NCBI RefSeq assembly: GCF_009498455.1 | Contig: NZ_CP045644.1 | Span: 7,224,088 to 7,288,087, forward strand | Length of the DNA stretch: 64,000 nt | Origin: Variovorax paradoxus | GTDB taxonomy: Bacteria > Pseudomonadota > Gammaproteobacteria > Burkholderiales > Burkholderiaceae_C | Direction: 5' to 3' | In this document: positions 1 to 64,000 of the stretch, one piece after another | How the letters are laid out: every line of letters begins with the position of its first letter | Numbering within the stretch: position 1 is the stretch's first letter | The notes under the pieces: generated by a model | Database searches by the model: none | Told to the model about the DNA's origin: nothing | The model's input: only the letters and a program-made list of their open reading frames with translations | Translations under genes and position numbers: made by a program

Positions 1-429
1 GCACACGCTGGAGCGCACAGCCGACACGCCCGGCATGTGCATCAGCGTGTGCATCAAGAACTGCGACAACGCCTCCAGGTCGCGCGCGACCACCTTGAGC
101 ACGTAGTCGAAGTCGCCGGTCACCGAGTAGCACTCCAGGATCTGCCGCATGTCGGCGATCAGGTCCTGGAACTTGGGCAGCTCGTCGACGTGGCCGCGCG
201 CCATCGTGACGTGGATGAAGGCGATCACGCCCAGCCCGATGTGGCGCGCATTCAGCCGCGCGGCGTAACCGCTGATCAGCCCCAGTTCTTCGAGCCGCCG
301 GTGGCGCCGCAGGCACTGCGCGGGCGACAGCTGGGCCACCTCAGCCAGGTCCAGGTTGGACGCACGGCCGTGCGCCTGGAGGTGCTCCAGAATCCGCCGG
401 TCGGTGCGGTCGAGTTCGATGATCTGCAA
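1..429 (-). CDS. Lrp/AsnC family transcriptional regulator (3' end outside window)
   Basis: Reverse-strand reading gives an N-terminal winged helix-turn-helix (ELDRTDRRILEHLQ, then LSPAQCLRRHRRLEELGLI) followed by the start of the RAM/AsnC ligand-binding domain, with the typical CYSVTGDFDYVLKV stretch. About 143 residues are visible and the C-terminus runs off the window. The only plausible start in frame is TTG at 429, preceded by a GGGAG ribosome site. It is divergent from the ABC importer at 641, so an inferred role is amino-acid-responsive control of that importer. Confidence 0.9.
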   Translation of the reverse strand, partial: MQIIELDRTDRRILEHLQAHGRASNLDLAEVAQLSPAQCLRRHRRLEELGLISGYAARLNARHIGLGVIAFIHVTMARGHVDELPKFQDLIADMRQILECYSVTGDFDYVLKVVARDLEALSQFLMHTLMHMPGVSAVRSSVC

Positions 430-640
430 TTTCGTCTCCCTATATGCATGATTGATGCAATTATGTTTCTTAAAGCGGGGAAAGCCCGAGGGGTTCATGC
501 ACCTTAATTGTGCAAAGTACGATCTAGACTTCGACGCGCCCGGACGGCGTTGCACCCATCCGGGCCGCTGGATGGCGCCCCAGGCTTTGCCCGCGGCTTC
601 GAACGCACCCACACCCCTTTCCCCTCCCGGAGACCCTTAC

Positions 641-1618
641 GTGAAAAACGCTTTGCTTCGCACCCCCTTCAGCGCCATGGCCCTGGCCCTCGGCGTGCTC
701 GCCGCCGCACCGGCGCTGGCCGCCGACAAGTCGGTCGCCGTGACCGCCATCGTCGAGCACCCGGCGCTGGACGCCGTGCGCGACGGCGTGAAGGAAGAGC
801 TGAAGGCCGCCGGCTACGAAGCGGGCAAGAACCTGAAGTTCAGCTACCAGAGCGCGCAGGGCAACGTGGGCACCGCCGCCCAGATCGCCCGCAAGTACGT
901 GGGCGATGCGCCCGACGTGATCGTCGCCATCGCCACGCCGTCGGCGCAGGCGACCGTGGCCGCCACCAAGACGATTCCCGTCGTGTACTCGGCCATCACC
1001 GACCCGGTGGCCGCCAAGCTGGTGAAGAACTGGGAGCCCTCGGGCACCAACGTGACGGGCGTGTCCGACCTGTCGCCGCTCGAGAAGCACATCGACCTGA
1101 TCAAGAAGGTCGTGCCGAACGCCAAGCGCATCGGCGTGATCTACAGCCCCGGCGAAGCCAACTCGGTGGCCATCGTCACAGCGCTGAAGAAAGCCGCTGC
1201 CGACGCCGGCATGACCGTGGTCGAAGCCGCCGCCGCGCGCACCGTCGACGTGCCCACCGCCGCCCAGAGCCTGGTCGGCAAGGCCGACGTGATCTACACG
1301 CCCACCGACAACAACGTGGTCTCGGCCTTCGAGGGCATCGTGAAGGTGGCGCAGCAGGCCAAGCTGCCCGTGGTGGCCGCCGACACCGCCACCGTCGAGC
1401 GCGGCGCCGTGGCCGCACTGGGCCTGAACTACACCGACATCGGCCGCCAGACCGGCAAGATCGTGGTGCGCATCCTCAAGGGCGAGAAGCCCGGCGCCAT
1501 CGCATCGCAGACCAGCACCAACTTCGAGCTGGTGGTGAACCCCAGCGCGGCCAAGCTGCAGGGCGTGACCCTGTCGGACGCGCTGCTGAAGTCGGCGAAG
1601 GTCGTCAGCACCAAGTAA
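641..1618 (+). CDS. ABC transporter substrate-binding protein (TrpX-like, ABC_sub_bind family)
   Basis: This is a 325-aa periplasmic binding protein. I chose the GTG start at 641 because it follows a GGAG ribosome site and gives a classic signal peptide (MALALGVLAAAPALAA, cleavage near residue 28). An open frame continues upstream to 452 but codes for no credible N-terminus. The mature part has the two-lobe ABC_sub_bind pattern (VAVTAIVEHPALDAVRDG, IVAIATPSAQATVAATK, GVIYSPGEANS). It is the first gene of a binding-protein, permease and ATPase operon. Family members import aromatic amino acids in Gram-positives; the substrate here is not known. Confidence 0.9.
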   Translation: MKNALLRTPFSAMALALGVLAAAPALAADKSVAVTAIVEHPALDAVRDGVKEELKAAGYEAGKNLKFSYQSAQGNVGTAAQIARKYVGDAPDVIVAIATPSAQATVAATKTIPVVYSAITDPVAAKLVKNWEPSGTNVTGVSDLSPLEKHIDLIKKVVPNAKRIGVIYSPGEANSVAIVTALKKAAADAGMTVVEAAAARTVDVPTAAQSLVGKADVIYTPTDNNVVSAFEGIVKVAQQAKLPVVAADTATVERGAVAALGLNYTDIGRQTGKIVVRILKGEKPGAIASQTSTNFELVVNPSAAKLQGVTLSDALLKSAKVVSTK

Positions 1619-1627
1619 AAGCCGCCC

Positions 1628-1674
1628 CGGCGGGCCTTCCGCTCCCGGCGCAGGCCGGGCGCCGGGGCCCGCCG
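1628..1674 (+). promoter_or_regulatory. GC-rich hairpin between binding-protein and permease genes
   Basis: Arms CGGCGGGCC (1628-1636) and GGCCCGCCG (1666-1674) are exact complements and the loop can itself fold. No U tract follows, so it is not a full terminator. Such hairpins between a binding-protein gene and its permease often stabilise the upstream message and lower downstream expression; that role is inferred here. Confidence 0.5.
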
Positions 1675-1696
1675 ACTGCGCTCCCCGGAAGCCCCC

Positions 1697-2593
1697 ATGT
1701 CCCTCATTGCTTCGCTGGGCGCCATCGAGATCGGTCTGATTTTCGGACTGGTCGCGCTGGGCGTCTTCATGTCGTTTCGCATCATCAACTTTCCCGACCT
1801 CACGGTGGACGGCAGCTTTCCGCTGGGCGCCGCCGTGGCCGCGACGCTCATCGTCGCGGGCTGGAACCCCGCCGCCGCCACGGCCGTCGCCTGCGTGGCC
1901 GGTGCCGCCTCGGGCTGGCTCACGGCCTGGCTCAACGTCAAGCTGAAGATCATGCAGCTGCTCGCGAGCATCCTGGTGATGATCGCGCTGTACTCCATCA
2001 ACCTGCGCGTGATGGGCAAGCCCAACGTGGCGCTCATCACCGAACCCACGGTGTTCAGCATGGTCAGCTTCGGCGGCATGCCCGAGCAGTGGGCCAAGCC
2101 GCTGTTGCTGCTGATCATCGTGATCGCCGCGAAGATCCTGGTCGACATGTTCTTCGCCTCCGAAGCCGGCCTGGCGATGCGCGCCACCGGCGGCAACGCG
2201 CGCATGGCGCGTGCGCAGGGCATCTCGACCGACTTCCACACGATGGCAGGCCTGGCGCTTTCCAACGCGCTGGTGGCGCTGGCCGGTGCGCTGTTCGCGC
2301 AGAGCCAGGGCACGGCCGACATCTCGATGGGCGTGGGCACGATCGTGATCGGCCTGGCCGCCGTGATCATCGGCGAGACCCTGCTGCCCGCGCGCAGCAT
2401 GGTCATCACCACGCTGGCCTGCGTGCTGGGTGCGCTGCTGTATCGCTTCTTCATCGCGATGGCGCTCAACACCGACTTCATGGGCCTGCAGGCGCAAGAC
2501 CTGAACCTCGTCACCGCCGTTCTCGTGGCGTTCGCGCTGCTGGTGCCCGCCTACAAGCGCAAGCTGGGCGGACTCTTCAAGGGGAAGAACTGA
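1697..2593 (+). CDS. ABC transporter permease (TrpY-like, BPD_transp_2)
   Basis: This is a 298-aa integral membrane protein with about eight to nine hydrophobic segments, such as IGLIFGLVALGVFMSF near the N-terminus and TAVLVAFALLVPAY near the end. It matches the branched-chain-type permease family, including the motif-like stretch FPDLTVDGSFPLGAA seen in TrpY-like permeases. Its stop overlaps the next start as TGATG, so translation is coupled to the ATPase. It forms the membrane channel for the binding protein encoded at 641. Confidence 0.9.
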   Translation: MSLIASLGAIEIGLIFGLVALGVFMSFRIINFPDLTVDGSFPLGAAVAATLIVAGWNPAAATAVACVAGAASGWLTAWLNVKLKIMQLLASILVMIALYSINLRVMGKPNVALITEPTVFSMVSFGGMPEQWAKPLLLLIIVIAAKILVDMFFASEAGLAMRATGGNARMARAQGISTDFHTMAGLALSNALVALAGALFAQSQGTADISMGVGTIVIGLAAVIIGETLLPARSMVITTLACVLGALLYRFFIAMALNTDFMGLQAQDLNLVTAVLVAFALLVPAYKRKLGGLFKGKN

Positions 2594-3387
2594 TGCTGCG
2601 CGCGCAACAACTCGAAATCACCTTCAACCCCGGCACGCCGATCGAAAACCGCGTGCTGCGTGGCCTGAGCCTGGACATTCCCACCGGCCAGTTCGTCACC
2701 GTGATCGGCTCGAACGGCGCGGGCAAGTCGACCTTTCTGAACGCGATCAGCGGCGACCTGATGGTCGACAAGGGCCGCCTCGAAATCGACGGCAAGGACG
2801 TGACCCGCCTGAACGCCTGGCAGCGCTCGGGCATGGTGGCGCGCGTGTTCCAGGACCCGATGGCCGGCACCTGCGAGGCGCTGACCATCGAGGAAAACAT
2901 GGCGCTGGCGTGGAAGCGCGGCGAGCGCAGGGGCTTCGGCTTCTCGCTCAATCGCAACCTGCGCGAACTGTTCCGCGAGAAGCTGTCGATCCTGAAGCTG
3001 GGCCTCGAAAACCGGCTGGCCGACCGCATCGGCCTGCTCTCGGGCGGCCAGCGCCAGGCCGTGAGCCTGCTGATGGCGTCGCTGCGGCCCTCGCGCATCC
3101 TGCTGCTCGACGAGCACACGGCCGCGCTCGACCCGAAGACCGCCGCCTTCGTGCTGGAGCTGACCGCCAAGATCGTCGAAGGCAGCCAGCTCACCGCGAT
3201 GATGGTCACGCACAGCATGCGCCAGGCGCTGGACTACGGTTCGCGCACCGTGATGCTGCACGAAGGCCAGGTGATCCTCGACGTGGCCGGCGACCAGCGC
3301 TCGGGCCTGGACGTGCCCGACCTGCTGCGCATGTTCGAGCAGACGCGCGGCGAGAAGCTGGACGACGACAAGCTGCTGCTCGCCTGA
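2593..3387 (+). CDS. ABC transporter ATP-binding protein (TrpZ-like)
   Basis: This is a 264-aa nucleotide-binding subunit. Walker A is GSNGAGKST at residues 39-47, the signature is LSGGQ at 149-153, and Walker B is ILLLDE at 169-174 with the D-loop TAALD. The start overlaps the permease stop (TGATG) and the stop overlaps the following GNAT start in the same way, so the four genes from 641 to 3902 probably form one transcript. It energises the importer on the cytoplasmic face. Confidence 0.93.
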   Translation: MLRAQQLEITFNPGTPIENRVLRGLSLDIPTGQFVTVIGSNGAGKSTFLNAISGDLMVDKGRLEIDGKDVTRLNAWQRSGMVARVFQDPMAGTCEALTIEENMALAWKRGERRGFGFSLNRNLRELFREKLSILKLGLENRLADRIGLLSGGQRQAVSLLMASLRPSRILLLDEHTAALDPKTAAFVLELTAKIVEGSQLTAMMVTHSMRQALDYGSRTVMLHEGQVILDVAGDQRSGLDVPDLLRMFEQTRGEKLDDDKLLLA

Positions 3388-3902
3388 TGGACGCAGCGCC
3401 TTCTCTTCTCGTGCGCGACATGCGCGCGGACGATCTCGAGGCCGTGCTGGCGATCCAGCTCGCCTGCTACGGCGCGGGGTTCGTGGAGGACGGCGTGCTC
3501 ATCGCGCGGCGGCTGGCCACCTCGCCGCACACCGGCTGGGTGGCCGAGCACGGCGGCGCCGTGCGGGCCTACCTGGCGGCCTACCCCTCGCAGCGCGGCA
3601 AGCTCACGCCGTTGCATGGCGACTTCGAGGTCGCGCCCGCCGCCGACGCGCTCTATCTGCACGACCTGGCGGTGCACCCCGAGGCCTCGGGGCTCGGCCT
3701 GGGGCCGCGCCTCGTGCGCCACGCCTGGGCCCACGCGCTGCGTGCGGGCTGGCGGCATTCGACGCTGGTGTCGGTGCAAGCATCGGTCGGGTTCTGGGAG
3801 CGCCAGGGGTATGCGGCCACGGCGCCGGCCGGCGACGAGCAGCAGGCCCGGCTGGCGACCTACCCCGGGCACTCGGTCTACATGGCCCGCCGGCTCGACT
3901 GA
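3387..3902 (+). CDS. GNAT family N-acetyltransferase
   Basis: This 171-aa protein has the acetyl-CoA-binding segment of GNAT enzymes (YLHDLAVHPEASGLGLGPRLVRHA, the R/Q-x-x-G-x-G/A region, about residues 88-111) and a C-terminal strand with FWERQGY. It is translationally coupled to the ABC ATPase by a TGATG overlap. The acyl acceptor cannot be told from sequence. Linkage to the importer suggests, without proof, a small-molecule amine imported by it. Confidence 0.85.
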   Translation: MDAAPSLLVRDMRADDLEAVLAIQLACYGAGFVEDGVLIARRLATSPHTGWVAEHGGAVRAYLAAYPSQRGKLTPLHGDFEVAPAADALYLHDLAVHPEASGLGLGPRLVRHAWAHALRAGWRHSTLVSVQASVGFWERQGYAATAPAGDEQQARLATYPGHSVYMARRLD

Positions 3903-3909
3903 CGTCGGC

Positions 3910-4188
3910 TCAGCGGCCCCAGCCGCGCATCACGAGCCACTGCACGGTGCCGCAGACCGCCGCCAGCGCGGCATAGGTGGCCATCGAGCCGTCGCGGCCC
4001 GTGACGATCAGGCCGGCCAGCGAGGTCAGCAGGCCGGCCCCGAAGGTGATCGCCCATTGCATCCACCAGCGCGGAATGCCGGTGCGCGGGCCGCCAAGAA
4101 AGCGCCCCACGGCCACGAGCACCCAGGCGATGAAAGCCGCGGGTGCCGCAAAATTAAGCAGGTGATTGAAGAGGTCCAGCAGGTCCAT
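3910..4188 (-). CDS. Small membrane protein of unknown function
   Basis: This 92-aa frame is convergent with the GNAT gene (7 bp apart). It contains three hydrophobic helices (AAPAAFIAWVLVAVG, WAITFGAGLLTSLAGLIV, YAALAAVCGTVQWLVM). An upstream in-frame ATG at 4251 would add 21 residues, but the internal ATG at 4188 gives a cleaner membrane protein. I do not recognise a named family. It may be a conserved hypothetical inner-membrane protein. Confidence 0.55.
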   Translation of the reverse strand: MDLLDLFNHLLNFAAPAAFIAWVLVAVGRFLGGPRTGIPRWWMQWAITFGAGLLTSLAGLIVTGRDGSMATYAALAAVCGTVQWLVMRGWGR

Positions 4189-4286
4189 GAGGGGCCGTGA
4201 GTGGGCGCGAGGCCATGTGGCGGCGCATATGGCGGTCATAGGGAAAGCCATTTGCCCCTCGGCAAACCTCGCCCGGCTGCTGATTT

Positions 4287-4292
4287 TATAAT
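4287..4292 (+). promoter_or_regulatory. Perfect TATAAT -10 element just upstream of hemA
   Basis: The hexamer TATAAT ends 6 bp before the hemA ATG. With normal spacing, transcription would start at or within one or two bases of the start codon, so the message may be leaderless. No convincing -35 box at 16-18 bp was found. Confidence 0.45.
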
Positions 4293-4298
4293 CATGGA

Positions 4299-5570
4299 AT
4301 GTCAGTCTGGGCTCTCGGCTTGAACCACACGACCGCGCCGCTCGATCTGCGCGGTCGTTTCGCGTTCGCGCTCGATCAGATCGCCCCGACGCTGCACAGT
4401 TTGCGCAGTTCTTTTGGCAGCAGCAGCCACCCGCAAGTCGAGGCCGCGATCATCTCGACCTGCAACCGCACCGAGATCTATTGCGCCTCCGAGCACATCG
4501 CGCTCGACCACACCTTCGGCTGGCTGGCCCAGAGCGGCGGCGTGGCCCCCGCCCTGCTGCGCTCGCACGCCTACACCCTGCACGACGACGAAGCCGCGCG
4601 CCATGCCTTCCGCGTGGCCAGCGGCCTCGACTCCATGGTCCTCGGCGAGGCCCAGATCCTCGGCCAGATGAAGGACGCCGTGCGCGCGGCCGAAACCGCC
4701 GGCGCGCTCGGCAGCACGCTCAACCAGCTGTTCCAGCGCTCGTTCGCGGTCGCCAAAGAAGTGCGCACCGCCACCGAAATCGGCGCCCACTCGATCAGCA
4801 TGGCCGCCGCCGCCGTGCGCCTGGCCGGCCAGCTGTTCGAAGACCTGCGCACCACGCGCGTGCTGTTCGTCGGCGCGGGCGAAATGATCGACCTCGCGGC
4901 CACGCACTTCGCGGCCAAGGAACCCAAGGCCATCGCCATCGCCAACCGCACGCTGGAGCGCGGCGAAAAGCTGGCGTCGCGCTTCGGCGGCGAAGCCATG
5001 CGGCTGGCCGACCTGCCGGCGCGGCTGGCCGAGTTCGACATCGTCATCAGCTGCACCGCGAGCACGCTGCCGATCATTGGCCTGGGCGCCGTGGAGCGCG
5101 CGCTCAAGGCACGCAAGCACCGCCCGATGTTCATGGTCGACCTGGCCGTGCCGCGCGACATCGAACCCGAAGTGAAGGCCCTCGAAGACATCTACCTGTA
5201 CACCGTGGACGACCTCGCCCAGGTGGTGCAGCAGGGCCAGGCCAACCGCCAGGCGGCCGTGGCGCAGGCCGAGGTCATCATCGACGCCGGCGTGCAGAGC
5301 TTCATGCACTGGCTGGGCCAGCGCGGCACCGTGCCGCTGATCCAGCAGCTCAACGCGCAGGCCGACGAATGGCGCGCCGCCGAAATGGCCCGCGCGCGCA
5401 AGCTGCTCGCCAAGGGCGAATCGGTCGAGGTCGTGCTCGAAGCCATGTCGCGCGGGCTCACGCAGAAGATGATGCACGGCGCCATGGCCGAACTGCACGC
5501 GGGCGATGCCGCCTCGCGCGAACAGACGGCGCAGACGCTCTCGCGCCTGTTCCTGCGCAAAGAGCGTTAG
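4299..5570 (+). CDS. hemA: Glutamyl-tRNA reductase
   Basis: At 423 aa it has the usual family length. It reduces glutamyl-tRNA(Glu) to glutamate-1-semialdehyde, the first committed step of C5-pathway haem synthesis. Visible signatures are [12 protein letters not shown] at the N-terminus, the catalytic cysteine in STCNRTEIY (Cys55), [19 protein letters not shown], an NADPH-binding loop VLFVGAGEM near residue 190, and a C-terminal helical dimerisation domain. No ribosome-binding site is visible, in line with the TATAAT almost touching the ATG. prfA and prmC follow, a common betaproteobacterial arrangement. Confidence 0.97.
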
Positions 5571-5675
5571 CGACGACGCTCGTTGATGGCCCGCCTGCCG
5601 CGCGGGCTGTGCTTTTCATGCGCCCTGCCGCTGCACTGCGGCGTCCCCCTCCCCATTTTTCGAGTCCCTTCCGTC

Positions 5676-6764
5676 GTGAAATCCTTTCTGCGCCACCAAC
5701 TCGAACGCTATGTCCAACGCCTGGGCGAGCTCGACTTCCTGCTCTCGCGCGAAGACATCATGAGCGACATGGCGCAGTACCGCACCATCTCGCGCGAGCA
5801 CGCCGAGGTCACGCAGATCGCCGGCCGCTACGAGCGCTTCAAGCAGCGCGAGGCCGACATCGCGGGCGCAATAGAAATGCTCGACGACCCCGACATGGCC
5901 GAGATGGCAGCGGAAGAAATCGCCGGTGCCGAGGCCGAGCTGGTGCAGCTCGAAGACGAGCTGCAGCGCCTGCTGCTGCCCAAGGACCCGGACGACGCAC
6001 GCAACGCCTTCATGGAAATCCGCGCCGGCACGGGCGGCGACGAATCGGCGCTGTTCGCGGGCGATCTGCTGCGCATGTACACGCGCTACTGCGAGCGCGT
6101 GGGCCTGCGCTGCGAGGTGGTGAGCGAGAGCGCGAGCGAACTCGGCGGCTACAAGGAAGTGGTGATCCGCATCGTCGGTGACGAAGTCTTCGGCAAGCTG
6201 CGCTTCGAATCGGGCGGCCACCGCGTGCAGCGCGTGCCGGCCACCGAAACCCAGGGCCGCATCCACACCAGCGCCTGCACCGTCGCCGTGCTGGCTGAGC
6301 CCGACGAAACCGTGGCGGTGCAGATCAACCCGGCCGACCTGCGCATCGACACCTACCGTGCGAGCGGCGCCGGCGGCCAGCACATCAACAAGACCGATTC
6401 AGCCGTGCGCATCACGCACATCCCGACCGGCATCGTGGCCGAGTGCCAGGACGACCGCAGCCAGCACCGCAACAAGGCCAAGGCGCTGCAGGTGCTGTCG
6501 GCCCGCATCCAGGAAAAAGACCGCAGCGAGCGCGCCGCCAAGGACGCCGCCATGCGCAAGGGCCTGATCGGCAGCGGCGACCGCTCGGACCGCATCCGCA
6601 CCTACAACTTCCCGCAGGGTCGGCTCACCGATCACCGCATCAATCTCACGCTCTACAAGCTGCTCGCCATCATGGAAGGCGACCTGGGTGACGTGCTCGA
6701 GGCGCTGCGCGCCGCGCGTGAAGCCGAGCAGCTGGCCGAACTCGAATCGAGCCTGCCCGCGTGA
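5676..6764 (+). CDS. prfA: Peptide chain release factor 1
   Basis: From GTG at 5676 the protein is 362 aa, matching RF1 (about 360). An in-frame ATG at 5583 would add 31 unrelated residues. The GGQ peptidyl-hydrolase motif is at 233-235 in [15 protein letters not shown], and the RF1-type codon-recognition tripeptide PAT is at 188-190, which separates it from RF2. It terminates translation at UAA and UAG. Its stop overlaps the prmC start (TGATG), coupling it to the enzyme that methylates its GGQ glutamine. Confidence 0.96.
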
Positions 6765-7612
6765 TGACCGACGCCACCGCACCGTCCACCGTGGCGCAGG
6801 CGCTGGCCGCGGCCGTGGCCCTGGGCATCGACCGACTCGACGCCCAGTTGCTGCTGCTGCACGCGCTGGGCCGCCCCGTGAACGACCGCGCCTGGCTGCT
6901 CGCACACGACACCGATCCGTTTCCCGGCGAGGCCTGGCCTGCGTTCGCGGCCCGGCTGTCGCGCCGCACGGCGGGCGAGCCGGTCGCCTACCTGCTGGGC
7001 GAGAAGGAATTCCACGGCCTGCAGCTGCAGGTCGATGCCCGCGTGCTGGTGCCGCGCCCCGACACCGAAACGTTGGTCGAGTGGGCCCTCGCCTGCCTCG
7101 ATGGTCGCCCGGCCCCGCGCGTGCTCGACCTCGGCACGGGCAGCGGCGCGATCGCGCTGGCGCTGCAGCATGCACGGCCCGACGCGCAGGTCGACGCGGT
7201 CGACGCCAGCGCCGACGCGCTCGCGGTGGCCCGGGCCAACGCGCAGCGCCTGGGCCTGCCGGTGCGCTTCACCGAATCGAGCTGGCTCGACGGCGCCGCC
7301 GACGGCTACGCGGTCATCGCCAGCAACCCGCCGTACATCGCCGCCGGCGATCCGCACCTGCCCGCGCTGCGCCATGAGCCGACCCGCGCGCTGGTGGCGG
7401 GCGCCGACGGCCTCGACGACATCCGCCAGATCGTGCGCGACGCGCCCGCCCACCTCGCCGACGGCGGCTGGCTGCTGCTGGAACACGGCCACGACCAGGC
7501 CGAGGCGGTGCGCCAGCTGCTGGCCGCGCGCGGCTTTGCCGAAGTGCAAAGCCGCGACGACCTTGCCGGCATCGCCCGCTGCTCCGGCGGCATCTGGCGC
7601 ACGGTGAAATAA
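6764..7612 (+). CDS. prmC: Release factor glutamine methyltransferase
   Basis: At 282 aa it has the S-adenosylmethionine-binding motif DLGTGSG (122-128) and the N5-glutamine methyltransferase motif NPPY (188-191). It methylates the GGQ glutamine of RF1 and RF2. I chose the ATG at 6764, overlapping the prfA stop, over an in-frame GTG one codon earlier. The gene pair prfA-prmC is conserved across bacteria, which supports the assignment. Confidence 0.96.
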   Translation: MTDATAPSTVAQALAAAVALGIDRLDAQLLLLHALGRPVNDRAWLLAHDTDPFPGEAWPAFAARLSRRTAGEPVAYLLGEKEFHGLQLQVDARVLVPRPDTETLVEWALACLDGRPAPRVLDLGTGSGAIALALQHARPDAQVDAVDASADALAVARANAQRLGLPVRFTESSWLDGAADGYAVIASNPPYIAAGDPHLPALRHEPTRALVAGADGLDDIRQIVRDAPAHLADGGWLLLEHGHDQAEAVRQLLAARGFAEVQSRDDLAGIARCSGGIWRTVK

Positions 7613-7644
7613 TCCCCCCAGCCCACTTTTCTTCAGGAGTCCCC

Positions 7645-7974
7645 ATGTCCGACGCTCAACAACGCATCGACGACCTCGTCAAATCCAACGAACTCGTGCT
7701 CTTCATGAAGGGCAACGCCAGCTTCCCGATGTGCGGCTTCTCGGGCCGCGCCATCCAGATCCTCAAGGCCGTGGGGGTCGACACCAAGGCGCTCAAGACC
7801 GTCAACGTGCTCGAAGACGACGGCATCCGCCAGGGCATCAAGGAATACAGCAACTGGCCCACCATCCCCCAGCTCTACGTGAAGGGTGAGTTCGTGGGCG
7901 GCTCGGACATCATGATGGAGATGTACGAGTCGGGCGAGCTGCAGCAGGTGATCGGCGGCGGCGCGTCCGCCTGA
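7645..7974 (+). CDS. grxD: Monothiol glutaredoxin, Grx4 type
   Basis: This 109-aa protein has the monothiol active site CGFS (Cys30) and the Grx4 context FMKGNASFPMCGFS and WPTIPQLYVKGEFVGGSDI. Such proteins bind a 2Fe-2S cluster with glutathione and act in iron-sulfur cluster transfer. An AGGAG ribosome site sits eight bases before the ATG. It follows prmC by 32 bp and may share its transcript. Confidence 0.95.
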   Translation: MSDAQQRIDDLVKSNELVLFMKGNASFPMCGFSGRAIQILKAVGVDTKALKTVNVLEDDGIRQGIKEYSNWPTIPQLYVKGEFVGGSDIMMEMYESGELQQVIGGGASA

Positions 7975-8072
7975 GCCCCGCGCTTTCTCTTTCTGTTTGA
8001 CGGGCGCCGCGCCTCGCGCGCGCCCGAACCCGGTGCCAGTCATGGCACCATGGCGGTCTACAACGTGCCGCC

Positions 8073-9392
8073 ATGACTCTCACCCAAAGCCTGCTCATCA
8101 TCGCGCTGCTGATCGCGATGAGCGCCTTCTTCTCCCTCGCCGAAATCTGCCTGGCCGCCTCGCGCCGCCTGCGTCTGCGCCAGATGGCCGACGAGGGCGA
8201 CCCGCGCGCGGAAAAGGTGCTGCGCGTGCAGGAGCAGCCGGGCCACTATTTCACCGTGGTGCAGATCGGCCTGAACGCCGTGGCGATCCTCGGCGGCGTG
8301 GTCGGCGAAGGCTCGCTGAGCCCGTATTTCGCGCGCTTCTTCGAGAACTGGCTGAGCGTGGAGGTCGCGGCCAACATCGCCTTCCTGTGCTCGTTCGTGA
8401 TCGTGATCGCGGTGTTCCTGGTGTTCGCCGACCTGTTCCCCAAGCGCCTGGGCATGAGCGCGCCCGAGCGGCTTGCCGTGCGCATCGTCGGGCCGATGCT
8501 GCTGCTGATCACCGCCTTCAAGCCGCTGGTGTGGTTCTTCACGCGCGCGACCGATTTGCTGTTCAAGGTGCTCGGCATGCCGATGGCGCGCGACGACAAG
8601 ATCACCTCGGCCGACATCCTTGCCATGACCGAGGCCGGCGCGCAGGCCGGCGTGCTGGCGGCGCGCGAGCAGCAGGTGATTGCCAACGTGTTCGAGCTCG
8701 ACACGCGCCTCGTCAGCAGCGTGATGACGGCGCGCGAAAGCATCGCCTGGTTTTTGCACGACGACCCCGAGTCGGTGCTGCGCGCGCGCATCGTGGCCGA
8801 GCCGTTTTCGGCCTACCCGGTGTGCGACGGCGACATCGACCACGTGCTGGGTTACGTGGATGCCAAGGACATGTTCCAGCGCGTGCTCAGCGGCCAGCCG
8901 CTGGCCTTCGACCAGGGCCTGACGCTGCACAAGGCGCTGGTGATTCCCGACCGGTTGTCGCTCACCGAAGTGCTCGAGCAGTTCCAGCAGGCGCGCGAAG
9001 ACTTCGCGATCATCGTCAACGAATACAGCCTGGTGGTCGGCGTGATCACGCTCAACGACGTGATGAGCACGGTGATGGGCGACCTGGTGTCGACGTCGAC
9101 GCCCGAAGAAGAACAGATCGTGAAGCGCGACGAGAACTCGTGGCTGATCGACGGCATCACGCCCATCCAGGACGTGCAGCGCGCTCTGCACATCGACGAG
9201 CTGCCGCATGCCGAGGAATATGAAACGCTGGCCGGCTTCCTCATGGTGATGCTGCGCCGCGTGCCCAAGCGCACGGACAGCGTGACCTGGGGCGGCTACA
9301 CCTTCGAGGTGATGGACGTCGACAGCTACCGCATCGACCAGGTGATGGTGACCAGGGGATCGGCCACCGCCAAGGCCGTGGTCGCCGACTGA
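8073..9392 (+). CDS. CNNM/CorC-type membrane protein with DUF21, CBS and CorC/HlyC domains (YtfL/PaeA-like)
   Basis: This 439-aa protein has an N-terminal DUF21 membrane domain with four hydrophobic segments (to about residue 200), a CBS pair (about 210-330, with LVSSVMTARESI) and a C-terminal CorC_HlyC domain (about 345-430). E. coli YtfL/PaeA of the same layout exports polyamines, and other relatives act in magnesium or cobalt efflux. The substrate here is therefore open. No clear ribosome site precedes the ATG, but conservation begins at the first residues. Confidence 0.88.
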   Translation: MTLTQSLLIIALLIAMSAFFSLAEICLAASRRLRLRQMADEGDPRAEKVLRVQEQPGHYFTVVQIGLNAVAILGGVVGEGSLSPYFARFFENWLSVEVAANIAFLCSFVIVIAVFLVFADLFPKRLGMSAPERLAVRIVGPMLLLITAFKPLVWFFTRATDLLFKVLGMPMARDDKITSADILAMTEAGAQAGVLAAREQQVIANVFELDTRLVSSVMTARESIAWFLHDDPESVLRARIVAEPFSAYPVCDGDIDHVLGYVDAKDMFQRVLSGQPLAFDQGLTLHKALVIPDRLSLTEVLEQFQQAREDFAIIVNEYSLVVGVITLNDVMSTVMGDLVSTSTPEEEQIVKRDENSWLIDGITPIQDVQRALHIDELPHAEEYETLAGFLMVMLRRVPKRTDSVTWGGYTFEVMDVDSYRIDQVMVTRGSATAKAVVAD

Positions 9393-9406
9393 GCGATTGC
9401 GCTCAG
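9389..9406. terminator. Palindrome spanning two convergent stop codons
   Basis: CTGAGCG (9389-9395), loop ATTG, CGCTCAG (9400-9406) form an exact 7-bp stem. It contains the stop of the upstream CorC-type gene and the stop of the convergent transglycosylase gene. It has no T tract on either strand, so any terminator role is weak. Confidence 0.35.
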
Positions 9407-10067
9407 GCCGCCGAGCGGTCGCGCTCGCGTTCCTTGTCGACGTAGGCCCAGAGCCGCTGGTTCGCGAACACGGCGTTCGGATACGGCGCCCTGCCGCGGC
9501 TGCCGTTGTAGCGGCCCAGCGTCATGAACAGGTCGCCCTTCTCGCGGTCGAGGTAGTGGCGCAGGATCACGCAGCCGAAGCGCAGGTTGGTCTGCATGTG
9601 GAACAGCTTGGCGGAGTCGCTGTCGCCGATCACGCGGGTCCAGAACGGCATCACCTGCATGTAGCCGCGCGCGCCCGCACTGGAGACGGCGAACTTGCGG
9701 AAGTTGCTCTCGACCTGGATCAGGCCCAGCACCAGGCTCACGTCGAGCCCCGAGCGCTTGGCCTCGTACCAGACAGTCTGCAAGAACTCGATGCGCGTCG
9801 ATGGGTCAGCGACCTTCTTGCGCAGGCGCTCGCTCATTTCGCCGAGCCACCGCAGGTACGCAAGGCGGGCCTCGGTGTCGGCAAACTGCGGCACCGGCGG
9901 CGCCTTGTTGTGGACGGCCGAACTCAGCGCGGTGCGCACCGAGTCGATCAGCGGCTCTTCGATCTGCGCGCCGGCCCAGGCCGTTTGCGGCAGTGACAGA
10001 GCTGTGAGGGCGCCGGCGGCGGCGCTGCCCAGCAGGCAGCTGCGTCGCGACAAGCCGCCCGCCACGC

Positions 10068-10071
<4 letters not shown>
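9403..10071 (-). CDS. Lytic transglycosylase (SLT domain)
   Basis: This 222-aa exported muramidase has a Tat-like leader ([16 protein letters not shown], cleavage near AWA-GA at 33). The soluble SLT fold carries the catalytic glutamate 121 in QVESNFRKF and the downstream [11 protein letters not shown] motif. It cleaves peptidoglycan glycan strands to 1,6-anhydro products in the periplasm. The start overlaps the proS stop (ATGA), so it is translated with proS. This proS-transglycosylase pair is common in Burkholderiales. Confidence 0.92.
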
Positions 10072-11813
<1,742 letters not shown>

Positions 11814-11948
11814 CGGGATCGCGCAGGTGGGTTCGAAGTGAGGAGGGAGACAGGCACCCCGGATAGACCCTGAGAGCCCGGAACCGGTCGCTTGCCGAGG
11901 GCAACCCGGCATGCATAATCGACTCAGTTCAAAAATTGGGGTTTGATT

Positions 11949-12617
11949 ATGCTCGACCGGGACGGCTTCAGGCCCAACGTCGGCATCATCCTGCTCAACC
12001 AGAGAAACCAGGTTTTCTGGGGCAAGCGCATACGCACGCATTCCTGGCAGTTTCCGCAAGGCGGCATCGACCGTGGCGAAAGTCCCGAGCAAGCCATGTT
12101 CCGGGAACTGCACGAGGAAGTCGGGCTCCATCCGGAGCATGTGCGCATCGTGGCCCGTACCCGCGACTGGTTGCGCTACGAGGTGCCGGATCGGTTCATC
12201 CGCCGTGACGCACGGGGCCACTACAAAGGCCAGAAGCAGATCTGGTATCTGCTGCAACTTGTCGGCCACGACTGGGATCTCAACCTGCGTGCCACCGACC
12301 ATCCCGAATTCGACGCTTGGCGCTGGCATGACTACTGGGTCCCGCTCGACGTGGTCGTCGAGTTCAAGCGCGGCGTCTACGAGATGGCGCTTACCGAGCT
12401 TGCTCGCTACCTGCCCCGGCAGGATTTCCGCAACCGCTTCCTGCGCAGCAACGTGCGCGCCCGAGAATTCGAGCGCCACACGCTGGACCATGGAGCACCT
12501 GCGGGCCTCGACCTGCCGCCCGGCGGCAGCTTCGATCCGCATCCCGACATTCCTTCTGCGAGCGATGAACCTCCTCCCAAGAACAGCGCGCCTTCTTCTT
12601 TCCCGACGCCACGCTGA
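11949..12617 (+). CDS. rppH: RNA pyrophosphohydrolase
   Basis: This 222-aa Nudix hydrolase has the Nudix box at residues 38-60 ([20 protein letters not shown]) and the RppH N-terminus [17 protein letters not shown]. It removes pyrophosphate from the 5' end of triphosphorylated mRNA, which triggers decay. It is longer than E. coli RppH (176 aa) because of a low-complexity proline-rich C-terminal extension. It is divergent from proS (135 bp apart) and overlaps the following lipoprotein gene by 53 bp. Confidence 0.95.
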
Positions 12618-13158
12618 GCGTGCGCTCGTCATCGCCTGCGTCAGCCTGCTGGCTGCCTGCGCCTCCCGCGGCTACGACACCGACAACCCCGACTGGGCCC
12701 AAGCCGGCATGCCACCCGCGCCGAAGAGCACCGAGCAGGACAAGGAGTGGGAAGAAACCGCAGTGCCGCCGCCGCCCACCTTCAGCGAAGCGCGTCTGCT
12801 GCCGATCGCCATGCCGCCCTACATGACGCTGAAGTTCGGCGTCGACCCGAACACCATCGCCATCACGAAGGACGGCATCGTGCGCTACGTGGTGGTGGCG
12901 CAGAACCGGGCGGGCGGTGCCGTCAATGCGTTCTACGAAGGCGTGCGCTGCTCGACGGCAGAGATGAAGAGCTATGCCCGCTTCAACAACGGTGCCTGGC
13001 AGGAAACGAAGTCGCCCGAGTGGAAGCGCGTGAAGGACATGAACTCCAGCTACGTGCCGGCGCTGGCGTCCCAAGGCCTGTGCCGGGGCAACGCGCCGCG
13101 CAGCTCGGTCAACGAGATGGTGCAGAACATCCGCAATCCGCTGCGCGAACTGCCGTGA
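12565..13158 (+). CDS. CNP1-like family lipoprotein
   Basis: From ATG at 12565 this is 197 aa with a lipoprotein signal whose lipobox LLAAC puts the lipidated cysteine at residue 32. The body resembles the CNP1-like family ([32 protein letters not shown]), named after a Neisseria cryptic protein; function is unknown. The reading frame is open far upstream inside rppH, but only this start gives a signal peptide. It is co-directional with rppH and convergent with proB. Confidence 0.75.
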
Positions 13159-13164
13159 AGTGGC

Positions 13165-13185
13165 GGCGGGGCATGGCGCCCCGCC
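13165..13185. terminator. Hairpin between convergent CNP1-like and proB genes
   Basis: Arms GGCGGGGC (13165-13172) and GCCCCGCC (13178-13185) form an exact 8-bp GC stem with loop ATGGC. It lies between two convergent genes and may act on both strands, although the T tract is weak. Confidence 0.5.
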
Positions 13186-13192
13186 TTGGCGA

Positions 13193-14332
13193 TCAACCGG
13201 GCATCAACACCATGTTGTCGCGGTGCACCATCTCCGGCTCGGCCGCGTAACCCAGCAGTCGCTCGAATTCCGCTGACGGCTTGCGGCACAGCAGCCGGGC
13301 CTCCACGCTCGAATAGTTGGCCAGCCCGCGGGCCAGCTCGACACCGTCGACATCGCGTACTGCGATCACGTCGCCGCGCGAGAATTCACCCGACACGCTC
13401 GTCATGCCGATCGGCAGCAAGCTCTTGCCTTCGCCGCGCACCTTGGCAGCCGCGCCGGCGTCGACGATGACAGCCCCACGCAGCTGCAGGTGATCGGCCA
13501 TCCAGCGCTTGCGCGCCTGGTGCTTGGCGGTCTGCGCCACCAGCAGCGTGCCGATGGACTCGCCGCGCGTGAGCCGCAGCAGCGCGTCGGCTTCGCGGCC
13601 CCAGGCGATGACCGTCGAGGCGCCGGAACCCGCCGCACGCTTGGCCGCAAGGATCTTGGTGATCATGCCGCCCCGCCCGATGCTCGAGCCGGCGCCGCCC
13701 GCCATGGCTTCGAGCGCCGGGTCGCCTGCGGCGGCCTCGTGCACGAACTTGGCGTCGGGGTCCTTGCGCGGATCGGCCGTGTACAAGCCCTTCTGGTCGG
13801 TCAGGATGACTAGCGCATCGGCTTCGACCAGGTTGGCGACCAGCGCGCCGAGCGTGTCGTTGTCGCCGAACTTGATCTCGTCGTTGACGACGGTGTCGTT
13901 CTCGTTGATGACTGGCACCACGCCCAGGCGCAGCAAGGTGACGAGGGTCGAGCGCGCATTGAGATAGCGCTCCCGGTCTGCCAGGTCGGCATGCGTCAGC
14001 AGCACCTGCGCGCTGCCGATCTGGTTCTCGCGCAGTTTGGTCTCGTACATCTGGGCCAGGCCCATCTGCCCGACGGCCGCCGCCGCCTGCAGCTCGTGGA
14101 TCGCGTGCGGCCGGGTTTTCCAGCCGAGGCGCTTCATGCCTTCGGCGATCGCGCCGCTCGACACCATGACCACTTCGCGCCCGTCGCGCACCAGCTGCGC
14201 CAGCTGCCGGCACCACTCGCCGATGGCGGCTTCGTCGAGGCCGCGCCCCTCGTTGGTCACAAGGCTGGAGCCCACCTTGACGACGATACGGCGGGCATCC
14301 CGCAAGGCAGTGGAACCGGAATTCGAGGTCAT
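13193..14332 (-). CDS. proB: Glutamate 5-kinase
   Basis: This 379-aa enzyme has the amino-acid-kinase fold ([17 protein letters not shown] at the N-terminus, [18 protein letters not shown], and [19 protein letters not shown]) plus a C-terminal PUA domain (about 285-365). It phosphorylates glutamate in the first step of proline synthesis. It is the last gene of the rplU-rpmA-obgE-proB transcript, 80 bp after obgE, an order typical of betaproteobacteria. Confidence 0.96.
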
Positions 14333-14412
14333 GAAGGAAGAAGGCGTGTTTCAGGGATGCAGCCTGCGCTGCTTGCTATCCATTTTGCAGCACCGAAGGC
14401 GCCGCGACGCGC

Positions 14413-15501
<1,089 letters not shown>

Positions 15502-15515
15502 TTACAAATGAAGAA

Positions 15516-15533
15516 GCCCCGGCAATGCGGGGC
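15516..15533 (-). terminator. Hairpin between rpmA and obgE
   Basis: GCCCCG (15516-15521) and CGGGGC (15528-15533) form a 6-bp stem with a six-base loop. Read on the minus strand it is followed by CTTCTTCATTTG, a loose pyrimidine tail. It could partly terminate rplU-rpmA transcription and lower obgE expression relative to the ribosomal proteins. Confidence 0.5.
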
Positions 15534-15562
15534 CTCGGAAAGATCGAAGTGACTGGCGGGGC

Positions 15563-15823
15563 TTAGGCCGCGGGCGTCACGTTGACCATGTGCTTGTTCA
15601 GCGCACCCTTGTGACCGAACGACACGTGGCCGTCGACCAGGGCGAAGAGCGTGTGGTCCTTGCCCACGCCGACGTTCACGCCGGGGTGGAACTGGGTGCC
15701 GCGCTGGCGCACGATGATCGAGCCTGCGCTGATCAGTTCGCCGCCGAAGGCCTTCACGCCGAGCATCTTGGGCTTGGAATCGCGCCCGTTTCGCGTTGAG
15801 CCGCCGCCTTTTTTCTGTGCCAT
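15563..15823 (-). CDS. rpmA: 50S ribosomal protein L27
   Basis: This 86-aa protein begins [16 protein letters not shown] and contains the L27 signature [15 protein letters not shown]. Its flexible N-terminus reaches the peptidyl-transferase centre. It starts 12 bp after rplU on the same strand. Confidence 0.98.
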
Positions 15824-15835
15824 GGAATGTGCTCC

Positions 15836-16147
15836 TTAGCCGGCGATCGCGCCGATTTGCAGTTCGGTGAACTGCTGGCGATGGCCTTGACGTTTTTGAT
15901 AGTGCTTGCGACGGCGCATCTTGAAGATGCCGACCTTGTCGTGCTTGCCGTGCGACAGTACCGTGACTGTCACCGTTGCGCCGGACACCAGGGGCGTGCC
16001 AACCTTGATTTCAGCGCCGTTTCCGACAGCCAGAACCTGGTCGATCACGATTTCCTGGCCTACGTCCGCAGCAATCTGTTCTACTTTAATTTTTTCGCCG
16101 GAAGCAACGCGATATTGCTTGCCGCCGGTTTTTATGACCGCGTACAT
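15836..16147 (-). CDS. rplU: 50S ribosomal protein L21
   Basis: This 103-aa protein starts [20 protein letters not shown], the standard L21 N-terminus, and ends with the [14 protein letters not shown] region. It binds 23S rRNA. It is the first gene of the rplU-rpmA-obgE-proB operon. An AGAGG ribosome site precedes its start and a TATAAT -10 lies about 50 bp upstream. Confidence 0.98.
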
Positions 16148-16196
16148 GTAAACCTCTTAGAAATGAGTCCCCGCAGCGAATTCCGCAGAGCCCAAG

Positions 16197-16202
16197 ATTA
16201 TA
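16197..16202 (-). promoter_or_regulatory. TATAAT -10 element for rplU operon
   Basis: On the minus strand the hexamer is a perfect TATAAT, 50 bp upstream of the rplU start codon. The -35 region is not clear. It lies back to back with the ispB -10 element on the other strand. Confidence 0.5.
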
Positions 16203-16266
16203 GCGCGCTTTGCGACCGCCCACCACCCCGACTCTGAGACGCGCCCGGGATTCGTGCACGGCTCCC

Positions 16267-16272
16267 TATAAT
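16267..16272 (+). promoter_or_regulatory. TATAAT -10 element for ispB
   Basis: A perfect TATAAT lies about 58 bp before the chosen ispB start. This argues against the more upstream in-frame start at 16210, which would precede the promoter. Confidence 0.45.
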
Positions 16273-16329
16273 TCCGGCGTTCCGGCCCCCAGGGCCGCCC
16301 TCATCTTCGCAGCGCCCCGCGCCTTCGCT

Positions 16330-17322
16330 TTGCCAGTTCCCGCCGCCGACACCTCCCCCACCGCCACCGTGCTGGACCTGATTGCCGGCGACATGGTCGA
16401 AGTCGACCGTGTGATCGCCCTGCGACTGAACACCGGCGTTCCGCTGGTCAGCCAGGTTTCGCAATACATCATCTCGGCCGGCGGCAAGCGACTGCGGCCG
16501 GCGCTCTTGCTGCTCATGGCGGGCGCACTCGGCTACACCGGCGACCAACGCTTCAATCTGGCGGCCGTGGTGGAGTTCATCCACACCGCCACCCTGCTGC
16601 ACGACGACGTGGTCGACGAGTCGACTCTGCGACGCGGTCGCGCAACCGCCAACGAATCCTTCGGCAATCCCGCCAGCGTGCTGGTGGGAGACTTCCTGTA
16701 CTCGCGCGCCTTCCAGATGATGTTGGATGCAAACAACATGCGCATCATGCAGATCCTGGCCGAAGCGACCAACGTGATCGCGGAAGGCGAAGTGCTGCAG
16801 CTGATGAACATGCACGACGCCTCGCTGGACGAAGCGGCGTACCTGCGCGTGATCCGCTCCAAGACCGCCAAGCTCTTCGAGGCGAGCACCCGGTTGGCAG
16901 CCGTGCTGGCCGGCACCACGCCCGAAGTCGAAGAAGCCTGCGCCACCTATGGACAAGCGCTGGGCACCGCCTTCCAGGTGATCGACGACGTACTCGACTA
17001 CGCAGGCGACGCCCAGGAAACCGGGAAGAACGTCGGCGACGACTTGCGCGAAGGCAAGACGACCTTGCCGCTGATCTTCGCCATGCAACGCGGCACGCCC
17101 GAACAGAGCGCACTTGTGCGCGCTGCCATCGAGGCCGGCGACACCGCCCAGTTAGGGAAAATCGTCGAGATCGTTCGCGAAACCGGCGCGCTGGAAGCCT
17201 CGCGCGCAGCCGCAGCCGCAGAGGCCGAACGCGCAATTCATGCATTGCGCAACCTTCCATCGAATTTGCACGCTTCAGGTTTGCTACAATTAGCGGCTCA
17301 GTTGCTTGAGCGACGTGCCTGA
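16330..17322 (+). CDS. ispB: Octaprenyl diphosphate synthase
   Basis: This is a trans-polyprenyl synthase of 330 aa from TTG at 16330. GTG at 16369 (317 aa) is the alternative, and no good ribosome site distinguishes them. Both aspartate-rich motifs are present, in LLHDDVVDES and DDVLDYAGD, with GGKRLRPALLLL near the N-terminus. It makes the C40 side chain of ubiquinone from isopentenyl diphosphate. It is divergent from rplU, as in most proteobacteria. Confidence 0.94.
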   Translation: MPVPAADTSPTATVLDLIAGDMVEVDRVIALRLNTGVPLVSQVSQYIISAGGKRLRPALLLLMAGALGYTGDQRFNLAAVVEFIHTATLLHDDVVDESTLRRGRATANESFGNPASVLVGDFLYSRAFQMMLDANNMRIMQILAEATNVIAEGEVLQLMNMHDASLDEAAYLRVIRSKTAKLFEASTRLAAVLAGTTPEVEEACATYGQALGTAFQVIDDVLDYAGDAQETGKNVGDDLREGKTTLPLIFAMQRGTPEQSALVRAAIEAGDTAQLGKIVEIVRETGALEASRAAAAAEAERAIHALRNLPSNLHASGLLQLAAQLLERRA

Positions 17323-17373
17323 AACACCTCCACAGAGTTGGCATCTAGGACGAGTTTTTTTCTTGCAACCAAT

Positions 17374-17450
17374 CGGGGTGTAGCTTAGCCTGGTAGAGCG
17401 CTACGTTCGGGACGTAGAGGCCGGAGGTTCGAATCCTCTCACCCCGACCA
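17374..17450 (+). tRNA. tRNA-Pro (anticodon CGG)
   Basis: The 77-nt gene has a perfect 7-bp acceptor stem (CGGGGTG with CACCCCG), an encoded CCA end and an anticodon stem CTACG/CGTAG around loop TTCGGGA, giving anticodon CGG. The T arm GGAGGTTCGAATCCTCT is canonical. It lies between ispB and pilB on the same strand. No integrase or repeated tRNA 3' end is nearby. Confidence 0.97.
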
Positions 17451-17474
17451 GTTTTTCTCGACTGGTCCAGTTTT
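17446..17474 (+). terminator. Hairpin overlapping the tRNA-Pro 3' end
   Basis: GACCAG (17446-17451) pairs with CTGGTC (17462-17467) around a T-rich loop and is followed by CAGTTTT. The left arm includes the encoded CCA. It could terminate the tRNA transcript or mark the processing site. Confidence 0.45.
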
Positions 17475-17564
17475 GTCAGCGCCTGTTGCTGTGTAACGAT
17501 TTACAGCACAGGCGTGTTCAGCGATGATCGTGAAGCACTTTTTCACATCTTTTGCATTCGCTGA

Positions 17565-19298
17565 ATGGCCGCTGCCGAAATTCCCGTTAAAGAAACTACG
17601 CAGATCGCCCTTCCCGGCTTGGCGCGCGCTTTGGTGTCCGCCGGCAAGCTTGCAGCGAAATCGGCCGAAGAGATCTATCAGAAGTCGCTGAGCGGCCGCA
17701 CCAGCTTCATCGCCGAATTGACCGGCACCGGCGCCGTCTCTGCAGCAGACCTCGCCCACACCCTGTCGAGCGCTTTCGGCGCCCCATTGCTCGACCTCGA
17801 CGCCATCGATCACCAGCGCCTGCCCAAGGACCTGCTCGATCCGAAGCTCTGCCACGCCTACCGCATCGTCGTTCTCAGCAAGCGCAACAACCGTCTGATC
17901 GTCGCCACGGCCGACCCGTCGGACCAGCAGGCTGCGGAAAAGATCAAGTTCGCCTCGCAGATGGGCGTCGACTGGGTCATCGCCGAGTACGACAAGCTTT
18001 CGCGCATGATCGAAGCCGCCGCAGCCAGTGCGGCGGAAACGATCAACAGCATCGTCGGCACCGAGTTCGAGTTCGACGATGTCACGGCCGACACGTCGGG
18101 CGACGCCAACGAGCAGGCCATCGCCGAAGTCGAAGACGCACCCGTGGTGCGCTTCCTGCACAAGATGCTGCTCGACGCAGTGAGCATGCGGGCCTCGGAC
18201 ATTCACTTCGAGCCCTACGAACACCACTACCGGGTCCGTTTCCGCGTAGACGGCGAACTGCGCGAAATCGCCAGCCCGCCCACGGTCATCAAGGACAAGC
18301 TCGCCTCGCGCATCAAGGTCATTTCCCGGCTCGACATCTCGGAAAAACGCGTGCCGCAAGACGGCCGCATGAAGCTCAAGATCGGTCCCGATCGCGTGAT
18401 CGACTTCCGCGTGAGCACGCTGCCCACGCTGTTCGGCGAGAAGATCGTCGTGCGTATCCTGGACCCGAGCAGCGCCCGCATGGGCATCGACGCCCTGGGC
18501 TACGACGCCGACGAGAAAGAACGGCTCCTCCACGCCATCGGCCGCCCGTATGGCATGGTGCTGGTGACCGGCCCCACGGGCTCGGGCAAGACCGTGTCGC
18601 TGTACACCTGCCTGAACCTGCTCAACCAGCCGGGCGTCAACATCGCGACGGCGGAAGATCCGTCGGAAATCAACCTGCCCGGCGTCAACCAGGTCAACGT
18701 CAACGAGAAGGCCGGCCTCACCTTCGCGGCGGCGCTGCGCGCCTTCCTGCGGCAGGATCCCGACATCATCATGGTCGGCGAAATCCGCGACCTCGAAACC
18801 GCCGACATCTCGATCAAGGCCGCGCAAACCGGCCACTTGGTGCTCTCGACGCTGCACACCAACGACGCGCCGACCACGCTGACGCGCATGCGCAACATGG
18901 GCATCGCGCCCTTCAACATTGCGTCAAGCGTGATCCTGATCACTGCCCAACGCCTTGCGCGCCGGCTGTGCATGCTGTGTCGCGTGCCGATCGACATCCC
19001 GCGCGAAGCCCTGCTTGAAGCCGGCTTCAACGAGGAAGACATCAACGGCACCTGGAAGCCGTACCGCCCGGTCGGCTGTGCCGCCTGCAGCGGCGGCTAC
19101 AAGGGCCGGGTCGGCATCTACCAGGTGATGCCGATTACGGAAGCCATCCAGGAAATCATCCTGCGCGATGGCAGCGCACTGGACATCGCGAACCAATCCG
19201 AAGCCGAAGGCGTGCGCTCGCTGCGCCAGTCGGGCCTTCGCAAAGTCATGCAGGGCCTCACTTCGCTCGAAGAAGTCGTGGCCTGCACCAACCTATAA
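17565..19298 (+). CDS. pilB: Type IV pilus assembly ATPase PilB
   Basis: At 577 aa this is the extension motor of type IV pili. The N-terminal MshEN/T2SSE_N domain spans about 45-150. The ATPase core has Walker A GPTGSGKT (336-343), the Asp box and LSTLHTNDAPTTLTRM. A tetracysteine zinc site (CMLC ... CAAC) lies before GGYKGRVGIYQ. It starts 115 bp after the tRNA gene and leads the pilB-pilC-pilD-coaE run. Confidence 0.96.
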   Translation: MAAAEIPVKETTQIALPGLARALVSAGKLAAKSAEEIYQKSLSGRTSFIAELTGTGAVSAADLAHTLSSAFGAPLLDLDAIDHQRLPKDLLDPKLCHAYRIVVLSKRNNRLIVATADPSDQQAAEKIKFASQMGVDWVIAEYDKLSRMIEAAAASAAETINSIVGTEFEFDDVTADTSGDANEQAIAEVEDAPVVRFLHKMLLDAVSMRASDIHFEPYEHHYRVRFRVDGELREIASPPTVIKDKLASRIKVISRLDISEKRVPQDGRMKLKIGPDRVIDFRVSTLPTLFGEKIVVRILDPSSARMGIDALGYDADEKERLLHAIGRPYGMVLVTGPTGSGKTVSLYTCLNLLNQPGVNIATAEDPSEINLPGVNQVNVNEKAGLTFAAALRAFLRQDPDIIMVGEIRDLETADISIKAAQTGHLVLSTLHTNDAPTTLTRMRNMGIAPFNIASSVILITAQRLARRLCMLCRVPIDIPREALLEAGFNEEDINGTWKPYRPVGCAACSGGYKGRVGIYQVMPITEAIQEIILRDGSALDIANQSEAEGVRSLRQSGLRKVMQGLTSLEEVVACTNL

Positions 19299-19322
19299 CG
19301 AACACACTGAACCGGAGATCGA

Positions 19323-20552
19323 ATGGCAACAGTGGCATCCTCCCGCTCCCAGGTCACGCACAAGGAATTCGTCTTCGAATGGGAAGGCAAGGACCGCAAC
19401 GGCAAGCTGGTGCGCGGCGAGCTTCGCGCCGCCGGGGAGAACCAGGTCCAGGCGGCGCTGCGCCGTCAGGGCGTGCTGGCGTCCAAGATCAAGAAGCGCC
19501 GCATGCGCTCGGGCAAGTCGATCAAGCCCAAGGACATTGCGATCTTCACGCGCCAGCTCGCGACCATGATGAAGGCGGGCGTGCCGCTGCTGCAGTCCTT
19601 CGACATCGTGGGGCGCGGCAACGCAAATCCGAGTGTGGCCAAACTACTGAACGACATCCGTAGCGATGTCGAGACCGGCACCTCGCTGTCGGCCGCGTTC
19701 CGCAAGTTTCCGAAGTACTTCGACAACCTGTATTGCAACCTGGTGGAAGCCGGTGAGGCCGCCGGTATTCTGGAAGACCTGCTCGATCGCCTGGCGACCT
19801 ACATGGAGAAGACCGAGGCGATCAAGTCGAAGATCAAGTCGGCGCTGATGTACCCGACCTCGGTGGTCGTCGTGGCCTTCGTGGTGGTCGCGATCATCAT
19901 GATCTTCGTGATCCCTGCGTTCAAGCAGGTGTTCTCCTCCTTCGGTGCCGACCTGCCCGCACCGACGCTGATCGTGATGGCGATCAGCGAGTTTTTTGTT
20001 TCCTACTGGTGGCTGATCTTCGGCGTGCTCGGCGGCGGCATCTACTTCTTTTTGCAAGCCTGGAAGCGCAACGAGCGCGTCCAGAAGGTCATGGACCGCC
20101 TGCTGCTGCGCCTTCCCATCTTCGGTACGCTGATCGAAAAATCCTGCGTGGCCCGCTGGACCCGCACGCTCGCCACCATGTTCGCAGCCGGCGTTCCGCT
20201 GGTCGAGGCGCTCGATTCCGTGGGCGGCGCATCGGGCAACTCGGTGTACGGAGACGCCACCGCCAAGATCCAGCAGGAAGTCTCGACCGGCACCAGCCTG
20301 ACCACGGCCATGACCAACGTCAACCTGTTCCCCTCGATGGTGATCCAGATGACCGCCATCGGCGAGGAATCGGGCTCCATCGATCACATGCTGGGCAAGG
20401 CCGCGGACTTCTACGAGTCCGAAGTCGACGACATGGTCGCCGGCCTTTCCAGCCTGATGGAGCCCATCATCATCGTGTTCCTCGGCGTCATCATCGGTGG
20501 CATCGTGGTGTCGATGTACCTGCCCATCTTCAAGCTCGGCCAGGTCGTCTGA
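19323..20552 (+). CDS. pilC: Type IV pilus inner-membrane platform protein PilC
   Basis: This 409-aa protein has two T2SF domains (KPKDIAIFTRQLATMMKAGVP; RWTRTLATMFAAGVPLVEAL) and three membrane helices, including VVVVAFVVVAIIMIFVIPAF and the C-terminal IIIVFLGVIIGGIVVSMYLP. It anchors the pilin polymerisation machinery. A GGAG site precedes the ATG and its stop overlaps the pilD start (TGATG). Confidence 0.96.
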   Translation: MATVASSRSQVTHKEFVFEWEGKDRNGKLVRGELRAAGENQVQAALRRQGVLASKIKKRRMRSGKSIKPKDIAIFTRQLATMMKAGVPLLQSFDIVGRGNANPSVAKLLNDIRSDVETGTSLSAAFRKFPKYFDNLYCNLVEAGEAAGILEDLLDRLATYMEKTEAIKSKIKSALMYPTSVVVVAFVVVAIIMIFVIPAFKQVFSSFGADLPAPTLIVMAISEFFVSYWWLIFGVLGGGIYFFLQAWKRNERVQKVMDRLLLRLPIFGTLIEKSCVARWTRTLATMFAAGVPLVEALDSVGGASGNSVYGDATAKIQQEVSTGTSLTTAMTNVNLFPSMVIQMTAIGEESGSIDHMLGKAADFYESEVDDMVAGLSSLMEPIIIVFLGVIIGGIVVSMYLPIFKLGQVV

Positions 20553-21517
20553 TGCTGGTGTCGCAGGGGTTCGACACCGCGCTCGCCGGTGTGTTGGGGC
20601 TATTGGTCGGCAGCTTCCTGAACGTGGTGATCTACCGCACGCCGATCATGATGTACCGGGGCTGGCTGAGCGATGCGGTCGCCAATCTCATGTCGTCGAA
20701 GGACATGCCTTCGCTGTGGTCGCTGGTCTTCGGCCCGAAGTCGGTGCCGCCTGCGGGCCTCGAAGCGGCGGCCGACAAAGCGGCCGAAGCCCTCGAGAAG
20801 CTGCCACCCTTCGACCTTTCGCGCCCTGCTTCGCGCTGCGGTGCCTGCGGCCACCGGATCCGCTGGTACCAGAACATCCCCGTGCTGAGCTACCTTCTGC
20901 TGCGCGGCCGATGCGCCAGCTGCAAGACGTCGATCAGCCCGCGCTATCCCCTTGTCGAGCTGATCACCGGCGGGCTGTTCGCCCTGTGCGCGCATCGCTT
21001 CGGCATCACCCCGGCAGGCGCGCTCTGGGCGGCCTTCGGCGCGGTGCTGATCTGCCAGTTCCTCATCGACTTCGACACGCAGTTCCTGCCCGATTCACTG
21101 AACTACCCCCTGCTCTGGCTGGGCCTGATCGGTGCTGCCATGGGCTGGACCGGCGTCGCCCTGAACGCCGCAGTCTGGGGCGCCGTGTTCGGCTACCTGA
21201 GCCTGTGGCTTGTGTACCATGCCTACCGCCTGGCCACAGGCAAGGAAGGCATGGGACATGGGGACTTCAAACTGCTCGCCGCACTGGGCGCCTGGCTCGG
21301 CGCCGACTACCTCATCGCGATCATCCTCGTGTCGTCGGTGGTGGGCGCCGTGATCGGCCTCGCGCTGCGTTTTGCCGGCAAGCTGGCCCACAAGGACATC
21401 CCCATCGCCTTCGGACCGTTCCTGGCCGGTGCCGGCCTGATCTGCCTCGTGGCCGGTCCCGCGGTCGTGAAGCAATGGATTCCTTTCGCCTTCCCCTTCG
21501 GCGCCCTGGCCCTCTAG
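20552..21517 (+). CDS. pilD: Prepilin leader peptidase/N-methyltransferase PilD
   Basis: This 321-aa aspartic membrane protease cleaves and N-methylates prepilins. The zinc-binding CGAC and CASC pairs are present near residues 93 and 118. The catalytic aspartates lie in IDFDTQFLPDSLNYP and GHGDFKLLAALGAWLG. An extra cytoplasmic stretch of about 50 residues between the first helix and the cysteine pair is also typical of betaproteobacterial PilD. It is coupled to pilC. Confidence 0.95.
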   Translation: MLVSQGFDTALAGVLGLLVGSFLNVVIYRTPIMMYRGWLSDAVANLMSSKDMPSLWSLVFGPKSVPPAGLEAAADKAAEALEKLPPFDLSRPASRCGACGHRIRWYQNIPVLSYLLLRGRCASCKTSISPRYPLVELITGGLFALCAHRFGITPAGALWAAFGAVLICQFLIDFDTQFLPDSLNYPLLWLGLIGAAMGWTGVALNAAVWGAVFGYLSLWLVYHAYRLATGKEGMGHGDFKLLAALGAWLGADYLIAIILVSSVVGAVIGLALRFAGKLAHKDIPIAFGPFLAGAGLICLVAGPAVVKQWIPFAFPFGALAL

Positions 21518-21530
21518 GAACAGCAGCGGC

Positions 21531-22142
21531 ATGGCAGTGAAGCGCATCGGCCTGACCGGCGGCATCGGCAGCGGCAAGAGCACGGTCGCATCGCTGCTGT
21601 TGGCCGAAGGGGCGGTGCTCGTCGACACCGATGCCATTGCGCGCAGCATCGCGCAGGCCGGCGGTATCGCGATGCCCGCCCTCGAGTCCGCATTCGGCCC
21701 TTCAGTCATTGCCCCCGACGGCAGCCTCGATCGGGCGGCCATGCGCCAACTGGTGTTCGCCGATGCGGGCGCCAAGGCCCGCCTCGAAGCCATCCTGCAT
21801 CCGCTGATCGGCACCGAGACCCAGCGCCAGGCCGCCGCGGCCGGCGACGATGCCGTTGTCGTGTTCGATGTGCCCCTGCTGGTTGAATCGGGCCGCTGGC
21901 GCGCCCTCGTGGACCGCGTGCTGGTGGTCGATGCCCGGGAAGAAACGCAGTTGCAGCGCGTCATGACCCGTTCAGGCTGGGCCCCCGAAGCCGTGCGCGC
22001 CGTGATCGCCCAACAAGCCCCGCGCAAGGCACGCCGGGCCGCCGCCGACGCCGTGATTTACAACGAGTCGTTGACGCTCGGGGAACTGGGCACCGAGGTG
22101 CGGGGTCTCTGGAAGCTGTGGGCCGCGGCCACCACGCGATAA
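21531..22142 (+). CDS. coaE: Dephospho-CoA kinase
   Basis: This 203-aa P-loop kinase has Walker A GGIGSGKST at residues 10-18 and the family features VDTDAIAR and VFDVPLLVESG. It catalyses the last step of CoA synthesis. It is 13 bp after pilD. In related genomes zapD and yacG usually follow directly; here they are displaced by about 2.6 kb of acylation genes. Confidence 0.96.
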   Translation: MAVKRIGLTGGIGSGKSTVASLLLAEGAVLVDTDAIARSIAQAGGIAMPALESAFGPSVIAPDGSLDRAAMRQLVFADAGAKARLEAILHPLIGTETQRQAAAAGDDAVVVFDVPLLVESGRWRALVDRVLVVDAREETQLQRVMTRSGWAPEAVRAVIAQQAPRKARRAAADAVIYNESLTLGELGTEVRGLWKLWAAATTR

Positions 22143-22218
22143 TCGGAGACCAGCCGCCCCGGCGGCTCTATAACGATTACGACAAAAAGGCGCTCGCCAC
22201 TGCAGTGCCCTCCCCGAG

Positions 22219-23710
22219 ATGCTTTTCAACTCGTATCCCTTCATTTTTGTCTATTTCCCGCTGGTCCTGATCGGGTTCTTCCTGATCGGCAAACGCAACA
22301 CCCGCGCTGCCGCCGGCTTCCTCGGACTGGCCTCGCTGTTCTTTTACGGCTGGTGGAGCGTGCAGGCCCTGCCGCTGCTGCTCGGCTCGATCTGCGTCAA
22401 CTACTGGTTCGGCCTGCAGCTGACACCCGCGCCGGGCCGCAACGACCGCAAGCGCAAGACGCTGCTGATCGCCGCGCTGGTGATCAACCTGGGCGTGCTG
22501 GCCGTCTTCAAGTACGCCAACTTCTTCCTGGAAAACGTCGACGCCGGGCTGGTCGCGGCAGGTATGACGCCCATCGATCTGGTGCACATCGTGCTGCCGA
22601 TCGGCATCTCGTTCTACACCTTCACGCAGATCGCCTTCCTGGTCGACTGCTGGCAGGGCAAGGTGCATGAGCGCAGCTTCATCCACTACATGCTGTTCGT
22701 CACCTACTTCCCGCACCTGATCGCGGGTCCGGTGTTGCACCACGCGCAGATGATGCCGCAGTTCAACAGCCCGGCGACCTACAGGTTCAACGCCAGCAAC
22801 GTGGCGCTCGGGCTGGGCATCTTCGTCTTCGGCCTGGCCAAGAAGATGCTGATCGCCGACCCGCTCGGGCAGTACGCCGACATGATGTTCAAGGGCGTGC
22901 ACGAGGGCGTGCTGCCCTCCCTGTACACCGCGTGGTTCGGTGTGCTGGCCTACACGCTGCAGATCTATTTCGACTTCTCGGGCTACTCCGACATGGCGGT
23001 CGGCCTGTCGCTGTGCCTGGGCGTGCAGCTGCCGCTCAATTTCCGCTCGCCCTACAAGTCGACCAACATGATCGAGTTCTGGCGCCGCTGGCACATCTCG
23101 CTGTCGACCTTCCTGCGCGACTACCTCTACGTGCCGCTCGGCGGCAACCGCAAGGGCCCGGCACGCCGCTACCTCAACCTCTTCCTGACGATGCTGCTTG
23201 GCGGCCTGTGGCACGGTGCCGCCTGGACCTTCGTGATCTGGGGCGCGCTGCATGGCGCCTACCTGATGGTCAATCACTTCTGGAACGCCAAGGTGCGCCG
23301 CGGCAACACCAAGACCACCTGGTACGGCCGCGTGATCGGCTGGTTCATCACCTTCCTGTGCGTGATGATCGCCTGGGTCGTGTTCCGCGCCGACAGCATG
23401 ACGGCTGCCATCGAGATCTACAAGGGCATGCTCGGCCTGCACGGCGCCCCGTGTCGGCCTTCGGCGAGTTCCGCGTTCCGTTCCGCAAGCCCGAATTCTT
23501 CCAGACCATCCTCGTGGGCCTCGTGATCTGCCTGGCGCTGCCGCCGACGATCACCCTCGACCGCTGGATTCCGAACGTCGCCGGCCTGGCCGGACGACCC
23601 GCCTGCAACGCCTGGCCACATGGGTCACCGGACTGGGCTGCGTCTATCTTTTCGGTCTGTGCGTGTCGAAGTTCGGCAGCTACAGCCCGTTCCTCTATTT
23701 CCAGTTCTGA
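22219..23710 (+). CDS. MBOAT family O-acyltransferase (AlgI-like), two frame changes
   Basis: Conceptual repair gives a 497-aa multi-spanning O-acyltransferase, the size of AlgI. The MBOAT core has SFYTFTQIAFLVD, YFPHLIAGPVLHH, FWRRWHISLSTFLRDY and the catalytic histidine in GGLWHGAAWTF (near residue 333). The frame breaks near 23447 in a CCCC run and near 23592 in a GG pair. Adding one base at each restores a normal C-terminus ending FLYFQF at TGA 23708. MBOAT proteins move acyl groups across the inner membrane onto polysaccharides. The adjacent SGNH-like gene is the likely partner. Confidence 0.85.
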
Positions 23711-23711
23711 C

Positions 23712-24743
23712 ATGGAAGACACGAAATCGGCCAAGGTCTGGCTCCGCATCTTCGCCGCCGGCTACCTGGTGTGCTGCGCCCTGCTGGTCGTCAGCCTCTT
23801 CACGCCCATTCCGTACGGCGACCTGACCCGCATCGGTCGCATCTCGGAGCAAGAGTTCGGCTGGCACGTACCGCCTCCGCCGATCCCTGATGCCAACGTC
23901 AAGACCTGGCCAATCCAGGAATCCGACATCCTGGTGATCGGCGACAGCTTCTCGGTGCGCTACGTCTGGCAATCGGTGCTCGTGGGCGCCGGCTACAAGC
24001 TCACCACCACGCACTGGGACAACACCGGCCCGCTGTGCGAGGACTTCGCGAGCTGGCTCCAAAAGTCCGGCTTCAAGGGCAAGGTCGTCATCGTCGAAAG
24101 CATCGAGCGCCTGCTCGAAGACCGCATCGAGAAGTCCGCGGCCTGCAAGACGATGAAGCACGCCTTCAAGCCGACCCCGCCGCCCGGTGAGAATCCGTCC
24201 AAACCAGCCCCCGGCTTCCAGCTCAACTGGGACGCCCAGTTGCTCAGCGGCTGGTTCACTTATCACAACACCCGCGCCATCCTGCGCTCCGACAGCTGGA
24301 CCAACACCCCCGAGCACTGGGGCCCGCTGATCGACGCGCGCAAGGTGCCCGACGGCTGCAAGCAGTTCAGCCACCGCGCGTGCGACAAGCTGCTGGTGAC
24401 CGCCGAAGACCGCGTCAACGCCCCGTTGTCGGTCGAGTCGGCACGCTTCATGAAGCGCTTCGAGAACAGCGCCGCGCCCTACAAGGTGGTATGGATGGTC
24501 GTGCCCAACAAGAGCACGGTCTATTTGCAACAAAACCATGCCGATGCGTTCAGGGCCGAATTCAACCCGCAAAATATCGGGCCGGACCTGTTCGATCTTG
24601 CGGAGAAAAACCGCTTCAAGATGACGGATCTATTTCCCGCGAACGAGACCCACGTCTCGACCCAGGGTTACATTCTTTTCGGCCAGCGTATGCTGGAGGC
24701 TGTGCGTGAGGTGCTGCCGGCACCAATTGCAAAATCGCAATGA
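23712..24743 (+). CDS. SGNH/AlgJ-AlgX-like membrane-anchored protein, MBOAT partner
   Basis: This 343-aa protein has one N-terminal membrane anchor (FAAGYLVCCALLVVSLF) and a periplasmic domain with the SGNH-type motif VIGDSFSVRY (Ser near 79) and a late block HVSTQGYILFGQRML that could supply the catalytic histidine. It starts 1 bp after the MBOAT stop, as in AlgI-AlgJ and PatA-PatB pairs. Inferred role: transfer of acetyl groups, delivered by the MBOAT protein, onto a periplasmic or exported glycan. The target glycan is unknown. Confidence 0.72.
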   Translation: MEDTKSAKVWLRIFAAGYLVCCALLVVSLFTPIPYGDLTRIGRISEQEFGWHVPPPPIPDANVKTWPIQESDILVIGDSFSVRYVWQSVLVGAGYKLTTTHWDNTGPLCEDFASWLQKSGFKGKVVIVESIERLLEDRIEKSAACKTMKHAFKPTPPPGENPSKPAPGFQLNWDAQLLSGWFTYHNTRAILRSDSWTNTPEHWGPLIDARKVPDGCKQFSHRACDKLLVTAEDRVNAPLSVESARFMKRFENSAAPYKVVWMVVPNKSTVYLQQNHADAFRAEFNPQNIGPDLFDLAEKNRFKMTDLFPANETHVSTQGYILFGQRMLEAVREVLPAPIAKSQ

Positions 24744-24773
24744 GCTCGAACCTGATCTGAAAAGCCGATACGC

Positions 24774-25529
24774 GTGATCCTCTACGAGTACCCCTTCAAC
24801 GAGCGCACCCGCACCTACCTGCGGCTGGAGCACCTCTTCCGCCGGCTCGGTGAACTGGTGCCCTCCGAATCGCCGCTGTCCCATCACTACGCCCTGGTCA
24901 CGATCTTCGAGATCATGGACGTGGCCGCGCGAGCCGACCTCAAGGCCGACGTCATGCGCGACCTCGACAAGCACAAGAACGTGTTCAACGGCTACCGGGG
25001 CAATCCGGCCATCGCCGAAGCCGTGCTCGACCAGGTGGTCGGCCAGCTCGAGCGCAACTTCACCACACTGAACGGCGTGGCGGGCAAGGCCGGCCAGGCG
25101 CTGACGGAAAACGAGTGGCTCATGAGCATCCGCAGCCGCGCCGGCATTCCGGGCGGCACCTGCGAGTTCGACCTGCCCGCCTATTTCGCCTGGCAACACC
25201 GCCCGGCCGCCAGCCGTCGCGCCGACCTCGAACGCTGGTCGAACACCCTGTCTCCGCTGGCGTCGTCGATCTACCTGCTGCTCAAGCTGCTGCGCGACGC
25301 CGACGTGCCCTACAAGGTGATCGCGACCAACGGCCAGTTCCAGCAGAACCTGCCGCAAGGCCGCAGCTTCCAGCTGCTGCGCCTGCGCATCGACCCGAAG
25401 CTGGGCCTGATTCCTGAAATCAGCGGCAACCGCCTCATGGTGTCCGTGCGCCTCATGCGGCACGACAAGGACGATCGCCTCCATCCAAGCTCGGACGACG
25501 CGCCTTTCGAGCTGACTCTCTGCGCATGA
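24774..25529 (+). CDS. zapD: Cell division protein ZapD
   Basis: This 251-aa protein starts with GTG and reads [20 protein letters not shown], the ZapD signature, with [16 protein letters not shown] later. It cross-links FtsZ filaments at the division ring. The stop overlaps the yacG start (ATGA). The pair belongs with coaE in the ancestral order. Confidence 0.95.
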
Positions 25530-25735
25530 CCGAGGTGAACGACAAGGGCGAGCGGATCGTCCGTTGCCCCACGTGCGGCGGCGACAGCGTCTATGCGCCG
25601 AGCAACAGCTACCGCCCGTTTTGCAGCGCGCGCTGCAAGGGCATCGACCTGGGCGCCTGGGCCAGCGAAGAGTTCCGGATGCCGACCGAGGCCCCGCCCG
25701 ACGACGATCCGTTCGGCGACCCGAAGGTCCAGTAA
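25526..25735 (+). CDS. yacG: DNA gyrase inhibitor YacG
   Basis: This 69-aa zinc protein has cysteines 14, 17, 33 and 37 in CPTC and FCSARCK, followed by [11 protein letters not shown]. It binds GyrB and blocks DNA binding by gyrase. It is coupled to zapD by a 4-bp overlap and is convergent with the acyltransferase gene, 20 bp away. Confidence 0.95.
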
Positions 25736-25755
25736 CCGCCCCGCCGCGCCGACGA

Positions 25756-27722
25756 CTACTTGCCGCCTGCGTCCTCGTCCAGCAACGCCGGATCCATGTA
25801 GGTCGCAAAGCTGCGCGCATAGCGCGGCCGGAGGTGACCGATGTCCTTGTACGCCGGCGAACCATCGTCCGGCATGCTGCGCAGGCACTGGCCGTCAGTG
25901 CACAAGCTGGCGAACGGCGCAATCACCTGCGCGCCATTGGCTTCGGCCACCTGCTTCAGCCGCGCATTGAACTGCGCCTGGTCTTCCGGCAACGGGGCCT
26001 TGCCTTGCTCGCTGACGCGCATCCCGCCCAAGCGGCTGCCCTCGATCTGCTTGAGCGGATCGAAATCCATGCCGACCGGGTTGCCGAGCACCAGGTAGAC
26101 CTTCTTGTGCGCCGCGGACAGACGCCTCAGCACCTCGCCCAGCGACTGGAGCGCCAGGTCAACGCCGTCGCCGTTCTGGAACGGGTGCACGACCTTCTTG
26201 TCGTCGACGAAATAGTTCACCGCAGGTCCGACGCCGGTGAAATAGCAGCTCCAGCAGGCCCCGAGCACCACCGAGTCGATTTCCGGTTGGAGCGCCAGAT
26301 CGAGCACGGCCGCGCGCCGCGCGTCGCAGGCCGTGTCGGCACCGCTGAACAGGCCCGGCACCGGCGGGCACGATCCCTGGTCGCAAAGTACACCGTGCGG
26401 GCCTTGTCGGGCTGCGTGCGCCCCAGCTCGAGTGCGCGCGGCGCATATTGCTCGACGTGGCTGTCGCCGATCAGCAGCACGTTGTGTTTGCCGTTGCCGG
26501 TGCGGTAAACGAACTGGCCACCGAGTGCAGATTCCTCGAAGCCCCCGTAGTAGTTGTCTTCGCGCGTCGCATCGGCCACGGCTTGCAGTGCCTGGCTGTC
26601 GTGGCGCGGCTGCGGCATGCCCAGGAACACCAGCACGCCGACCAGCGCCAGCGCCGCGCCGCCGGCGGCCAGCCCGCGCAGCATGCCCTGCGAGAGGTGC
26701 AGTTTGACAAAGCGCTCCACGAAACGGTACGTGACCCAGGCCAGGACGACCGAAGCCACCACCATCGCGATGCGCACCTGCAGCGAGGGCTCGCCGCCCG
26801 CGACGATGCGCGCATACGAAAGCAGCGGCCAGTGCCACAGGTACAACGGGTAGCTGATGAGGCCGATCCACACCATCACACGGTTCGACAGCAGGTACTT
26901 GTTCAGCACGCCGTTCGGACCTGCGGCGATGCAGCTCACCGCGCCGAGCACCGGCAGCAACGCCCACCAGCCGGGAAACGCCTTGGTGCTGCGCGTCATG
27001 AAAAGGCCCAGCACGATCAGTCCCAGGCCGACCACCGACTGCACGTGCTTCAGCATCGGCCGCGCATCCGCCGACGTCGACGTCGGCTGGAGGCGCATGA
27101 CCGCCAGCAGGCCACCGGCCATCAGCTCCCACGCGCGCGACAGCGGCGAATAGAACGCCGCGGCGCGGTACGGCTGTACCGTGAGCACGTTGACCAGGAA
27201 CGAAATGATGGCCACCGCCAGCGTCACCCGCAGGATCGGCCAGCGCTTGCGCCAGGCCAGCCCCAGCAGCAGCGGCCAGAAAATGTAGAACTGCTCCTCG
27301 ATACCCAATGACCACAGGTGCAGCAGCGGCTTGGTCTCCGCCGTGGCATCGAAGTACCCCGCTTCACCGAGGAACACCAGGTTGGCGAAGAAAGCGGCCC
27401 CGCCGGTGGTCTGCTTGCCGAGCTGCGAGAACTCGCCGGGCAGCAGCACGTACCAGCCGAACGCCAGCGTGGCGAGCAGCACCAGCACCAGCGCGGGAAA
27501 GATGCGCCGAATGCGTCGCTCGTAGAAGTCGCGGTAGGTGAAGTCGCCCGCCGCAAGGCTCTGGAGAAGGATGGTCGTGATCAGGAAGCCCGAAATCACG
27601 AAGAAGACGTCGACCCCGATGAAGCCGCCGGGCAGCAGGCTCGGGAAGGCGTGGTACGCCAGCACCGAGCCCACCGCGATGGCGCGCAGGCCGTCAATGT
27701 CCGGGCGGTACTTGGGATGCAT
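25756..27722 (-). CDS. OafA/YrhL-type acyltransferase with C-terminal SGNH domain, copy 1, one frame change
   Basis: Repair gives 655 aa, within one residue of its neighbour copy. The acyltransferase-3 membrane domain covers about residues 1-340 (PDIDGLRAIAVGSVLAYHAF, GFIGVDVFFVISGFLITT, WSLGIEEQFYIFWPLLL). The periplasmic SGNH domain follows (LLIGDSHVEQYAPRAL; late DIGHLRPRYARSF). The frame breaks near 26377, where one missing C in ACCCAG explains the shift. Such two-domain proteins acetylate O-antigen or other cell-surface sugars. It lies 20 bp downstream of copy 2. Confidence 0.87.
26847..26918. repeat. 72-bp segment identical in both acyltransferase genes (copy 1)
   Basis: This stretch in acyltransferase copy 1 is identical base for base to 28850-28921 in copy 2, in the same orientation, while the flanks differ at many third positions. 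Confidence 0.85.
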
Positions 27723-27742
27723 CGTCGGTCCGGCGGGCTCGC

Positions 27743-29713
27743 TCAGCGCGCCGGCTGTTGCGCGGCGGCTGGTGCGCTGCGCACCGTGCGGTCGAAATAG
27801 CTCGCCTCTTCCCGGGTGTAGCGCGGACGCAGGTGGTCAGCGTCCTTGTAAGCGGGGGCGCCGTCGGGCAGCGTGCGCAGGCACTGGTCGTTCTTGCACA
27901 GCACCGACATGGCGTCGATCGGTTCCGCCCCGCTCGCCTGCGCGATGGCGCGCAGCCGGTCGTTGAGCTGCTTCTGGTCGGCCGGCAGCGGCGCGGTCGG
28001 GGTCGAGGACATGGCCTCCATGTGCGTCAGGCGACTGCCTTCGATCAGCCGCTTGGGCGTGAACTCCGGGCCGCCGGGGTTGTCGAGCAGCAGGTAGACC
28101 TTCTTGTGCCGCGCGAGTTCGCGCAGCGTGAACTCCATCGACGCCAGGGAACGCTCGATGCCGTCACCGTTCTGGAACGGATGGCGCTTGTTGTCGGCGT
28201 CGCGGAAGTAGTAGTCCAGCGCGCCCTGGCCGATGAAGTAGCAGTTCCAGCAACCGCCGATCACCACCGAGTCGACCTCGGGGCCCATCGCGTAGGCCAG
28301 CATGGCATCGCGCCGTTCGGCGCAGCCGATATTCTTGTCTGCATGCACGCCCGGCACGGCCGGGCAGGCACCCTGGGTCACGAACCAGGCCGACTTGTCT
28401 GGCATCGACAGCGTGCGGGCCAGCTCCATCACGCGCGGTGCGTACTGCTGCACATGGCTGTCGCCCAGGAACAGCACGCGCTTCGGGCCACTGCCGACCT
28501 TGTAGACCAGCTGCTCGCCGATCTGATCGAGCTTGAAGCCCTCGTAGTAGTCGCCGTCCAGCGTGGCGTTGGCCACGACCTGCAGCCGGGCGCTGTTATT
28601 GCGCGGCTCCGGCACGCCCAGAAAGATCGCGACACCCGCGGCGGCCGCCAGCACCATGCCCGCGCCCAGTGCCTTGAGCGTTCCCGCGCCGAGCCGGTTG
28701 CGTGCGAAGCGCTCGACAAAGCGGTAGGTCGCCCACGCCAGCAGCACGCTCGCCACCATCGCGCCCGCGCGATAGACCGGCGACGGGTGCAGCGGATCGG
28801 CTTCCACGATGCGCACGAAAGCCAGCAGCGGCCAGTGCCACAGGTACAGCGGGTAGCTGATGAGGCCGATCCACACCATCACACGGTTCGACAGCAGGTA
28901 CTTGTTCAGCACGCCGTTCGGCCCCGCGGCGATGCAGCTCACCGCGCCCAGCGTCGGCAGCAGCGCCCACCAGCCCGGGAACGCCTTGTTGCTGCGGATC
29001 ATCACCAACCCGAGCACGATCAGGCCCACGCCCAGCACCGACTGCACGTGGCTGCGCCACGCATTCGGTGCCGGCGGCTTCAGGCGCATGCACGCCAGGA
29101 TGCCGCCGACCATCAGCTCCCAGAAGCGGGAGGCCGGCGAATAGAACGACGCCGCGGGCAGCGGATGCACCGTCGTCACGTTGATCAGGAACGACACCGC
29201 TGCCACCGCGAGCACCACGCGCACCATCGGCCAGCGCTTGCGCCAGGCCAACCCCAGCAGCAGCGGCCAGAAAATGTAGAACTGCTCCTCGATGCCCAGC
29301 GACCACAGGTGCAGCAGCGGCTTGGTTTCGGCCGCCGTATCGAAGTAGCCCGACTCGCTCCAGAACACCAGGTTGGCGACAAAGGCCGAGCCCCCCACGG
29401 TCTGCTTGCCGAGTTCCGCGAACTCGTCGGACAGCAGCAGGTACCAGCCCGCGCACAGGGTCGCCAGCAGCACCACGATCAGGGCCGGAAAGATCCGGCG
29501 GATGCGGCGCGCGTAGAAGTCGCGGTAGGTGAAGTCACCCGCCGCGAGGCTTTGCAGAATGATGGTCGTGATCAGGAAACCCGAGATCACGAAGAAGATG
29601 TCGACCCCGATGAAGCCGCCCATCAGCGCGGTCGGGAACGCGTGGTACACCAGCACGGCGCCCACCGCAATGGCACGCAGGCCGTCAATGTCCGGACGGT
29701 ACTTGGGGTGCAT
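27743..29713 (-). CDS. OafA/YrhL-type acyltransferase with C-terminal SGNH domain, copy 2
   Basis: This is an intact 656-aa paralogue of the downstream copy. I chose ATG at 29713, which aligns with the copy 1 start (MHPKYRPDIDGLRAIAVG), over TTG at 29716. It has the acyltransferase-3 membrane domain with about ten helices, then an SGNH domain with VLFLGDSHVQQYAPRVM and the late DADHLRPRYTREE block supplying Asp and His. It starts 7 bp after the mutT stop, so the two copies probably ride on the argJ-DUF815-mutT transcript. Confidence 0.92.
   Translation of the reverse strand: MHPKYRPDIDGLRAIAVGAVLVYHAFPTALMGGFIGVDIFFVISGFLITTIILQSLAAGDFTYRDFYARRIRRIFPALIVVLLATLCAGWYLLLSDEFAELGKQTVGGSAFVANLVFWSESGYFDTAAETKPLLHLWSLGIEEQFYIFWPLLLGLAWRKRWPMVRVVLAVAAVSFLINVTTVHPLPAASFYSPASRFWELMVGGILACMRLKPPAPNAWRSHVQSVLGVGLIVLGLVMIRSNKAFPGWWALLPTLGAVSCIAAGPNGVLNKYLLSNRVMVWIGLISYPLYLWHWPLLAFVRIVEADPLHPSPVYRAGAMVASVLLAWATYRFVERFARNRLGAGTLKALGAGMVLAAAAGVAIFLGVPEPRNNSARLQVVANATLDGDYYEGFKLDQIGEQLVYKVGSGPKRVLFLGDSHVQQYAPRVMELARTLSMPDKSAWFVTQGACPAVPGVHADKNIGCAERRDAMLAYAMGPEVDSVVIGGCWNCYFIGQGALDYYFRDADNKRHPFQNGDGIERSLASMEFTLRELARHKKVYLLLDNPGGPEFTPKRLIEGSRLTHMEAMSSTPTAPLPADQKQLNDRLRAIAQASGAEPIDAMSVLCKNDQCLRTLPDGAPAYKDADHLRPRYTREEASYFDRTVRSAPAAAQQPAR
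28850..28921. repeat. 72-bp segment identical in both acyltransferase genes (copy 2)
   Basis: This is the second copy of the 26847-26918 segment. It encodes a conserved membrane helix region of the acyltransferase-3 domain. Confidence 0.85.
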
Positions 29714-29720
29714 CAATCGG

Positions 29721-30179
29721 TCAGTGGGCCGGCGCGATGACTGGCGGCGGCACGAACGGCAGACCGCGCTCCTCCGACAGCCACTGCAGCACGGGGAACG
29801 CCCCCGGCAACACCGGCGCCACCTCGAGCGGCAACTGCTGCCAGGCCATGGACTGGCTCTCGCGCATTTCGAATTCGCCGGTCCAGTCCGTCACCTTGCA
29901 CCAGTGCAGGCGCACCAGCGCGTGCGGGTAGTCGTGCTCCGTGACCTTCCAGACCTCGGCGCCGCCGATGGTGATGCCCAGTTCTTCCTGCAGCTCGCGG
30001 CGCAGGGCTTCTTCGACCGTTTCACCGGCCTCGATCTTGCCGCCCGGAAACTCCCAGTAGCCCGCGTAGGCCTTGCCTTCGGGCCGCGTGGTGAGCAGCA
30101 GCGCATCGTCGGCCAGCCGGATCAGCACGCCGACGGCCACTTCGGTGTGCTTGCGCGCCGATTTCACAGCCTCGCTCAC
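29721..30179 (-). CDS. mutT: Nudix hydrolase, MutT family (8-oxo-dGTP diphosphatase)
   Basis: This 152-aa protein from GTG at 30179 has its start overlapping the DUF815 stop (GTGA). The Nudix box is at 47-69 (GGKIEAGETVEEALRRELQE), and the neighbouring GYWEFPGG and EHDYPHALVRLHWC are typical of MutT. It cleans 8-oxo-dGTP from the nucleotide pool. An in-frame extension to 30257 was rejected because it lies inside the DUF815 gene. Confidence 0.92.
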   Translation of the reverse strand: MSEAVKSARKHTEVAVGVLIRLADDALLLTTRPEGKAYAGYWEFPGGKIEAGETVEEALRRELQEELGITIGGAEVWKVTEHDYPHALVRLHWCKVTDWTGEFEMRESQSMAWQQLPLEVAPVLPGAFPVLQWLSEERGLPFVPPPVIAPAH

Positions 30180-31051
30180 GCGCCAGCCCGCCCTGCGTAG
30201 TCGCGCGCGAACTGGTAGGCCACGCGGCCGCTGCGCGAGCCGCGCTCCAGCGCCCACACGAGCGCCTCAGGCCGCGCTGCGGCGATGGCCGCTTCGTCGA
30301 CGCCGAACGACGAGAGCCACTGGCCCACGATCGTCAGGTATTCGTTCTGGCTGAAGGGGTAGAAGCTCACCCAGAGGCCGAAGCGCTCCGACAGCGAAAT
30401 CTTTTCTTCGATCACCTCACCCGGATGGACTTCGCCATCTTCGGTGTGGGTGTACGAGAGGTTGTCCTTCATGTACTCGGGCAGCAGGTGGCGCCGGTTG
30501 CTGGTCGCGTAGATCAGCACGTTGGGCGTCGAGGCGGCAATCGATCCGTCGAGGATCGACTTGAGCGCCTTGTAGCCCGGCTCACCTTCGTCGAAGCTCA
30601 GGTCGTCGCTGAAGACGATGAACTTCTCGGGACGCTGCGAGACCACCTCGACGATGTCAGGCAGGTCGACCAGCTCGGCCTTGTCGACTTCGATCAGGCG
30701 CAGGCCCTGCGGCGCATAGGCCTGCAGGCAGGCGCGGATCAGCGACGACTTGCCCGTGCCGCGTGCGCCGGTCAGCAGCACGTTGTTGGCCGGCTTGCCT
30801 TCGACGAACTGGCGCGTGTTGCGCTCGATCTTTTCCTTCTGGACGTCGATTTCCTTCAGCGAATCGAGCGCCATCGTGGCCACGTGCTTCACGGGCTCCA
30901 GCACGCCATGGCCGGAGCTGCGGCGACGGTAGCGCCACGCGATGGAAGCGCTCCAGTCGGTCGGCGCAGCCAGCGGTTGCGGCAGGATCGATTCGATGCG
31001 GCCGATGAGCTGCTCGGCGCGCTCGATCAGCTTCTGGAACTGCTCGTTCAT
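30176..31051 (-). CDS. DUF815 family AAA-type ATPase
   Basis: This 291-aa P-loop ATPase has Walker A GARGTGKS (95-102), Walker [12 protein letters not shown], and the DUF815 motif [17 protein letters not shown]. Start and stop are coupled by 4-bp overlaps to argJ upstream and mutT downstream. Members sit in this same cluster in many betaproteobacteria, but their cellular role is not established. Confidence 0.9.
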
Positions 31052-32277
31052 GACCGGTAGTCGGCGTTGATCGTGACGTATTCGTGGCTGAAGTCGCAGG
31101 TCCACACGGTTTCGGTGGCGGTGCCGCGGCCCAGGCCGATGCGCACGGTGATTTCGCTCTGCTTCATCACGCGCTGGCCGTCTTCCTCGCGGTACGACGG
31201 GTTGCGCCCGCCCTTCACGGCCACGTGCACGTCATCCAGGAACAGGTCGATGCCGGTCTGGTCAAGGTCGGCAATGCCGGCATAGCCGACGGCCGCCAGA
31301 ATGCGGCCCAGGTTCGGGTCGCTGGCGAAGAAGGCGGTCTTGACCAGCGGCGAATGCGCCACGGCATACGCCACCTGGCGGCACTCGGCCGTGTCCTTGC
31401 CGCCGTCGACCTGGATGGTGATGAACTTGGTCGCGCCTTCGCCGTCGCGCACGATGGCTTGCGCCAGCAGGCGGGCCACGTCGCGCATCGCGGCCACGAG
31501 CGCCTGGCCGTCGGCCGAGTCGAGCGAGGTGATGGTCGCGTGCGCGGCCTTCTGCGTGGCGATGACCACGAACGAGTCATTGGTCGAGGTGTCGCCGTCG
31601 ATGGTCACGCGGTTGAACGAGGCATCGGCCAGCTGCTTGGCCAGCGGCTGGATCAGCGACGGGTCGATCTTCGCGTCGGTTGCCATGAAGCCGAGCATGG
31701 TCGCCATGTTCGGGCGGATCATGCCGGCGCCCTTGCTGATGCCGGTGATGGTGACCGTGGCGCCGCCGATCTGCACCCGGCGGCTGAACGCCTTCGGGAT
31801 CGTGTCGGTGGTCATGATGCCTTCGGCGGCACGGCCCCAGTTGCTTTCCGAGGCGTCGGCCAGCGCGGCCGGCAGGCCGGCTTCGATGCGGTCCACGGGC
31901 AGCGGCTCCATGATCACGCCGGTCGAGAACGGCAGGATCTGCTCGGGTGCCAGCTCCAGGTGGCGGGCCAGCGCGATGCAGGTCGAGCGCGTGCGCATCA
32001 GGCCGTCTTCGCCGGTGCCGGCGTTGGCATTGCCGGTGTTGATCACCATCGCGCGGATGCCGTAGTTGGCCGCCAGATGGTCGCGGCAGACCTGCACGGG
32101 TGCCGCGCAGAAACGGTTCTGCGTGAACACGCCGCCGACCGCCGAGCCTTCGTCGATCAGCACGACGGTCAGGTCCTTGCGGTTGGCCTTGCGCACGCCG
32201 GCTTCGGCCACGCCGATGCGGACGCCGGGCACCGCGAACAAGGCGGCAGGATCAGGGGCGGACAGGTTCACGGGCAT
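31048..32277 (-). CDS. argJ: Bifunctional glutamate N-acetyltransferase / N-acetylglutamate synthase ArgJ
   Basis: This 409-aa enzyme of cyclic arginine synthesis transfers acetyl from N-acetylornithine to glutamate. The autocleavage site that creates the nucleophile is in PNMATML (Thr193). [12 protein letters not shown] and the C-terminal [17 protein letters not shown] are diagnostic. The stop overlaps the DUF815 start, and the gene begins 30 bp after secA on the same strand. Confidence 0.97.
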
Positions 32278-32307
32278 GGGATTTCTCTCAATAAAAAGTG
32301 CGAGGCT

Positions 32308-35094
<2,787 letters not shown>

Positions 35095-35235
35095 GGGCGT
35101 GGAGAGGGGCGGGCACCTGACACGACAGGCACTGCGACCGGATTCCCTAAGATATGGTGAAAGCAGTTGGGCGCACCTTCTTCGAATGCAAGCTTGGCAA
35201 GTCTCGAAGTCGGATGGCCCCGTTCCGGAACAAAC

Positions 35236-35253
35236 GCCGACGCAAGCGTCGGC
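35236..35253. promoter_or_regulatory. Perfect inverted repeat in the secA/DUF721 divergent region
   Basis: GCCGACGC and GCGTCGGC (8-bp arms) flank a central AA. It lies 46 bp before the DUF721 start and about 140 bp before secA. It could be a regulator site or a hairpin in the DUF721 leader. Confidence 0.45.
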
Positions 35254-35298
35254 AAACCGGGCATTTTAGCTGTCTTGTTTCTAACCCCTGGATTACCC

Positions 35299-35607
35299 AT
35301 GTATCGCCGACTTCCCCCCGCCATTTCACTGCACGAAGCTGCGGCAGGCGCCCCCACCCTGGGGAGCCTGATGGCGCGCGCGCGGGACACGGCCGAGCGG
35401 CTGAAGGCCATCGAAGGGTTGATTCCGCCGGCCATGCGCGCGGCCATCCAGCCGGGGCCGGCCGAGGGCGATGTCTGGTGCCTGCTGGTCAAGGGCAGTG
35501 CCGCGGCGGCCAAGCTGCGCCAGCTGTCGCCGATGCTGGTCACGCGCCTGAAGAACCGGGGCTGGGACGTCGCGACGATCCGCATCAAGGTGTACACCGG
35601 GCGCTGA
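35299..35607 (+). CDS. DUF721/DciA-like protein
   Basis: This 102-aa protein has a DUF721-like pattern (LMARARDTAERLKAIEGLIP, then VKGSAAAAKLRQLSPMLVTRL). DUF721 proteins of the DciA group load the replicative helicase DnaB in bacteria lacking DnaC. The match is by pattern only. I chose the internal ATG at 35299, because the upstream frame to 35167 reads intergenic sequence. The usual neighbour lpxC is not next to it here. Confidence 0.7.
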   Translation: MYRRLPPAISLHEAAAGAPTLGSLMARARDTAERLKAIEGLIPPAMRAAIQPGPAEGDVWCLLVKGSAAAAKLRQLSPMLVTRLKNRGWDVATIRIKVYTGR

Positions 35608-35628
35608 GCCCCGGGACCGCACACCGCT

Positions 35629-36864
35629 TCAAGCAACGACGGCGCGATCGGGCCAGCTCGGATCGCTCGATGCGTCGGAGGTCAGCACCAGCACGACGTG
35701 CGCATCGGCCGCGATGGTCTCGGCCTCGCGCAGTTGCCGCACCGCGCCCAGGCCCGCCGCCGCCGCCAATTCGGCGCTCACGCCGGCCGCCGTGAGCAGC
35801 CGCCGCGCCGCGCGGGCTTCGTCGTCGCCCACCACCACGGCACCGCCGCCGCTGGCCGTGGCGGCCTGCCACTGCAGATATGTGACCGTCGCGCCCGCGC
35901 TCGACAACTGCGCCGTGCGACCGGGATAGTTGCCATTGAGCGCCCCGCCCCCGAGCACGCGCGACAGCCGCGGGAACGGCTCGACCAGCCACATCCGCGG
36001 CAGGCGCGCGATGCGCCCCGCCGCCAGCAGCTCGCGAAAGCCGGCGTAGATGCCCCAGGCCATGTCGCCGCGCCCGGTCGGCACCACGACGTGGTCGGGC
36101 AGGCCGCCGTCCTGCAGGCACTCTTCGGCAATGGCCTTGTAGCCCTCCACGCCCAGCGGCGCGTTGCCGAGCGCCGGCAGGCGGTAGTTGGTCAGCGCGA
36201 AATAGCCCGGGTACTGGGAGCGCTCGCGCACGAAACCCCAGCGGCCGGTGTTGTCGGCAAACACATAACGCCGTGCGCCCAGCGCGTCGAGTTGGCGCGC
36301 GTAGGTCGCGGGCATCGCCTCGTACGTGGCCACTTCGCAGCCGAGCCCCGCCGCCCACGCGTAGTGCGCCGCCGACACCGCCGTGTTGCCCGACGACGCG
36401 AGCACCAGCGTGTGGGCGCCGGCGTCCAGCGCCTGCGCCACGCCCATCGCGGTCAGCCGGTCTTTGGGCGAGCCGGTCGGGTTGCGCGATTCGTCCTTGA
36501 TGCTCAGGCGTGCCACGCCGAACTGCTGCGCCAGGTCGGGCATGTCGTGCTGTGGCGTGTTTCCCTCGCCGAGCGAAAAGCCCTGCAGGTACGGCATCGG
36601 CACCACGTCCGGCCCGCCGGGCCGGTAGCTCGCGCGCAGGCCGACGTGAAAGCCGGCCTGCCGGCAGGCCGGGCAGCCGTCGTTGGCCAGCGAAACCGGG
36701 TACAGCGTGTCGCAGCGCAGGCACTGCAAACCCTGCAGGCGCGGATTGCGCTCGGGCGTGAACGAGCGGCCGAGCACCCCGGCCGGCCGGCCCGGCAGGA
36801 AGGTCTGCGCGGGGCTCTCCGGCGGTGCGGTGAACTTGAAGTCCAGAACGGGCGATGGGGTCAC
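35629..36864 (-). CDS. Threonine-synthase-like PLP-dependent enzyme
   Basis: This fold-type II PLP protein is 411 aa from GTG at 36864. An ATG at 36912 is in frame, but the extra 16 codons are AT-rich and look like leader. It has the PLP lysine in NPTGSPKDRLTAMGV (Lys134), the phosphate loop SSGNTAVS, and an N-terminal zinc-ribbon-like set of cysteines 48, 51, 64 and 67. Threonine synthase converts O-phosphohomoserine to threonine. This could be a paralogue with another substrate, since it stands outside any threonine operon. Confidence 0.75.
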   Translation of the reverse strand: MTPSPVLDFKFTAPPESPAQTFLPGRPAGVLGRSFTPERNPRLQGLQCLRCDTLYPVSLANDGCPACRQAGFHVGLRASYRPGGPDVVPMPYLQGFSLGEGNTPQHDMPDLAQQFGVARLSIKDESRNPTGSPKDRLTAMGVAQALDAGAHTLVLASSGNTAVSAAHYAWAAGLGCEVATYEAMPATYARQLDALGARRYVFADNTGRWGFVRERSQYPGYFALTNYRLPALGNAPLGVEGYKAIAEECLQDGGLPDHVVVPTGRGDMAWGIYAGFRELLAAGRIARLPRMWLVEPFPRLSRVLGGGALNGNYPGRTAQLSSAGATVTYLQWQAATASGGGAVVVGDDEARAARRLLTAAGVSAELAAAAGLGAVRQLREAETIAADAHVVLVLTSDASSDPSWPDRAVVA

Positions 36865-36968
36865 GGATCGTTGACTCGTTAATAAATGTGACGGAATCTT
36901 ATTCAAAATCAACCAATTTCCCGATACGGGAATTCATCCCATTGCAGTGGCTTTCAGTTTCTCTTCAC

Positions 36969-37661
36969 TTATTTCCACGTGAACTCGTGGTTCAGCCCGA
37001 TCACCACGCCGCGCGTGCCCTGCGGCCCGGTGCGCGACGTGCTGATGTCGAGGCTGATCAGCGGTGTCAGGCTGACGCGGCCGCCCACGCGCGAGGTCCA
37101 CACGTCCCCGGCCCGGAGGCGCTCGGCGATCAGCGACACGGCATCGTTCAGCGCCCACTCCACCGCCAGGCCGCCGCGCGGCGTGCGCGCGCCGGTGCCC
37201 AGCGCCCAGTCGGCACCGAGGTTGGCGTGAAATTGCAGACTCTCGGTGGGCCGCCAGGTGAGCGGCACGACCAGCTGTCCACCCATGCGACCGCCGCGCC
37301 GCAGATCGGCCACTGCACCCATCGACACGGCGGCGCTGAAAGGCGCATCGGCGGCCGTGCCGGCAAAGGTCCATTTGAGTTGCGGGCCGCCCGTGACCGA
37401 GTGCACACCCTGCGCCGAGAGCCGGTCGACGTTCAGTCCCAGCTCGACTGGCCCGACCCGGCAGGCTGGCCCGACATGAAAGCCCGTCGTGACCGGCTCG
37501 GCGCCGCTGCGGCCCCACCAGGTTTCGTACTGGCACTGACCCGGATCGAGCGTGCCGGCATCGTCGACATCGAAGTGGCCGGCGGCCTGTGCGCCGAGGC
37601 CCGGCAGCGCCGCGCATGCAGCGAGCAGCAGGCGTGCGGTGCGCTTGTTGTTGTTCTTCAT
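36969..37661 (-). CDS. Exported beta-rich protein, probable outer-membrane barrel
   Basis: This 230-aa protein has a signal peptide (RLLLAACAALPGLGAQA). The segment also contains LLAAC, so lipidation at Cys16 cannot be excluded. The mature part is rich in alternating hydrophobic strands and glycine and ends in aromatic-rich NHEFTWK, as expected for a small outer-membrane barrel. I recognise no named family. It lies between the PLP enzyme and the response regulator on the same strand. Confidence 0.6.
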   Translation of the reverse strand: MKNNNKRTARLLLAACAALPGLGAQAAGHFDVDDAGTLDPGQCQYETWWGRSGAEPVTTGFHVGPACRVGPVELGLNVDRLSAQGVHSVTGGPQLKWTFAGTAADAPFSAAVSMGAVADLRRGGRMGGQLVVPLTWRPTESLQFHANLGADWALGTGARTPRGGLAVEWALNDAVSLIAERLRAGDVWTSRVGGRVSLTPLISLDISTSRTGPQGTRGVVIGLNHEFTWK

Positions 37662-37743
37662 CTCGTGCTTCCCTCAGAGAGCCCTGCCTCATTCTAGGAA
37701 GCCGGAAAGTCCGCGCCATGACGCGGCGCCGCCTGCAGATCAC

Positions 37744-38775
37744 TCAGAACTCGAACTGCGGCTGCAGCTCGCGGAGGCGCTTGATCGCCACGCCGGCCGC
37801 CGCCGTGCGCGTCTCGACGCCCAGCTTCACGTACACGCGCTCCAGGTGTTTCTTGGCCGTGGCCGGGCTGCTGCCGAGGATCTCGCCGATGTCCTTGTTG
37901 GTCTTGCCCTTGACCACCCAGTACAGCACCTCGGCCTCGCGCGCCGTGAGCTTCAGGCTCAGGCTCATGGCCTCGATCACGGCGGTGTCGGACACCTCGC
38001 GCATGACGATCATCCATTCGTCGCCGGCATCGTCTTCGCCGGTCTGGCGATGCAGCCGCAGGCTCAGGCTGCGCGCGCCCTGCGCGATGGTCAGCGCGGG
38101 CGGCTCGATGCCGCGCGCGCGGGCCTCGGGCGCGTGCTGGCGCAGCCAGTCGAGCACGGCCGGCGGCGTCTCGGGCGCCTGCGTTTCGCAGTAGCGCGAC
38201 AGCAGGTCGCGCGCCAGCGCCGTCTGCCAGATCAGCCGCCCCTCGGGCAGCCGCACCGTGATGCTCGCGTAGCCGAAGGCGTCGAGCGCATTGCGTGCCT
38301 GCCCGGCCTGGTGCGCCTCCTGTCGCGCGCGGCGGGCGCCCTGCAGATGCACGTTCATGCGCGCCAGCACCTCCTTCGGCTTGATCGGCTTGGTGACGTA
38401 GTCGACCCCGCCCGCCTCGAGCGCGGCCACGAGGTGTTCAGTCTCGGTGAGGCCCGTCATGAACACGATGGGGATGTGCGCGGTGGCCGCATCGGCCTTG
38501 AGCCGGCGCGCCACCTCGAAGCCGTCGATGCCCGGCATCATGGCGTCGAGCAGCACGATGTCGGGGCGCGCCTGCGCGGCGCGCTGCAGCGCCTGCTCGC
38601 CGTTGGTGGCGATGAGCACGGTGTAGCCCGATTCGTCGAGCGCGTCGTGCAGCACGGCGAGGTTGTCGGGCACGTCGTCGACGATCAGCACCAGGTCGCC
38701 GTGGGCGCCCTGCTGCTCACGCAGCGTGCGGGCGAGCGGTGAAGTCAGCATGGTCGGTGGAGACAAGAGAGTCAT
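37744..38775 (-). CDS. Response regulator, receiver plus LuxR-type DNA-binding domain
   Basis: This 343-aa protein has a receiver at about 28-145 with acidic pair Asp33-Asp34, phospho-acceptor Asp77 in IVLLDAMMPGIDG and TKPIK. A middle segment of about 120 residues resembles a PAS-like sensor. A C-terminal LuxR helix-turn-helix follows (LTAREAEVLYWVVKGKTNKDI). Its ATG overlaps the sensor-kinase stop (ATGA), so the two are a coupled two-component pair. It probably controls the divergent urease genes or nearby transport genes. Confidence 0.92.
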   Translation of the reverse strand: MTLLSPPTMLTSPLARTLREQQGAHGDLVLIVDDVPDNLAVLHDALDESGYTVLIATNGEQALQRAAQARPDIVLLDAMMPGIDGFEVARRLKADAATAHIPIVFMTGLTETEHLVAALEAGGVDYVTKPIKPKEVLARMNVHLQGARRARQEAHQAGQARNALDAFGYASITVRLPEGRLIWQTALARDLLSRYCETQAPETPPAVLDWLRQHAPEARARGIEPPALTIAQGARSLSLRLHRQTGEDDAGDEWMIVMREVSDTAVIEAMSLSLKLTAREAEVLYWVVKGKTNKDIGEILGSSPATAKKHLERVYVKLGVETRTAAAGVAIKRLRELQPQFEF

Positions 38776-41700
38776 GCGGCGCCCTCGGCGGCTTCGGCCA
38801 GCGCGCGGCCCATGGCTTCGAACTGGAACTGGCGGGCCAGCGCGCGCTGGGCCTCGGTCCATGCAGCGCACTCGGGCTGCGCGGCGTCGATGTCGTCGAG
38901 CTGGTTCATGATGCCGCGAAAGTAGCCCAGGCTCACCGCTTCGTCGAGTGCACGCAGACGCGCCAGCGACGGCGGCTGCATCGCGCGCGGCGCGGCCACG
39001 GCGGGCGCAGGCCGCGCGGCGGTGTCGGTCCATGTCAAGGCGAGCCGGCGCTCCAGCCAGTCGAGCAGTTCGCTGTGGCGCACGGGCTTGACGAAGAAGT
39101 CTTCGGGCGCAATGCCCACGTCGTTGTCGAGCCCCTTGTCGAAAGCATTGGCCGAGACGATGGCCACCGACGCTTCGGCCAGCCCCAGCTTGCGCGCGCG
39201 TCGGATGGTTTCCCAGCCGTCGATGCCGGGCATCGCGAGGTCGACGAACATGGCGTCGGGCCGGTAACCCGCGGCGATGAGGTCCAGCGCGTCGTGCCCG
39301 CTGGCCGCGCTGCGCAGCTCGAAGCCCAGCGGCGCGAGCACATGGCCCAGCAGCTCGCGGTCGGCCTCCTCGTTGTCGACCACCAGCAGGCGCCGGCGCA
39401 CGCCCTCGTAGCCTCGCCGTGCACGCGGTGCCGGTGCGACGCGCGCGGTGCCGGCTACCGCCTCATGCACCCGCGGCAGGAACAGCCGCACGCAGAACAG
39501 CGAGCCTTCGCCCGGCGTGCTGCGCACCTTCATCTCGCCGCCCATCAGGTCGGTCAGCATCTTCGCGATGGTCAGGCCCAGGCCCGCGCCCGGCGCCGAC
39601 GACACCGCCGCGTGGCCGCGCGCAAAGGGCTCGAAGATGCGCTCGATGTCGGCGTCCGTCATGCCCGGCCCGGTGTCCTCGATCTCGATGGCGGCGAACT
39701 CGCGTGCGTAGGAAAGGCGCAAGGTCACCTGCCCCGCTGCTGTGAACTTGATCGCGTTGCCCAGCAGGTTGATGAGGATCTGGCTCACGCGCTTCTCGTC
39801 GGCGCGAACCACGTCGGGCAATGCGCCGGCCGCCTCGAAGCGAAAGCGCAGGCCCTTCTCGGCCGCCTGCAGTTCGAACATGTCGGCCAGCTCGCGCATG
39901 GCATCGGCAAAGCGCATCGGCCGCGCGTCCAGCGTGAGCTTGCCGGCCTCGATGTGGGCGATGGCCAGCGTGCCCTCGATGAGCGACAGCAGGTGCTCGC
40001 CGCCGCGCTTGATGACGGCCACCGCCTGCTGGCGGTGCGGCGGCACCGAGTGGTCTTCGCCCATGAGCTGCGCGTAGCCCAGGATGCTGTTGAGCGGCGT
40101 GCGCAGCTCGTGGCTGATGGCGCTGATGTAGCGGCTCTTAGCCTGGTTCGCGAGGTCTGCCGCGCGCCGCGCCTGGTCGGCCGCGAGCTTGGCGTGCTCG
40201 GCGATCTCACGGGCTTCTTCGGCGCTTTGCTTGGCATCCTGCAGCGCGCGGTCGGTCTCGCGGTGCAGCGCAATCTCTCGCACCAGCAGGTGGGTCTGCC
40301 GGTTCGATTCCTCTTGCGCCACCTTGCGGCTCTGGTGCGCCAGCACCAGCCACCACGCGACGATGCCCGCGATGACCAGCAGCGCCATGTAGGCCTTGAG
40401 AAACCCCGAACGCAATGAGGCCTGCTGCACGGCGGCCAGCGCCCCGGCCACGTCGGCCTGTGCCGCCAGCGCGAGCGCGCCCTCGCTCAGGGCCCGCAGC
40501 TCCTGCTGGTAGAGCACGCCGAACACCACGGCCAGCAGCGGCACGATGACCAGCATCAGCAGCAGGAAGTGCCCGAGCCCGGTGTCAAGGTAGCGCCAGC
40601 TGCGGCGCGGCAGCAGCCAGCGCAGCACGCCAGACCACTGCGCCGACAGGCTCGCGTGCGGTTTGCACAGATCGCCGCAGCGCGCATCGAGCGTGCAGCA
40701 CAGCGAGCAGATCGCGCCCTGGTAGGCCGGGCAGTGCGCCATGTCGGGCCCTTCGTACTCGCGATCGCAGATCACGCAGTGCTGCACCTTCAATCGCTGG
40801 TAGCTGCCGCCGTCGTCCGACGACGATTCGACCCGCGTCCAGCGCACCTTGCGCCCGCCCGCGGCCGGCGCGAACAGCACCGAGCCGCCGGCGTCGGACG
40901 TGCGCGCGAGGTAGTACTTGCCGCCCGTGGCCCACGCCAGCAGCGGTGACGCGACCAGCGCCGTGCCGAGCGCGATCAGCGCCGAGAACGCCTGCGCCAG
41001 CGGCCCGAACACACCGAGGTGCGCCGTGATCGACAGCACCGACGCCAGCGCCATCGCACCCACACCCACCGGGTTGATGTCCCACAGGTGCGCGCGCTTG
41101 AACTCGATGCCCGGCGGCGACAGCCCCAGCGGCTTGTTGATGACCAGGTCGGCCACCACGGCCATCATCCAGGCGATGGCGATGTTGGCGAACAGCCCGA
41201 GCACGTCGCCCAGCGCCTCGAACACGTTCATCTCCATCAGCATGAAGGCGATGAGCGCGTTGAACACCACCCACACCACGCGCCCCGGGTGGCTGTGCGC
41301 CACGCGCGAGAAGAAATTGCTCCAGGCCAGCGAGCCCGCGTAGGCGTTCGTCACGTTGATCTTCAGCTGCGAGATCACCACGAACAGCGCCGTCGCTGCC
41401 ACCGCCCAGCCGTAGTTCGGAAACACGTACTCGTAGGCCGCCAGGTACATCTGGTTCGGATCGACCGCGCGCTCGACCGGCACCATGTGCGTGATCGCCA
41501 GGTAGGCCAGCGCAGCCCCGCCCAGCATCTTGACCACCCCAGCACCACCCAGCCCGGCCCGCCCGCCAGCACGCCGGCCCACCAGCGGCGCGCCGTGCCC
41601 GCGGTGCGCGCCGGCATGAAGCGCAGATAGTCGGCCTGCTCGCCCATCTGCGTGATGAGCGCGATGCCGACCGTCAACGCAGCACCGAACAGGTGCAAAT

Positions 41701-42420
41701 TGAATCCCTGCGCGCCCGGCTTCGCCCCGCTGTAGTGCGTGATACCCGCGAACGCACCAGGATCGCGCACAAGCACGAACACAAAGGGCACCACCAGCAT
41801 CAGCAGCCACAGCGGCTGTGTCCACAGCTGCAGCCGGCTGATCACCGACACCCGTGCGTGACCAGCGGAATCACCACCAGCGCGCACACCAGGTAGCCCC
41901 ACACCGGCGGAATGCCCAGCGCCAGCTCGAGCGCATAGGCCATCACGGCCGCCTCGAGCGCAAAGAAGATGAAGGTGAAGCTCGCGTAGATCAGCGAGGT
42001 GAGCGTGGAGCCGATGTAGCCGAAGCCCGCGCCGCGCGTGAGCAAATCCATGTCCAGCCCGTAGCGCGCCGCGTACACGCTGATCGGCAGCCCTGCCAGG
42101 AAGATGATGAGCCCCGTCACGAGGATCGCCCAGAAGGCATTGGCGAAGCCGTACTGCACCAGCAGCGTGGCGCCGACCGCCTCCAGCACCAGGAACGACG
42201 CCGCCCCGAAGGCCGTGTTGGCCACCCGCCATTCGGACCATTTGCGAAAGCGCTGCGGCGTGTAGCGCAGCGCGTAGTCCTCGAGCGTTTCGCTCGCGAC
42301 CCAGCTGTTGTAGTCGCGCCGCACCTTCACGATGCGCTGGGGCGCGTCGTCGGGAAGGAGGGGTGCGTCGGCAGGGTTCACACCGTTTCGGTGCAGCTTC
42401 CGTGCCACCGGGTACGTCAT
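38772..42420 (-). CDS. NCS1-type transporter fused to Cys-rich module, histidine kinase and receiver; two frame changes
   Basis: Conceptual repair gives about 1216 aa. Residues 1 to about 480 are a complete NCS1 (purine, cytosine, uracil, allantoin) permease, for example [19 protein letters not shown] and [18 protein letters not shown] cysteine/histidine cluster follows at about 546-586 ([18 protein letters not shown] ... CSLCC ... CGDLCKPH), then two more helices, a coiled linker, HisKA with His near 770 ([18 protein letters not shown]), HATPase ([35 protein letters not shown]) and a receiver with Asp near 1060. Missing Gs in runs at 41851 and about 41539 explain both shifts. It is divergent from ureA by 78 bp and coupled to the LuxR regulator. 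Confidence 0.85.
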
Positions 42421-42498
42421 TTGGCGAACAGGGCACGACTGTTGCAAAGAGATTGCCTTGCCCATAATCACCGACCGCCACCCGACGAAGCCGCCGCC

Positions 42499-42801
42499 AT
42501 GGAACTGACCCCGCGCGAAAAAGACAAGCTGCTGATCTTCACGGCCGCCCTGCTGGCCGAACGCCGCAAGGCACGCGGGCTCAAGCTCAACTACCCCGAA
42601 GCCATCGCGCTGATCACCGCCGCCGTGATGGAAGGCGCCCGCGACGGCAAGAGCGTCGCCGAGCTGATGAGCGAGGGCCGCAGCGTGCTCACCCGCGCCG
42701 ACGTGATGGACGGCATCGCCGACATGATTCCCGACATCCAGGTCGAAGCCAGCTTTCCCGACGGCACCAAGCTCGTGACCGTCCACCAGCCGATCGTCTG
42801 A
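42499..42801 (+). CDS. ureA: Urease subunit gamma
   Basis: This 100-aa protein, exactly the family length, begins [20 protein letters not shown] and contains [26 protein letters not shown]. It is a structural subunit of the nickel urease that hydrolyses urea to ammonia and carbamate. It is the first gene of the cluster here; ureD, which normally precedes it, is not in the 78-bp gap or elsewhere in the window. Confidence 0.97.
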
Positions 42802-42833
42802 AGAACCTCCGCCACAAGAAGAAAGATCCCGCC

Positions 42834-43430
42834 ATGCGCTTCGCAAAGACTTCCGCCCTGCTCGTCACCCTCCTGCTGCCGCTGGCCGCCAGCGCCCACA
42901 CCGGCGTGGACGGCGGCGTGCACCACGGCTTTGTCACCGGCTTCATGCACCCGCTGACCGGCGCCGATCACCTCGCGGCGATGGTCGCGGTCGGCCTGTG
43001 GAGCGCGCTGGTCGCGCGCCGGGCCTGGCCCGACCTGCTGTGGGCGCCGCTGGCCTTCGCAGCCATGCTGCTCGCGGGAGCGCTGGCCGGGCTGGCCGGC
43101 GTGCAGCTGCCGGCCGTCGAGCCGATGATCGCCGCCTCGCTGCTGGTGCTGGGCCTGCTGGTCGCCACGCGCGTGCACCTGCCGGCCGGCGTTGCCATGG
43201 CCGTCGTGGGCCTGTTCGCCGTTTTCCATGGCGTGGCACACGGCCACGAGCTGGCGGGCGAACACGGCGCCGCCCTCACGCTGGCTGGCATGGTCAGCGC
43301 CACGCTGCTGCTGCACACCGCCGGCATCGCGCTGGGCTGGGCGCTGCGCCATGCCAACGCGTGGCTGCCACGCGTGGCCGGCGCTGCCGTCGTCGCCCTC
43401 GGCGCCACGCTGCTGGCCCAGGCGATCTGA
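42834..43430 (+). CDS. hupE: HupE/UreJ family nickel transporter-like protein
   Basis: This 198-aa membrane protein has a signal-like first segment, about six hydrophobic helices and the HupE/UreJ metal motif [12 protein letters not shown], with FHGVAHGHE further on. Relatives carry nickel (or cobalt) into the cell. Placement between ureA and ureB is typical of this bacterial family and supports a role in supplying nickel to urease. Confidence 0.92.
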
Positions 43431-43437
43431 GGCGGCC

Positions 43438-43742
43438 ATGACGCCCGGCGAACTCCTCATCGACGACGGCGAGCACACGCTCAACCCCGGCCGCCGCGCG
43501 CTCACGCTGGTGGTGCGCAACACGGCCGACCGGCCGATCCAGGTCGGATCGCACTATCACTTCGCCGAAACCAACGGCGCCCTCGACTTCGACCGCGCCG
43601 CCGCACGCGGCATGCGGCTGAACATCGCCTCGGGCGCCGCGGTGCGCTTCGAGCCGGGCCAGCAGCGCACGGTCGAGCTGGTCGATTTTTCCGGCGATCG
43701 CATCGTCTACGGCTTTCGCGGCCTCGTTCAAGGAAGCTCTGA
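43438..43742 (+). CDS. ureB: Urease subunit beta, one frame change near the 3' end
   Basis: The first 97 codons read as UreB ([50 protein letters not shown]). As sequenced the frame misses its stop and runs to 43833 inside ureC. Adding one G to the GG at 43732-43733 gives the normal ending QGKL and a TGA at 43740-43742, making 101 aa and leaving 3 bp before the ureC ATG. I therefore treat the shift as a likely base-call error. Confidence 0.93.
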
Positions 43743-43745
43743 AAC

Positions 43746-45464
<1,719 letters not shown>

Positions 45465-45467
45465 ATG

Positions 45468-45872
45468 TCAGGCGTGTTGCGACACCACGCGATCGCGAAT
45501 CCATTGGGCGAAAGTTTCCTCCTCGACCTCGCCCGCAGCGAGGGCGAGCACCTGGAGCACGCACTCCTCGTCCGAGGCAGTGAACTCGAATCCGTTGAGA
45601 TCGAGAAACACCTCCATCGCCACGAATGCCGTCCGCTTGTTGCCATCCACGAAGGGATGGTTGCGCGCGATGCCAAACGCGTAGCAGGCGGCCAGCGCCG
45701 CGGCATCGGGGGATTCGTACAGCGCCCGATGCTGAGGACGGCCCATCGCGGAAGCGAGCATGCCTTCGTCGCGAATTCCCGCGGGCCCGCCGTGTTCGGC
45801 GAGCTGTTCCTCGTGCACCAACGCCATGAGTTTGGCGCTGAGCCACATCCAAGGCTGGTTGGCGGCCGTCAT
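45468..45872 (-). CDS. doc: Doc-type toxin (Fic/Doc family)
   Basis: This 134-aa protein has the Doc active-site motif HPFVDGNKRTAF (core H-x-F-x-D-G-N-K-R). Doc phosphorylates elongation factor Tu and stops translation. The ATG overlaps the stop of the antitoxin gene (ATGA), as in toxin-antitoxin pairs. It is convergent with ureC, with only 3 bp between stops, so the module sits inside the urease cluster. Confidence 0.92.
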   Translation of the reverse strand: MTAANQPWMWLSAKLMALVHEEQLAEHGGPAGIRDEGMLASAMGRPQHRALYESPDAAALAACYAFGIARNHPFVDGNKRTAFVAMEVFLDLNGFEFTASDEECVLQVLALAAGEVEEETFAQWIRDRVVSQHA

Positions 45873-46096
45873 TTAGCGAGCTCGCGCAGGACGTTGCGGC
45901 GCTTCTTCATGACGCGTCGCGCCGCTTCCATTTGCTGCTCGAATGCTTCGTCGTACGGCGTGATGTTGAAGCCGCCGTTCGAGGCCTTCGTGACGTAAAG
46001 CGTGTCGCCCTTGCCCACATTCATGCTCGACAGCAATTCCTTGGGCAGGATGACGCCAACCGAATTGCCGATCTGAGTGACTTTGATAGCGGACAT
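45869..46096 (-). CDS. AbrB/MazE-type antitoxin for the Doc toxin
   Basis: This 75-aa protein has an N-terminal SpoVT/AbrB swapped-hairpin DNA-binding domain (KVTQIGNSVGVILPKELL) and a charged C-terminal tail that should wrap the toxin. Classical Doc is paired with Phd; an AbrB-type partner is a known alternative. It is probably autoregulatory through the palindrome at 46121-46136. Confidence 0.9.
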   Translation of the reverse strand: MSAIKVTQIGNSVGVILPKELLSSMNVGKGDTLYVTKASNGGFNITPYDEAFEQQMEAARRVMKKRRNVLRELAK

Positions 46097-46120
46097 GGTT
46101 TCGCTCCGAAGAACAAAAGT

Positions 46121-46136
46121 TATAACAAACGTTATA
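46121..46136 (-). promoter_or_regulatory. Probable operator of the toxin-antitoxin pair
   Basis: TATAAC and GTTATA are exact inverted arms around AAAC, 25 bp before the antitoxin start, in an AT-rich patch that also supplies -10-like sequence. AbrB-type antitoxins bind such sites to repress themselves. It lies between the antitoxin and ureE and could affect ureE transcription too. Confidence 0.5.
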
Positions 46137-46168
46137 TTAGCCGGTCAAACTTGGAGTCGCAACCCGCC

Positions 46169-46906
46169 ATGCTCACCGCCAACAAACTCATGCCCCAGGG
46201 CCGCGGTCTCGCGCCCGTGCTGCTCAAGCGTGCCGCCACCATCGAACTCGATTGGGACGTGCGCCAGAAAAGCCGTTTCGACGCCACCGACTCGCAGGGC
46301 CGGCAGATCGGCATCTTCCTGCCGCGCGGCACCGCGGTGCGCGGCGGCGACGTGCTGGTCGCGGAAGACGGTTCGCTGGTGCGCGTGATCGCGGCGCCGC
46401 AGCCGGTGCTGCGCATCACGCACTGCACGGCCCACGGCACGCCCTTCGACCTGACGCGCGCGGCCTACCACCTGGGCAACCGGCATGTTCCGATCGAGCT
46501 CAAGCCCGATCACCTGAAGATCGAACCCGACCACGTACTGGCCGACATGCTGCGTTCGATGCACCTGATCGTCGTCGCCGTCGAAGAAGCCTTCGAGCCC
46601 GAAGGCGGCGCGTACGGATCGCAAGGACACTCGCACGGCGGCCACAGTCACGACCATGGCCATGACCACGGCAAGAGCGGTCCGAAGCCACTCGTGCTCG
46701 CCCCGAACTGCTCGACGACGATCACGGCCACGACCACTCGCACGACCACTCACGGCCACGCATTGAAATGCCCCACCGCCCTTCCGTGCGCAGGACACTG
46801 GGTGCTTCCGCAGCGAAATCAAGGAGGAGGGCGAAGCCCGGGGGACATTCGCGGAGGGAAGTACCCGGTGGCCTGCGCACGCGCCCTGAACAGCGGCGCA
46901 CGTTAA
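46169..46906 (+). CDS. ureE: Urease accessory protein UreE, nickel chaperone, 3' frame uncertain
   Basis: The first 150 residues are UreE-like ([58 protein letters not shown]). A histidine-rich nickel-binding tail follows ([16 protein letters not shown]). As read the frame then turns into unrelated sequence and stops at 46906. One extra C at 46701-46704 would continue a second His/Asp-rich stretch in another frame, and a TGA at 46764-46766 may be near the real end. It delivers nickel to the urease complex. Confidence 0.85.
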
Positions 46907-46912
46907 AAACAA

Positions 46913-47582
46913 ATGCCCACCCCGCACAGCCTCCTACAGCTCATCTGGCTGGCCTCCCCCGCCCTGCCGGTCGGCGGCTTCTCGTACTCCGAAGGCATCG
47001 AGGCCGCCGTCGAATGGGCCGGCATCCAATCAGAAGCCAGTGCCACCGAGTGGCTCTCCGACCAGTTGCACCTGAGCTTCGCGCGCGGCGACCTTGCACT
47101 GATGGCCCAGGCCATCACCGCCTGGCGCGCGAACGACGCACAACGCCTCCGCACCCTCAACGACTGGGTGCTCCACACCCGCGAATCCGCCGAGTTCTTC
47201 CTGCAGACCGAGCAGATGGGCCGCTCCTTCGTCGAGTGGCTGAAGCTGCACCATGCCGACACGGCCGAGGTCTTTGCCGGCCTGCCTGCGACCTACCCGT
47301 GGCCTTCGCGTTCGCGGCCAGCCGCACCGAAGCGACCGTGCAAGACGGCTGCCTCGCCTTCGCCTTCGGCTGGGCCGAGAACATGGTCGCCGCCGCCGTC
47401 AAGGCCGTGCCGCTGGGCCAGAGCGCGGGCCAGCGCATCCTCGCGCGGCTCGCGAACGAAATCCCGCGGCCGTCGACCGCGCGATGACGCTGAGCGACGA
47501 CGAGCGCCAGGCCTTCGCGCCCCTGCTGGCCGTGTTGTCGGCCCGCCATGAAACACAATATTCCCGCCTCTTCCGAAGCTGA
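46913..47582 (+). CDS. ureF: Urease accessory protein UreF, two frame changes
   Basis: Repair yields 223 aa: [19 protein letters not shown] at the N-terminus, then [18 protein letters not shown] and [18 protein letters not shown], ending TQYSRLFRS. The breaks fall in CCC runs at 47296-47298 and 47463-47465, and one added C at each restores the family sequence. UreF bridges UreD and UreG in the nickel-loading complex. It starts 6 bp after the stop of the ureE frame. Confidence 0.9.
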
Positions 47583-47603
47583 CCGAACCGGACCTTTCCG
47601 CCC

Positions 47604-48252
47604 ATGACCTCCGCCCTGCACCACATCCCGAACCGCACCAAGAAGCTCCTGCCGCTGCGCGTGGGCATCGGCGGCCCCGTCGGCTCGGGCAAGACCACCT
47701 TGCTCGAAATGCTCTGCAAGGCGATGCGCGACAAGTACGACCTCGTCGCCATCACCAACGACATCTACACCAAGGAAGACCAGCGCCTGCTCACCGTGGC
47801 CGGCGCGCTGCCGGCCGAGCGCATCATGGGCGTGGAAACCGGCGGCTGCCCGCACACCGCGATCCGCGAAGACGCGTCGATCAACCTCGAGGCCATCGAC
47901 CGCATGCTCGAAGACTTTCCCGACGCCGACATCGTGTTCGTCGAATCGGGCGGCGACAACCTCGCGGCCACCTTCAGCCCCGAGCTGTCGGACCTCACGA
48001 TCTACGTGATCGACGTGGCGGCCGGCGAAAAAATCCCGCGCAAGGGCGGTCCCGGCATCACCAAGAGCGACCTGTTCGTCATCAACAAGACCGACCTCGC
48101 GCCCTACGTCGGCGCGAACCTCGATGTGATGGAACAGGACACCCAACGCATGCGCCGCCAGCGCCCCTACGTGATGACCAACCTCAAGACGCACACGGGC
48201 GTCGCCGAGGTGGTGGCCTTCATCGAGGCCGGGCATGCTCACCGCCGCCTGA
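47604..48252 (+). CDS. ureG: Urease accessory GTPase UreG, frame change near the 3' end
   Basis: P-loop GPVGSGKT (24-31), the metal-binding Cys82-Pro-His84 in [11 protein letters not shown], and [13 protein letters not shown] identify the SIMIBI-class GTPase that powers nickel insertion. As sequenced the frame runs past its end to 48674, antisense to the pirin gene. A shift near 48231 brings in GMLTAA and TGA at 48250-48252, giving about 215 aa. Confidence 0.94.
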
Positions 48253-48289
48253 TCTTTCAATCAAGGCGGCGGCGAACCTGGCGTCGCGC

Positions 48290-49171
48290 TCAGTGCGCGA
48301 CCGCCTCCGGCATCTGCCCGAACTTCCCGCTGCCGAAATCCTTCATCGCCTGCACGATCTCGTCGCGCGTGTTCATCACGAACGGGCCGTGGCCGACGAT
48401 GGGTTCGTCGATCGGCTCTCCGCTCAGCAGCAGCACCACCGCGTCGTTGTTGTTGGCGTCGATCGTGAGCGCATCGCCCGCGCGGTCGAGCAGCACCATC
48501 TGCGCGTCACGCACCACCGTCTCGCCGTTCACCTGCACCGTGCCGCGCAGCACCACGATCGCGGCCGCATGGCCTTCGGGCACCGGCAGCGTCACCTGCG
48601 CCCCCTGGTTCAGGCGCAGGTCCCACACGTCGATGGGTGTGAAGGTGTGCGCCGGCCCCTTGTTGCCGAGGTAGTCGCCTGCAATCACGCGCACGCTGCC
48701 CGCGCCTTCAGGCAGCGGCACCGACGGAATCTGCGCATCGACGATGGCCTGGTAGCCGGGCGTGGCCATCTTGTCCTTGGCGGGCAGGTTGACCCACAGC
48801 TGCACCATCTCGAGCTCGCCGCCGTCGCGCGTGAACGCTTCGGAATGGAACTCTTCATGCAGGATGCCCGCACCCGCGGTCATCCATTGCACGTCGCCGG
48901 GGCCGATGGTGCCGCCCTGCCCGGTCGAGTCGCGGTGCGACACCTCGCCCTTATAGACGATCGTCACGGTCTCGAAGCCGCGGTGCGGGTGCTGGCCCAC
49001 GCCGCGCGGCTGCGCGGTCGGCGTGAACTGGGCGGGACCGGCGTAGTCCAGCAGCAAAAAGGGGCTGGCGTGGCGGCCCAGCGTGTCGTAGCTGAACAGC
49101 GAGCGCACAGGAAAGCCGTCGCCGACCCAGTGCGGGCGCGGGGCGCTGTAGGTGCCGAGGATCTTCTTCAT
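48290..49171 (-). CDS. Pirin family protein
   Basis: This 293-aa double cupin starts at ATG 49171, which follows an AAAGGA site; an upstream frame to 49219 was rejected. Pirin metal ligands are visible in [20 protein letters not shown] and [12 protein letters not shown]. Members act as quercetinase or as redox-sensing regulators; the role here is unknown. It is convergent with ureG and divergent from a LysR gene, a common pirin-LysR pairing. Confidence 0.93.
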
Positions 49172-49322
49172 GGGGTCTTTCCTTTCCATCTGGCGGCTCG
49201 CCCGGTGTGGGAAAGCCATGCATCAAGGATGGGGCCGCAACGATGCTTTGAGTAGATGCCAGAATTCGCCCTCATCGTTCCATCTGACGAACGATCAACG
49301 GCACGGAGGGCCCCCAAAAGCC

Positions 49323-50288
49323 ATGCGCGACCTGAACGACCTTTACTACTACGCCCAGGTGGTCGACCACGGCGGTTTTGCCCCGGCCGGCCGCGCGCTG
49401 AGCGTGCCCAAGTCGAGCCTGAGCCGGCGCATCGCGCTGCTCGAAGAGCGGCTGGGCGTGCGCCTCATCCAGCGTTCCACGCGCCGTTTCAGCGTCACCG
49501 ACATCGGCCGCCAGTACTACGAGCACTGCGTCGCCATGCTGGTCGAGGCCGACGCCGCGCAGGAGGCCATCGACCGCCTGCAGTCCGACCCGCAGGGGCT
49601 GGTGCGGCTGTCCTGCCCGTCGGCGCTGGTGTACTACCAGGTGGCCGAAATGCTCGCCCGCTTCATGACCGAATGCCCGCGGGTGACGGTGCAGCTCGAA
49701 AGCACCAACCGCCGCGTCGACGTGATCCGCGAGGGCTTCGACCTCGCACTGCGCGTGCGCTTTCCGCCGCTCGAAGACACCGACCTCGTGATGAAGGTGC
49801 TGGGCCACAGCACGCAGCGGCTGGTGGCCCACCCGCGCCTGCTCGAAGGCCTGACGGCGCCGGCCAGCCCCGCCGACATCGGCCTGCTGCCCAGCCTCGA
49901 CCTCGGCCCGGCCCAGCCGCACCACACCTGGTCGCTCGAAGGCCCCGACGGCGCAAGCGCCGAGGTGCGCCACCAGCCCCGCCTGGTGACCGACGACATG
50001 GCCGCGCTGCGGCATGCCGCCCTGCAAGGTGTGGGCGTGGCCAAGATGCCGACGATGATGGTGCGCGAGGACCTGCAGGCCGGCCGCCTCGTCGATGCGC
50101 TGCCGCAATGGGCGCCGCGCAGCGGCATCGTGCACGCGGTGTTCCCGTCGCGCCGCGGCCTGCTGCCGTCGGTGCGCAAGCTGGTGGACTTCCTGGCGGT
50201 GGAATACGAGGCGCTCGAAGCCCTCGAACTTGCCGGTGTGTCGGCGTCGCCGACCGCGTCGGGGCCGACGCGGACCTCGGTCGACTGA
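49323..50288 (+). CDS. LysR family transcriptional regulator (pirin-linked)
   Basis: This 321-aa protein has an N-terminal LysR winged helix (YYYAQVVDHGGFAPAGRAL, PKSSLSRRIALLEERLGVR) and a periplasmic-binding-like effector domain. It is transcribed divergently from the pirin gene with 151 bp between starts, which suggests it controls pirin and itself. The in-frame upstream start at 49152 was rejected because it lies in the pirin leader. Confidence 0.93.
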   Translation: MRDLNDLYYYAQVVDHGGFAPAGRALSVPKSSLSRRIALLEERLGVRLIQRSTRRFSVTDIGRQYYEHCVAMLVEADAAQEAIDRLQSDPQGLVRLSCPSALVYYQVAEMLARFMTECPRVTVQLESTNRRVDVIREGFDLALRVRFPPLEDTDLVMKVLGHSTQRLVAHPRLLEGLTAPASPADIGLLPSLDLGPAQPHHTWSLEGPDGASAEVRHQPRLVTDDMAALRHAALQGVGVAKMPTMMVREDLQAGRLVDALPQWAPRSGIVHAVFPSRRGLLPSVRKLVDFLAVEYEALEALELAGVSASPTASGPTRTSVD

Positions 50289-50297
50289 CCCGGAAAA

Positions 50298-51313
50298 CTA
50301 CTCGGCCGTCCGCAGCGCGGGTGCCGTGGCTGCGGCAGTGCGCCGCGCATAGCGCTGCGCCAGCACCGCGCAGACCATGAGCTGCATCTGATGAAACAGC
50401 ATCAGCGGCAGCACGATCGCACCGACGGCGTGCGAGGCAAACAGCACCTTCGCCATCGGAATCCGCTCGCCAGGCTCTTCTTCGAGCCGCAGAAGACGAT
50501 GGTGATCTCGTCCTCGATGTTGAAGCCGAAGCGCCGCGCCATGAAGGTCGTGAGGCCCAGCGCGAGTGCCAGCAGCACACCGCACACCAGCAGCAGGCCG
50601 AGCAGCGCGCTCACGGGAATCTGCTTCCAGAGCCCTTCGATCACCGCCGCGCTGAACGCCGTGTAGACCACCAGCAGGATCGAGCCCTGGTCCACGAACT
50701 TCAGCACCGCGGCGCGCTTCTGGATCCACTTGCCGATCAACGGACGCGACAGGTGCCCGATGACGAACGGCACCAGCAGCTGCAGCAGGATGCGTCCGAT
50801 CGCATCGAGCGAAGAAGACGACGCCACCGCGCCACCTTCCGGCAAGACCACCAGGCTCACCAGCACCGGCGTGATGAACACGCCCAGCAACGTCGACGCC
50901 GACGCACTGCAGATCGCGGCCGGCATGTTGCCGCGCGCCATGGCCGTGAACGCAATCGCCGACTGCACCGTCGCAGGCAGCACGCACAGGAACAGCACGC
51001 CCGTGTACAGCTGCGGCGTCACCAGCGGCCCCAGCACGGGCCGCAGCGCGAGCCCCAGCAGCGGGAACAGGATGAACGTGCAGGCGAACACCAGCAGGTG
51101 CAGCCGCCAATGCGTGATGCCCGCAAGGATCGCCTCGCGCGACAGCTTGGCGCCGTGCAAAAAGAACAGCAACCCGATCGCGACCGTGGTCAGGCCTTCG
51201 AAGAAATGCGCCACGCGGCCGCTGGCGGGCAACAGGCTGGCCAGGGTGACGACCGCGACGAGCGTGAGCGTGAAGTTGTCAGGAAGAAAGCGTGAACGTG
51301 CCATGGCCTGCAT
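50298..51313 (-). CDS. Bile acid:sodium symporter family transporter (YfeH-like), one frame change
   Basis: Repair near 50460 (one base missing in AGCGGATT) gives 338 aa with about ten helices. The N-terminal part has GLLFFLHGAKLSREAILAG and QSAIAFTAMARGN. The repaired C-terminus has CGSKKSLASGIPMAKVLFA, a strongly conserved YfeH/SBF motif. The real substrate is unknown. The start is ATG 51313 or 51304. It is divergent from the LysR gene at 51375 and shares with it the 39-bp element at 51338-51376. Confidence 0.88.
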
Positions 51314-51337
51314 TGGACCGCTCGCCCATTCAAAAGA

Positions 51338-51376
51338 GAAATGGATTTATCGGATGGATATATGATTTGAGCGCAT
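51338..51376. promoter_or_regulatory. 39-bp AT-rich element shared with the Bug gene promoter
   Basis: This element (core TTTATCGGATGGATATAT) overlaps the LysR start codon and lies 25 bp before the divergent SBF gene. It matches 59314-59352 at 35 of 39 positions. It contains a LysR-like ATTTAT-N11-ATGATT dyad, so the neighbouring LysR is the likely binder. Confidence 0.65.
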
Positions 51377-52301
51377 GAACGTCACGCTGCGTCAACTCCG
51401 TGTCTTCCGCTCGGTGGCCGAGGGCCGCAACTTCAGCCGCGCAGGCGACCAGGTGGGCCTGAGCCAGCCTGCCGTGAGCCGGTCGATCTCGGAACTCGAG
51501 GCCCAGCTGGGCCTGAAGCTGCTCGACCGCACCACGCGCGAGGTGGTGCTGACCGAAGCCGGCCACTCGTTCGCGGCCCGGCTCGACCGCGTGCTCGACG
51601 AACTCGACCAGACCCTGCAGGACGTGGCCGGCCTGGCCAGCGCGCGCGGCGGCAAGGTGCGCGTGGCGAGCAGCCCCACGCTGTCGGCCAACCTCATGCC
51701 CGACTGCATCGCGGCCTGCGCGGTGCAGGCGCCGGGCATCCAGTTTCTGCTGCTCGACCGCATCCAGCAGGACGTGCTGGACAGCGTGCGCAGCGGCGAG
51801 GTCGATTTCGGCGTGGTGATCGAGCCCTCCGAAGCCGACGACCTGCACTGCGAATCGATCCTCGCCGACCCCTTCATGGTGGTCACGTTGCCCGGCCATC
51901 GGCTGACGGAAAAAAAGGCTTCGGTGAACTGGTCGGCACTCGACGGCCAGCCGCTGGTGCTGCTCGATCACGCCTCGGGCAGCCGGCGCCTCATCGACCT
52001 GGCGCTGGAGCGGCACGGCGCGCGCTGCGACGTGAAGCAGCAGCTGGGCCATGCGACCACCGTGTTCCGCATGGTCGAGGCCGGCATCGGCATCAGCGTG
52101 ATGCCGGGGCTGTCGCTGCCGCCCGAGGGGCTGGCGAGTCTGGTGGTGCGCCCGCTGGTGCCGAATGTGCAGCGCGCGATCATGCTCATACGGCGCCGCA
52201 ACCGCGAGCTGTCGCCGCTCGCGCAGCGGGTCTGGCGCATGGTGCGCGAGACGGCCGCGCTCAGTGAGGCATCGGCCGCGCCGGCGACGAAGGCGCGCTG
52301 A
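51375..52301 (+). CDS. LysR family transcriptional regulator (SBF-linked)
   Basis: This 308-aa protein has the LysR helix-turn-helix in RQLRVFRSVAEGRNFSRAG and QVGLSQPAVSRSISELEAQ and a co-inducer domain with ISVMPGLSLPPEG. It belongs to the group that controls divergent uptake genes. The start codon lies within the conserved 39-bp element, so it probably represses itself. Its 3' end overlaps the convergent receiver gene by 41 bp. Confidence 0.94.
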   Translation: MNVTLRQLRVFRSVAEGRNFSRAGDQVGLSQPAVSRSISELEAQLGLKLLDRTTREVVLTEAGHSFAARLDRVLDELDQTLQDVAGLASARGGKVRVASSPTLSANLMPDCIAACAVQAPGIQFLLLDRIQQDVLDSVRSGEVDFGVVIEPSEADDLHCESILADPFMVVTLPGHRLTEKKASVNWSALDGQPLVLLDHASGSRRLIDLALERHGARCDVKQQLGHATTVFRMVEAGIGISVMPGLSLPPEGLASLVVRPLVPNVQRAIMLIRRRNRELSPLAQRVWRMVRETAALSEASAAPATKAR

Positions 52302-52683
52302 AAAAACGCTCCTGCCGCTGGCGCACGCAGTAGTCGATCAGGTCCTCGACCTCGGTGGCCTTGTCGAACACCGCGTCGGCGCCGAGCTGCGCGCACTTGC
52401 GGCGCGTCTCGGGCGTGGCGTGGTTGCTCAGCACCACGATCTTCTGCTTCGGGTCGCGGTTGCGGCAGGCCTCGAGCACGCTGTAGCCGGTGCCGTCGCC
52501 CAGGAACAGGTCGACGATGGCCAGGTCCCACAGCGCCGGGTTGTGCGTGAGCCAGCGCGTGCCCTCGGCCTCCGACTCGGCCTGGCCGACCGGATCGATG
52601 CGCGCCATCTCGCGCAGCGTGCCCGCCAGGCTCGCACGGAGCGCGGGGTTGTCTTCGACGATGAAGGCGCGGACGGTGGTCAT
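52261..52683 (-). CDS. Stand-alone response regulator receiver protein
   Basis: This 140-aa single receiver domain has acidic residues Glu10-Asp11, phospho-acceptor Asp58 in LAIVDLFLGDGTG, and a FDKATEVEDL segment carrying the conserved lysine. It has no output domain. I chose ATG 52683 over an upstream in-frame start at 52872, which lies in the quinone oxidoreductase gene. No kinase is adjacent, so its partner is unknown. Confidence 0.85.
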   Translation of the reverse strand: MTTVRAFIVEDNPALRASLAGTLREMARIDPVGQAESEAEGTRWLTHNPALWDLAIVDLFLGDGTGYSVLEACRNRDPKQKIVVLSNHATPETRRKCAQLGADAVFDKATEVEDLIDYCVRQRQERFFSAPSSPARPMPH

Positions 52684-52792
52684 GGCGGGAGGTGCGAAGG
52701 GACAAGTGCAGGCTACAAATTGCGCCCGCCACAAGTCGAAGGTGTGACACCTCACCGCGCGTAGGACATCACCCGCCGGCCTCTGCGCTGGT

Positions 52793-53779
52793 TCAGAGCG
52801 TGAGGATGGTGCAGCCCGTGGTCTTGCGTGCCTCGAGGTCGCGGTGCGCCTGCTGCACGTCGGCCAGGGCATAGCGCTGGTCGATGGGGATCTTCACCGC
52901 GCCGCTTCGCACCACCGCGAAGAGGTCGTCGGCCATGGCCTGCGTGCTTTCGCGCGTGGCGATGTGCGTGAACAGCGTCGGACGCGTCACGTAGAGCGAG
53001 CCCTTCGAGGCCAGCAGGCCGAGGTTGATTGGCGGCACCGGGCCCGAGCCGTTGCCGAAGATCGCCAGCAGGCCGAAGGGGCGCAGGCTGTCGACGGAGC
53101 CTTCGAAGGTGTCCTTGCCCACCGAGTCGTACACCACCTTCACGCCCTTGCCGCCGGTGATCTCCTTCACGCGCGCCGCGAAGTTCTCCGTGCTGTAGTT
53201 GATGGCGTGCGCTGCGCCGTGCGCCAGCGCGAGCTTGCACTTGGCGTCGCTGCCGGCCGTGCCGATGAGCTGCAGGCCGAGCGCCTTGGCCCACTGGCAC
53301 GCGATGAGGCCGACACCGCCGGCCGCCGCATGGAACAGCACGAAGTCGCCGGGCTGCAGACCTTCGGCCGGCAGCGTCTTCTTCAGCAGGTACTGCGCGG
53401 TGAGGCCCTTGAGCATCATGGCCGCGCCGGTCTCGAAGGAGATGTCGTCGGGCAGCTTGCACACGCACTTGGCGGGCATCACGCGCAGCTCGCAATAGGC
53501 GCCGGGCGGCTGGCTCGCGTAGGCGGCACGGTCGCCGGCCTTCAGGTGCGTCACGCCCTCGCCCACCGCCTCGACGACGCCGGATGCTTCCATGCCGAGT
53601 TGCAGCGGCATCTGGAACGGGTACAGACCGGTGCGCTGGTAGGTGTCGATGAAGTTCAGGCCCACGGCCTTGTGGCGGATGCGGATCTCGCCGGGGCCGG
53701 GCTCGCCCACCTCGACCTCGACGACCTTCAGTTCCTCGGGACCGCCATGGCGGTCGATACGGACGGCTTTGCTCAACAT
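52793..53779 (-). CDS. qor: NADPH:quinone oxidoreductase (zinc-free MDR family)
   Basis: This 328-aa protein begins MLSKAVRIDRHGGPEELKVV, has GLNFIDTYQRTGLYP, and a Rossmann loop in HAAAGGVGLIACQWAKALG, all typical of quinone oxidoreductase. It reduces quinones with NADPH. The frame extends upstream to 53902, but the ATG at 53779 fits the family start. It is divergent from the EamA gene. Confidence 0.94.
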   Translation of the reverse strand: MLSKAVRIDRHGGPEELKVVEVEVGEPGPGEIRIRHKAVGLNFIDTYQRTGLYPFQMPLQLGMEASGVVEAVGEGVTHLKAGDRAAYASQPPGAYCELRVMPAKCVCKLPDDISFETGAAMMLKGLTAQYLLKKTLPAEGLQPGDFVLFHAAAGGVGLIACQWAKALGLQLIGTAGSDAKCKLALAHGAAHAINYSTENFAARVKEITGGKGVKVVYDSVGKDTFEGSVDSLRPFGLLAIFGNGSGPVPPINLGLLASKGSLYVTRPTLFTHIATRESTQAMADDLFAVVRSGAVKIPIDQRYALADVQQAHRDLEARKTTGCTILTL

Positions 53780-53889
53780 CGTTGCTGTCTCCACGCAGGG
53801 GAAAAAAGAATGGGACGGGCATCGTGCCACGTTTGCTCTTTTCGCGACGGGCCACGGGGCACTGCGCGGGCCCGGTAGAGTCGGCGGCC

Positions 53890-54801
53890 ATGTCGTCCGC
53901 ATCGCACCACCGCCTCACGCCCCTCACCGCCCTTCTGCTTACCGTTCCGCCGCTGCTGTGGGCCGGCAATGCGGTGGTCGGCCGTCTGGTGCGCGCGCTG
54001 GTGTCGCCGCTGACGCTGAACTTCGTGCGCTGGTTGATCGCGTTCGTGCTGCTGCTGCCGCTGGCGGCGTGGGTGCTGCGACGGAGCAGCCCGCTGTGGG
54101 CGCACTGGAAGCGCTACGCGCTGTTGGGCCTGCTGGGCATCGGCCTGTACAACGCGTTCCAGTACCTGGCGCTGCAGACTTCCACGCCGATCAACGTCAC
54201 GCTGGTGGGCTCGAGCCTGCCGCTGTGGATGCTGGCCGTCGGCACGCTGTGCTTCGGCGCGCGCGCCAGCCGGCGCACGGTGGGCGGCGCGCTGCTGTCG
54301 ATGCTCGGGGTGCTGTTGGTCCTGAGCCGCGGCGAGTGGCAACAGCTGCTGGCGCTGCGACTGGTGCCGGGCGACCTGTACATGATCGTGGGCACCATCG
54401 TCTGGGCCTTCTACAGCTGGCTGCTGGCGCGCACGAACGAGCCTGCCAATGTGCGCGCAGACTGGGCCGCCTTCCTGATGGCGCAGCTGGTGTTCGGCCT
54501 CGCATGGTCGGGCGCACTGGCCGCCGGCGAATGGACGCTGACCGACGCCCACATCGACCTGGGCTGGCCGCTCATTGCGGCGATGCTGTTCATCGGCATC
54601 GGCCCCGCCGTGCTGGCCTACCGCTGCTGGGGCACCGGCGTGCAACGCGCGGGGCCGCAGGCGGCGAGCATCTTCATGAACCTCACGCCGCTGTTCGCGG
54701 CCGTGCTGTCAGCGGCCTTCTTGGGCGAGGCACCGCACTGGTACCACGGCGCCGCCTTCGTGCTGATCGTCGGCGGGATCGTGGTGTCGTCGCGGCGCTG
54801 A
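53890..54801 (+). CDS. DMT superfamily EamA transporter
   Basis: This 303-aa protein has ten predicted helices in two EamA repeats (PPLLWAGNAVVGRLV ... FQYLALQTSTPINVTLVGS; IGIGPAVLAYRCWGTGVQ). Members export amino acids or other small metabolites; the substrate here is unknown. The start at 53890 gives the standard N-terminus, and the frame upstream to 53782 is not part of it. Confidence 0.92.
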   Translation: MSSASHHRLTPLTALLLTVPPLLWAGNAVVGRLVRALVSPLTLNFVRWLIAFVLLLPLAAWVLRRSSPLWAHWKRYALLGLLGIGLYNAFQYLALQTSTPINVTLVGSSLPLWMLAVGTLCFGARASRRTVGGALLSMLGVLLVLSRGEWQQLLALRLVPGDLYMIVGTIVWAFYSWLLARTNEPANVRADWAAFLMAQLVFGLAWSGALAAGEWTLTDAHIDLGWPLIAAMLFIGIGPAVLAYRCWGTGVQRAGPQAASIFMNLTPLFAAVLSAAFLGEAPHWYHGAAFVLIVGGIVVSSRR

Positions 54802-54817
54802 ACGCGCGCCGCTGCGG

Positions 54818-55606
54818 TCAGTACGTGCCCGGGTAGGCGCCGCCGTCGGCGAGCACGTTTTGCCCTGTCATGTAGCCGGCCTGCATGCTGCACAGGAACG
54901 CGCAGATCGCGCCGAACTCCGCCGGGTTGCCGAAGCGCTTGGCCGGAATGTTCTTCTTGCGCGCTTCCCATACCGTGTCGAAATCCTGGCCCGACTTCTG
55001 CGCCGCGCCGGCCATCGTGCCCTTGAGGCGGTCGGTCTCGAAGGAGCCCGGCAGCAGGTTGTTGATGGTCACGCCCTGCGCCGCCACCGACGTGCGCGCC
55101 ACGCCCGCCACGAAGCCCGTGAGGCGCTGCGCGCCGTTCGACAAACCCAGGATGTCGATCGGCGACTTCACCGAGCTCGACGTGATGTTGACGATGCGAC
55201 CGAAGCCGCGCTTGGCCATGCCGTCCACCGTGGCCTTGATGAGTTCGATCGGCGTGAGCATGTTGGCGTCGACCGCCTTGATCCACGCCTCGCGGTCCCA
55301 GTTGCGGAAGTCGCCGGGCGGCGGGCCGCCGGCGTTGGTGACGACGATGTCGAAGTCGTGGCCCAGCGCGAACACGGCCGCGCGGCCGGTTTCGGTCGTG
55401 ATGTCGGCTGCCACGTGCTTGACGAACGGACCCGACGGGCCGGCCGCTGCCACCAACTGCTTGGCTGCAGCGTCGAGCGCCTCGGCGCCGCGCGCCACGA
55501 TCACCACGTTGACGCCTTCGCGCACCAGCGCCTCGGCGCAGCCGTAGCCCAACCCCTTGCTCGCGCCGCACACCAGTGCGGTCTTGCCTGCAATGCCCAG
55601 ATCCAT
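54818..55606 (-). CDS. SDR family oxidoreductase lacking the Tyr-x-x-x-Lys motif
   Basis: This 262-aa protein has the nucleotide loop GASKGLG (14-20) and VTNAGG, so it is a classical-fold short-chain dehydrogenase. The usual catalytic YxxxK is replaced by the LGLSNGAQ region, as in a known divergent subgroup. NAD(P) binding is likely, but the reaction cannot be named. It is convergent with the EamA gene and downstream of a second EamA gene on its own strand. Confidence 0.9.
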   Translation of the reverse strand: MDLGIAGKTALVCGASKGLGYGCAEALVREGVNVVIVARGAEALDAAAKQLVAAAGPSGPFVKHVAADITTETGRAAVFALGHDFDIVVTNAGGPPPGDFRNWDREAWIKAVDANMLTPIELIKATVDGMAKRGFGRIVNITSSSVKSPIDILGLSNGAQRLTGFVAGVARTSVAAQGVTINNLLPGSFETDRLKGTMAGAAQKSGQDFDTVWEARKKNIPAKRFGNPAEFGAICAFLCSMQAGYMTGQNVLADGGAYPGTY

Positions 55607-55648
55607 GTGTTTGCTCCAGTCGATCGATCGATTGATCGTGCAGGGCGG

Positions 55649-56603
55649 CTAGCGCCCCTTGCGTGTGAAAACGAAGATGCCCGCGATGACGAGCACCGTG
55701 CCGGCCGCGATCCACGCGGTGAACGGCTCACCCAATATGACCACCCCCATGAGGATGGTGGACAGGGGCCCGATCATGCCGGTTTGCGCCGCAATGGCGG
55801 GGCCGATGCGCTCGATGGCCATCATCACCATGAGGACAGGCACAGCCGTGCACAGCGTGGCGTTGAGCACCGACAGCCAGATCACCTCGGGCGCCACCGC
55901 CATCGCCGCACTCATCGGCCGCGTGAGCACGAACTGCAGGATGCACAGCAGGCAGGCCACGGTGGTGGCCAAACCCACGAGCCGCAGCGAGCCCAGGCGC
56001 TTGACGAACTCGCCGCTGTACACAAGGTAGCCCGCGTAGCTCACTGCGCTCAGGAACACGAGGAACGCGCCCCATGCGGCCGCACCGCCGCCGCTTGCCG
56101 TCGCCACCGGTCCAGAGCTCGTGGCCGAACACCAGCAGCACGCCGGCGTAGCTCACGACCATGCCGAACACCTGCGGGCGCGTCGGGCGGCGCCGGTACA
56201 GCAGCCAGCCGAAGAACAGCACCAGCGTGGGGTTGAGGTACAGGATCAGCCGCTCGAAGCTGGCCGAGATGTAGGCCAGCCCGGCAAAGTCGAGAAAGCT
56301 CGCGAGGTAGTAGCCCGAGAAGCCGAGCCCCAGGATGCCGAGCCAGTCGCGCGTCGTGAGCGCGGGCTTGCCGCGGCCGGCCCACCACGCCATGAGCGCG
56401 AACAGCGGCAGCGCGAAGAGCATGCGCAGCATGATGAGCGTGATGGCGTCGACGCCATAGCGGTACGCCAGCTTGACGATGATGGCCTTGCCGCTGAAGG
56501 CGATGGCGCCCAGCGTGGCAAGGACGAGGCCGGTGACGTAGCCCTTGCGGGCGGCCTCGTGGGGGTGCGGGGGAGTGCCGGCCGATGCGGCTGCTTTGTT
56601 CAT
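55649..56603 (-). CDS. DMT superfamily EamA transporter, one frame change
   Basis: Two frames join near 56107 into about 317 aa with two EamA repeats (GLVLATLGAIAFSGKAIIVK ... SFERLILYLNPTLVLFFGW; then IERIGPAIAAQTGMIGPLS and ILGEPFTAWIAAGTVLVIAG). The shift needs one extra or two missing bases around ACCGGTGG. The protein is probably an exporter of unknown substrate. It may share a transcript with the SDR gene, 42 bp downstream. Confidence 0.85.
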
Positions 56604-56624
56604 CCCCCGATCATCCCTTGATCC

Positions 56625-58238
56625 TCAGTAGCCTGCAGCGAGGCCGTCGCGGCGCGGATCGCTCGCGGCCACGTAGCCTTCGACCGACGGCTCGCCCGCG
56701 CGCCAGATGAACTGGCCGGCGCCGAAGTCCTGGTAGGAGTCGTTGATCACGTCCAGGTGATGGCCCAGGTCGCGCAGGCCCTGCACGGTGTCGGCCTTCA
56801 TCGCGGCCTCGACGTTGATCTCGAGCCCCGCGTTGAAGCGCCAGCGCGGTGCGTCGCACGCAGCCTGCGGGTTCTGGCCGTAGTCGAGCATGCGCACCAG
56901 CGTCTGCATGTGGCCTTGGGGCTGCATGTTGCCGCCCATCACGCCGAAGCTCATCACCGGCTGGCCGTCCTTGGTGAGGAAGGCCGGAATGATCGTGTGG
57001 AACGGGCGCTTGCCTGGTGCCACCACGTTCGGGCTCTCGGCCTTGAGGCTGAAGCCGTGGCCGCGGTTCTGCAGGCTGATGCCGAAGTCGGGCTCCACGC
57101 AGCCCGAGCCGAAGCCCATGTAGTTGCTCTGGATGAAGCTCACCATCATGCCGCTCTCGTCCGCCGCGGTGAGGTAGATGGTGCCGCCCTTGACTGGGTT
57201 GCCGGCCTTGAAGTCCTGCGCCTTGTTCACGTCGATGAGTTTGGCACGCGAAGCCAGGTACGCGTCATCGAGCATTTGCGCGGGGGTCACCGTCATCGAC
57301 GATGGCTCCGACACGTAGCGGTACACGTCGGCGAAGGCCAGCTTCATGGCTTCGATCTGCAGGTGCTGCGACTGTACCGAGTCGACCGTCAGCGAAGCGA
57401 TGTCGAACTTCTCGAGGATGCCCAGCGCGATCAGCGCCGCGATGCCTTGGCCGTTCGGCGGAATCTCGTGCAGCGTGTGGCCGCGGTAGTCGCGCGAGAT
57501 GGGCTTGACCCACTCGGGCTGGTAGGCCGCCATGTCGGCCACGGTGAGCGCACCGCCCTGCGCCTGCGAGAACCTGGCGATCGCTTCGGCGATCTCGCCG
57601 TTGTAGTAGGCCTCGCCCTTGGTGCGGGCGATGGCCTTGAGCGCGCGGGCCGCCGCGGTGAAGCGGAACAGTTCGCCGATCTCGGGCGCGCGGCCCCACG
57701 GCAGGAAGGCCTGGGCAAAGCCCGGCTGCGACTGCAGCAGCGGCGTGGCCGCGGCCCACTTGCCCTGCACTACCGGCGGCACGAGGTAACCGCGCTCGGC
57801 GATGTCGATGGCGGGCGCCATCAGGTCGGCAAAGGGCAGCTTGCCGAAACGGTCGCTCATCGCGACCCAGCCGCGCACCGCGCCCGGCACGGTGACCGAG
57901 TCGATGCCGCGCATCGGCGGCGTGGCGGCGTCGGCGCCGTACTTGGCCTTGAAGTACTCCGGCGTCCAGGCCTTCGGCGCGGGGCCCGAGGCGTTGAGGC
58001 CGTGCAGTTCCTTGCCGTCCCACAGGATGCAGAAGGCGTCGCTGCCCAGGCCGTTGCTCACGGGCTCGACAAGCGTCATCACCGCGGCCGTGGCAATGGC
58101 CGCATCGACCGCGTTGCCGCCCTGCTGAAGCATGCGCAAGCCGGCCTGCGCCGCCAGCGGGTGCGACGTGGCGACCACGTTGCGTGCGAACACCGGCAGG
58201 CGGGTCGAGAGGTAGGGGTTGTTGAAGTCGAAGTTCAT
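56625..58238 (-). CDS. ggt: Gamma-glutamyltransferase family protein
   Basis: This 537-aa Ntn hydrolase precursor has an N-terminal QQGGNAVDAAIATAAVMTLV and the autocleavage/nucleophile threonine in GGTIYLTAADESG (Thr353), followed by NRGHGFSLKAESPNV. No signal peptide is visible, so it is probably cytoplasmic, unlike secreted Ggt. It would hydrolyse gamma-glutamyl bonds or a related amide. It follows the Bug gene on the same strand by 15 bp, pointing to uptake and cleavage of one substrate. Confidence 0.93.
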   Translation of the reverse strand: MNFDFNNPYLSTRLPVFARNVVATSHPLAAQAGLRMLQQGGNAVDAAIATAAVMTLVEPVSNGLGSDAFCILWDGKELHGLNASGPAPKAWTPEYFKAKYGADAATPPMRGIDSVTVPGAVRGWVAMSDRFGKLPFADLMAPAIDIAERGYLVPPVVQGKWAAATPLLQSQPGFAQAFLPWGRAPEIGELFRFTAAARALKAIARTKGEAYYNGEIAEAIARFSQAQGGALTVADMAAYQPEWVKPISRDYRGHTLHEIPPNGQGIAALIALGILEKFDIASLTVDSVQSQHLQIEAMKLAFADVYRYVSEPSSMTVTPAQMLDDAYLASRAKLIDVNKAQDFKAGNPVKGGTIYLTAADESGMMVSFIQSNYMGFGSGCVEPDFGISLQNRGHGFSLKAESPNVVAPGKRPFHTIIPAFLTKDGQPVMSFGVMGGNMQPQGHMQTLVRMLDYGQNPQAACDAPRWRFNAGLEINVEAAMKADTVQGLRDLGHHLDVINDSYQDFGAGQFIWRAGEPSVEGYVAASDPRRDGLAAGY

Positions 58239-58253
58239 GTCGGCGTGCTCTCG

Positions 58254-59238
58254 TTAGTCGTTGGTGATCTTGCGATCGACGACGATCTTTTTTCCATTTG
58301 GCGGCGTCAACGGCCACCATCTTTGCGAACTGCTCGGGCGTGCCCGCGTTCGCCGGCTCGATGCCCAGGCGGGCGAGCTTGTCTTTCAGCTCAGGGTCGG
58401 CCAGCGCTTCGTTGGCGGCCTTGTTCACGCGCGCCACGATGTCGGCCGGCAGCCCCTTCGGACCATAGAAGCCGAACCAGGTGTTCGACTCGAAGCCCGG
58501 CAGCGTGTCGGCAATGGGCGGCAGCTCGGGCGCGAGCGGGCTGCGCTTGAGCGAGGTGACGCCCAGTGCGCGCAGCCGGCCGTCGCGCACGTGCGGCATG
58601 CCGGTGGGGAGCGAATCGAACAGCACGTCGACCTTGCCGCTGATGAGGTCGGGCACCGCGAGCGCCGTGCCGCGGTAGGGAATGTGCGTGACGAACACGT
58701 CGGCCTGCGCCTTGAAGAGCTCCGCCGTGAGCTGCACGATGGTGCCGTTGCCGCTCGATGCGTAGTTGAGCTTGCCGGGGTTCTTCTTGGCGTGGTCGAT
58801 CCACTCGCGCACCGTCCTGGCGGGCGTGTTGACAGGCACCAGCATGATGCTCGGCGCATCGCCGACGTGGGCAATGGGCGCGAAGTCGCGCACCGTGTCG
58901 TAGGGCAGCCGGGCCGTGATGGCCGGGCCGATGGCGTGCGTGCTCGTGGTCGCGAGCAGCAGCGTGTAGCCGTCGGGCGGCGCCTTGGCCGCGAGGTCGG
59001 AGCCGATGGCGCCGCCCGCGCCGGGCTTGTTGTCGATGATCAGCTGGGCGCCGAGCTTCTCGCTCATCTTCTGGCCCAGCGTTCGGGCGAAGAGGTCGGT
59101 GGCGCCGGCCGCCGGGAACGGCACGATCAACCGGATCGGACGGTTCGGATAGGGCTGCTGGGCCAGGGCAGGCACCGCGGCCAGCACCAGCGCGGCCGCG
59201 GCGAGCGCGATACGGGTGGTTCGTTTCATGGAATTCAT
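58254..59238 (-). CDS. Bug/TctC family tripartite tricarboxylate binding protein, frame change at 3' end
   Basis: This protein is about 327 aa after repair. It has a signal peptide (RIALAAAALVLAAVPALAQQ) and Bug signatures (PNRPIRLIVPFPAAGATDLFA cut, VDNKPGAGGAIGSD-like IIDNKPGAGGAIGSD, PPDGYTLLL, VGTPEQF-like NAGTPEQFAKMV). One surplus A in the six-A run at 58288-58293 explains the shift; the corrected end is VVDRKITND with TAA at 58254. The start is ATG 59238 or 59229. It binds an organic solute in the periplasm. Confidence 0.92.
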
Positions 59239-59313
59239 TGTGTCCGAGGTGGTGTGTCGAGGGCGCGCCTTGTCCGACGTGGCCGCAGGATTGGACTCGC
59301 AGGGCATTGAAAG

Positions 59314-59352
59314 GAAATGGATTTATCGGATAGATATATAAATTGAGTGCAT
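59314..59352. promoter_or_regulatory. 39-bp AT-rich element shared with the LysR/SBF promoter
   Basis: This is the second copy of the element at 51338-51376 (core TTTATCGGATAGATATAT), 76 bp upstream of the Bug start. It contains the arms ATTTAT and ATAAAT 11 bp apart, a LysR-type dyad. Confidence 0.65.
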
Positions 59353-59576
59353 CAATCGTGCCACGGCCATCACGCGGCGTGAGGCATGCCCACGACCATC
59401 AGAAATAGCGATGGCGCCGCATCAGCAAACGGTATTTCCTCCATCGCGCCCTGCCGCCCGATAGTCGCGCCAGTCCACTCGACACCGAAGTGGCGCACAG
59501 GAGAACTCCCCTTGAACTTCCTTCCATCGAGGGCGCCGATGCCGGTGCCCTCTGCTTCAGCTCGCGCGTTCTTTTC
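59353..59576. other. Intergenic region before the porin, no gene seen
   Basis: Together with the 39-bp element this makes the 338-bp gap between the divergent Bug and porin genes. I see a loose GAAATA ... TATTTC inverted repeat at 59402-59438, and no convincing open frame or RNA gene. Confidence 0.4.
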
Positions 59577-60844
59577 ATGAAGCGGCACCCACTCGGCCTG
59601 GCCCTGGTGACCCTGGCCGGCACGGCGTCGGCACAGTCCTCTGTGACGCTGTTCGGCGTCGTGGACGCGGGTGTCAGCCATTTCGAGGCCGTTAGCGAGT
59701 ACCGCCCGGCGTTCGATCCGCGGCGCCCTGCCGCCGCGCTGCTTGCGGCGGGCGTGCCGAAGGTGACGCAGAGCCAGACCACGCTGTCGCGCGGCGGCTA
59801 CCGCGGCAGCAGCCTGGGCTTTCGCGGCACGGAAGACCTGGGCGGCGGCCTGGCGGCGAGCTTCTGGCTGGAGTCGAACATCAGCAACGACGACGGCAAG
59901 ACAGGCCTGGCCTCTTTCGCCAAGCGTTCCACCGTGAGCCTGTCGGGCGGCTTCGGCGAGCTGCGGCTGGGCCGCGACTACACGCCGATCTTCCGCAACG
60001 ACTCGCTGGCCGACCGTTCGCCGTTCAGGGCGCCGGCCTGTCGGTGATTGCGCGCGTGAACAGCGCCTCGTCCGCATTGCTCGGGGCGCACCGGCCGGCG
60101 TGGCCGCCGGCGACAACTACGCGCGCGCCAGCAACAGCATCGGCTACTTCCTGCCGCCGAACCTCGGCGGCTTCTGGACAGGTCCAGTACGCCTTGCCCG
60201 AGAACATCCGCTACAGCCCCGAGCTCACGCCGACGAACGCGCGCGGGCGCTACATGGGCGGGCGCTTCGGCTATGCCAAGGGCGCTCAACGTGGCGCTGG
60301 CGCTCGGTGAAGACAACAAGGATCGCCTGCCCTCGGGTTCCGCGGCCAAGCCGCCCGTCGACGCCGGCGGCGAAGACCGGCTGAAGACCGTCAGCCTGAG
60401 CGCCACCTACGACCTCGGCCCCGTCAAGCTGCTGGGCGAGCTGTCGCAACTGCGGCACCGGCGCGCGCAGGCACAGCCCTGGGCACCGGAGCGCACCGAC
60501 CGGTACGACGGCTACCTCGTGGGCGCCACGGTGCCCGTGGGCCGGGGCTCATCCGCGCCTCCTTCGGCCGCGTGAAGTACCGCGCCGGCGGCACCGGCCT
60601 GCCAGGCGACGCGGCACAGGGCGCGAGTGCCAGCCAGTGGGCGCTGGGTTACGTGCACCACCTGTCCCGCCGCACGGCGCGTACGCCACCTTCGCGCGCG
60701 TTCGCATCCGCGACGGCCAGAACGACAAGGCCATCGGCTCCGTGACGAGCGGCAGCGACGCACTATCCGGGCTACGTGGCCGCCAGCGGCTGGCGCCCGC
60801 GCAGTGCCATGGGCTACGACTTCGGCATCCGGCACATCTTCTGA
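59577..60844 (+). pseudogene. Gram-negative porin, seven frame changes
   Basis: The N-terminus is an intact porin start: signal peptide, then SSVTLFGVVDAGVSHFE, GGYRGSSLGFRGTEDLGGG and GFGELRLGRDYTPIF. After about 60030 the porin sequence continues in other frames (VQYALPENIRYSPELTP, LSATYDLGPVKLLGELS, LIRASFGRVKYRAGGTG, and ending SAMGYDFGIRHIF at TGA 60842). Seven frame changes lie near 60030, 60095, 60180, 60285, 60548, 60680 and 60765. Either it is a young pseudogene or the sequence quality is poor. Length fits a general diffusion porin. Confidence 0.85.
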
Positions 60845-60874
60845 CCCCGTTCTCACTCCTCTACGCATTCACTC

Positions 60875-62210
60875 ATGTTGATCCACTCACCCACCTTCGC
60901 CCTTCGCTCACTGGCCGTGGCCGCCCTCCTCGCCTTCGGCGCGGGCGCACACGCGCAGCCCGCTGCATCGTCGCCCGCTTCGGCGATCACGCCGCTCGTC
61001 GATGCGATGTACCCGCGGCTCGACGCGATCTACAAGGACCTGCACGCCCACCCCGAGCTTGCCTTCAAGGAAACGCGCACCGCCGCGAAGCTGGCCGCCG
61101 AGATGCGCGCGATCGGTTTCGAGGTGACCGAGAAGGTCGGCGGCACGGGCGTCGTCGCGCTCTACCGCAACGGTCCGGGGCCGGTCGTGATGGTGCGCAC
61201 CGACATGGACGGCCTGCCGATGGAAGAAAAGACCGGTCTGCCCTACGCCAGCCAGGCCCGCACCGACTGGGGCGGGCGCGACAGCTTCGTGGCCCACAGC
61301 TGCGGCCACGACATCCACATGGCCAGCTGGCTCGGCGCCGCGCGCGCGCTGGTCGCACTCAAGGGGCAATGGAAAGGCACGCTGATGTTCATCGGCCAGC
61401 CCGCCGAAGAAACCGTGTCGGGCGCCAAGGCGATGCTCGCGGACGGCCTGTTCACGCGCTTTCGAAGCCCGACGCCGCGTTCGCGCTGCACACGGCGCCC
61501 ACGCCGCACGGCGCCATCGGCTATGGCGTCGGCATCAGCAGTTCAACTCCGATTCGCTGGAGATCGTCTTCAAGGAAGCGGCGGCGGCGGCGGCTCGCGG
61601 CCGCACACCACCCTCGACCCGATCGTGATGGCCGCGCGCTTCGTGACCGACGTGCAGGCCGTGGTGAGCCGCGAGAAAGACCCGGCCGAATTCGGCGTCG
61701 TGACCATCGGCGCCATCCAGGGCGGCAGCGCCGGCAACATCATTCCCGACACTGTCACGCTGCGCGGCACCATCCGCTCGTACAAGCCGCAGGTGCGCGA
61801 CAAGCTGCTGGCCGGCGTGCGCCGCATGTATGGCCGCTGCCGCGACGAGCGGCGCGCCCGAACCCGTGGTGAAGCTGGTGCAAGGCGGAGAAGCCCTGGT
61901 CAACGACGAAGCCGTGGTGACCCGCGCGGCTGCCGCGCTCAAGCAGGCGTTGGGCGCGGCCCATGTCGTGCAGTCCACGGTGCCGTCAACGGGCAGCGAA
62001 GACTTCTCGGCCTTCGTCAACGCCGGCGTGCCGTCGATGTACTTCACGATCGGCGTGCTCGATGCGCGCGACATCGCGGCCTCCGCCCAACCCGGCGGCA
62101 AGCCGCTGGCCCGCAACCATTCGCCCTTCTTCGCACCGGTGCCCGAGCCGTCGATCAAGACCGGTGTGCACGCGATGACCGTGGCGGTGCTCAGCGCATT
62201 GGGCAAGTAG
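60875..62210 (+). pseudogene. Secreted M20-family amidohydrolase, four frame changes
   Basis: A signal peptide (AVAALLAFGAGAHA) precedes an M20D-type metallopeptidase: DLHAHPELAFKETRTA, MVRTDMDGLPMEEKTG, SCGHDIHMASWLG, FIGQPAEETVSGAKAML, and a C-terminus with GSEDFSAFVNAGVPSMYFT. Frame changes lie near 61462, 61535, 61580 and 61830; three of them fit a single missing base. Most of the metal-ligand motifs survive. A role in cleaving N-acyl or peptide bonds in the periplasm is inferred. Confidence 0.85.
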
Positions 62211-62231
62211 CGCCGCAGGCATTCCTAAAGA

Positions 62232-62253
62232 AAAACGGCGAGGGCGCCGTTTT
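62232..62253. terminator. Bidirectional Rho-independent terminator
   Basis: AAAACGGCG (62232-62240), loop AGGG, CGCCGTTTT (62245-62253) form a perfect 9-bp stem with A and T tracts on either side. It sits between the convergent M20 and tctA genes and should stop both. Confidence 0.85.
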
Positions 62254-62274
62254 CGTTCAGGCAAAGGCCGTCGA

Positions 62275-63787
62275 TCAGTCTTCGACGAAGGCCTCTTCGC
62301 GCTTGGACTTCACCGCGGGCAGCAGCACGATGACCAGCAGCAGCGCTGCGGCGATCAGCAGGCCGGCCGAGATCGGGCGCGTGACGAACAACGCTCCAGT
62401 CGCCCCGCGACAGCAGCAGCGAACGGCGCAGGTTCTCTTCCATCATCGGCCCCAGGATGAAGCCCAGCAGCAGCGGCGCAGGTTCGCAGCCGAGCTTGAA
62501 GAAGGTGTAGCCGACGAAGCCGAACACACCCACCATCCAGATGTCCCAGGTGTTGTTGTTGGTCGAGTACACGCCGATGGCGCAGAACAGCACGATCGCC
62601 GGGAACAGGAACTTGTAGGGCACCGACAGCAGCTTGATCCACAGGCCGATCAGCGGCAGGTTCAGGATCACCAGCATCGCGTTGCCGATCCACATCGAGG
62701 CGATCAGGCCCCAGAACAGCTCGGGGTTGCTGGTCATGACCTGCGGACCCGGCTGGATGTTGTGGATCGTCATGGCACCGACCATCAGCGCCATCACGGC
62801 GTTGGGCGGAATGCCCAGCGTCAGCAGCGGAATGAAGGAGGTCTGCGCGCCGGCGTTGTTGGCGGCTTCAGGCGCGGCCACGCCGCGGATGTTGCCCTTG
62901 CCGAAGGGCACTTCGCCCGGATGCAGCTTGGTCTTCTTCTCGATGGTGTAGGCCGCAAAGGCCGACAGCAGCGCACCGCCACCGGGCAGGATGCCCAGCG
63001 ACGAACCCAGCGCGGTACCGCGCAGCACGGCGGGCAGCATGCGCTTGAAGTCTTCCTTGGTCGGGAACAGGCCCGACACCTTGGCGGTGAAGACTTCGCG
63101 CTCTTCGTCGGGACGCGACAGGTTGGCAATGATTTCGCCGTAGCCGAACACGCCCATGGCGATGGCCACGAAGCCGATGCCGTCGGTGAGTTCAGGCACG
63201 TCGAAGCTGAAGCGCGCGACACCCGAGTTCACGTCGGTGCCGACCAGGCCCAGCAGCAGGCCCAGCACGATCATCGCGATCGCCTTGAGCAGCGAACCCG
63301 ATGCCAGCACCACGGCGCCGATCAGGCCCAGGATCATCAGCGAGAAGTATTCGGCCGGGCCGAACTTGAAGGCCAGTTCGGTCAGCGGCGGTGCGAAGGC
63401 GGCCAGGATGAGCGTGCCGACGCAACCAGCGAAGAACGAGCCCAGGCCCGCAGCGGCGAGCGCCGGACCTGCACGGCCCTTGCGCGCCATCTGGTAGCCG
63501 TCGATCACGGTCACCACCGACGACGATTCGCCCGGCAGGTTCACCAGAATCGCGGTGGTCGAGCCACCGTACTGCGCGCCGTAGTAAATACCGGCCAGCA
63601 TGATCAGCGCCGACACGGGCGGCAGTGCGTAGGTGGCGGGCAGCAGCATCGCGATGGTTGCGACCGGGCCGATGCCCGGCAACACGCCGATCAGCGTGCC
63701 CAGAATGCAACCGGCCAGGCAGTACAGCAGGTTGGTGAAGGTGAAGGCAACGCCAAAACCCAGCGAGAGGTGTTCAAACAGTTCCAT
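62275..63787 (-). CDS. tctA: Tripartite tricarboxylate transporter large membrane subunit TctA, frame change near 3' end
   Basis: About 503 aa after repair, the TctA length. Signatures include LIGVLPGIGPVATIAMLLP, YYGAQYGGSTTAILVNLPGE and GIPPNAVMALMVGAMTIHN. As read the frame shifts near 62393 and runs to 62225. Corrected, it ends KSKREEAFVED with TGA at 62275-62277. It is the main channel for solutes delivered by a Bug/TctC protein. The tctB gene lies directly upstream. Confidence 0.94.
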
Positions 63788-63806
63788 GGTGTGAGCAGCT
63801 TTCTTC

Positions 63807-64000
63807 TCAACCGGTGATGAAGGTCGGCCAGACCTGGATCTGGAGCTTCAACGCCCAGATGAACGCGACGTAGCTGCCGACGGCCAGCACGGTGGCCAGG
63901 ATCAGCACGGTGGGCAGCTTGAACTCATGGCCCGCCAGGCTCGAGATGATCACGAGCGCGTAGATGGCGATGATCATGCCCATGGCCCGGCACGCCGAGG
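63807..64000 (-). CDS. tctB: Tripartite tricarboxylate transporter small subunit TctB (5' end outside window)
   Basis: The last 64 codons are visible on the minus strand, with two hydrophobic helices (GMIIAIYALVIISSLAG; TVLILATVLAVGSYVAFIWA) and a C-terminus LKLQIQVWPTFITG. This matches the end of TctB small membrane subunits, and the gene sits 19 bp before tctA, the normal order. No binding-protein gene is seen here before the window ends. Confidence 0.85.
   Translation of the reverse strand, partial: SACRAMGMIIAIYALVIISSLAGHEFKLPTVLILATVLAVGSYVAFIWALKLQIQVWPTFITG

Follow-up and report, generated by a model that had tools for sequence, protein, structure and literature searches.

The window, a 64,000-nucleotide stretch of the Variovorax paradoxus genome, is the final 64 kb of its contig. 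On its minus strand lies a sensor gene that joins a permease-like membrane domain to a hybrid histidine kinase; a response regulator gene overlaps its end, and urease genes are located divergently from it. The features of the locus are as follows:

38772–42420, minus strand: sensor gene (NCS1-like permease, Cys-rich stretch, extra TM helices, HisKA, HATPase_c, REC); the frame is broken in this chromosome-end copy
40908–42348, minus strand: NCS1-like membrane domain (residues 25–505 of the orthologue P0001), based on modelling of the relative L130 and on a comparison of folds; positions are approximate because of indels
40662–40778, minus strand: Cys-rich stretch with 8 conserved cysteines (P0001 C549–C586), a possible metal-binding knuckle
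40329–40592, minus strand: hydrophobic region preceding the kinase (P0001 residues 611–698), from hydropathy; two helices in the model
39942–40142, minus strand: HisKA, with the phospho-accepting His771 (P0001) at 40110–40112
39477–39800, minus strand: HATPase_c, from Pfam
39057–39386, minus strand: REC domain of the sensor, with Asp1061 (P0001) at 39240–39242
37744–38775, minus strand: partner response regulator, REC and LuxR-type (GerE) helix-turn-helix; its start overlaps the kinase stop
42431–42446, plus strand: sigma54-like promoter element GGGCACGACTGTTGCA, located 68 bp upstream of the ureA start and conserved across the genus
42499–42801, plus strand: ureA, urease gamma subunit, divergent from the sensor
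42834–43430, plus strand: HupE/UreJ
43746–45464, plus strand: ureC, urease alpha subunit
47604–48200, plus strand: ureG, of which a part was read here

The original prediction had given the coordinates and strand of the sensor gene correctly, and the frame damage implied by its word "repaired" can be confirmed: the reading frame is interrupted near 41.5 and 41.85 kb of the window. This is explained by the window being a contig end that repeats the contig start with gaps; contig bases 1–50889 recur as window positions 13106–64000 with 99.73% identity, 91 gaps (128 bases), and 8 mismatches. The second sensor copy, at the contig start, has a single break at a different site near the first one. 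The P0001 orthologue is an unbroken protein of 1216 aa, 98% identical to the intact piece of the window sensor over 91% of that piece. The gene was found in all 89 searched genomes of the genus. One or two TGA codons are crossed by 17 of the 89 best matches (in G009/L013, the TGA-crossing part precedes the sensor start), five are listed as two parts belonging to a single open frame, and three cover the gene incompletely.

The hallmarks of a hybrid kinase are present, namely HisKA with a phospho-acceptor histidine, HATPase_c, and REC with an aspartate. The domain search that had been suggested for the 1216-aa product was run on P0001, and HisKA, HATPase_c, and Response_reg exceeded the Pfam cut-offs there, as well as in the window sensor. 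The kinase's own REC is absent in some members of the family. As for the membrane part, no NCS1 match for the sensor was obtained in Pfam, NCBIfam, and PDB-sequence searches, and PF02133 was not listed up to E 1 in Pfam for P0001 and three relatives; therefore, the NCS1 label required a structure model. The modelled domain of L130 has the NCS1 variant of the LeuT fold and aligns with CodB over 396 residues (CodB chain, 400) at 17% identity and with Mhp1 over 429 residues (Mhp1, 456) at 14% identity. A sequence link between the sensor and NCS1 (PF02133) is established via two free-standing permeases: L056, unmatched by PF02133 itself, matches the sensors at 46–58% and is 52% identical to L052, which matches PF02133 at 31.8 bits (cut-off 23.5). 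Thus, the predicted fusion of an NCS1-type permease to a hybrid kinase holds, with the kinase and receiver domains assigned by Pfam and the NCS1 part by the structure model. The sensor shares the fold of CodB and Mhp1 but lacks a direct PF02133 match, carries an additional C-terminal Cys stretch, and stands in a urea/amide context. Between the permease and the kinase, which would be the place of a STAC domain, no Pfam domain was reported; the Cys-rich stretch and TM helices are located there, and hydropathy indicates a third hydrophobic stretch at P0001 residues 647–666. The original prediction had mentioned neither the eight-Cys stretch nor the additional TM helices that precede the kinase, nor the sigma54-like element in front of ureA.

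The kinase stop and the regulator start have ATGA in common, so that the overlap with a LuxR-type (REC–GerE) response regulator is as had been described. A related regulator is located downstream in 67 of 71 and in 35 of 38 complete loci. The sigma54-like promoter of ureA, scored with the sigma54 consensus, was found in 18 of 18 readable genus loci. In 15 further loci, the ureA start was located in eight; six of these have a sigma54-like match of 10–11 within 250 bp, while the remaining two have a score of 7 and none, respectively. Elements oriented to the sensor with a score of at least 10/12 were revealed in 23 of 56 loci versus 4 of 56 toward the neighbour, a count based on the sigma54 consensus, regions of uneven length, and the 56 usable loci of 80. 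LuxR-type regulators are not known to act as sigma54 activators. With such a promoter, direct control of ureA by the partner regulator is doubtful, and the signal to the urease cluster may be indirect or may target another operon. The proposed route through the LuxR-type regulator to the divergent urease genes is therefore retained as to the partner and the linkage, while its last step is perhaps indirect. In the same genome, ureD and the best urtA match are ~260–300 kb from the sensor.

A survey of homologues for urease linkage had also been suggested. Within the genus, 81 of 89 genomes have the sensor and ureA in divergent orientation no more than 300 bp apart; in five more they are divergent within 7 kb, and in three they are on different contigs. 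Among 397 sampled Pseudomonadota genomes, 65 contain a match whose frame could accommodate the fusion, called by a frame length of at least 894 aa (the window gene's own fragments excepted) and not by a domain scan of each match. Urea (urt, ure) or amide (fmdA, amiE) genes occur within ~10 kb in 38 of 40 phylum-sample loci, hand-picked from 73 listed places, versus 1 of 20 control kinase loci, one of which is only 8 kb long. They are also found in the flanks of 72 of the 80 nearest relatives, these being the best 80 of 585 and skewed to the amide branch, from which the leading row of the query came. The loci that lack a marker gene (2 of 40 and 8 of 80) include some short contigs. Additionally, the family matches 340 Klebsiella plasmid records.

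Across the 397 genomes, 43 of 44 that bear FmdA also carry the sensor, FmdA is present in 1 of 332 sensor-less genomes, and 64 of 65 sensor-bearing genomes encode FmdA or urease; the Fisher p-values for this co-occurrence overstate independence because the genomes share descent. It could be supposed that the urease link is positional only, the pair regulating other genes and standing by ureA through genome history, and the sigma54-like promoter could indeed explain the control of ureA without the pair. However, the urea/amide linkage is seen again in other classes and in distinct branches whose operons differ, and the FmdA co-occurrence holds genome-wide, which makes this explanation highly improbable.

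Six free-standing permeases share the membrane domain with the sensor but have no kinase. All of them have the Cys tail, which is full in L056 and L169 and contains four cysteines in L052, L170, L172, and L253. They are located after ureG (L052), before fmdA (L056), beside a sensor pair and amiE (L169), inside a urease cluster (L170), divergently to fmdA (L253), and divergently to a sensor (L172). These proteins probably carry urea or formamide. Another possibility is that the sensor detects a different NCS1-type ligand (allantoin, hydantoin, uracil, or a purine) and is linked to urease through urea as a breakdown product. The nearest NCS1 folds are those of the cytosine transporter CodB and the hydantoin transporter Mhp1, and some free-standing sisters are annotated as allantoin permease on plasmids. 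Moreover, one member from an Azospirillum plasmid (L174) has no marker within ~10 kb but has xanthine dehydrogenase genes in its vicinity, which leaves room for other ligands. However, among the sisters, sensors and permeases alike are linked to formamidase and aliphatic amidase, which are not known to belong to a purine or pyrimidine route, and this possibility appears quite improbable on the urea and amide marker genes counted.

Context labels track the phylogeny of the permease domain, with 19 changes versus a shuffled mean of 45 and a value as low in 0 of 200 shuffles. This tree was built by a quick method after 13 near-identical genus rows and 5 rows cut by contig ends were removed, and L052 was given the label urea on account of its ureG neighbour. 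The clade that includes the window sensor (26 rows, SH-aLRT 99) comprises 21 urea contexts, 2 amide contexts, and 3 with neither; L132 has a urea-clade position, yet adjoins amide genes. Gly occupies position 420 of P0001, in TM10, in 92 of the 94 amide-linked rows; the residue there is not Gly in 37 of 38 window-clade rows and in three smaller urea groups (5/5, 4/4, and 2/2 rows); given Gly in two other small urea groups (2/3 and 1/1 rows), it can be regarded only as a lead to a specificity position. In all six comparisons made between branches, conservation is higher in the membrane domain than in the kinase; the margin ranges from 1 to 16 points and is just 1 point in two of them. REC is also less conserved between branches than the permease domain.

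The SLC5-STAC kinases CbrA, CrbS, and RpuS resemble the sensor in that a LeuT-fold permease is fused to a kinase. Both CrbS and RpuS are described in PMC9100948 as hybrid kinases that have a LuxR-type regulator as partner, as is also seen here. CbrA is described as binding and carrying histidine (excerpts of PMC7096432 and PMC13022988), and its signalling persists after the SLC5 part is removed or swapped, which shows that the signal does not have to enter through the fused transporter (excerpt of PMC7096432). In Ks-Amt5, a nitrogen transporter is likewise recruited as a kinase sensor, but it is an Amt domain, and the kinase part is described as DHp and CA only; the protein is reported to bind ammonium without translocating it (excerpt of PMC5764959).

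By analogy with CbrA, the kinase could respond to some overall nitrogen signal, or its Cys-rich stretch could detect a metal or a metabolite of the cytosol; the permease would merely anchor the protein or transport, and its ligand would not be the signal. The eight conserved cysteines could bind metal, urease requires nickel, and the sigma54-like elements suggest nitrogen control. We consider this unlikely: it is the permease that is better conserved between branches, its tree follows the neighbouring operon, urea or amide, and the aligned amide-branch sensors retain all eight cysteines, though formamidase and aliphatic amidase are not known to be nickel enzymes.

The sensor is probably a transporter-derived receptor kinase for small amides, and the window member most likely recognises urea. 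The comparison of loci and genomes points to urea for the window member and to short amides (formamide, aliphatic amides) for its sisters. From the ligands named in the original prediction, urea is thus favoured, while allantoin and a pyrimidine are less likely on a marker count that covered urea and amide genes. In the scheme that we infer, from the ligand and direction of the switch to the metal, phosphotransfer route, target promoters, and any transport retained by the domain, the NCS1-fold permease domain would bind the ligand. The change of shape would be relayed by the Cys-rich stretch, which may bind zinc, and by the extra TM helices to the coiled coil and HisKA dimer, and would set the autophosphorylation of His771. 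Phosphate would then reach the REC–LuxR regulator, whose reading frame overlaps that of the kinase; the REC within the kinase probably tunes phosphate flow, since some members lack it. The regulator would adjust uptake and hydrolysis of the compound, through urt/ure in the urea branch and, in the sister branch, through fmdA/amiE together with an urt cluster of the amide type.

A full-text search, with subscription papers outside its scope, found no paper on an NCS1-fused sensor kinase, in agreement with the view that this version is little described. The excerpts of two genome papers present, without remark, a 1131-aa histidine kinase and CheY-like receiver by UrtA (PMC2907700) and a histidine kinase and LuxR regulator by a second urtABCDE (PMC13296017); judging by size and neighbours, these would be family members. 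The excerpts of PMC8534201, PMC8467165, and PMC12918730 contain nothing on the sensor family.

Permease-fused kinases are known with SLC5 and with Amt domains; the NCS1 fusions, which have a Cys linker of their own, add a third type of sensor, for which urea, formamide, and short amides are a strong ligand hypothesis. Urea is a main nitrogen fertiliser, and the findings are relevant to its detection by bacteria; they also suggest that some proteins annotated as "allantoin permease" beside urease genes carry urea. The chances are about even that the family is a wide and undescribed class of true transceptors, in which an NCS1-derived urea/formamide permease bearing a metal-binding knuckle at its C terminus underwent a single fusion to a histidine kinase, became a dedicated urea or short-amide receptor by branch, and changed ligand several times together with the operon. 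If so, it would rank, within the literature searched, as the first bacterial receptor dedicated to urea or formamide, and its free-standing sisters would be a new type of urea/formamide permease.

The product of the sensor gene (38772-42420, minus strand) has a membrane domain at its N terminus, followed by a short stretch rich in Cys, more hydrophobic helices, and HisKA, HATPase_c and REC domains. In the window, two breaks interrupt the reading frame of the gene, near 41.5 and 41.85 kb; the orthologue from Variovorax boronicumulans (P0001), which is 98% identical, has a single frame of 1216 aa. The contig is single (7.29 Mb), and the window, its final 64 kb, repeats contig bases 1-50889 at positions 13106-64000 with 99.73% identity, 91 gaps (128 bases) and 8 mismatches. 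Therefore, the window falls in an untrimmed overlap, and the chromosome is probably circular. Errors are present in both copies of the overlapping end; in the other copy, the sensor frame is broken once, at a different site near the first window break. Given the 91-gap repeat, frame breaks in the window, such as those of the ureF region, should be doubted. The sensor gene was found in all 89 Variovorax genomes searched; 17 of the 89 best matches cross TGA codons, and a few are in pieces or incomplete.

The start of the partner regulator gene (REC and GerE domains) lies within the kinase stop in an ATGA overlap. A related regulator is located downstream of the sensor in 67/71 and 35/38 complete loci of two locus sets. 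The domain scan of the whole P0001 protein reported no HPt domain. In the cyanobacterial members L119 and L137, HisKA and HATPase_c were reported; in the scanned piece of a third, L129, the sole match was HisKA, slightly under the cut-off. REC was reported in none of these three, and urea/amide marker genes were not found near them.

Urea (urt, ure) and amide (fmdA, amiE) genes served as markers of the sensor's neighbourhood. In 81 of the 89 Variovorax genomes, sensor and ureA are divergent and less than 300 bp apart (median gap, 92); five more have them divergent within 7 kb, and in three they are on different contigs. Within the urease cluster, the stretch between ureC and ureE contains a Fic/Doc-family gene in opposite orientation (45468-45872, minus strand). 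Marker genes flank the sensor in 72 of the 80 nearest relatives (best 80 of 585), with stringent matches of 61 amide type and 14 urea type, overlaps being counted in both, and 1 of 20 control loci of other kinases had one, an UrtA-like match. In the Pseudomonadota sample, 65 of 397 genomes contain a member; 40 loci were fetched out of 73 places listed, and 38 of them have marker genes, while L200 and L223 (11 kb stretch) have none. Amide-branch neighbours tested bear the NCBIfam names UrtA-type binding protein, formamidase FmdA and aliphatic amidase. For example, urtABCDE-ureDABC is divergent to the sensor on a Methylosinus trichosporium plasmid, as are fmdA and AmiS/UreI in Paracoccus seriniphilus and an urt-type ABC cluster on Klebsiella pneumoniae plasmid pKP1-19 (L171), and the locus in Methylovirgula has fmdA, sensor, regulator, free permease and amiE. 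The sensor is matched by 340 Klebsiella plasmid records, and the divergent cluster was seen in the one examined, L171. Azospirillum lipoferum is a counter-example: no marker gene lies within about 10 kb of its sensor, and xanthine dehydrogenase genes are in the vicinity.

Genome-wide, FmdA (PF03069, E 1e-60) was found in 44 and urease (PF00449, E 1e-25) in 179 of the 397 genomes. The sensor is present in 43 of the 44 FmdA genomes, FmdA in 1 of the 332 genomes without the sensor, and FmdA or urease in 64 of the 65 sensor genomes. Kinship among genomes inflates the co-occurrence test, not these counts. Urease alone does not require the sensor, since 117 of the 332 sensor-less genomes have it.

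On a tree of 141 permease domains, urea and amide contexts were clustered, with 19 context changes versus a shuffled mean of 45; none of the 200 shuffles gave so low a number. The window's clade (26 rows, SH-aLRT 99), for the most part the betaproteobacterial urea branch, comprises 21 urea, 3 no-marker and 2 amide contexts. In the amide-labelled L074, the amide genes adjoin a second, amide-branch sensor of the same locus; L132 is a real exception. The amide- and urea-branch sensors of L074 (Hylemonella) are 6.8 kb apart (positions 10001 and 16828, plus strand). Further, separate urea groups lie outside this clade; therefore, there were at least two switches of ligand or partner operon. Both types occur in the window genome, the ureA-side sensor and a paralogue by an amide cluster (C1:5786396-5789755, on the same contig).

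Free-standing NCS1-like permeases were found in six fetched loci:
L052 1480-3102, minus strand, free-standing NCS1-like permease
L056 1456-3132, plus strand, free-standing NCS1-like permease
L169 5965-7614, plus strand, free-standing NCS1-like permease
L170 5663-7270, plus strand, free-standing NCS1-like permease
L172 from about 8019, plus strand, free-standing NCS1-like permease
L253 7914-9557, plus strand, free-standing NCS1-like permease
Their Cys tails are full or four-Cys, and their neighbours are urease, formamidase or sensor genes. Some free-standing sister permeases are annotated as allantoin permease or hypothetical. Those with the Cys tail are probably urea/formamide permeases. One clade (support 97) holds four of the free-standing permeases, which, on this unrooted tree, would be compatible with a single permease-kinase fusion. 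In the window genome, an aliphatic-amidase-like gene, named by eye (L002 365-1402, plus strand), is directly followed by a PF02133 NCS1 permease (1435-2760, plus strand), a second NCS1-amide link.

Scored against a sigma54 consensus, a sigma54-like element is kept 5' of ureA in 18/18 readable Variovorax loci besides the window (L006, of 19, is unreadable), at 11/12 in 17 and 10/12 in one; the background rate at score 11 is 0.35% per 150 bp. It lies 68-71 bp from the start in 15 loci and 27-28 bp in three. Across the family at large, elements of this kind face the sensor in 23/56 loci and the neighbour in 4/56. LuxR-type regulators are not known to activate sigma54, which makes direct action of the sensor pair on ureA doubtful. 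We infer that sigma54 provides one layer, general nitrogen control, and that the sensor pair adds a second layer specific to its ligand. Candidate targets of the pair are two distant genes, urtA (C1:6998580) and ureD (C1:6965824). The ureD gene and this best urtA match are about 260-300 kb from ureABC.

Among known sensors, CbrA (PMC7096432), CrbS and RpuS (PMC9100948) are kinases fused to an SLC5-STAC permease part, and Ks-Amt5 is another permease-fused kinase (PMC5764959). Full-text literature searches found no published description of the NCS1-Cys sensor class, and database names of its members are hybrid kinase, ATP-binding protein and purine-cytosine permease-like. The class is noteworthy for its wide spread, its sharp ligand hypothesis and its free-standing sister permeases.
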